Source: Opitutaceae bacterium
GTDB taxonomy: Bacteria; Verrucomicrobiota; Verrucomicrobiia; Opitutales; Opitutaceae
DNA length: 34,722 nucleotides
NCBI GenBank assembly: GCA_003164715.1
Contig: PLTZ01000069.1
Coordinates: forward strand, 1 to 34,722
Reading direction: 5' to 3'
Part shown: positions 1-34,722 of the stretch, piece by piece
Position numbering within the stretch: position 1 is the stretch's first letter
How the letters are laid out: every line of letters begins with the position of its first letter
Program-made: the position numbers and the translations under genes
The notes under the pieces: model-generated
Seen by the model: only the letters and a program-made list of their open reading frames with translations
Databases searched by the model: none
What the model was told of the DNA's origin: nothing

Positions 1-217
1 CCCCACTTCCCGATGAAGAGCCCATTTTTTGCTTTTGCACCTAATTAAGGAATAGCGGCGGAACGGCTTAAGGAGATTTTGGAATCCCAATACACCCGCC
101 GGAACGGTCGGCTTCTTCCTTCACCCGCCCCAAACTGAAATGATGCCGGCAAGCCAGGGCGCGAAATCGACGCCGTCGCGCATGCGTCCCGGCGATTAGG
201 AGCCAAATGTCCGCCAC

Positions 218-222
218 AGGAG
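218..222 (+). promoter_or_regulatory. Shine-Dalgarno site (AGGAG)
   Basis: AGGAG lies 8 bases before the ATG at 231. It favours that start over an in-frame ATG at 207, because the 231 start begins directly with a lysine and a hydrophobic export signal. A recognisable ribosome binding site is unusual in this window, where most starts lack one. Confidence 0.6.
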
Positions 223-230
223 ATAATGCC

Positions 231-1646
231 ATGAAGAACGTTAGCCATCTCACGAAGGCCGTCTTGTTTCTCGGAGTGCTGGCCGCAATCGGCGCATTCC
301 GTGCCTCTGCGCAGGACGCGAGCAATCCTTGGCCCAAGGACCCCTACTACGCCAACAACCGCAAGCCGGACAGCCGCCTCAAGGTAGATCTCTTGGTTGT
401 GGTGGCACATCCCGACGACGAGGTCATGGCCACCGCCTACGTGATCAGGGCGATCGAGCAGGGAAAGCGGGTGGCGCTCGTTTGGACGGTGCGGGGCAAC
501 GGAGGTACCAATGAGGTGGGGCCGGAGCAGGCTGAGGCGATGGCCGATATAAGGGTCATGGAGGGGATGAAGGCGGGTGCTTTTATGGGCGTTACCGCGA
601 TGTGGAACCTGGAGGGATTTGATACTCCCAGCCAGAACCCCCTGGAGTCCCTCGACGCATCGGGCCATGGACGCCTTCTGGACCGCATGGTTCGAATTGT
701 GCGCATCACCAGACCCAACGTGATCCTCGCCTGGCTCCCTCTGGGGGTGACCGGCGAAAACCATGGTGACCACCAGGCTTCCGGCATCCTTTCCACAGAG
801 GCCTTTGACATGGCCGGGGATCCGACCGCATTCCCGGAGCAGGTGGCTCCTGCGAGGGAACCCCTGCAGAATTCGAATCGCACGGAGGGGCTTCGCCCCT
901 GGCAGCCTCAGAAGCTGTACTTCTTCTCCAATCCGACCCACATGGATTTCTTCTCGGGCCAGGGCCCGGAATACTCCTCTACGGAGATCTCTCCCAGCCG
1001 GCATACCACCTACGGGGAGGTTGCCGCGAGGGGGTTCGTCTTCCACGGGACCCAGGGTGGCGTGGCCCTGGAGTCGGCCATAGAAAAGCATGCCATCGAT
1101 GGCCTCGAGGAACCCATCCCGCTGACGAAGCCAACCCAGTTTATCCTTGGGAAATCCCTCGTGAAATGCGGCGTAACGGACGACGTATTTGCAGGCGTCG
1201 TCCCCGGGGGCATCCCTTTCCAGCGGGTTCCGGGCTACACCGCGGGTGCAGAGACGGCGCCCTCACTGAAGCTGGGCGGGACCTGGGGCTACTACCGGGA
1301 TTTCTGGCCGGCACACGGGCTTGAGCGCCTGGGAACCCTGATTCCGCCGGAAGTCTCCATCCAGGTGGGTGGGGTCCTCAGCCTTCCCATGGTACTCGAG
1401 AATCCCTTGGATCACCCGATCAAGGTGGGCTTCAGGGTGCAGGCGCCCAGCGGCTGGAAATTCTCGCCGATCCCGGATGCCACCGTAGAGGCGCATGACA
1501 GGTATCTCCTAAGGCTCCTTTCTGACGCGCCGACCACGAAGCTTCCAGGCTGGCAGCAGTTTCATGTCACGGCTGAGTCCGATGGCAAGAGCATCGGGGC
1601 CGTCGATCTCCGGGTCGAGCTTGAGGGCTGGGCATTGCAGCAGTAG
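231..1646 (+). CDS. Secreted PIG-L/LmbE-family N-deacetylase
   Basis: Predicted zinc-dependent deacetylase of N-acetylated sugars or related amides, exported from the cytoplasm. Residues 1-28 form a signal peptide: a charged start, a hydrophobic stretch ending GAFRASAQ and a likely cut after SAQ. The catalytic domain opens with the family motif AHPDDE (His60, Asp62, Asp63) and carries a second motif, NHGDH, with His178 and His181, the expected metal and acid/base residues. About 90 residues at the C-terminus (from roughly 375) look like a beta-sandwich resembling the NPCBM-associated NEW3 domain, which often sits on secreted glycan-active enzymes. The length of 471 residues fits a two-domain secreted PIG-L protein. 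The substrate cannot be told from sequence. The gene stands alone and may lie inside an island ending at the tRNA remnant at 1955. Confidence 0.9.
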   Translation: MKNVSHLTKAVLFLGVLAAIGAFRASAQDASNPWPKDPYYANNRKPDSRLKVDLLVVVAHPDDEVMATAYVIRAIEQGKRVALVWTVRGNGGTNEVGPEQAEAMADIRVMEGMKAGAFMGVTAMWNLEGFDTPSQNPLESLDASGHGRLLDRMVRIVRITRPNVILAWLPLGVTGENHGDHQASGILSTEAFDMAGDPTAFPEQVAPAREPLQNSNRTEGLRPWQPQKLYFFSNPTHMDFFSGQGPEYSSTEISPSRHTTYGEVAARGFVFHGTQGGVALESAIEKHAIDGLEEPIPLTKPTQFILGKSLVKCGVTDDVFAGVVPGGIPFQRVPGYTAGAETAPSLKLGGTWGYYRDFWPAHGLERLGTLIPPEVSIQVGGVLSLPMVLENPLDHPIKVGFRVQAPSGWKFSPIPDATVEAHDRYLLRLLSDAPTTKLPGWQQFHVTAESDGKSIGAVDLRVELEGWALQQ

Positions 1647-1678
1647 GGGCCGTGCGCCTTCAGCGATTATTGGGCTCC

Positions 1679-1700
1679 GGAAACCGGTTTCACGGTTTCC
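1679..1700 (+). terminator. Stem-loop downstream of the PIG-L gene
   Basis: GGAAACCG and CGGTTTCC form a perfect 8-bp stem around a 6-base loop, 32 bases after the PIG-L stop codon. No T-run follows, so this is either a weak or atypical terminator, or an RNA-stabilising hairpin. Confidence 0.35.
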
Positions 1701-1823
1701 CTGGGCGCCCTTGGAAGCGCATCCCGCCACGTCCCGAATATTCTGACCCGCCTCCCGATGCATGCATTCCAGTCCATGGCGGCCTTAGCCGCCTGCAATC
1801 TACCGCCAGAGGAAGAGGACGGG

Positions 1824-1943
1824 ATGGACATGCTCCAGGAGGGCCTGGTCGCCGGGGCCGTGATCGCGGTCGCCATCATCGGGGTTGCGCCGATCCTGGC
1901 CGCCATCAACCGCAGGACGCAGAGGTTGCCAGCTCGAATCTGA
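1824..1943 (+). CDS. Possible 39-residue membrane peptide
   Basis: A short frame opening with ATG at 1824, preceded by a purine-rich GAGGAAGAGGA tract that could serve as a ribosome binding site. After a short acidic start (MDMLQEG), residues 8-28 are a continuous hydrophobic segment (roughly LVAGAVIAVAIIGVAPILAA) that could cross the membrane, followed by a basic tail (INRRTQRLPARI). The stop codon falls inside the tRNA remnant, so the last residues are encoded by tRNA-derived DNA. That suggests either a gene at the end of an integrated element that now borrows its stop from the att site, or a chance frame. I do not recognise a family. An in-frame ATG at 1758 would add 22 residues with no hydrophobic or signal character. 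Confidence 0.3.
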   Translation: MDMLQEGLVAGAVIAVAIIGVAPILAAINRRTQRLPARI

Positions 1944-1955
1944 CCGGCCCGACCA
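1915..1955 (+). pseudogene. 3' half of a proline-type tRNA (possible att remnant)
   Basis: The segment fits tRNA geometry without gaps: the end of the anticodon loop (GGA), anticodon 3' stem CGCAG (1918-1922), five-base variable loop AGGTT, T-stem GCCAG, T-loop CTCGAAT, T-stem CTGAC, acceptor strand CGGCCCG (1945-1951), A73 and an encoded CCA (1953-1955). G72 with A73 and the GGA loop end are features of bacterial tRNA-Pro. The T-stem has a C-A mismatch and the T-loop starts with C instead of T, so it is degraded. No matching CGGGCCG acceptor strand, D-arm or 5' anticodon strand is present in the 80 bases upstream. A half tRNA that starts in the anticodon loop and runs to CCA is the classic footprint left at one end of an element integrated into a tRNA gene. 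The element would lie to the left, with the intact gene outside the window. Confidence 0.6.
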
Positions 1956-1965
1956 TTTTGCCGTG

Positions 1966-1984
1966 ACCGCCGATGGCGGTTTTT
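1966..1984 (+). terminator. Intrinsic terminator behind the tRNA remnant
   Basis: ACCGCC (1966-1971) pairs with GGCGGT (1975-1980) around the loop GAT and is followed at once by a run of Ts to 1984. It sits 10 bases after the CCA of the tRNA remnant, where the original tRNA terminator would be expected. Confidence 0.7.
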
Positions 1985-2150
1985 GGGATTTGTGCGTGCG
2001 AATCCGTTCGACCACTATCCGCGCCCGGAGTCCGCGCGGGCGGCGCGCGCCGTGGGGACCCATGCGTGTCCATTCGGCCATGGCGACCCCCTGCCGAAGC
2101 TGCGCGCCACGGAGGGAAGTCCAACGGAGGGGCAGGGGCCCGCGAAGGGG

Positions 2151-2741
2151 TTACTTCTTGGCCTTCGGCGTGAGCTTGGTGATCTCGGCCTGGGCCTGGT
2201 CCAGCCTGGCCTGCAGGTCGGCGATCTTGGCGCTCGCGTCCTTGAGCTGCGCCTGCAGGCTCGTGCATGCGGCCGCGGACGCATCGGATTCCATCCCCAT
2301 CTTGGTGCATTGGGCCTTGGCCTGGGTCAGCTCCGCATCGAGCTTGGCCGATCCCTCCGTAGCATTGTCGAGCTTCACCATCAGCGCCTTGCACTCGGTG
2401 TTCGCCTTGCCCAGCTCCTTCTCGAGCTGGGTCGACTTGTCCATGGACTCGCCGCACTGAGCCATCAGCTTGGTGCATTCGGCCTTGGCGTTGTTAAGCT
2501 CCACCTGGAGATGGGCGCCCTCCTCCTTGGCCCTGTCCAGCTGGCCCTGGGTCTGCGCGTTCAGGGCCTGGGCCTGGGCCAGCTGGGCCTGCGTGTCCGA
2601 GACCTGGCCGTTAAGGGCCTTATTCTTGCTTCCGAGGACGGCGGCGACGGCCACGAGGGCAATCGCGAGAAGTCCGATAACGATTGCTGCTACGGGACTT
2701 TTTTTATGGGGCGTGGGTACTGGTGCTGCTGGGTCGCTCAT
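2151..2741 (-). CDS. Membrane-anchored coiled-coil protein with in-register cysteines
   Basis: No family recognised. The 196-residue protein has a short proline-rich N-terminus, one membrane helix at about residues 17-37 and a long helix from about 40 to 190 rich in Ala, Gln, Lys and Glu. With position a at 82, 89, 96 and so on, the heptad is continuous to the end: a positions are Leu, Ile, Ser or Cys, and d positions alternate small (Ala/Ser) with large (Leu/Met) every 14 residues. All five cysteines (89, 96, 117, 145, 159) fall at position a. Positively charged residues before the helix (HKK) suggest the N-terminus is inside and the coiled coil lies in the periplasm, where such cysteines could form disulfides between strands. 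No Shine-Dalgarno sequence is seen. It is a single gene between the tRNA remnant and the hybrid kinase. Confidence 0.75.
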   Translation of the reverse strand: MSDPAAPVPTPHKKSPVAAIVIGLLAIALVAVAAVLGSKNKALNGQVSDTQAQLAQAQALNAQTQGQLDRAKEEGAHLQVELNNAKAECTKLMAQCGESMDKSTQLEKELGKANTECKALMVKLDNATEGSAKLDAELTQAKAQCTKMGMESDASAAACTSLQAQLKDASAKIADLQARLDQAQAEITKLTPKAKK

Positions 2742-2991
2742 GGTTTAGGGGGTGCATGCAGCCCGCATGGGCCGCATCCTGCGAATAGCCCTTTGTTGCC
2801 CCGGATTCAAGAAAGGATTGCGGGCCGGGCGCCTCCCGCGACACTGTCATGAGCATCCTGATACGCTTGGAGCGCGGGCTGCGCCGGGGCGTGCGAGCCG
2901 TCCCCGGGGACCGCGGACCCACCCTGGCGCCCGGTTCCATGCGAATGAAATGCTGTTCAATCCGGCATCAGCCCGTTAGGCTTAGGGGGTT

Positions 2992-5328
2992 GTGGAGCAC
3001 GTGAACGAGTCCCTCATCCAGAGCGAAGCGCGGTTTCGGGAGCTGTTTGACGAGGCGCCCGTGGCTTACCACGAAATCGATGGGAGCGGCGTCATCCGCA
3101 ATGTGAACCGGGCGTCGTGCGAGCTTTTCGACCGCCGGGCCGAGGAGTTGGTGGGCCGGCCCGCCTGGGAGCTGGTGCCCCCGGCCGTGCGGGCAGAGGC
3201 GGAGGACGATCTCCGCAAGAAGCTGGCCGGGCAGGTGCCGCTGGAGACGTTCCAGCGCCGGTTCATGCGGCGCGACGGCACCGAGTTGTGGCTCGAGGTG
3301 CATGAGACCCCGGTCCGGGGCGCCTCGGGCCAGATCGAAGGCATCCGGGCCGCCCTGCTTGATATCACCGAGCGCAGGCACGCGGAGGAGGCACTGAGGG
3401 CGAGCGAGTCGCAGTTGCGCCGCGCCGAGCTGACGGGCGGCTTCGGGCACTGGGAATGGGACGTGAAGCGAGGGGCTGTCAACGGCTCGGAGGGGGCCCG
3501 CCGCATTTACGGACTGCAAGGGGGAGAATGGCCGGCCGAGCAGGTGCGGAGCATTCCGCTGCCGGCCTACCGGGCGGCGCTCGATGCGCAGTTCCGCCAG
3601 CTGATCGCCGGCGAGGCGCCCTATGACATCGAGTTTGAGATCCGGCGGCCGAGCGACGAACGGGTGCTGTCGGTGCATTCGACGGCGATCTACGACCCGG
3701 CGACGGACAAGGTGTTCGGCATCGTCCAGGACGTCTCGGAGCGGTTGCGGTCCGAGGCGGCGCTGCGCGAGAGCGAGCAGCTCCTTCAGGAGACGCAGTC
3801 GATCGCCCGCATCGGCGGCTACGTCTACGACATCCCGGCCGGCACCTGGAGGGGCTCGAAGGTGCTCTACGAGATCTTCGGCCTCGAGGGCCTGCGCGCG
3901 CGAACGGTGGAGGAATGGGCCGGCGTCATACACCCCGACTGGCGCGGGCGGATGGTCGCCTATCTCCAGAACGAGGTGATTGGGCGCCACACCCGCTTCG
4001 ACAAGGAGTACATGATCGTTCGCGCCAGGGACGCCGCGGAGCGGTGGGTGCACGGGTTGGGCCAGCTTGAGTTCGATGCCGGGGGCCGCCCCATTCGGAT
4101 GCTTGGAACCATCCGCGACATCACCGATCAGAGGCACACGGAGGCAATGCTGCGGCAGACCGAGGAGGACTTCCGCCAGGCGCAGAAGATGGAGGCGGTC
4201 GGCCAGCTTGCCGGCGGCGTCGCGCACGACTTCAACAACATCCTGGCCGCGGTTCTGATGCACATCGGCCTGCTCCAGGAGGAGCCCTCGATTGATCGCG
4301 AGACCCGGGATTCGCTGAAAGAACTTGAGAAGGACGTGCTCCGCGGCTCCGCCCTGACGCGGCAGCTGCTGACCTTCAGCCGCCGGCAGGCGATGGAGCC
4401 GAAGGTGCTCAACCTGGGCGTTGTCCTCAGGGGCCTGCTGAAGATGCTGCGGCGCCTATTGGGCGAGAACATCGTGCTGTCCCTGAACGGGCCGGAGGAG
4501 CTGCCCATGGTCTACGCCGACGCCGGCATGATGGAGCAGATGGTCATGAACCTGTGCGTAAACGCCCGCGACGCGATGCCCCACGGGGGGCGCCTCGACC
4601 TAAGCCTCGAGGCTGTCGACATTCGTGCTGAGGACCTGGCCGCCCAGCCCGAGGGGCGGGCGGGGCGTTTCCTGAGGCTGAGCGTCAGCGACTCGGGCGC
4701 GGGAATGGACGCGGAGACGCTTCGGCACATCTTCGAGCCGTTCTTCACGACGAAGGGCATCGGCAAGGGCACCGGGCTCGGACTGGCGACGGTGCACGGC
4801 ATCGTCAAGCAGCATGGCGGCTGGGTCGAGGTGCAGAGCACCGTGCAGCAGGGCACCACGTTCAGGGTGTACCTGCCGGCATCCGGGATGCTCGCCGACG
4901 CGGCGGCCAGCGCGGAGGAACCGCAGCGCATGCCCGGCGGGGGCGAGGTGGTGCTGATCGCCGAGGACGAGGATAGCCTGCGCGCGGTGTCGGCCGCCGC
5001 GTTGCAGCGCCACGGCTACCGCGTGTTCAGTGCGGTCAACGGGGACGATGCGCTGCGCCTATGGGCGGCCCATCGCGACGAGATCGATCTGCTCTTCACC
5101 GACATGGTCATGCCCGGCGAGATGACCGGCTGGGAGCTGGCGTCCAAGCTGCGCGCGGGGAAGCCCGGCCTGAAGGTCATCATCTGCACGGGCTACAGCC
5201 AGGAGTCGGACCTGCGGGAGCTCGACGCCGGCACGCGGACGGCCCTGCTGAGGAAGCCGTTCGACGTGGCCCGGCTCCTGCAGACGGTGCGCCAGTGCCT
5301 GGATTCGAATTTGGCCCCCCCCGTTTGA
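2992..5328 (+). CDS. Three-PAS hybrid sensor histidine kinase with C-terminal receiver
   Basis: Predicted cytoplasmic two-component sensor; no membrane segment or signal peptide is visible. Order: PAS about 5-130, PAS about 135-260, PAS about 265-385, each ending in a PAC-like strand (for example LLDITERR, GIVQDVSERL, GTIRDITDQR); HisKA with H-box VAHDFNN and phosphoacceptor His412; HATPase with N-box NLCVNARDAM, G1 box DSGAGMD and the FEPFFTTK...GTGLGLATVHG segment; and a receiver at about 655-775 with acidic EDED, phosphoacceptor Asp704 in FTDMVMPG and Lys755 in RKPF. All catalytic motifs are intact. The start is GTG at 2992; GTG at 3001 is also possible. It is monocistronic with no cognate regulator beside it, so signal and output are unknown. 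The H-box type is common in hybrid kinases that pass phosphate to their own receiver. Confidence 0.93.
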   Translation: MEHVNESLIQSEARFRELFDEAPVAYHEIDGSGVIRNVNRASCELFDRRAEELVGRPAWELVPPAVRAEAEDDLRKKLAGQVPLETFQRRFMRRDGTELWLEVHETPVRGASGQIEGIRAALLDITERRHAEEALRASESQLRRAELTGGFGHWEWDVKRGAVNGSEGARRIYGLQGGEWPAEQVRSIPLPAYRAALDAQFRQLIAGEAPYDIEFEIRRPSDERVLSVHSTAIYDPATDKVFGIVQDVSERLRSEAALRESEQLLQETQSIARIGGYVYDIPAGTWRGSKVLYEIFGLEGLRARTVEEWAGVIHPDWRGRMVAYLQNEVIGRHTRFDKEYMIVRARDAAERWVHGLGQLEFDAGGRPIRMLGTIRDITDQRHTEAMLRQTEEDFRQAQKMEAVGQLAGGVAHDFNNILAAVLMHIGLLQEEPSIDRETRDSLKELEKDVLRGSALTRQLLTFSRRQAMEPKVLNLGVVLRGLLKMLRRLLGENIVLSLNGPEELPMVYADAGMMEQMVMNLCVNARDAMPHGGRLDLSLEAVDIRAEDLAAQPEGRAGRFLRLSVSDSGAGMDAETLRHIFEPFFTTKGIGKGTGLGLATVHGIVKQHGGWVEVQSTVQQGTTFRVYLPASGMLADAAASAEEPQRMPGGGEVVLIAEDEDSLRAVSAAALQRHGYRVFSAVNGDDALRLWAAHRDEIDLLFTDMVMPGEMTGWELASKLRAGKPGLKVIICTGYSQESDLRELDAGTRTALLRKPFDVARLLQTVRQCLDSNLAPPV

Positions 5329-5556
5329 TGGAGGCGCCCTGCGGCATTGGTCATGGCTTAACGGATTAACAGCGAATCGCTTGCGGCAACCTTGCCGGGC
5401 GTTCGCGGGCCGTGTGCCGATTGGATGCCTCGGGGGGTGGGTCAATTGCCGCTCCTAAGTTGGCAAAATGTGCGCAGCAGTCGGGGCTGGAAGTGAGATA
5501 TTACGTTACAGTAAGATATACCGCGGCCCTCGGCATCCTTAAGGCCAATCCCACAC

Positions 5557-6480
5557 ATGAACTCCCTACGCTATCTCATCGCGCTGCCCTTCCTTGCTCT
5601 TGCAACCGGCGCGCAGACCCCGCCCCAGCTGCCGGACCGCCCGGCAGCCGCCATCACCAACTACAAGGACACGTGGCTGCCCGTGGTGGGGACCGTAAAC
5701 AGCGCCGCCGTGGTCGTCTTCAGCGGAAGCCCGGTCACGCTGGGCTTGAATACGGGCATCATGCTCTCGGTCGGCGACCACTACGCGGACGGCTTCGTCA
5801 CCGTAAAGGACGTCTCTTTAAACGATGTTCCCGCCTCGACCGACCTGGAGGCAGCCGCCACGACGAGCACGTTGAAGGCGACGACGGAGACCCTCCAGGC
5901 CAACCTGACTTCCGACGTCGACATTCCGGACGCCTACGCGCTTCTCATCACCTACGTGCCGAGCAAGACACCGGACGCCGCGCCCAAGCTCGCGGTCGTG
6001 CCGCACACGATTGGCGACCTGAAGGCCGGCGTACAGAAGCATCTCTTGGCCGTGCTCCCCAAGTTCGACGAGGACGAGAACACGGCTTGGAGCATCCTCG
6101 TCTTCGACGCGGGCCGGCAGGTGCGCAGCACGACCATGGGCGAGATACTCCCCGGCTACTTCGACCGGATTGACGCGGCCTCGCTGAAGAAGCGCATCGC
6201 CGAGCGCGCCGACAAGCGGGTGGACGCTCCGATCGCCATATTCCGGCAGATGCCGCTTGGCATCCCGGACGCGGTCAAGGCCAAGTACCATGGCACCACC
6301 ATGAAGGTCGAGGTTAGGGTGAGCGCCGAGGGTCACGTGGTCTCGGCGAAGCCGGTCGGCATCGCCGATACGGACCTCTGGGAGGCGCTCAACAAGGGCT
6401 TTTCGACCTGGCTCTTCCTGCCGCCCGTGAAGGATGGGGTCCTGACCCCGGCGAGCGCGATCATCCCGGTCAAGCTCTAG
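5557..6480 (+). CDS. Secreted protein with TonB-C-like C-terminal domain
   Basis: A 307-residue exported protein of unknown function. Residues 1-19 (MNSLRYLIALPFLALATGA) are a signal peptide. The middle (about 40-215) is a mixed alpha/beta region I do not recognise. The last 70 or so residues (from KVEVRVSAEGHVVSAK through FLPPVKDGV to the end) have the pattern of the TonB C-terminal fold: a strand with a charged turn GHV, the 'V..S....' strand, a helix (WEALNKGFSTW), then a W.F.P..KDG strand and a final strand. Unlike true TonB it has no N-terminal membrane anchor or proline-rich linker, so it is more likely one of the free periplasmic TonB-C-domain proteins found in this phylum than an energy transducer. 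It is transcribed alone, converging on the methyltransferase gene that ends at 6504. Confidence 0.75.
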   Translation: MNSLRYLIALPFLALATGAQTPPQLPDRPAAAITNYKDTWLPVVGTVNSAAVVVFSGSPVTLGLNTGIMLSVGDHYADGFVTVKDVSLNDVPASTDLEAAATTSTLKATTETLQANLTSDVDIPDAYALLITYVPSKTPDAAPKLAVVPHTIGDLKAGVQKHLLAVLPKFDEDENTAWSILVFDAGRQVRSTTMGEILPGYFDRIDAASLKKRIAERADKRVDAPIAIFRQMPLGIPDAVKAKYHGTTMKVEVRVSAEGHVVSAKPVGIADTDLWEALNKGFSTWLFLPPVKDGVLTPASAIIPVKL

Positions 6481-6503
6481 GCCTGGCGGACGGCCCCCGG
6501 GGA

Positions 6504-6992
6504 TCACAGCCAACGGCGCACGCGGCCCCGGTAGGCCGAGTACGCGCCGCCGAACTTGCGCTCGAGGTAGCGCTCCTCGCGGACGATCACGCCGTAATGC
6601 AGGACGGCGGCCAGGCCGGCGGTCAGGAGCACCGGAACGAGGTCGCAGAGCAGGAGCCCCATCCCCAGGTTCAGCAGGCACAGCGACAGGTACATCGGGT
6701 TCCGGGTGAACCGATAGGGGCCCCCCGTGACGATCGCCGTTGAGGGCAGGCGCGGATTCACGTTCGTCCCCGCACGGGCCATCGCCGCGCGGGCCGCCAG
6801 GACGATCCAGACTGCCGCGATCGCGAGAAGGGCCCCGGCGACGCGCGCCGGCAGGAGCGGCGAGATGTTCACGGGATGCAGCAGATGGGCCCCGGCGCCG
6901 ATCAGCAGGACCCCAAGCGCAAGCAGCGGCGGGAAGACCAGGATGGCGGGTGAGTCGACGGCGGGAGCCTGCGCGGGTTCGGGCGCGCCCAT
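6504..6992 (-). CDS. ICMT/PEMT-like integral membrane methyltransferase
   Basis: A 162-residue protein of the isoprenylcysteine carboxyl methyltransferase / phospholipid methyltransferase superfamily, which moves a methyl group from S-adenosylmethionine to a lipid or lipid-linked group at the membrane. Several hydrophobic helices are visible (about 18-38, 48-68 and 100-130). The C-terminal half carries the conserved SAM-binding pattern: GGPYRFTRNPMYL, then EERYLERKFG and AYRGRVRRWL. ATG at 6992 overlaps the TGA of the STAS-like gene by one base (TGATG), so the two are probably translationally coupled. A longer in-frame opening upstream merely reads through the STAS-like gene. The substrate in bacteria of this type is unknown. 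Confidence 0.85.
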   Translation of the reverse strand: MGAPEPAQAPAVDSPAILVFPPLLALGVLLIGAGAHLLHPVNISPLLPARVAGALLAIAAVWIVLAARAAMARAGTNVNPRLPSTAIVTGGPYRFTRNPMYLSLCLLNLGMGLLLCDLVPVLLTAGLAAVLHYGVIVREERYLERKFGGAYSAYRGRVRRWL

Positions 6993-7366
6993 CAGAGCCT
7001 CCGCTCGGCCTCCTCGGCGGTCTGGCACGTGGCAATGCGGACGCCCCGCTGGTAGTGGACAATGGAAAGGATGTTGAACCCGATGTCCTTGGCCGGATCG
7101 GGAACGATGCGCACGACGGTTCCGACGCCCTTGGCCCTGAACTCGTCCATGAACCTCGTCAGCTCGGTGGCGCAATCCAGCTCCATTGAGTCGAGGCCGC
7201 TCAGGTCGGTCAGCACCGTGAAGCCCTTGCGCAGCTTGGGAAGGTGGCGGCGCACCTCGTCGGCATAGGGCTTCATCTCGGCCGCGGACACGTGCCCATT
7301 GTACCGCATCCGGATGAGGTTGCGGGTCGCGTCGAACTGGACCTCGCACTTCGGGGCTGCGGTCAT
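6992..7366 (-). CDS. STAS-like single-domain protein
   Basis: A 124-residue soluble protein. The pattern of N-terminal strands (CEVQFDATRNLIRMRYNGH), a helix (AEMKPYADEVRRHL), the strand FTVLTDLSG, a helix (CATELTRFMDEFRAKG) and the strand TVVRIVP resembles the SpoIIAA/STAS fold, although the usual phosphorylatable Ser in a DSSG motif is replaced by LDSMELD. I therefore call it STAS-like without claiming anti-anti-sigma activity. It overlaps the downstream methyltransferase by one base and lies about 100 bases after the LytTR regulator gene on the same strand, so it may share its transcript. No partner anti-sigma kinase is visible here. Confidence 0.6.
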   Translation of the reverse strand: MTAAPKCEVQFDATRNLIRMRYNGHVSAAEMKPYADEVRRHLPKLRKGFTVLTDLSGLDSMELDCATELTRFMDEFRAKGVGTVVRIVPDPAKDIGFNILSIVHYQRGVRIATCQTAEEAERRL

Positions 7367-7468
7367 CTTCCGGCGTTCACTGCGCGCCCAATGGTCTCGC
7401 GGTTCGGCTTCGTTGGGGCAGGGGGTCTCATGGGTTTCGGCGGCGGGCGCGGCGGCGTCCCCGCAAGG

Positions 7469-8242
7469 CTAGCCCTCAACCAGGAATTTCTCAAACCTCC
7501 CGCGCAGGCCCCTGCTGAGCGGTATCCGGATGCCGTTGCGAAGGAGGATGATGTAGTCGCCCTGGGCATTGGGCTGCAGCTCCTTGACCTGGTCGATCCG
7601 CACAAGGGCCGAGCGGCTGACCCGGGCGAAGTGCTGGGTTCCCAGGCGGCTCTCGATGGACGACAGGGTGTCCCTCGGCATCAGCCGTTCCCCGGCCGTG
7701 GTGTGGATGACGACGTAGTTGTCGGCGGCCTCCACCCATACGACCTCGTCAAACTTGAGGAAGACGTACCGCCCGTCGGCCTTGACGGCCAGGCGCTCGG
7801 GCCTCTGGGTCCCGGGCGCCGCGATCCCCGCCAGCGCGCCCTCGATGCGTGCGCTCAGGTCGCCGGCCCGGCGGGCGTTCACATACTCGGCGGCCCGCTC
7901 GAGCGCGGTCTCGAGGCGCTCGCGGTCGAAGGGCTTCAGGACGTAGTCGACGGCGCGCACGCCGAAGGCGTCCACGGCGAACTTGTCGTGCGCGGTGACA
8001 AACACGACCGCTGGCCGGTTCGCCGGATCGATCCCTCCGACCACCTGGAGCCCGTCGCAGCCGGGCATCTGCATGTCGAGAAACGCGATGTCGGGCTTGT
8101 CCCTGCGGATCGCCTCGATCGCCTCGGTTCCGCTGCCGTACTCGCCAATGATCTCGATCGAGAGGTCCTTGGGCAGCAGCGAGATCAGGCGCGCGCGCGC
8201 CAGGGGTTCGTCGTCGGCGACTATGATGCGTAGCTTGGTCAC
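7469..8242 (-). CDS. LytTR-family response regulator
   Basis: A 257-residue DNA-binding regulator of the LytR/AlgR type. The receiver domain (about 1-120) has the acidic pair Asp10/Asp11, phosphoacceptor Asp56 in FLDMQMPG, Thr83 and Lys103 in VLKPFD. The LytTR domain (about 150-250) includes VKADGRYVFL, VVWVEAADNYVVIHT, RLMPRDTLSSIE, FARVSRSALV and the closing GIRIPLSRG strand. The start is GTG at 8242, overlapping the stop of the kinase gene by 4 bases (GTGA), which marks a co-transcribed pair. The target genes are unknown; the divergent FG-GAP/haloperoxidase cluster across the 9334-9431 gap is the nearest candidate. All activation residues are present. Confidence 0.95.
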   Translation of the reverse strand: MTKLRIIVADDEPLARARLISLLPKDLSIEIIGEYGSGTEAIEAIRRDKPDIAFLDMQMPGCDGLQVVGGIDPANRPAVVFVTAHDKFAVDAFGVRAVDYVLKPFDRERLETALERAAEYVNARRAGDLSARIEGALAGIAAPGTQRPERLAVKADGRYVFLKFDEVVWVEAADNYVVIHTTAGERLMPRDTLSSIESRLGTQHFARVSRSALVRIDQVKELQPNAQGDYIILLRNGIRIPLSRGLRGRFEKFLVEG

Positions 8243-9333
8243 GTCGTGGAAGTGCTAAAGGGGATGGTTATCCGCACACACAGGCCGCCTTCAGGCCGGT
8301 TGACCAGTTCGAATTTTTGCTGCGCGCCGTAGAGCTCGGCGAGGCGGGCGCGGGTATTGGCGACGCCGATCCCCTCCCGGTTCGGACCCTCGGCCGGAAG
8401 CCCCGCCCCGTTGTCGCTCACGGTCAGGACGAGGTTTCCCTCCTGGCGGGCGCCCCGCAGCTCGATCCGGCCTGTCCGAGCGTTGGGCTCTATCCCGTGG
8501 CGCATCGCATTCTCCACCATGGGTTGCAGGATGAGGCTCGGCACCTGGGCGTCGATCACTTCCTCGTCGATGGCGATGGTGACGTCGAGGCGGTTGTGGA
8601 AACGTATCTTCTCGATGTCCAGGTAGCGCTCGAGGAAGGCGATCTCGTCCCGAAGCGTCGTCTGCGGGGCCCCGGTCTGGGACATGGTGATCCGCAGGAG
8701 CTCGCTCAGGCGGACGAGCATGCGGTCGGCCGCGTCGACGTCCGTGTGCATGAGCGAGGCAATCCCGTTGAGCGTGTTGAAGAGGAAATGGGGCTTGAGC
8801 TGGTGGAGGAGCGCCTGCAGGCGCGCCTCCGTGAGGTGCTTCTCGAGCTCGAGGGTCTGCACGGTGCGCTCGTTGTACTTGCCGTAGTAGTCGAGCGCGT
8901 GGCTCACCGAGATGATGACCCCGTAGACCAGCAGGCTGAACGGAAGCGTGCGGACGAGCAGCGGGTGGAAGATCTCGCCATAGGAGGCGGCCTCGCCGCC
9001 GATCCAGCTGTCGGCCTCGCCGATGAGCGTCCTGACGACGATGTAGACCAGCGAGAAGGCAACGGCGGCCCCCAGGTGGAGGCCCGCCGTCATCCAGCGC
9101 GAGCCGCGCTCCGGCGGATAGCGGCGCGCGAACCAGACCACGGGCAGGGAGAGCAGGCCGTAGACATACCAGTCCTCGAGCGAGTCGCTGATCGCCTCAC
9201 CCCACGTGATGGACCGGCCGAGAAAGTTGCTCGACAGGTAGATCTCGCTGGCGATCGCCAAGCCGACGAGCGTCCACAGCGCCACCCATCCGGATCCGCG
9301 AATCAGCGAGGGGGCTAGTGTGCGGGTGCTCAT
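8239..9333 (-). CDS. LytS/YehU-type membrane sensor histidine kinase
   Basis: A 364-residue membrane kinase of the His_kinase (PF06580) type. Four hydrophobic segments cover the first 145 residues (about 15-33, 56-69, 83-101, 127-146), followed by a short coiled coil (ERTVQTLELEKHLTEARLQ). The phosphoacceptor is His182 in LKPHFLFNTLN, the hallmark of this family. The ATPase domain has PMVENAMRHGIEP (N-box), DNGAGLP and IGVANTRARL. There is no periplasmic domain of any size, so the signal is probably sensed within or beside the membrane. It is the first gene of the minus-strand unit and drives the LytTR regulator it overlaps. Start ATG at 9333, with no clear ribosome binding site. Confidence 0.95.
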   Translation of the reverse strand: MSTRTLAPSLIRGSGWVALWTLVGLAIASEIYLSSNFLGRSITWGEAISDSLEDWYVYGLLSLPVVWFARRYPPERGSRWMTAGLHLGAAVAFSLVYIVVRTLIGEADSWIGGEAASYGEIFHPLLVRTLPFSLLVYGVIISVSHALDYYGKYNERTVQTLELEKHLTEARLQALLHQLKPHFLFNTLNGIASLMHTDVDAADRMLVRLSELLRITMSQTGAPQTTLRDEIAFLERYLDIEKIRFHNRLDVTIAIDEEVIDAQVPSLILQPMVENAMRHGIEPNARTGRIELRGARQEGNLVLTVSDNGAGLPAEGPNREGIGVANTRARLAELYGAQQKFELVNRPEGGLCVRITIPFSTSTT

Positions 9334-9380
9334 TTATGGAAAGGTTTTTACTTCGGCGCAGCGTAGGTCAATAGCAGTCC

Positions 9381-9413
9381 GTGCCCGTTATCGCGCATTT
9401 GCGCGGCGGGCAC
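9381..9413. promoter_or_regulatory. Inverted repeat in the divergent kinase/FG-GAP promoter gap
   Basis: GTGCCCG (9381-9387) is complementary to CGGGCAC (9407-9413), and inside it CGCGC (9392-9396) pairs with GCGCG (9401-9405) around ATTT. It sits in the 98-base gap between the outward-facing sensor kinase and FG-GAP genes. It could be a regulator site for both genes or a hairpin in the leader of the plus-strand transcript. Confidence 0.45.
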
Positions 9414-9415
9414 GA

Positions 9416-9425
9416 ATGAATTCAT
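9416..9425. promoter_or_regulatory. 10-bp palindrome ATGAATTCAT
   Basis: A perfect palindrome three bases after the preceding inverted repeat and 6 bases before the FG-GAP start codon. It is AT-rich in a GC-rich setting and could be a regulator half-site pair, but one copy of a 10-mer is weak evidence. Confidence 0.25.
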
Positions 9426-9431
9426 CCCGAC

Positions 9432-11168
9432 ATGCCCGCCCAAGGACACGTTGATCCGAAGGGGAATCCGCCCCGTGGCGCGATCTCGCCGCTTGTCCCG
9501 GTCCTGGTTCCCCTTGCCGTGGCGGCGATCCTGGTCGGGGTGGTCATCTCGTGGCTGTTCCCATTCGCCCCCCAGGGGGGGGCCGCGCCGCCGGTCCGGT
9601 TCGCTGACGTGACCGCCGACGCGGGGATCAACTTTGTGCACGACAGCGGCTCGAGGGAGGATGAGGAGACGCCCACGACGCTCGCGGGGGCGGTCGCGTT
9701 CCTGGACTACGACAACGACGGGCACCCCGACCTTTTCTTTGTCAGCGGGACGACCTGGCCGTGGACCCCCTCGGCCATGGGGGGCCCCCCGACGTGCGCC
9801 CTCTACCACAACAACGGCGACGGCCGGTTCACCGACATGACGCGCGAGGCGGGGCTCGACATCACGATGCTCGGGATGGGGGTCGCCGTCGGTGACTACG
9901 ACGGCGACGGGTATCCGGACATCTTCATCGCGGGGATCGGAGGCAACCGGCTCTTCCACAACCAGGGCAACGGCACCTTTGTCGACGTGACCGACGCGGC
10001 CGGGGTCCGGGGCGACGACCACATCTGGAGCACGGGTGCCGTCTGGATCGACATCTACGGCGACGGCAAGCTTGACCTGGTGGTCTGCAACTACGCCCGG
10101 TGGGCCCGCGAGACGGGGCTCAGGGATGCGTTCATGGCCGAGATTGCCGGCCCCTCGTACACCGCGCCGGCGGGCTTCGTGAGCGCCTTCCCCACGGTGT
10201 ACCGGAACCTCGGCAACGGGAGGTTTGTGGATGTCTCCGCGAGGACCGGTCTCAACCTCATCGACCGCCAGACGGGCTATCCGCGCGCTCATCCCCTGGC
10301 GGTCGCGGCGGTCGACGCAAACGGCGACGGCCGACTCGACCTGCTCTTCACGTACCAGTCGGGCGGGGACATCCTGTTCATCAACCAGGGTGACGGGACC
10401 TTCCGGCAGTGGAACCCGCCCGCGGAGGAGCGGCGCGAGGGCGCCTCGGCCGGGCTCGTCGGCGCGGGCGCCCTTTCCTTTTCGCGCCAGGGCCAGCCGG
10501 TCGACCGTTTCGGCATCCTGCGCGCGGCGGGCCTCGCGATGGCGACCAACGCGCACGAGGGGGAATCCTCCTGCAGGCTGCGCGACAAGCTGGGCGTCGC
10601 GCTCATGGACTACGACCTCGACGGCCGCATCGACATCGTCTCCGGAAATGGGCTCGCCGAGCCCGGCCTCGCCCATTTTGAGCACGGCCGCGTATTCCGG
10701 TCTGAGCCCTCGCTATTGTGGAACAGCGGGCACGGCTGGATCGAGGCCCCGTCGCCGAGGCGCGAATCGGCGCTCGGCAGGCCGCTCGTGGCCCGCGGCG
10801 TGGCCGTCGCGGACCTGACCGGCACCGGAAACCTCGACATCGTGATCGCGCAGAACGGGGGGCCGCCGCGCCTCTTGCGCAACGAGCAGCGGACGCACAA
10901 CTCGTGGCTCAGGGTCGACCTGGTCGGCACCCACTGCCAGCGCGACGCCGGCGGCGCGAGGGTCGAGGTGCACACGCCCCGGGGCGTGCTCGTGCAGACC
11001 ATGGAGCCGGCCATGGGCTACATGGCCCAGTCCGAGAAGACGCTCACGTTCGGCCTGGGAGGCGACGACCGCGTCAGGAAGATCGTCGTACGGTGGCCGA
11101 GCGGCGTGCGCCAGGAGGTGCAGCCGCCGGGCATCAACCGGCGCATCGTGATCACCGAGCCGAAATGA
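9432..11168 (+). CDS. FG-GAP/VCBS repeat protein with UnbV (ASPIC) domain, CRTAC1 type
   Basis: A 578-residue protein anchored or exported by a single hydrophobic segment (about 20-45, PLVPVLVPLAVAAILVGVV). The body is a predicted calcium-binding beta-propeller with at least five FG-GAP/EF-like blades: FLDYDNDGHPDLFF, VGDYDGDGYPDIFI, AVDANGDGRLDLLF, LMDYDLDGRIDIV and VADLTGTGNLDIVI. The last 85 or so residues (WLRVDLVGTHCQRDAGGARV ... KIVVRWPSGVRQEV) form the ASPIC/UnbV domain that characteristically closes CRTAC1-family proteins. The biochemical role of these proteins is unsettled; they are envelope or extracellular and often sit with secreted enzymes. It is the first gene of the plus-strand cluster that continues with the haloperoxidase. 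Confidence 0.9.
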   Translation: MPAQGHVDPKGNPPRGAISPLVPVLVPLAVAAILVGVVISWLFPFAPQGGAAPPVRFADVTADAGINFVHDSGSREDEETPTTLAGAVAFLDYDNDGHPDLFFVSGTTWPWTPSAMGGPPTCALYHNNGDGRFTDMTREAGLDITMLGMGVAVGDYDGDGYPDIFIAGIGGNRLFHNQGNGTFVDVTDAAGVRGDDHIWSTGAVWIDIYGDGKLDLVVCNYARWARETGLRDAFMAEIAGPSYTAPAGFVSAFPTVYRNLGNGRFVDVSARTGLNLIDRQTGYPRAHPLAVAAVDANGDGRLDLLFTYQSGGDILFINQGDGTFRQWNPPAEERREGASAGLVGAGALSFSRQGQPVDRFGILRAAGLAMATNAHEGESSCRLRDKLGVALMDYDLDGRIDIVSGNGLAEPGLAHFEHGRVFRSEPSLLWNSGHGWIEAPSPRRESALGRPLVARGVAVADLTGTGNLDIVIAQNGGPPRLLRNEQRTHNSWLRVDLVGTHCQRDAGGARVEVHTPRGVLVQTMEPAMGYMAQSEKTLTFGLGGDDRVRKIVVRWPSGVRQEVQPPGINRRIVITEPK

Positions 11169-11340
11169 CCAGTGGGGGCGACGGGTCGTCCCGCGGCCGG
11201 GGCAATCCGCCCCATTCGGGCCCCGATTGGCCACAAATGCCTTCCAAGTAGAGGAGTTAATAGGCCAATTCAGATGTGCCCTTGAGCGCCCCGCGCCTGC
11301 CGAACCAAAACCCGAGTTTGCCCATCTGATACGTATATAT

Positions 11341-12597
11341 ATGACAACCAATCGATTCCGAATATTTGTTACCCTGTCCTGCCTTGCGATAGTCGCGCGC
11401 CTTGATGCGGGCAACAGCGTTCTTGATTGGAACCAGGAGGCAATAAATGCGACCCGGCTGGCCCGCAATCCGCCGCCCTCCGCCGCGCTCTATTTTGCGA
11501 CCTATCACGTCGCCATCTTTGACGCCGTCAACGGCATCACACGCACGCACCAGGGATGGCTGGTCAACGACCCGGCCCCCGCTGGGGCCAACATGGACGC
11601 CGCGGTGGCGGGTGCCGCCCTCACAATCCTGAACGAGCTCTGGACCTGGACGAATCCCCGGACGGTGCAGATCACCTACGACAAGGCGCTCGCGTCCATC
11701 CCCGATGGACAGGGCAAGACGGACGGGATAGCGTGGGGAAAGAAGGTGGCCGAGGCGGTCCTGGCAAAACGGGCGGACAGCGGCTACAACAAGCCGATTC
11801 CCGGCAAGTACTCGAGCACCGAGCCGGGCAAATGGAGGGAGACGCCGCCCACGTTCCGTCCGCCGCTCCTGCCCTTCTGGGGAAAGGTCACGCCTTTCGT
11901 GATGACGTCGCAATCTCAGTTCCGGGCGCCGCCGCCGCTTCCGATCACCTCGAAGGAATACGCGGACGAACTGGCCTACACCAACAAGGTCGGGCCCCGC
12001 GACGGCGCCGAGCGCACCGAGTATGAGACGCTGTCCACCCCCTTTTGGTCGGACGACCTGGGCACGTCGACTCCTCCCGGGCACTGGAACATGGTCGCGC
12101 AGGACATCGCCCGCCGCAGGAATCTCTCGGTGCCCGACGCCGCGCGGCTGTTCGCGCTGCTCAACTTGGCCGAGGCCGATGCCGGGATCGCTTGCTGGGA
12201 GACCAAGTACTACTACAGCACATGGCGCCCGGAGACGGCCATCCGCGAAATGGACGGGAAGCTCAATCCGAACGCCGTCCAGAACGCCGACTTCATCCCA
12301 AACATGCAGTCGCCCTCGTTCCCCGCGTACACCTCAGGGCACAGCACGTTCTCGGCCGCGGCCTGCGAGATCCTGAGGCTTTACTTTGGCACGGACGACG
12401 TCGAGTTCTCCATAGGGTCCGACGGCCTTCCCGGCGTGATCCACACGTTCAAGACGTTCTCCGACGCGCGCCGCGAGGTCGGCATGAGCCGGGTCTGGGG
12501 CGGCATCCACACCATGTCAGACAACCTCGAGGGCCAGAAGGCGGGCGTCAATGTCGCCGACTGGGTGTTCGACCACGCCCTGCTGCCGCTTAAGTAA
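11341..12597 (+). CDS. Vanadium-haloperoxidase-type PAP2 enzyme, secreted
   Basis: A 418-residue enzyme of the vanadium-dependent haloperoxidase / acid phosphatase (PAP2) superfamily. It would oxidise halides with hydrogen peroxide, or act as a phosphatase if vanadate is not bound. The full vanadate/phosphate pocket is visible: Lys289 and Arg296 (KYYYSTWRP), Ser332-Gly333-His334 (TSGHSTFSAAA), Arg384 and His390 (SRVWGGIH). The Lys-to-Arg distance (7) and Arg-to-His distance (6) match those in fungal vanadium chloroperoxidase. Residues 1-24 look like a signal peptide, so it acts outside the cytoplasm. ATG at 11341 directly follows TATATAT and lacks a ribosome binding site; a TTG at 11227 in frame would add 38 unlikely residues. 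It sits between the FG-GAP gene and a duplicated membrane protein. Halide choice cannot be read from sequence. Confidence 0.88.
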   Translation: MTTNRFRIFVTLSCLAIVARLDAGNSVLDWNQEAINATRLARNPPPSAALYFATYHVAIFDAVNGITRTHQGWLVNDPAPAGANMDAAVAGAALTILNELWTWTNPRTVQITYDKALASIPDGQGKTDGIAWGKKVAEAVLAKRADSGYNKPIPGKYSSTEPGKWRETPPTFRPPLLPFWGKVTPFVMTSQSQFRAPPPLPITSKEYADELAYTNKVGPRDGAERTEYETLSTPFWSDDLGTSTPPGHWNMVAQDIARRRNLSVPDAARLFALLNLAEADAGIACWETKYYYSTWRPETAIREMDGKLNPNAVQNADFIPNMQSPSFPAYTSGHSTFSAAACEILRLYFGTDDVEFSIGSDGLPGVIHTFKTFSDARREVGMSRVWGGIHTMSDNLEGQKAGVNVADWVFDHALLPLK

Positions 12598-12627
12598 GCG
12601 GGCCGGCTCACCGCAATCACGGGCTCA

Positions 12628-13449
12628 ATGGACTTCGTGCGAGCAGGCCAGACTCCGGAGGAGGCGAGGAGCGCACTCGTGCAGTGGGTCCTGCGCATCG
12701 GCGTTGCGGGCTGCTTTGTCGGGCACGGGGCGTTCGGGATCATCACGAAGGCCGCATGGGTGCCGTATTTCGCGGTCGCCCACGTGAGCGAGCCGTGGGT
12801 CTGGCGGCTCATGCCGTGGGTCGGCGCGATGGACATCGCGGTGGGAGCCCTAGCCCTGGCCTTCCCGAGGCGGGCCGTCTTCATCTGGGCGGCGATATGG
12901 GGGGTCTGGACCGCGCTGCTGCGCCCGCTTTCCGGCGAGCCCTGCTGGGAGTTCTGGGAGCGCGCGGGCAACTACGGCGTGCCCCTCGCCATCCTCACGG
13001 CCGTCGGCTGGCGAGGCCCGCTTTTCGGCCGCCTGGCGCCGCGTTGGCCGGCGTTCGACGCCTCCACGCGGTCGCGACTGGGCTGGGCCCTGCGCCTCGT
13101 GACATTTGCCCTGCTCGCCGGTCACGCGGGCTGCACGCTTACGGAGGCCCGGGCGTCGTTCACCCACAACTTCACGGCGGTGTTCCCGCACGGGCCCGCG
13201 TTCGCGGTTCCCGCGGTCGGGGCGTTCGAACTCGCCCTTGCGGGCGGGGTGCTCCTTAGCCCTTCCTTGGCGCTGCTAATCGGCGTTTGCGCGTGGAAGG
13301 TCGCGACGGAGACCCTCTTCGTGTTTGCGGGCTCCCCGGTCTGGGAGGTAGTGGAGCGCTTCGGAAGCTACACGGCGCCGCTTGCGCTGGCCCTTCTGGT
13401 CGCGACCCGCCAGCCTGCCAGAGCGGTCGGCGTCGCGCTCGCCCACTGA
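12628..13449 (+). CDS. Internally duplicated DoxX-like membrane protein
   Basis: A 273-residue integral membrane protein made of two similar halves. Residues 22-38 (LRIGVAGCFVGHGAFGI) align with 155-171 (LRLVTFALLAGHAGCTL), VGAMDIAVGAL (65-75) with VGAFELALAGG (197-207), and CWEFWERAGNYGVPLA (106-121) with VWEVVERFGSYTAPLA (238-253), all at an offset of 132-133 residues. Each half has about four hydrophobic helices and a conserved GH pair near the first one, a layout like DoxX/MauE-type four-helix redox or electron-carrier-associated membrane proteins. The family call is tentative. It begins 30 bases after the haloperoxidase gene and ends 15 bases before the next FG-GAP gene, so it is almost certainly in the same operon. 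Confidence 0.7.
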   Translation: MDFVRAGQTPEEARSALVQWVLRIGVAGCFVGHGAFGIITKAAWVPYFAVAHVSEPWVWRLMPWVGAMDIAVGALALAFPRRAVFIWAAIWGVWTALLRPLSGEPCWEFWERAGNYGVPLAILTAVGWRGPLFGRLAPRWPAFDASTRSRLGWALRLVTFALLAGHAGCTLTEARASFTHNFTAVFPHGPAFAVPAVGAFELALAGGVLLSPSLALLIGVCAWKVATETLFVFAGSPVWEVVERFGSYTAPLALALLVATRQPARAVGVALAH

Positions 13450-13464
13450 CCCGCCTTTTAGCCC

Positions 13465-16400
13465 ATGACCAAATCCCTATTCGCCGTAGCCCTTGCGGGC
13501 GCGATTGCCCTCTGCGCCAGCGGGGCGGATTACACCGTAAGTCCCCTTGCACCGCGGAAGCCCGGGCCTCCCGGCTCGAAGCTCTTCGAGATCCTGCCTC
13601 CCGAGCAGACGGGGGTGACGGTGAGCAACGTGTACAGCGACCCTCGCATGTGGGGGGACCGTTTCCGCGAGCTGACGCTCGGCGCCGTCGAGACCGGCCT
13701 GGCGGTGGCGGATTTCGACCGGAGCGGCATGCTGGACATCTTCGTCGTGTCGCGCAACGGCCCGTGTGCGCTGTACCGGCAGACGGCGCCGTTCAAGTTC
13801 GTCAACGTGGCGGCCGCGGCGGGCGTCGACTGCACGCAGTACGGCCAGGGCAGCGTGACGAGCGCGACGGTGGTCGACATCAACCAGGACGGCTGGCCCG
13901 ACCTCTACGTCTGCCGCTTTGACGCCCCGAACCTCCTCTTCGTGAACAACGGCGACGGTACGTTCACTGAGAGGGCGAAGGAGTACGGCCTGGACATCAA
14001 GGACTCGTGCGTGGAGGCGACCTTCGCGGACTACGACGGCGACGGGTACCTCGACTGCTTCATCCTCACGAACGTCCTCGACTTTTCCAAGAGCCCCCAG
14101 GGGCGCAGGAATTACCTGATGCACAACAACGGCAACGGCACGTTCACTGACGTGTCCAAGAAGGCTGGCATCTGGGGGCTCTCGCAGGGCCACACGGCGC
14201 TCTGGTTCGACGCGAACCAGGACGGCTGGCCCGACCTCTACATCGCCAACGACTTTGAGACCCCGGACCGTTTCTACCTGAACAACGGTGACGGGACCTT
14301 CACCGACGTTGTGGACGAGCGGCTTCCGCACGTCACCTACTTCTCGATGGCCGGGGATTCCGGCGACCTGAACAACGACGGCCTGATCGACTTCATTGTG
14401 TCCGACATGCGTGACCACACCCATGCCGGCTACATGACCGGCCTCGAGGAGATGGGCCGGGGCCTTTGGGAGATGGAGCGCGTGCCGGAGCTCATCCCTC
14501 AGTACATGTGGAACGCCGTGTACCTCAACACGGGCACCGACCGCTACCAGGAAATCGCCCACCTGATCGGTGTCGACGCCACCGGCTGGACCTGGGCCAC
14601 CCGGATGGCGGACCTGACCTGCTCGGGGCGAGAGGACCTCTTCTTCGTTGGCGGGATGATCCGCGACTTCACGAATCCGGACCTTGTGGACAAGCAGAAC
14701 GTCGCGCCGAATCTGAACGCCCGCGGTGCCGTCTGGAAGAACTCCCCGGTGCGAAAGGAGCACACGCTGGCCTACCGCAACCTGGGAGACCTCAAGTTCG
14801 AGAACGTGAGCGAGAAGTGGGGCCTCGACCAGTTGGGCGTCGCGTTTGGATGCGCCCTGGTGGACCTGGACGGCGACGGCGACCTCGACATCGTGTACAA
14901 CAATTTTGACGGGCCGCCGACGGTCATCCGCAACAACTCGATGGAGGGCCACCGGGTCATGATCAAGCTGGCGGGGAGGGCCCCGAACCTGGATGCCATC
15001 GGGGCGGAGCTCCGGATCGAGACGGCCTCGGGCGTGCAGGTGCGCCAGATCTACACCGAGCGCGGCGTCGTCACGAGCGAACCCGCCACGGTGCATTTCG
15101 GCCTCGGAAGCGACACGTCCATTTCCAAGCTGACGATACACTGGCCGAACGGCCAGGTGCAGGTCCTGGAGGACCTGCCCGTGGACAAGCTGCTGACCAT
15201 AAAGCAGCCCGCCCTTGCTCCGGGCGAGGTCGCACACCGGTCCCCGGCGAGGCTGACCCATCCGGCCGACCCGGCGGCGCTGTTCGCCGAGAGCGCCCAC
15301 GCCCGGGGCGTGGACTTCACGGACGGGTCCCAGCCCGTCGACGAATTCAGCCGCCAGCGGCTCCTCCCGCGCCGCCAGGGCATGAACGGCCCGGCGATCG
15401 CGGTCGCCGACGTGAACGGGGACGGCATTGCCGACATGTTCGTCAGCGGCACCGCCGGGCAGACCGGCGTCCTGTACCTCGGCCAGCCGGACGGCACCTT
15501 CAAGCCGTCGCCCGACCAGCCCTGGGCCTCCGCGAAGGACACCGATGACGTCGGGGCCGTCTTCTTCGACGCAACCGGCAGCGGCCATTCGGATCTCTTC
15601 ATTGCGAGCGGTGGAGTCCGCCATGACCGCGGAGACCCGGCCCTCAACGACCGCCTCTACCTGAACGACGGGCACGGTCATTTCACGCTCGCTCCCGCGG
15701 GCATGCTGCCGGACGACGGAGAATCCACGTGCGTCGCCGCCGCGGCCGACTTTGAGGGCACGGGCAGGGTCGGACTCTTCGTCGGCGGCAGGGTGGTCCC
15801 CGGCCGCTGGCCGGCGGCGCCGCGAAGCTTCCTTTACCGGAACTTAGGCGGAAGGTTTGTCGACGTGACCGACGAGCTCGCCCCGGTGCTCAAGAACATC
15901 GGGATGGTCACGGGCGCCGTCTGGGCCGACATCGACCATGACGGCAGGCCCGATCTCGTGCTGGCGACCGAATGGGGCCCGGTCGTGTATTTCCACAACA
16001 CCGGGCACGGCTTCGAGAACTGGACGCAGAAGGCCGGCCTGGCAAAGCGCACGGGGTGGTGGAGCGCGATTGCGGTCGCCGACCTGAAGGGCGACGGGCG
16101 CCTCGATCTGATCGTGGGCAACGTCGGCCTGAACACGAAGTATCACGCGAGCCGGGACTGGCCGACGGTGCTGTATGCCGGCGACCTCGACGGAAGCGGC
16201 CGCGAGCAGCTGATCGAGGCGCAGTACGAGGACGGGAAGCTCTATCCGGTGCGCGGCCGCAGCAAGCTGTCCTATTCCTTCCCCTGGATCCCCAAGAAGT
16301 TCCCGACGTTCGAATCCTACGCCCATGCCACCGTTGACGAGATCTTCTCGGCAGACCGCCTGGCCAAGGCGCGGCGCTACGAGGCCAACGAGCTGGCGAG

Positions 16401-16806
16401 CGGCGTGTACTTCCAGCAGCCGGACGGGACCTTTGAATTCAAGCCCCTGCCCACCATGGCGCAGATCGCCCCGATCAACGGGATCCTGGTGCGCGACCTG
16501 ACGGGTGACGGCAACCTCGACGTCTACTGCGTGGGCAACAACTACGGCCCGGAACCCTCGACGGGCCGCTTCGACGGCGGGGTGAGCATCCTCCTGAAGG
16601 GCGACGGGCATGGCAGGCTGACCCCGGTGCCCACGTGGAAGAGCGGGCTCCTTGCCGCCGGGGACGCCCGCGCGGTGGCCGCCGTGGCCCTTCCCGGAGC
16701 CAAAGGCGTCCCGACCATCGCGGTTTCCCAATGCAACGGGCCGCTCCTGCTTTTCAGCCCGAACCCGAAGGCGGGGCAGGCGCAAGACAGGGTTGCGGCG
16801 CGCTAA
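13465..16806 (+). CDS. Double-length secreted FG-GAP/UnbV (CRTAC1-like) protein
   Basis: A 1113-residue secreted protein. Residues 1-21 (MTKSLFAVALAGAIALCASG) are a signal peptide. The first half holds about seven FG-GAP/calcium-loop blades (VADFDRSGMLDIFV, VVDINQDGWPDLYV, FADYDGDGYLDCFI, WFDANQDGWPDLYI, DLNNDGLIDFIV, MADLTCSGREDLFF, LVDLDGDGDLDIVY), then an ASPIC/UnbV domain at about 495-585 (IGAELRIETASGVQVRQIY ... LTIHWPNGQVQVLEDL). Where simple CRTAC1 proteins stop, this one continues with a second propeller of about six blades (VADVNGDGIADMFV, FFDATGSGHSDLFI, AADFEGTGRVGLFV, WADIDHDGRPDLVL, VADLKGDGRLDLIV, VRDLTGDGNLDVYC). The function is unknown; a surface or extracellular calcium-stabilised scaffold or binding protein is the reasonable inference. 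It is the last gene of the haloperoxidase cluster. Confidence 0.9.
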   Translation: MTKSLFAVALAGAIALCASGADYTVSPLAPRKPGPPGSKLFEILPPEQTGVTVSNVYSDPRMWGDRFRELTLGAVETGLAVADFDRSGMLDIFVVSRNGPCALYRQTAPFKFVNVAAAAGVDCTQYGQGSVTSATVVDINQDGWPDLYVCRFDAPNLLFVNNGDGTFTERAKEYGLDIKDSCVEATFADYDGDGYLDCFILTNVLDFSKSPQGRRNYLMHNNGNGTFTDVSKKAGIWGLSQGHTALWFDANQDGWPDLYIANDFETPDRFYLNNGDGTFTDVVDERLPHVTYFSMAGDSGDLNNDGLIDFIVSDMRDHTHAGYMTGLEEMGRGLWEMERVPELIPQYMWNAVYLNTGTDRYQEIAHLIGVDATGWTWATRMADLTCSGREDLFFVGGMIRDFTNPDLVDKQNVAPNLNARGAVWKNSPVRKEHTLAYRNLGDLKFENVSEKWGLDQLGVAFGCALVDLDGDGDLDIVYNNFDGPPTVIRNNSMEGHRVMIKLAGRAPNLDAIGAELRIETASGVQVRQIYTERGVVTSEPATVHFGLGSDTSISKLTIHWPNGQVQVLEDLPVDKLLTIKQPALAPGEVAHRSPARLTHPADPAALFAESAHARGVDFTDGSQPVDEFSRQRLLPRRQGMNGPAIAVADVNGDGIADMFVSGTAGQTGVLYLGQPDGTFKPSPDQPWASAKDTDDVGAVFFDATGSGHSDLFIASGGVRHDRGDPALNDRLYLNDGHGHFTLAPAGMLPDDGESTCVAAAADFEGTGRVGLFVGGRVVPGRWPAAPRSFLYRNLGGRFVDVTDELAPVLKNIGMVTGAVWADIDHDGRPDLVLATEWGPVVYFHNTGHGFENWTQKAGLAKRTGWWSAIAVADLKGDGRLDLIVGNVGLNTKYHASRDWPTVLYAGDLDGSGREQLIEAQYEDGKLYPVRGRSKLSYSFPWIPKKFPTFESYAHATVDEIFSADRLAKARRYEANELASGVYFQQPDGTFEFKPLPTMAQIAPINGILVRDLTGDGNLDVYCVGNNYGPEPSTGRFDGGVSILLKGDGHGRLTPVPTWKSGLLAAGDARAVAAVALPGAKGVPTIAVSQCNGPLLLFSPNPKAGQAQDRVAAR

Positions 16807-16906
16807 GGCTGGCGGGTGCGGCCGTCGGTCACGGCGTCGGTAACGTCATTGTGTGTCATAATGTTATTGGGATAAGGCGGTTATAAAGGCGCGCGCGAAA
16901 AGATTC

Positions 16907-16942
16907 GACAGATATTGATATGATATCATATCAATATCTGTC
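16907..16942. promoter_or_regulatory. Perfect 36-bp palindrome upstream of the SPFH gene
   Basis: The half-site GACAGATATTGATATGAT (16907-16924) is followed directly by its exact reverse complement (16925-16942), with no spacer. It ends 18 bases before the SPFH start codon, is very AT-rich in GC-rich surroundings, and contains GATAT three times on each strand. Candidate roles are an operator, most simply for the ribbon-helix-helix protein encoded at the end of the same cassette, or a long leader hairpin. No Shine-Dalgarno sequence lies between it and the start codon. Confidence 0.7.
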
Positions 16943-16960
16943 CAATCCCCTGAAACGCCT

Positions 16961-17857
16961 ATGAACACTGCTTCCCCCGCAACTCTTACCACGCACCGCG
17001 AACAACCGACTTCGGTTGGGAACGGTTGGATTCTTTTCTTCGTCATAATCGCTCTCATGGTGCTCGCCTTCTTCCTGGTCATCGACGTGCAAGGCCGATC
17101 GGATGTTTCCGTCGTTGCCGGCATCATCATCGGGATCATTTCCTTCGTGATGCTGGGAGGATTCTTCACGCTCCAGCCCAACGAGTCCGCCGTCCTGACG
17201 CTCTTCGGGGCGTACAAGGGGACCACGCGCCAGAACGGATTCCTGTGGGCCAATCCCTTTTACCGAAAGCAGAAGATCTCGCTGCGCGTGCGCAACCTGA
17301 ACGGCGAGAAGCTGAAGGTTAACGACAAGCGGGGCAACCCGGTCGAGATCGCCGTCGTCATCGTGTGGCGGATCAAGGACACCGCGCAGGCCGTGTTCGA
17401 TGTCGACAGCTACGATAACTTCATCCGCATCCAGAGCGAATCGTGCGTGCGGCATATCGCCAGCAGCTATTTCTACGACGACGGAGAGGCGGGGGAGCTG
17501 ACGCTGCGCGGGGGAGGGGCCGAAATCGCGACCGCACTCGCAAAAGAGCTCCAGGAGCGCCTCGAGCGGGCCGGCATCGGCATCGAGGAGGCCCGCCTCA
17601 CGCATCTCGCGTATTCCCCGGAGATCGCCCAGACCATGCTCCGCCGCCAGCAGGCCGAGGCGGTGATCGCCGCCCGCCAGAAGATCGTCTTCGGGGCGGT
17701 GGGCATGGTCGAGATGGCCCTGCGGGAGCTTTCGGAGAAGGGCGTCGTCAAGCTCGACGAGGAGCGCAAGGCCGCGATGGTCTCCAACCTGCTGGTCGTG
17801 CTCTGCAGCGAATCCCAGGCCCAGCCCGTGCTCAACGCGGGCACGCTCTACAGCTGA
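16961..17857 (+). CDS. SPFH/band-7 membrane protein with two N-terminal TM helices
   Basis: A 298-residue member of the stomatin/prohibitin/flotillin/HflKC (SPFH) superfamily, whose members assemble into membrane-bound rings or microdomain scaffolds. A basic/polar N-terminus is followed by membrane helices at about 23-42 and 50-69. The SPFH domain (about 70-235) starts [20 protein letters not shown] and includes [39 protein letters not shown] and [17 protein letters not shown] helical stretch rich in Ala, Glu, Arg and Gln ([20 protein letters not shown]) follows, and the C-terminus (about 238-285) is another helix typical of this subfamily. The distinctive tail [20 protein letters not shown] is shared, as I recall it, with SPFH proteins found beside small RHH proteins. 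It is first in a cassette with the PH-like protein (19 bases downstream) and the RHH protein. Confidence 0.92.
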
Positions 17858-17876
17858 CCGGCTGCGTTTCACGGCC

Positions 17877-18410
17877 ATGGCCATCATCAACCAGGTGTTT
17901 CCCTCCGCCCCGATGGGACGAAGGGTCATCGCGCCCATGATCATCGTGGCGGCGGTCCTGATTGCGGCGATCGCCTTCAACGCGCTGGTTGTCGTCAGGC
18001 ACATGCCGGGGGGGACGCCCCTGGCCGAGAGAGGCGTCGTGTCCCTAGCCCCGCTCGTGTGCCTTCTGATCACGGTGCCGATCTTCCTCTACGAGCGCTC
18101 GGTGACCTCCCAGTTCAGCATCGAGGGAAACTGCCTTGTCCTTGGGCGGAAGCGTTTTCCGCTCGAGGGCCTGGTTGAGGCCACCCGTGACCCCAAGATC
18201 CTGCGCTGGGCCGTGAAGAAGCGCGGAAATGGAGGCCTGGGATCCATCCGGGGGCGCTTCTGGAGCAAACGGGTCGGAAGCTTCTACGCCTTCCTGACGG
18301 ACACTGAGAACGCGGTCGTCCTGCGCTGGCCGGACAAGGTCGTGGCGGTGTCCCCCGCGGACCCGGATTTCTTCATCTACTCGGCCCGGTCGGCGGCAGG
18401 CCCAAAATGA
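17877..18410 (+). CDS. Two-TM protein with bacterial PH-like domain
   Basis: A 177-residue protein with membrane helices at about 17-40 and 54-72, followed by a roughly 95-residue beta-rich domain whose pattern matches the bacterial PH (bPH, PF10882-like) fold: FSIEGNCLVLGRKRFPLEGL, a basic mid-section (KILRWAVKKRGNGGLGSIRG), FYAFLTDTENAVVLRW and a closing DKVVAVSPADPDFFI strand-helix. The domain would face the cytoplasm next to the membrane. It lies between the SPFH and RHH genes with gaps of only 19 and 26 bases, so all three are likely made from one transcript. A direct partnership with the SPFH ring is inferred from this arrangement. No catalytic residues are apparent. No ribosome binding site is seen. 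Confidence 0.78.
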   Translation: MAIINQVFPSAPMGRRVIAPMIIVAAVLIAAIAFNALVVVRHMPGGTPLAERGVVSLAPLVCLLITVPIFLYERSVTSQFSIEGNCLVLGRKRFPLEGLVEATRDPKILRWAVKKRGNGGLGSIRGRFWSKRVGSFYAFLTDTENAVVLRWPDKVVAVSPADPDFFIYSARSAAGPK

Positions 18411-18436
18411 GCCCCCGCGCGAAGGGCACACCCTGA

Positions 18437-20777
<2,341 letters not shown>

Positions 20778-20805
20778 GCTCCCCTTGCTTACCGGGGTCG
20801 GGACT

Positions 20806-21339
20806 TCACAGGTGCTGGAGCGCCATGGAGAGCTCCTGCATGAACGCCTGGGCGTCCGGGGGCGAGGGCCGGTAGCCCGGCTTGCTCACCTGAACGAGAC
20901 CGGGCCTGCCCTGGAGGTCCACGATCCACCTGCCAGTCACACCGTCGGGGAAGGCGACCGTGCCGCTGGCCATCGCGTTCGGATTGATGCTGACCTTGTC
21001 CACGGTGACGGTGACGCCCGACGGAGGGAGCGGGTCCTCCTCTTCGGCGACCGGTTCGCCCTCGCTGCCCGCGAGTCCGAGCTTTTCCTTCGCCTTGTCC
21101 AGAAAGCCCTTCTTCTCGGGGGCCGGCTTCGCAGGGGCGGCCTTGCCGACGTCGCTGGCGTCCGCCTTGGGCTCGGGGTCCTTGATCAGGAGGTTCAGGT
21201 CGTCCACCAGGAACCGAACATCCATGTAGGTCATCGACACCTTGAACTGCTCAGCCAGCTTCTTCTGGACGGCGTAGAGATTGTCGCCGGAGGCGACCCA
21301 TTCGGACACGGCCTTCGTCTGCTCGGGGGTGAGATTCAT
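20806..21339 (-). CDS. Conserved hypothetical protein between ligA and dnaA
   Basis: A 177-residue soluble protein of unknown function. The N-terminal 50 residues are helical (LTPEQTKAVSEWVASGD, then LYAVQKKLAEQFKVSMTYMD, VRFLVDDLNLLI) and look like a small helix-turn-helix-type bundle. A low-complexity Ala/Pro/Lys/Glu linker follows (about 54-105). The C-terminal part (about 106-177) is beta-rich, with repeated Gly-containing turns (VTVDKVSINPNAMASGTVAF, GVTGRWIVDLQGRPGL, KPGYRPS) and a final helix. Start ATG at 21339 (MNLTPEQ) is preferred; an in-frame ATG at 21381 adds 14 residues with no clear role. It lies 63 bases after dnaA on the same strand, so it may be cotranscribed with it. I do not assign a role in replication from position alone. 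Confidence 0.7.
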   Translation of the reverse strand: MNLTPEQTKAVSEWVASGDNLYAVQKKLAEQFKVSMTYMDVRFLVDDLNLLIKDPEPKADASDVGKAAPAKPAPEKKGFLDKAKEKLGLAGSEGEPVAEEEDPLPPSGVTVTVDKVSINPNAMASGTVAFPDGVTGRWIVDLQGRPGLVQVSKPGYRPSPPDAQAFMQELSMALQHL

Positions 21340-21402
21340 GGATAAGGGTATCACCCAAGCCCAATTCCCCGGGCAACTCAAGCCGGACGAGCCGCTTGCC
21401 CC

Positions 21403-22794
21403 TCAGCGCGAGAGCTGGTTCTTGAGGAACTCGATGCTGCCGCGCATCGACGCGTCCTGCTCCATCATGTTGTCCACGGCCTTGCAGGCGTGGATGACGG
21501 TGCCGTGATCGCGTCCGCCAAAGGCGTCGCCGATCTCCTGAAGGGAGTGCTTGGTGAGCGTCCGCGCGAGGTACATGGCCGCCTGGCGGGGGATCGCGAT
21601 GTTGTTCGGCCGCCGCTTGCTGGTCATGTCGCTGTGGCGGATCTGAAAATGGTCCGCGACGCGCTTCTGAATCGTCTCGATCGTGAGGATGCTCTGCGCC
21701 TGCTCCACCAGCATGTCGTGGAGGAGCCGCTCCGTGGTGGCCAGGTCCAGCGGCTTGTTGCTGAGCGCGCTGTAGCTCGCGACCTTGATCAGCGCCCCCT
21801 CGAGCCGGCGGATGTTCTTGGTGATGTTCTGGGCGATGAAGGTGATCACCGGCTCCGGCAACCCGCACTTCAGGGTGGCCGCCTTGGTCCTAAGGATCGC
21901 GACGCGGGTCTCGAGATCGGGCGCCTGGATGTCGGCGGGAAGGCCCCACTCGAACCGGGAGACCAGCCGGGCCTCGAGCTTCTGTATCTCGCTCGCCCGC
22001 CTGTCGCTTGAGAGGACGATCTGCTTGCCCGACTCGAACAGGTCGTTGAAGGTGTGGAAGAACTCCTCCTGGATGCGCTCCTTGCCGGCGAGGAACTGCA
22101 CGTCGTCGAGGAGCATGACGTCGGCGTTTCGGTAGCGCTGCCGGAACTTGACCATCCCGTTCTCCTGGAGCGCCTGGATGAAGTCGTTCGTGAACTTCTC
22201 GGTCGAGAGGTAGGCGACGCGCGCATCCGGGTTGTTGCGCAGGATGGCGTGCCCGATGGCGTGCATCAGGTGGGTCTTCCCGAGGCCCGTGTCCCCATAG
22301 ATGAACAAGGGGTTGTAGGCCTGCGCGGGCGCCTGGGCGACGGCGAGGGCCGCGGCGTGCGCCATCTGGTTGTTCGAGCCGACGACAAAGGTTTCGAACG
22401 TGTTACGAATGTTGAGCGTGCCCGGGGCGGGCCCGCGGTCGTCGCCGCGCCCCGTGCGGCGCACGCCGGCGGTCCTCGGGCGCGCCGCCGGAGCTGCGGG
22501 CTCCGAGGCGCGATGGCTACCCGGTCCCCTCGCGGGTCCGTCCGTCTTCTGCAGGTTGACGCTCACCGGCCTGCCGGCCGTCAGCCTCAGGCGCTGCGAA
22601 ATCAGGTCCAGGTAGTTGTCGTGGATCCATATGGCAGCGAAATCATTGGGCACGCCAAGCGTGATCGAATCCTCGGTCGTCTCCAGGCAGACAACCGGCT
22701 CAAACCACATCTGGAAAACATCTTCCGGGAACAGGGATTTGAAGTCGCACTTAACCGTTTCCCACAGGTTAAGGGGAAGGGACAAAGGGGGCAT
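21403..22794 (-). CDS. dnaA: Chromosomal replication initiator DnaA
   Basis: AAA+ ATPase that binds DnaA boxes and opens the origin. The 463 residues carry all four domains: domain I (1-80; LWETVKCDFKSLFPEDVFQMWFEP has the helicase-recruiting pattern), a Pro/Arg/Ala-rich linker (about 83-125), the AAA+ core with Walker A GDTGLGKT (167-174), Walker B LLDD (228-231) and the sensor segment VLSSDR, and the C-terminal DNA-binding domain with the signature GRDHGTVIHACKAV (about 437-450). The start is ATG at 22794; residues MPPLSLPLNLWETV fit the conserved N-terminus. There is no Shine-Dalgarno sequence. The 515 bases upstream look like the origin. It is followed at 21339 by the conserved unknown gene. 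Confidence 0.98.
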   Translation of the reverse strand: MPPLSLPLNLWETVKCDFKSLFPEDVFQMWFEPVVCLETTEDSITLGVPNDFAAIWIHDNYLDLISQRLRLTAGRPVSVNLQKTDGPARGPGSHRASEPAAPAARPRTAGVRRTGRGDDRGPAPGTLNIRNTFETFVVGSNNQMAHAAALAVAQAPAQAYNPLFIYGDTGLGKTHLMHAIGHAILRNNPDARVAYLSTEKFTNDFIQALQENGMVKFRQRYRNADVMLLDDVQFLAGKERIQEEFFHTFNDLFESGKQIVLSSDRRASEIQKLEARLVSRFEWGLPADIQAPDLETRVAILRTKAATLKCGLPEPVITFIAQNITKNIRRLEGALIKVASYSALSNKPLDLATTERLLHDMLVEQAQSILTIETIQKRVADHFQIRHSDMTSKRRPNNIAIPRQAAMYLARTLTKHSLQEIGDAFGGRDHGTVIHACKAVDNMMEQDASMRGSIEFLKNQLSR

Positions 22795-22814
22795 GGCGGG
22801 CAGAATGTCAGGTC

Positions 22815-22823
22815 TTATTCACA
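22815..22823 (+). promoter_or_regulatory. DnaA box TTATTCACA
   Basis: An exact match to the TTATNCACA consensus, 20 bases upstream of the dnaA start codon. It could serve both the origin and DnaA autoregulation. Confidence 0.7.
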
Positions 22824-22951
22824 TTGGCCCAACGGGGGCGCTTCGGCACGTCATTTCGGCTGCCCTCGGGTCCGTCCGCTGCGACAAAATTTGTATCCTG
22901 GCCAACAGTTGTGTTGGGCGTATGGCAAAAACTCGTAAGAATTTGATGACC

Positions 22952-22960
22952 AGTGAATAA
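22952..22960 (-). promoter_or_regulatory. Near-consensus DnaA box (TTATTCACT)
   Basis: Read on the minus strand it is TTATTCACT, one mismatch from consensus, within the same intergenic region as the other two boxes. Confidence 0.5.
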
Positions 22961-23096
22961 TATCGAGTGTCGCTGCGCGGCCCGCGTGGGACGCCTTCTG
23001 TGACGTGGAAAAGAACAACCGGGAGGCAGAATCGCTTGGACAAGGGCTGAGTAACTGTGAACGGGAAATCCATTACAAGGTCAACTTTCTGACAAG

Positions 23097-23105
23097 TTGT
23101 TCACA
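23097..23105 (+). promoter_or_regulatory. Near-consensus DnaA box (TTGTTCACA)
   Basis: One mismatch from the consensus TTATNCACA, 14 bases before the T-rich tract that could be the unwinding element. Confidence 0.5.
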
Positions 23106-23309
23106 TGGGGGGTGGGCATAACTTTTTTCATTTTTTTCGTTGCATCCCGAGCACAAATTTAGGTGTCGGGAATGTGCCCGTTTTGACGCGTAATCCCCAA
23201 GATATTACATCGCCCTGAATCAGGCTTTCAAAGCCGAAGGGAAGGTTACAGGCATGTTACACAACGGTGACGGTGCGTGAACTTTTTTGATACACTCGAG
23301 CCCCGCATT

Positions 23310-25328
23310 TCACGCGCGCGCGGGCTCGGGTTCGGCCCATTTCCGGTGTTCTTTGATGAGCGCGATCAGGCGCGCGTCGGCCTCCGCCTGCGGAATGTTG
23401 TACTGCACGCACTGCTTGCCGACATAGAGGTTGATCTTGCTGGGCGCGCCTCCGACGTAGCCGAAGTCGGCGTCCGCCATCTCCCCGGGCCCGTTGACGA
23501 TGCATCCCATGATCGCGATCTTCACGCCCTTCAGGTGCGCGGTCTGGGCGCGGATGCGCTGGGTGGTCGTCTGCAGGTCGAACAGGGTGCGCCCGCAGCT
23601 CGGGCACGCGACGAACTCCGCCTTCGATATCCGCCCGCCGGCCCCCTGGAGGACGTTGTACGAGAGGCGCGCTGACCGGGCGGGGTCGTGCTCGGTCTCG
23701 ATGCTCACGAGGTCCCCCACGCCGTCGCAGAGGAGGCCCCCCGTCAGCATGCTCGCCTCGATCAGGCGCGAGAGGAAGCTGCTGTCCGCCCGCACGCACG
23801 TCCCGCCGGTGTTGCGGATCCAGATTGGAGCGCGGCTTCTCGCACTACTTAGGATTTCTACTATCCGGCGGTACGCTCCGACGGCATGGTCCCCGCCGGC
23901 CGGCGAAGCTTCCGAGCACGTGACGATGGTCCGGTCATCGCCCGCGGCTCTCACTGCATCAGCGAGGCCCTCAAGCTCCGTCGGCGACGCGTCGACGGCC
24001 ACGAAATTCCCGGTCCTGCGCGCGAGGCCGGCCCAGTCGCCGAGCTGCGCTGCGCCGGCGAATCGCCGCATTAGGACGACCGGGACTCCGGCCGCCGCGA
24101 GGAACGGCTCCACGTGCGCGGGGAGCATGCCGGGGGCCATTTCCAGCACAAGGAACGCGGGGCCCGAGGCGCTGCCGTTGAGGGCCCCGCGAAGCGTCTC
24201 GAGATCGGCCGCGTCCGCGACCGGGACCAGGAGCCCCTCTGCGGGGGTGTCCTTCATGCGGGGGGAGGCGAGCTCCCCGAGGGCGGCGGCGGCCTGCGCG
24301 GCCGCAGGGACCCGCACGATGACCCGCGGCGGATGCTCCGGGCCGACCGGCGCGGCGCCGAGCGCGAGGGCCGCCGCGGCGCGGCGCTCGAAGTGGTACG
24401 GGTCGATCGAGTCGGCTGCGGGGCCCGCGGAGGCTCCGCCCCGCCAGAGGCTCATCGCCTTGTCGGCGATCGCCCGGGCTACCGGGATCTCGTAGACGCT
24501 GTCCTCGGTGAGCGACACGCGGATCGTGTCGCCCAGTCCGTCCAGGAGAAGCGAGCCGATCCCGATCGACCCCTTGATCCGCCCGTCCTCGCCGTCCCCC
24601 GCCTCGGTCACGCCGAGATGCAGGGGATAGTGCATGTCCTCGGCGTCCATGCGCTCCACCAGGAGCCGGTAGGCCTCGATCATGACCTTCGGGTTGGAGG
24701 ACTTCATCGAGAGGATGATGTCCCGGAACCCGTGCGACTCGGCGATCCTCAGGAATTCCAGCGCGCTCTCCACCATCCCGAGGGGCGTGTCCCCGTACCG
24801 GTTCATGATCCGGTCGCTCAGGGAGCCGTGGTTGGTGCCGATACGCATCGAGCGGCCAAGCTCCTTGCTCCGCTTCACGAGCGGCGAGAACGCCTCGTAG
24901 AGCCGCAGCAGCTCGCGGTCGTAGTCCGCTTCGCTGTAGTCGCGCACCGCAAACCGCTTCTTGTCGGCGTAGTTGCCCGGGTTGATCCGGACCTTCTCGA
25001 CGTGCTCCACGGCCTCCATCGCGGCCTGCGGGAGAAAGTGGATGTCGGCGACAAGCGGCACGGCGCCCCATCCGGCGGCGCTCAGCCCCGCGCGGATGTC
25101 CCGGAGGCACCGGGCGGCCTGGACGTTCGGGGCGGTGACCCGGACAATCTCGCAGCCGACCTCGGCGAGGGCGATGGACTGCCGGACGGTGGCCGCGACA
25201 TCCTGGGTGTCGCTGGTCGTCATCGACTGGATCCGAATCGGGTTGGATCCGCCGACGCCCACGCCCCCCACCGCGACCTCGCGGGTCGGCCGGCGCACGG
25301 TCTGGAACCGCGAAACGCAGTAGGCCAT
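23310..25328 (-). CDS. ispG: 4-hydroxy-3-methylbut-2-enyl diphosphate synthase IspG, long form
   Basis: Reductive ring-opening step of the MEP isoprenoid pathway, turning methylerythritol cyclodiphosphate into HMBPP with a [4Fe-4S] cluster. The N-terminal TIM-barrel starts VAVGGVGVGGSNPIRIQSM and includes VRVTAPN, PLVADIHFLP, KVRINPGNYADKKRF and GVTEAGDGEDGRIKGSIGIG. The C-terminal domain supplies the cluster ligands Cys575 and Cys578 (CPSCG) and Cys609, followed by the Glu616-containing NGPGE segment. At 672 residues it is far longer than the 370-residue E. coli type. The extra 250 or so residues between barrel and cluster domain match the three-domain architecture known from plants, Chlamydiae and Bacteroidetes-like groups. 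It is the last gene of the uppS-cdsA-dxr-rseP-ispG operon, starting ten bases after rseP. Confidence 0.96.
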   Translation of the reverse strand: MAYCVSRFQTVRRPTREVAVGGVGVGGSNPIRIQSMTTSDTQDVAATVRQSIALAEVGCEIVRVTAPNVQAARCLRDIRAGLSAAGWGAVPLVADIHFLPQAAMEAVEHVEKVRINPGNYADKKRFAVRDYSEADYDRELLRLYEAFSPLVKRSKELGRSMRIGTNHGSLSDRIMNRYGDTPLGMVESALEFLRIAESHGFRDIILSMKSSNPKVMIEAYRLLVERMDAEDMHYPLHLGVTEAGDGEDGRIKGSIGIGSLLLDGLGDTIRVSLTEDSVYEIPVARAIADKAMSLWRGGASAGPAADSIDPYHFERRAAAALALGAAPVGPEHPPRVIVRVPAAAQAAAALGELASPRMKDTPAEGLLVPVADAADLETLRGALNGSASGPAFLVLEMAPGMLPAHVEPFLAAAGVPVVLMRRFAGAAQLGDWAGLARRTGNFVAVDASPTELEGLADAVRAAGDDRTIVTCSEASPAGGDHAVGAYRRIVEILSSARSRAPIWIRNTGGTCVRADSSFLSRLIEASMLTGGLLCDGVGDLVSIETEHDPARSARLSYNVLQGAGGRISKAEFVACPSCGRTLFDLQTTTQRIRAQTAHLKGVKIAIMGCIVNGPGEMADADFGYVGGAPSKINLYVGKQCVQYNIPQAEADARLIALIKEHRKWAEPEPARA

Positions 25329-25338
25329 GCCCGGGGGG

Positions 25339-26760
25339 TCAGGGTTTCGCGGGAGCGGGCGCGGCCTGCACCTGCGGGCGGCTCTCCCTCACGTCGCGGC
25401 TCCAGCGGCGCACGTCGAAGAAGCTGATGTAGAGCACCAACGAGAGCAGCAGCACCATGAAGACGCTCTGGGTGGCCGCGATGAAGTTGATGGGAAGCGC
25501 CCGGCCGCGCAGCCGCCCGATGGTCGCGAACAGCATCTGGCCGCCGTCGAGGACGGGTATCGGCAGGAGGTTCAGCACCGCGAAGCTGACGTTGAGGATG
25601 ATCGTGAACCTGAGGACATACCGGATCCCGGCCTCCGCGGCCGAGTGGAAGACGTGGACGATGCCAACCGGGCCGGAGACCTTCGACAGGCCGATGTCGG
25701 AGCGCGGGTTGAAGAGCCCCCACACCGTGCGCAGCGACATCACGAGCGGCTGGTAGATCTGGATGAACGGCGACGGGTAGGTCATGTGGTAGCCGGCCGA
25801 GAACTCGACGTCCCCGATCGGAAGGCCCGCGATCCGCGGCGGCACGACGAGCGTCACGGCAAGCCCGGCACGCACGACGCCAAGCTGGGCGGGTTTCGCC
25901 GGCGCCAGGTCGAGCTCGTCGGCAAGGCCGCTCAGGTTCATGACCTGCAGCCCGTTGACCGAGACGATGCGGTCGCCATGCAGGAGGCCGGCCTTCTCCA
26001 TCGCCGAGCCCTTCGGAACGGTGTCCACGAGGAGGTCGTACCCCGGCATGATGCCGACACGGCGCCAGCGGTCCTCCCCGGAGAGCCGGGGGTGGAGGGT
26101 GATCGCCATGCGCCTGCCCTGGCGCTCGATGGTGAAGACCGTCGTCGGGTTGCCGCTGGAATCGCGGCCGGAGCCCATCACGAGGGTGTCGTTGAGCTCT
26201 CCCCAGTCCGAGACCGGGATTCCGTCTATCGCCTTGACGACGTCGCCCACGCGCAGCCCGGCCTCCATCGCGGGGCTCGTGACCTTCGTGCCGTCGGGCA
26301 GGTCGATCGTCCGTGTGACGTAGCCGATCTGCGTGCTGGTCGACTCGTTGGTCTCCGGCTGGCCGATCTTGTGGATCACGCACGCCAGGACGAACGCGAA
26401 GAGGATGTTGAAGGCCGCGCCCGCTGCGAAGACGAGCATCTTCGTGGAGTAGGAGACTGGGGCCAGCTTGTCAGGGCCGGCCTCGCTTTGGCCCTCCAAG
26501 GGCCCCAGGTCCGCGATCTGCGGCAGCAGGACGAAGCCCCCCAGGGGGAGCCAGGCGACCTGATAGCGGGTCCCGTCGGCCGACTTCCAGAAAAAGATCG
26601 GCGGCCCGAACCCGATCGAGAACACCTCGACGTGCACGCCGCTTGCCCGGGCAGCCAGGAAATGGCCGAGCTCATGGAAAAAGACCGATCCCCCGAAGAA
26701 CAGCACGATCAGGAAGATCGGCCAGATGTTTGAGGACAGGGAATGGAGCAGTTCGGCCAC
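25339..26760 (-). CDS. rseP: Site-2 protease RseP (RIP metalloprotease)
   Basis: Intramembrane zinc protease that cuts membrane-spanning segments, for example anti-sigma factors or leftover signal peptides. The active-site motif HELGH (His29, Glu30, His33) lies in the first membrane helix, and the second motif PVLDGG (in NLLPIPVLDGGQ) is in the C-terminal membrane region. Between them are two PDZ-like regions (around VTSPAMEAGLRVGDVVKAID and GSAMEKAGLLHGDRIVSVNG), as in E. coli RseP. Four membrane segments are expected; 473 residues is normal for the two-PDZ form. The start is GTG at 26760. In the operon it follows dxr by 30 bases, a common arrangement. The substrate here is unknown. Confidence 0.95.
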   Translation of the reverse strand: MAELLHSLSSNIWPIFLIVLFFGGSVFFHELGHFLAARASGVHVEVFSIGFGPPIFFWKSADGTRYQVAWLPLGGFVLLPQIADLGPLEGQSEAGPDKLAPVSYSTKMLVFAAGAAFNILFAFVLACVIHKIGQPETNESTSTQIGYVTRTIDLPDGTKVTSPAMEAGLRVGDVVKAIDGIPVSDWGELNDTLVMGSGRDSSGNPTTVFTIERQGRRMAITLHPRLSGEDRWRRVGIMPGYDLLVDTVPKGSAMEKAGLLHGDRIVSVNGLQVMNLSGLADELDLAPAKPAQLGVVRAGLAVTLVVPPRIAGLPIGDVEFSAGYHMTYPSPFIQIYQPLVMSLRTVWGLFNPRSDIGLSKVSGPVGIVHVFHSAAEAGIRYVLRFTIILNVSFAVLNLLPIPVLDGGQMLFATIGRLRGRALPINFIAATQSVFMVLLLSLVLYISFFDVRRWSRDVRESRPQVQAAPAPAKP

Positions 26761-26790
26761 GGCGGTTGTAATGAATTAATCTGAAGCTAT

Positions 26791-27987
26791 TTAAAGATTT
26801 TCGATACCCCTTTCCGCGCTTTCCCGCGCCTCTCGGTCCGCCTGGAGGACGGCCTTGAGGTCGGAGGGCTCGAAATTGGAGGTGTTGGCGAGAACGTGGT
26901 CGACGATGCGCGGAATCGCAAGAAATGCTATCCTCCCCCGCAAGAAAGCGTCCACGGCCACCTCGTTGGCCGCGTTGAACGCGGCCGGCGCCACGCCGCC
27001 GGCCCTCATCGCCTCCCTTGCGTACCGGAACATCGGGTAGCGGCCCTCGTCGATCGGGCCGAAGTCGAGCCGCATGAGGCGCTCGAGGTCTATCGGAGGC
27101 TCGACGCCCTCGAAGCGGTCGGGATAGAGCAGCGCGTGCTGGATCGGGAACGTCATCGACGAGGGCGAGAGCTGGGCGAGCATCGCGCCGTCGTTGAACT
27201 CGACGAGGCAGTGGACCAGGCTCTGGGGGTGCATCACCGCGGTGCACTGGTCGGGCCGGAGCCCGAAAAGCCACTTGGCCTCCATGAGCTCCAGGCCCTT
27301 GTTGGCGAGGGTGGCGCTGTCCACGGTTATCTTCGGGCCCATGGACCAATTGGGATGCTTCAGGGCGTCGCTGGGGGTCGCGTGCTCGAGCCTCTCGGCC
27401 GGCCAGTCGCGGAACGCGCCCCCGCTCGCCGTCAGGACGACGCGCCGGACCCCGGTGCTTGGGTGGCCCTCGATGCACTGGAAGACGGCGTTGTGCTCGC
27501 TGTCGACGGGAAGGATGCGCGTTCCCCTGCGGGCCGCCTCGTCCATGACGAACTTGCCCGCGAGGACAAGGACCTCCTTCGAGGCGAGGGCGAGGCTCTT
27601 GCCGGCGGCGATCGCAGCCATCGAGGGCTCGAGCCCGGCAGTCCCGGCCACGGCGACCAGGACGACGTCGGCTGCGGGCAGGGACGCGATCTGCCTGAGG
27701 CCCTCGGGGCCCTGCAGGAGCCGGGTCGCCATGTGAAAGGAGCCGGAAAGCTTCGCCTCGGCGAAAGCGGCCGGGTCGCAGATCGCCGCCTCGCGGACGG
27801 AGTATTCCCGGGCGATCTCGGCGAGCCGGCGCCAGTTCGAGTTGGAGGCGACGCCGACGAGCTCGAGGCGGTCCCGGTGGGAGGCGATGACCCTCAGGGC
27901 GTTCCCGCCGATGGAGCCGGTCGCCCCGAGCAGGACTACGCGCCTGCGGATGGGGAACCGGGAGCTGAAGGGGGGAGGCGCGGTCAC
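26791..27987 (-). CDS. dxr: 1-deoxy-D-xylulose 5-phosphate reductoisomerase Dxr
   Basis: NADPH-dependent second step of the MEP pathway: DXP to 2-C-methyl-D-erythritol 4-phosphate. Visible motifs are the Rossmann turn LLGATGSIGGN near residue 20, the cofactor/substrate segment ALASKEVLVLAG, the metal-binding PVDSEHNAVFQC, the flexible lid with TASGGAFRDWP, and the substrate loop WSMGPKITVDSATLANKGLE plus HPQSLVHCLVEF. The length of 398 is typical. The start is GTG at 27987, 22 bases after the cdsA stop. With ispG in the same transcript, two MEP steps are controlled together with lipid-carrier synthesis (uppS). Confidence 0.97.
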   Translation of the reverse strand: MTAPPPFSSRFPIRRRVVLLGATGSIGGNALRVIASHRDRLELVGVASNSNWRRLAEIAREYSVREAAICDPAAFAEAKLSGSFHMATRLLQGPEGLRQIASLPAADVVLVAVAGTAGLEPSMAAIAAGKSLALASKEVLVLAGKFVMDEAARRGTRILPVDSEHNAVFQCIEGHPSTGVRRVVLTASGGAFRDWPAERLEHATPSDALKHPNWSMGPKITVDSATLANKGLELMEAKWLFGLRPDQCTAVMHPQSLVHCLVEFNDGAMLAQLSPSSMTFPIQHALLYPDRFEGVEPPIDLERLMRLDFGPIDEGRYPMFRYAREAMRAGGVAPAAFNAANEVAVDAFLRGRIAFLAIPRIVDHVLANTSNFEPSDLKAVLQADREARESAERGIENL

Positions 27988-28009
27988 GGGGCGTTGGGTC
28001 GAGGGACGC

Positions 28010-28843
28010 CTAGGCCAGGCCCTGGAGCAGGAAATACGCGACCGGCGCCACCAGGATCAGGCTGTCGCACAGGTCGAACATGCCGCCGATCCCGGGGACG
28101 CCGCCCCCGGAGTCCTTCAGGGAAGCCCGGCGCTTGATCACCGACTCCACCAGGTCGGACACGATCGCGACGGCGGCGAGCGGGGCGGCGAGGAGCGCCG
28201 AGCGCAGCGGCGTCATCGCCGCGGGCAGCACACCGCGCCCGAGCCACGCCACCAGCGCCCCGATGCCCATGGCGACGATCACGCCCCCGACGGCGCCCTC
28301 CCACGTCTTCTTCGGGCTCGTGAGGGGTGCCATCTTGTGCCGGCCGAATGCGAGCCCGGAGAGCAGCGCCCCCACGTCGCAGAACTTGGCGACGGCCACG
28401 ACCCAGAGGCAGAGGACCAGGCGCCCCGCCGGGGCGATCGCGTCGCCGGGCAGCGGGGTGACGATGCGCACGAGGTACTGCAGCATGAGCGCGATGTACA
28501 CGAGTCCGAACAAGGTCGACGACAGCGTCTCCACCCGCTTGTCGGGATCCCTCTCGGAGAGGATCCGCGCCGAGACGACAAGGGTAGCCAGCGCAAGGAG
28601 CGGATGGGACGGGATTCCCAGGCGGGCCTCGGTCCAGGGGGAGAGCGTGATCAGGCCCCCCAGGAGCATGCCGAGCCACTTGAACGGCGCGTGGCCCGAC
28701 GCGTCCATGAGCCTGTAGAACTCGCGCAGGGTGAGCACCGAGACGGCGGCGATCGCCGCGACCGCGCCGTCCGTCCCGAACCTCCACAGCACGCCGAGCA
28801 GCAGGAGCCAGAGGACGACGGTGCTTGTGATGCGTTTTGCCAC
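28010..28843 (-). CDS. cdsA: Phosphatidate cytidylyltransferase CdsA
   Basis: Makes CDP-diacylglycerol from CTP and phosphatidate, the branch point for membrane phospholipids. The 277-residue polytopic protein has about seven hydrophobic helices. The conserved part is SPKKTWEGAVGG (about 185) and the C-terminal signature ESVIKRRASLKDSGGGVPG, then GGMFDLCDSL. Two normally conserved positions in that signature differ (Ile where PGHGG has His, Leu where DRxDS has Arg), while the KD and D..DS acids are kept. The start is GTG at 28843 (VAKRITSTVV), 17 bases after uppS; longer frames only overlap uppS. It is flanked by uppS and dxr, the textbook order. Confidence 0.92.
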   Translation of the reverse strand: MAKRITSTVVLWLLLLGVLWRFGTDGAVAAIAAVSVLTLREFYRLMDASGHAPFKWLGMLLGGLITLSPWTEARLGIPSHPLLALATLVVSARILSERDPDKRVETLSSTLFGLVYIALMLQYLVRIVTPLPGDAIAPAGRLVLCLWVVAVAKFCDVGALLSGLAFGRHKMAPLTSPKKTWEGAVGGVIVAMGIGALVAWLGRGVLPAAMTPLRSALLAAPLAAVAIVSDLVESVIKRRASLKDSGGGVPGIGGMFDLCDSLILVAPVAYFLLQGLA

Positions 28844-28860
28844 GGGTTTCGCCGGGGGCG

Positions 28861-29625
28861 CTATTTTGCGGCTGCGACCGGCTTGAGCTGCTCGCTGGTC
28901 ATCCCGTAGCGCCGCTCGCGCCGCGCGAAATCCGCGATCGCGGCCGCGAGGTCGGCCTTCGAGAAGTCGGGCCACAGGACGGGCGAGAAGTAGAGCTCGG
29001 CGTAGGCGGCCTGCATGAGCAGGAAGTTGCTCATCCGCGTCTCCCCGGAGGTGCGGATCACCAGGTCGGGGTCCGGCATGCCCGACGTGTAAAGGTACTT
29101 GGCGAACGAGTCCCACGAGGCGTCATTCAGCTTCTCGCGGCCGGCGCCCACCGCGGCGGCGTACGCCCGGGCCGCGTCCACCATCTCGGTGCGCGAGCCG
29201 TAGTTGAGGGCAAGGACGAGCGTGTAGTCCGCGAACTCCCGCGTCCTCTCGACCGTCGCCGCAAGGAGGCGCTGCACGCCGCGGGGCAGTCCCTCGATCC
29301 TGCCGACCGTCATCAGCCGCACGCGGTCCCGCACGAACGTGTCGAGCTCCTTCCTCAGGTAAAGCTCGAGGAGCCCCATGAGTGCGCCGACCTCATCCTT
29401 GGGCCGGTTCCAGTTCTCGGCCGAGAACGCGTAGAGGGTCAGCATCTTTACCCCCAGGTCGCGGGCCGCGTAGGTCACGCTCCTGACCGTCTCGACGCCG
29501 CGCCGGTGGCCCTCTATCCGGGGCAGGCCCCGGGCCTTGGCCCAGCGCCCGTTGCCGTCCATGATGATCGCCACGTGCCTCGGGACGTTGAGCGGGTCTG
29601 CGGGCGCTTGGCTGGCGGAGGACAT
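28861..29625 (-). CDS. uppS: Undecaprenyl diphosphate synthase UppS
   Basis: cis-Prenyltransferase that extends farnesyl diphosphate to the C55 carrier lipid for peptidoglycan and O-antigen building blocks. The 254 residues include HVAIIMDGNGRWA (Asp23, diphosphate/Mg binding), GHRRGVETVR, TLYAFSAENWNRP and the C-terminal RTSGETRMSNFLLMQ...AELYF segment that forms the second substrate site. ATG at 29625 (MSSASQAPAD) is chosen; an in-frame ATG at 29697 would add 24 residues and run almost to the divergent phosphorylase start. It is the first gene of the minus-strand operon continuing with cdsA. Confidence 0.97.
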   Translation of the reverse strand: MSSASQAPADPLNVPRHVAIIMDGNGRWAKARGLPRIEGHRRGVETVRSVTYAARDLGVKMLTLYAFSAENWNRPKDEVGALMGLLELYLRKELDTFVRDRVRLMTVGRIEGLPRGVQRLLAATVERTREFADYTLVLALNYGSRTEMVDAARAYAAAVGAGREKLNDASWDSFAKYLYTSGMPDPDLVIRTSGETRMSNFLLMQAAYAELYFSPVLWPDFSKADLAAAIADFARRERRYGMTSEQLKPVAAAK

Positions 29626-29700
29626 GCGGGTCGCGCTAGGGTAGGTACCTGCCGCCGGATTTGACAAGGGGGAAGGGTGGGCAAGTATTTGGGCCACTTC

Positions 29701-30399
29701 ATGAGAGTCGCATTCATAAGCGGCACGAGCATCGTAAATTCCACGCTATTCTCGTCCTGGGAGGTCCGTCAGGTCGAAACGCCCTACGGCCGGGTTGCGT
29801 ACAAGGCGCGGGGCGACCACGCGCTCATCAACCGCCACGGCTACGGCTTTCCGCTGCCCCCGCATTCGATCAATTACCGGGCGAACATCCGGGCTCTGGC
29901 CGACTTGGGGTTCAAGGACATCGTCTCCCTGAACTCGGTCGGCTCGCTCAAGCCCGAGATCCCGCCCGGCTCGATCGTCTCCTGCTCCGATTACGTGTGC
30001 CTGCAGCAGGGCCCCGCCACCTTCTTCGACACGGAGCTGAAGGGCGGGGCGCCCGTGATCGCGAACAACCTGATCCCCCTGCTGGTCGCGCGCCTCGCCC
30101 CCGAGTTCACGATCCCCACCGCAAAGGTCTACGTCCAGATGCGGGGGCCTCGGTTCGAGACGAAGGCTGAGATCCGGGTCGTGCGCGCCTGGGGCGACGT
30201 GATCGGGATGACCGCGGCCCACGAGGCGGACCTCTGCAGCGAGGCGGGGCTCAACTACAACAGCCTCGCGCTCGCCGACAACTACGCGAACGGGCTTGAG
30301 GGGACGGAGATCGACTTCGCCAAGTTCAAGGACCTCGTGAAGACCAACCAGGAGAAGGTGAACCGGCTGTTCACCCGCATGCTGGAGATCCTCGGGTAG
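29701..30399 (+). CDS. MTAP/PNP-family nucleoside phosphorylase
   Basis: A 232-residue member of the methylthioadenosine/purine nucleoside phosphorylase family, which splits a nucleoside with phosphate during methylthioadenosine or purine salvage. Motifs: the N-terminal [11 protein letters not shown] glycine loop (phosphate site), [33 protein letters not shown], the MTAP-like [13 protein letters not shown], and [19 protein letters not shown] (the family's NMT..PE.LAREAG pattern in a variant form), with ALADNYANG replacing the usual TDYDxW. The start ATG at 29701 gives a natural MRVAFISG beginning; GTG at 29677, with a purine-rich tract before it, is an alternative adding 8 residues. It is transcribed away from uppS. 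The base preference (methylthioadenosine or other) cannot be told. Confidence 0.85.
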
Positions 30400-30419
30400 G
30401 GCCCCCAAGCCCAAGCACC

Positions 30420-31391
30420 ATGAGCGAATTCCTACAGGCGGAGCGGGTGGCGACGGCAAAGGGCACGCTGGAGCGGCTCAGGATCAACATGCGCCAGGCG
30501 ATCCTCGGCAAGGACGACGTGATCGAGCAGCTCATCATCTGTCTTGCCGCGGGAGGCCACCTGCTGATCGAGGACCTTCCCGGGGTGGGCAAGACGACGC
30601 TCGCCTACGCGCTCGCCCGCTCCACGGACTGCGTGTTCTCGAGGATCCAGTTCACGAGCGACCTGCTCCCCTCCGACGTCACCGGCGTGGCGATCTATGA
30701 CGAGGCGACCAAGGAGTTCGTCTTCAAACCCGGTCCGGTGTTCGCGAACATCGTCCTGGCGGACGAGATCAACCGCGCGCCGCCGAAGACCCAGTCGGCC
30801 CTCCTCGAGGTCATGGACCGGGCCAAGGTCACGGTCGACGGCGAGGCCCACGCCGTGGGCTCGCCGTTCATGGTCTTCGCGACCCAGAACCCCGTGGACT
30901 ACGAGGGGACCTTCCCGCTGCCCGAGAGCCAGATGGACCGCTTCCTGATGCGCATGCGGATGGGGTACCCCCAGCACGCCGACGAGATCGAGATCCTGCG
31001 CACCGCCAGGAGCGGCTACGACTCGATCTCGCTCAACGCCGTCGCATCGCGCGCCGACGTGACGGCGATCCAGGCGCTCGTGCCCCAGGTGTTCGTCGAG
31101 GACAGCATCCTCGACTTCATCCTGAGGATCATCGCCGCCACGCGGACGGAGGTCGAGTTCAAGGCCGGGGCGAGCGTCCGGGGCGGCCTGGCGCTGCGCA
31201 CCGCGGCGCAGGCGCGGGCCATCGTGAACGGCCGCGACTTTGTGCTCCCGGACGACGTGGTCGAGCTGGTCCCGGCGGTGCTCGCGCACCGCCTCGCGCT
31301 CGCCAGGCAGAGCGGAGACGCCCTGGAGGAGCGCAGGTCCGTCGGGGCGCACTTAAAGCGCATCCTGTCGGCCCTGCCCCCGCCCGTGTGA
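30420..31391 (+). CDS. MoxR-family AAA+ ATPase
   Basis: A 323-residue MoxR-type AAA+ ATPase, expected to act as a chaperone or metal-insertion/assembly factor with the proteins encoded next to it. Walker A is GVGKTT (Gly55-Thr60), Walker B is [11 protein letters not shown] (Asp115-Glu116), followed by QSALLEVMD, the sensor region [18 protein letters not shown], and the C-terminal helical lid with [14 protein letters not shown]. Start [10 protein letters not shown] at 30420; no ribosome binding site. The stop overlaps the start of the DUF58 gene by 4 bases (GTGA). MoxR-DUF58-transglutaminase is a widespread module with unsettled function, often linked to envelope or stress processes. Confidence 0.96.
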
Positions 31392-32590
31392 ACCGCCCGG
31401 AGGGAAGCGATCGGCGCCTCATCTGGCGGCGCACCCTCTGGGGCCTGCTCTGGCCGAGGCGCTTTGAGCGGATCCAACCCACCATCTCGGGCGTCGTGCT
31501 GATCGGGCTGTCGCTCGGGATCGGCACCGCCGCGTACAACAGCTCGAGCAACATCCTCTTCATCGCCCTGGCGCTGCTCCTGGCGTGCCTGATCCTTTCC
31601 GGCGTCCTGGCCTGGCTCAACCTGCGGCGGCTGCAGTGGCGCTTGGAGATCGAGCCGCCGCTGCGCGCCGGGCAGGAGGCGGAGGTGGGGCTGCTGCTGC
31701 GAAACGGGAAGCGGTTCCTGCCGACCTACGCCCTGTGGTTCGAGTTCGCCGCGGGCCCGTTCGAGCGCCGCCCCCCCTCCCGCCCGGAGTCGACGATCAC
31801 GGCCAAGGGGATCGACGTGTGGGCCGCGCTCAGGAAGGCCGAGCAGTCGACCACCAAGGGCACGGTCCACCTGCGCACCCGCCTCGACCCCGGGGGCGAG
31901 GCGCGTCTCGAATGGACCTACACGCCGGACCGCAGGGGCCTGGTGCGGATCGAACTGCGCGGCGTCGGCTCGCTCTTTCCCTTCGGCTTCCTCAGGAAGC
32001 TCACGGGCACGGAACTGCGACGGGAGATCCCGGTCTGGCCGGCCCCGGTGGAGTACCGGCGCCTCGGCGGCGCCGCCCCGAGGCGCCGCGAGGGTGAGCG
32101 GCGGCTGGCCCGCGCCGGGAACGAGGGGGAGACGATTGCGCTCCGCCAGTACGAGGCGGGCGATTCCCACCGGCTGATCCACTGGAAGGCCAGCGCCCGT
32201 TCGCGTCGGCTGCTCATCCGGCAGTTCTCCTCGCAGAACTCGGACGCGTGCGCGCTCTGGCTGCGGACGGACGCCGCGGTGTGGCCGCGGCCCGAGCAGT
32301 TCGAGCTCCTGATGAGCTTCGCCGCGACGCTCGCCCAGGACCTCTTCCGCGCGGGCCGCCTGCAGTCGGTGGCGATCGACGCAGGTCCCCAGGTGCAGGT
32401 GAAGCGCGTCGCGGACCTGGACGCGTTCCTCGACCGGCTCGCCGAGGCGCAGCCGCTCGCGCCGGCGCCGGGCGGGCCGCCGCCCTCGGCGGCGCCTGAG
32501 CGGGCGCGCCAGAACCTCATGACCTTCGAGCCGGACGGCGCCCGGGGAGTCGCCGCCTACGTCAATGGAATCAAGACCGCCGCAACTTAG
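31388..32590 (+). CDS. DUF58-domain membrane protein of the MoxR cluster
   Basis: A 400-residue protein with two adjacent membrane helices at about 33-49 and 55-77, followed by a large domain. The DUF58 core is at about 250-281: [20 protein letters not shown], then [11 protein letters not shown], the family hallmark, in a von-Willebrand-like fold. Residues 85-230 are a beta-rich region preceding it. The start is GTG at 31388, overlapping the MoxR stop. The C-terminal residues overlap the transglutaminase start by 26 bases, so the three genes are certainly co-transcribed. No catalytic role is known for the family; it is thought to be the partner served by the MoxR ATPase. Confidence 0.93.
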
Positions 32591-34712
32591 CCTGGACGAA
32601 CTCCACCTGCTGCGGTGGCTCCTCGGGGGCGTGCTGATGCTCCTCTCGGTCGCCACGGTGTTCTACATGGACGTCGACTCCGGGGTCATGGCGGCCATCG
32701 CCGCGGCGGGCATCCTCGTGGCGCTCGCGCGGCCGGCGCTTCCCGCCCGCGTGCCGATCTGGGCCCACCGGCTCGCGTTCCCCGCGATCCTCGCCTTCTT
32801 CGCGGGCGACCTCTGGCACACCGGGCAGCTCCTGCCGGCGATCGTGAGGCTGGACCTCCTGCTGCTGCTCTACCGCGGCGTCAGCCACCGCGCCCGCCGC
32901 GACGACCTGCAGATCGTCGTCCTCGGGCTCTTCCTCGTCGTGGTGGCGGGCGTCCTCACGGTCTCGCTCCTCTTCGCCGGCCAGATCCTCGTGTTCACCG
33001 CCTGCGCGCTCGCTCTCCTGATGGTCGTCACGATCGCCGCGTCAACCGAGGGCGGCCAGGCGCCGAAGCTTGCGGTGCGCGGGGTCGTCCCGATCTGGGC
33101 CGCACATGCCGACTGGCGCCGGCTCCTCGGAAGGCTCTGGGAGATCGCCGACTGGAGGCTCCTCGCCTCCGCCGTCGGGCTCTTCCTCGGCGTCGTGGCC
33201 CTGTCGGGCCTCCTTTTCCTCGCGATCCCGCGCTTCCAGCTGGAGAATAGCCTCTTCCTCGAGCGCTTCGTCCTCAAGAAGGCGATGACGGGCTTCAACG
33301 ACTCAATCAAGTTCGGCGACATCACCGACATCACCCAGGACGACAGCATCGCCTTCAACGTGGACCTCTCGGACCCCGCCCAGGCGCCGGCCGTCCCGTA
33401 CTGGCGGATGATCGTGCTCGACGACTACGCGAACGGCGGGTTCAAGCTCTCCGGCAGGCTCAGGCGGGCCTTCGAGCGCGAGCGCACCTCGGCGAACATC
33501 CTGCCGAGCTGGGGCGGCCAGCGCGACGCGCCCACGTGGACCTTCTACCTCGAGTCGGGCGTCAGCCGCTACCTGCCGATCCTCGGCCGGTTCCACGCGA
33601 TGCACTTCCGCGACGCCCAGCACTACAACTACTCTCCCGAGCTTGCCTCCGTGGCGCTGCGCGACGAGCCCGCGTCGATGACGGCCTACCGCGTCGAGGG
33701 CATGGCGTCCGACGCGGCCGAACTCGGCGACCCCCCGTTCGCCAGGGCCTGGGCCAGCCGCGGGCCGGTCGGCCTACCGCTGCAGGTCGACCTGAAGGTC
33801 AGCAGGCAGGATGCGGCGGTGCTCTCGCGCTTGGCGGCGGAGTTCGCGGCCCCGGGCCTCGGCGCCGATCAGTTCGCGCTGCGGGCGGTGGCCGCGCTGC
33901 AGCAAGCCCACGCGTACTCGCTCTCGCCGCACATCCCGGCCGGGCCGGGCGACCCCCTCGTGCGCTGGATGGCCTCGAGCGAGCCCGGCCACTGCGAGCT
34001 GTTCGCCGGGGCCTTCGTCATGCTTGCGCGCGCGGGGGGCTTCCCGGCGAGGGTGGTCACGGGCTTCAAGGGCGGAACCTGGAACGCCTTCTCGAACAAC
34101 TTCACGATCCGCAACTCCGACGCCCATGCCTGGGCGGAGATCTGGGACGTGCGCCGCGGGGCGTGGCTAAGGGAGGACCCGCTGGCCGCCGCGGCCTCCT
34201 CGGACCCGTCCAAGGACAAGGGCGACGCGGCCCTCGCCGCGCTCATGGACCGCAGCTGGTCCGCCCGCCTCAACAGCGTGCGCGTGTTCTGGTACCGCAG
34301 CATCGTCAACTTCGACCAGCAGTCGCAGGCCGAGACGTTCAACGCCGTCAAGAACGCGACGGACAGCTCCGGCAAGTGGATGCGCAGCCGGCTCGACGGC
34401 GCGGCCCGCCGCATCAAGGCCTGGCTCAAGGGGCCCTGGGACTGGGCAAGGGTCCTGCGGCTCGCCGCGGGCATGGCGGCGGCGGGGGCGGCCGCCTGGA
34501 CCCTCGCCCGGGGGCGCTGGCGCCTCGTGTTGATCGCGAGGGGCCGCAGGGTCGACCCGGTCAGGAGGGAGGCGGGCCGGTGGCTCGTCCGCCTGGATGG
34601 TCCGGAGGCGCTTGTCGCCGACCTGCAGCGGCTGCGCTACGGGCCCGCGCCCACCTGGCCCAGGCCCGCGGACGTCTTCAGGCGGGCGAGGCGGGCGTCT
34701 AGAGCGTTTTAA
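32565..34712 (+). CDS. TgpA-like membrane transglutaminase-core protein
   Basis: A 715-residue protein with an N-terminal membrane domain (several helices in about 10-165, another at about 195-216, and one near 630-650) and a transglutaminase-like domain outside the membrane. The papain-like triad is visible: Cys477 in PGHCELFAGAF, His521 in SDAHAWAEIWD and Asp538 in REDPL. The family's closest described member is the Pseudomonas TgpA periplasmic transglutaminase. The protein ends at TAA 34710-34712, inside the window, so it appears complete. It overlaps the DUF58 gene by 26 bases and closes the MoxR-DUF58-Tgp operon as seen here. The substrate is unknown. Confidence 0.93.
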   Translation: MESRPPQLSLDELHLLRWLLGGVLMLLSVATVFYMDVDSGVMAAIAAAGILVALARPALPARVPIWAHRLAFPAILAFFAGDLWHTGQLLPAIVRLDLLLLLYRGVSHRARRDDLQIVVLGLFLVVVAGVLTVSLLFAGQILVFTACALALLMVVTIAASTEGGQAPKLAVRGVVPIWAAHADWRRLLGRLWEIADWRLLASAVGLFLGVVALSGLLFLAIPRFQLENSLFLERFVLKKAMTGFNDSIKFGDITDITQDDSIAFNVDLSDPAQAPAVPYWRMIVLDDYANGGFKLSGRLRRAFERERTSANILPSWGGQRDAPTWTFYLESGVSRYLPILGRFHAMHFRDAQHYNYSPELASVALRDEPASMTAYRVEGMASDAAELGDPPFARAWASRGPVGLPLQVDLKVSRQDAAVLSRLAAEFAAPGLGADQFALRAVAALQQAHAYSLSPHIPAGPGDPLVRWMASSEPGHCELFAGAFVMLARAGGFPARVVTGFKGGTWNAFSNNFTIRNSDAHAWAEIWDVRRGAWLREDPLAAAASSDPSKDKGDAALAALMDRSWSARLNSVRVFWYRSIVNFDQQSQAETFNAVKNATDSSGKWMRSRLDGAARRIKAWLKGPWDWARVLRLAAGMAAAGAAAWTLARGRWRLVLIARGRRVDPVRREAGRWLVRLDGPEALVADLQRLRYGPAPTWPRPADVFRRARRASRAF

Positions 34713-34722
34713 ATAAAACTGT

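Follow-up and report, generated by a model that had tools for sequence, protein, structure and literature searches.

The window, i.e., the whole stretch of DNA analyzed here (34,722 nucleotides), includes a three-gene cassette whose products were assigned as follows:

16961–17857, plus strand: SPFH protein of 298 aa (ORF and Pfam; Band_7, E 4e-27)
17877–18410, plus strand: PH-like protein (bPH_5) of 177 aa (ORF and Pfam)
18437–18643, plus strand: Arc-like RHH (ribbon-helix-helix) protein of 68 aa with the motif KxFxLR...RSxNGQIE, the proposed ligand of the array described below (Pfam and profiles)

The gaps of 19 bp between the SPFH and bPH_5 genes and of 26 bp between the bPH_5 and RHH genes suggest co-transcription of all three; the next gene after the RHH gene codes for an NAD-dependent DNA ligase. 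The RHH protein of the window matched RHH_5 with an E value of 3.6e-4 and 20.7 bits, under the Pfam cut-off of 26. Among 43 members of its family, 32 matched RHH_5, 24 Arc, 21 ParD_like, and 10 HicB at E ≤0.01. The family profile, with the signature KKxFxLR...RSxNGQIE, has Arc of phage P22 as its nearest solved protein (E 3.3e-6 for pArc and ~0.006 for wild-type Arc). An AlphaFold model of the single chain gave a mean pLDDT of 80, a pTM of 0.44, and one long helix (14–54), a proper fold not being expected of a lone chain. No toxin partner of the RHH protein was found, its partners being Band_7 and bPH_5, and the three proteins had no PADLOC match. A type II toxin-antitoxin locus was dropped as an explanation since these neighbors are not known toxins. 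In public records, the family RHH gene at L174:3765-3962 carries the label 'PTS ascorbate transporter subunit IIC', probably a misannotation, and the one at L178:3731-3922 as 'HicB family antitoxin'. Relatives of the SPFH gene were also present in 7 of 50,697 phage records (among them MT838963.1 and PQ520051.1; 3.6–23.6 kb, unannotated), where they are likely host DNA carried in the assemblies.

The SPFH gene is preceded by a long dyad, which can be delimited in two ways:

16907–16942, no strand: perfect 36-bp palindrome with no spacer (sequence reading and dyad scan)
16902–16947, no strand: extended dyad with 23-nt arms and one mismatched pair (dyad scan)

The palindrome consists of GACAGATATTGATATGAT followed, with zero spacer, by its exact reverse complement, and the ATG at 16961 comes after a further 18 bases (16943–16960). 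According to our own arithmetic with the local AT-rich composition, the chance of 18 consecutive complementary pairs is ~1e-10 per position, and this was the sole dyad above the threshold (arm score at least 11, spacer ≤6) when the whole 34.7-kb window was scanned. The palindrome is therefore far beyond chance, as a preliminary description of this DNA had maintained. The sharp AT-rich contrast with the flanks, claimed in the same description, is seen as a GC content of 0.25 across 16900–16939 against 0.60–0.78 in windows over 16700–16859 (0.43–0.60 downstream); the stretch immediately 5' of the palindrome (16840–16919) is already down to 0.40–0.48.

Rather than a single site, the palindrome is best read as an array of three GATATC-type boxes, each palindromic or nearly so:

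16911–16916, no strand: box 1, GATATT, five of six bases as in GATATC (box scoring)
16922–16927, no strand: box 2, the central box, GATATC, with the 8-bp palindrome TGATATCA at 16921–16928 (box scoring)
16933–16938, no strand: box 3, AATATC, five of six bases as in GATATC (box scoring)

The array (16911–16938) thus has the form GATATT-N5-GATATC-N5-AATATC, with linkers written out GATATT-gatat-GATATC-atatc-AATATC, and ends 22 bp before the start of the SPFH operon. A box of 6 bp plus an AT-rich linker of 5 bp makes 11 bp, which is about one helical turn, so that the boxes should lie on the same face of the helix. An odd number of symmetric sites in a row makes a symmetric whole, which is why the copy in the window looks like one perfect palindrome. 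Of 69 arrays, 24 had A/T and 12 had G/C as the base pair flanking TGATATCA (positions 10 and 19).

Conservation was followed in 97 SPFH loci: 80 were taken from named public contigs, and the other 17, including the window, belong to a set of 57 related genomes. The related genomes had given 27 loci, and the ten with partial or weak SPFH matches (L019–L028) were excluded. L081, whose contig begins inside the gene, was left out of the upstream counts, leaving 96 loci. Reading their upstream regions for dyads revealed GATATC repeats at a fixed distance, not one conserved palindrome. In an unbiased count over −150 to +45, GATATC was the most enriched 6-mer, present in 84 of the 96 upstreams as compared with 5.8 expected from shuffles. 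An exact box accompanied by a second one (≤1 mismatch) at exactly 11 bp was found in 66 loci and in none of the shuffles, the next commonest distance within the range of 4–35 bp being 22 bp (5 loci). With two boxes 11 bp apart, matching at least 10 of 12 bases and located between −300 and +150, the counts were 91/96 upstream, 3/288 in shuffled sequences, and 1/96 downstream. The loci failing this test were L017, L049, L096, L098, and L107. L017 and L096 have a good array further out, at 1.13 and 1.05 kb upstream, respectively, with a 363-codon open frame between the array and the SPFH gene in L017; L049 and L107 have the RHH gene and a weak array. The array-bearing loci presumably span Verrucomicrobia, Bacteroidota, Pseudomonadota, Deinococcota, Actinomycetota, and Bacillota, the phyla of the named contigs being assigned on the basis of their titles.

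The claim that a regulatory site fit for the RHH protein of the cassette is kept before orthologous cassettes was thus borne out at the level of the array. The proposed check for a dyad at the same place had a mixed outcome: the array was there in 91 of 96 loci, but a strong dyad (score of at least 8.5) in only 28 of the 91 box-bearing ones, and one as long as in the window (at least 18) in two, the window and L008. The conserved property is the array and not the perfect dyad. The expectation of several adjacent contact sites also stood, with a different unit, namely GATATC-like palindromes at 11 bp and not the GATAT steps originally suggested.

Within the genus, the 28-bp array of seven other loci was on average 87% identical to that of the window (21–28 of 28 bases), whereas the 60 bp on each side were 30% and 33% identical (ungapped). 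These figures include L016, a locus of the same genus with an SPFH protein ~60% identical, which was kept out of the genus sets for the symmetry and promoter alignments; without it, the values were 89% for the array and 31% and 34% for the flanks. Perfect palindromes often mark mobile elements, which would speak for a mobile or replicative palindrome (a REP/MITE-like remnant or a plasmid-type iteron) playing no role in the operon. The probability of this is very small, given the preservation of the array between diverged flanks, its fixed position before one operon across phyla, and its single copy in the genome, where the 28-bp core occurs once in 3.79 Mb even with three mismatches permitted.

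In the related genomes, a three-box array (≤3 mismatches) was located beside the cassette in 16 of the 18 with a close SPFH protein; the exceptions were G007, near a contig end, and G025, with 4 mismatches. With ≤2 mismatches, all 57 genomes contained 15 three-box sites, of which 12 were at the cassette and one at the contig end of G007; the other two were in G050, with no cassette protein beside it, and at G007:C224. When 3 mismatches were allowed, a three-box site was also present in 16 genomes that lack the cassette, and a reversed control pattern matched in 6, so at that laxity the pattern is not specific by itself. The strict pattern TGATATCA-N3-TGATATCA was tried on 288 genomes of the phylum and rejected: it matched in one, at a locus (L124) without the three cassette proteins, and is too strict in this phylum because usually only the central box is perfect.

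The array is linked to the RHH gene, which was found in 93 of the 97 SPFH loci. Among the four without it, L008 and L036 end 1 and 301 nt past the SPFH match, the L017 genome has an RHH gene, interrupted by one TAG, at a distance of another 1.65 kb, and L098 has neither an RHH gene within 3 kb nor an array. An RHH copy with an internal TAG was noted at L131 (G052:C38:927-1073), in a genome whose array lies 1.1 kb upstream of the SPFH gene. Of the 57 relatives, 18 encode a close SPFH protein (E <1e-30) and 19 the RHH protein, with four more having weak SPFH hits only; in the 19th RHH genome (G003), the PH-like and RHH genes are on a piece where the cassette was apparently cut by the contig end.

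The linkage was tested again in plasmids, none of which had been used for pattern discovery (28 records with an SPFH match, 17 of them read). The array was present in 8/8 loci with a clear RHH gene (E <1e-20) and in 0/7 without one, the best score there being 8. Two loci with a divergent RHH gene, L182 from Bosea and L184 from Rhizobium (E 3e-15 and 6e-15), scored 9 and 8, with a single GATATC close to the start. The contrast is partly confounded by ancestry, since five of the seven RHH-less SPFH genes are only 30–33% identical to the query. By SPFH identity, the fairest RHH-less comparisons are the Deinococcus loci L175 and L179 (49% and 55%), to be set beside three Bacteroidota with the RHH gene at ~50% identity, and L098 (56%). 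A lone family RHH gene on a Thermus thermophilus plasmid (L183:2977-3168), with no listed SPFH gene, had no array within 6.1 kb (best score 9), which counts against the model developed below.

Long AT-rich palindromes serve as operators in many families, and this counts in favor of a different host-encoded regulator, for example of the Fur, GntR, or MarR type, controlling the operon. Such a regulator is quite improbable in view of the same box and period recurring across phyla, the RHH gene standing beside the SPFH gene in nearly all loci, and the co-occurrence of the array with a clear RHH gene in the plasmid test. Moreover, the three-box array (≤3 mismatches) is single in the genome of the window and, in this respect, unlike the sites of a global regulator. 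A Fur box, in particular, was discarded, as the repeat unit of Fur boxes is 6 bp long and the array has a period of 11 bp. The string TGATATCA is present in one Fur paper (PMC4628125).

Searching the genome of the window for two-box sites with ≤1 mismatch returned only the array itself. With two mismatches, there were 36 further places; the reversed pattern, which is a weak control since its base words differ, had 9, and these counts gave no clear sign of a wider regulon in the genome.

Taken together, the array, its position, and its company make it highly probable that the palindrome serves the SPFH-bPH-RHH operon as its operator, at which the operon's own RHH protein would dock and repress its own synthesis. 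The Arc, CopG, and AmrZ complexes have 5 bases between half-sites, with the minor groove narrowed, and omega 4 (PMC3325190); the match of this 5-base spacing to the linkers of the array was the reason for choosing the RHH protein as the ligand. Half-sites repeated on one helix face at a period of ~11 bp, as they appear here, are what an Arc/CopG-type operator should display, and the RHH gene belongs to the same operon, in keeping with autoregulation. The Arc-like RHH protein would occupy each GATATC-type box as one dimer, with its beta-ribbon in the major groove, and contacts between neighboring dimers would make the binding cooperative. The array sits where the spacer and the −10 element of a promoter are expected, and bound RHH protein could thereby shut out RNA polymerase, so that the operon would repress itself until free RHH falls.

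The candidate promoter elements were located through the array alignment:

16904–16909, plus strand: TTCGAC, a weak counterpart of the TTGAC of relatives and a possible degenerate −35 element (array alignment)
16924–16929, plus strand: TATCAT, overlapping the end of the central box, a possible −10 element by inferred role (array alignment)

At the TATCAT site (array bases 14–19), 71 of 85 aligned arrays had TATCAT (38), TATCAC (20), or TATCAA (13). Within the 85 arrays and the 45 bp preceding them, there were 31 occurrences of TTGAC and one of its reverse complement; 18 of the 31 start 7, 9, or 10 bp before box 1. For the 13 at −9 or −10, the spacer to TATCAT is 16–17 bp, and the central box may therefore act as the −10 element. 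In the genus of the window, the −35-like element lies at −7, which leaves 14 bp to TATCAT instead of 16–17, and in the window itself it reads TTCGAC. The median distance from the array to the assigned start was 13 bp in the 85 arrays. A search of 16780–18760 found no consensus sigma-70 promoter, and with the −7 element degraded as well, occlusion of the promoter by bound RHH protein is what we infer for the window. About 50 bp before the array, CATAAT at 16857–16862 could be a second promoter element; its TAA is invariant in the window and six upstreams of the same genus (L003–L008). On the minus strand (16942–16907), the dyad followed by GAATCTTTTC scores as terminator-like, probably as a by-product of the palindrome.

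The symmetry could also act in RNA, as a hairpin in the leader whose stem would affect how well the SPFH message is translated or how stable it is. The RNA of 16900–16980 indeed folds into a stem of 16 bp with 4 more pairs outside it (−25.8 kcal/mol, z −8.3), close to the size given in the preliminary description, which had it cover the ribosome landing area. However, pairing stops at 16947, and with the last 13 nt ahead of the AUG free, the stem itself would not bury the Shine-Dalgarno position. Moreover, a promoter at the array, as indicated by the −35-like TTGAC just upstream of it in some relatives, would start transcription within the array. An Rfam search of 16780–17100 at E ≤1 returned three microRNA-type hairpins with 17.7–29.7 bits as compared with gathering scores of 90–100; a known structured RNA leader or riboswitch was therefore dropped, there being no match above the gathering score.

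Paired changes gave a divided picture. The window and L008 share the 28-bp core, and two paired changes distinguish their outer arms without breaking the symmetry. The flanks (10 bp outside) of 64 arrays had a self-complementarity of 0.356 in register 0 and 0.211–0.317 when slid, and those of seven genus loci 0.543 and 0.143–0.371, respectively, whereas outside the genus the excess was slight (0.333 against at most 0.318). When the flanks were compared with dealt partners, none of 2,000 shuffles reached the observed pairing, and outside the genus 3 did, in a test inflated by shared base composition. The excess was weaker for the linkers (reached by 3/2,000 shuffles, or 51/2,000 outside the genus), and the outer boxes paired no better than dealt partners (209/2,000 and 751/2,000). 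Pairing over the whole array was reached by 1 of 1,000 shuffles with all 50 arrays, relatives included, but by 197 of 1,000 with the 36 from named contigs. The symmetry of the flanks, mainly in the genus, goes beyond what three boxes require; symmetric protein contacts or a hairpin could each cause it, and quasi-palindrome correction during replication could also give such symmetry. With a strong dyad in so few of the box-bearing loci, we regard control by an RNA hairpin as improbable, and the earlier suggestion of translational control was not supported, given the lack of paired outer-box changes beyond chance, the free 13 nt, and the TTGAC upstream in some relatives.

The preferred reading, an operator bound by the RHH protein of the operon, places the locus among known systems. 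The Arc operator consists of two half-sites. The array differs from it in having up to three full-palindrome GATATC boxes and would regulate an SPFH operon, while the 5-base linker is common to both (PMC3325190). AmrZ of Pseudomonas is an Arc-like RHH protein repressing its own gene at amrZ1, where a 5-bp AT-rich linker separates the half-sites, and replacing the linker with GC lowered the binding 7.5-fold; it is a protein of 108 aa with a C-terminal domain and both activates and represses several genes (PMC3325190). The window's RHH protein has 68 aa and a three-box site that is single in its genome. RHH antitoxins of the CopG, omega, FitA, and ParD types repress their own operon through a palindromic operator over the promoter, and omega uses 7-bp repeats as opposed to the 11-bp period found here (PMC4803016). 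Like them, the RHH protein is encoded in the operon that it would repress; unlike theirs, its partner genes code for SPFH and PH-like proteins, which are not known toxins.

Conserved operons around SPFH genes are known, with NfeD as the partner in the SPFH1, SPFH2, and SPFH5 operons (PMC2636767); here, the partner is an RHH regulator plus, in the window, a PH-like protein. Bacterial SPFH proteins are presented with NfeD partners, with FtsH, or with no conserved context in the sections concerned of PMC2636767 and PMC13086221. The words 'repressor' and 'DNA-binding' have zero occurrences in the main text of the former, an SPFH survey, and are absent from that of the latter, on SPFH in P. aeruginosa; PMC8656257, which also has the term SPFH, mentions ribbon-helix-helix once, in the reference list. 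Autoregulation by an operon-encoded RHH protein is thus of a known kind, whereas a link of SPFH to an RHH regulator and an operator made of a GATATC array did not turn up in direct queries of the open-licence PMC literature.

A wider proposal is that of an old cross-phylum module, in which the Arc-like RHH protein and the GATATC array travel with one SPFH lineage and a membrane partner (SPFH or PH-like) controls the RHH protein by sequestering it under membrane stress. We put it forward as a rather doubtful speculation; if the sequestration were true, a membrane scaffold would sense its own need and set its own supply. With the linked RHH gene and the shared operator, this SPFH lineage would have both a defined promoter and a repressor at hand. 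Deletion of the RHH gene or mutation of a single box should turn the operon on and reveal when the cells need it, and the loci provide RHH operators with two and with three boxes as a naturally occurring series. The only exact TGATATCA-N3-TGATATCA in the 288 genomes (L124:1501-1519) is at the start of an opposite-strand ORF, which by eye resembles another RHH antitoxin, presumably of the FitA/VapB type, a hint that the same sites may serve further RHH proteins.
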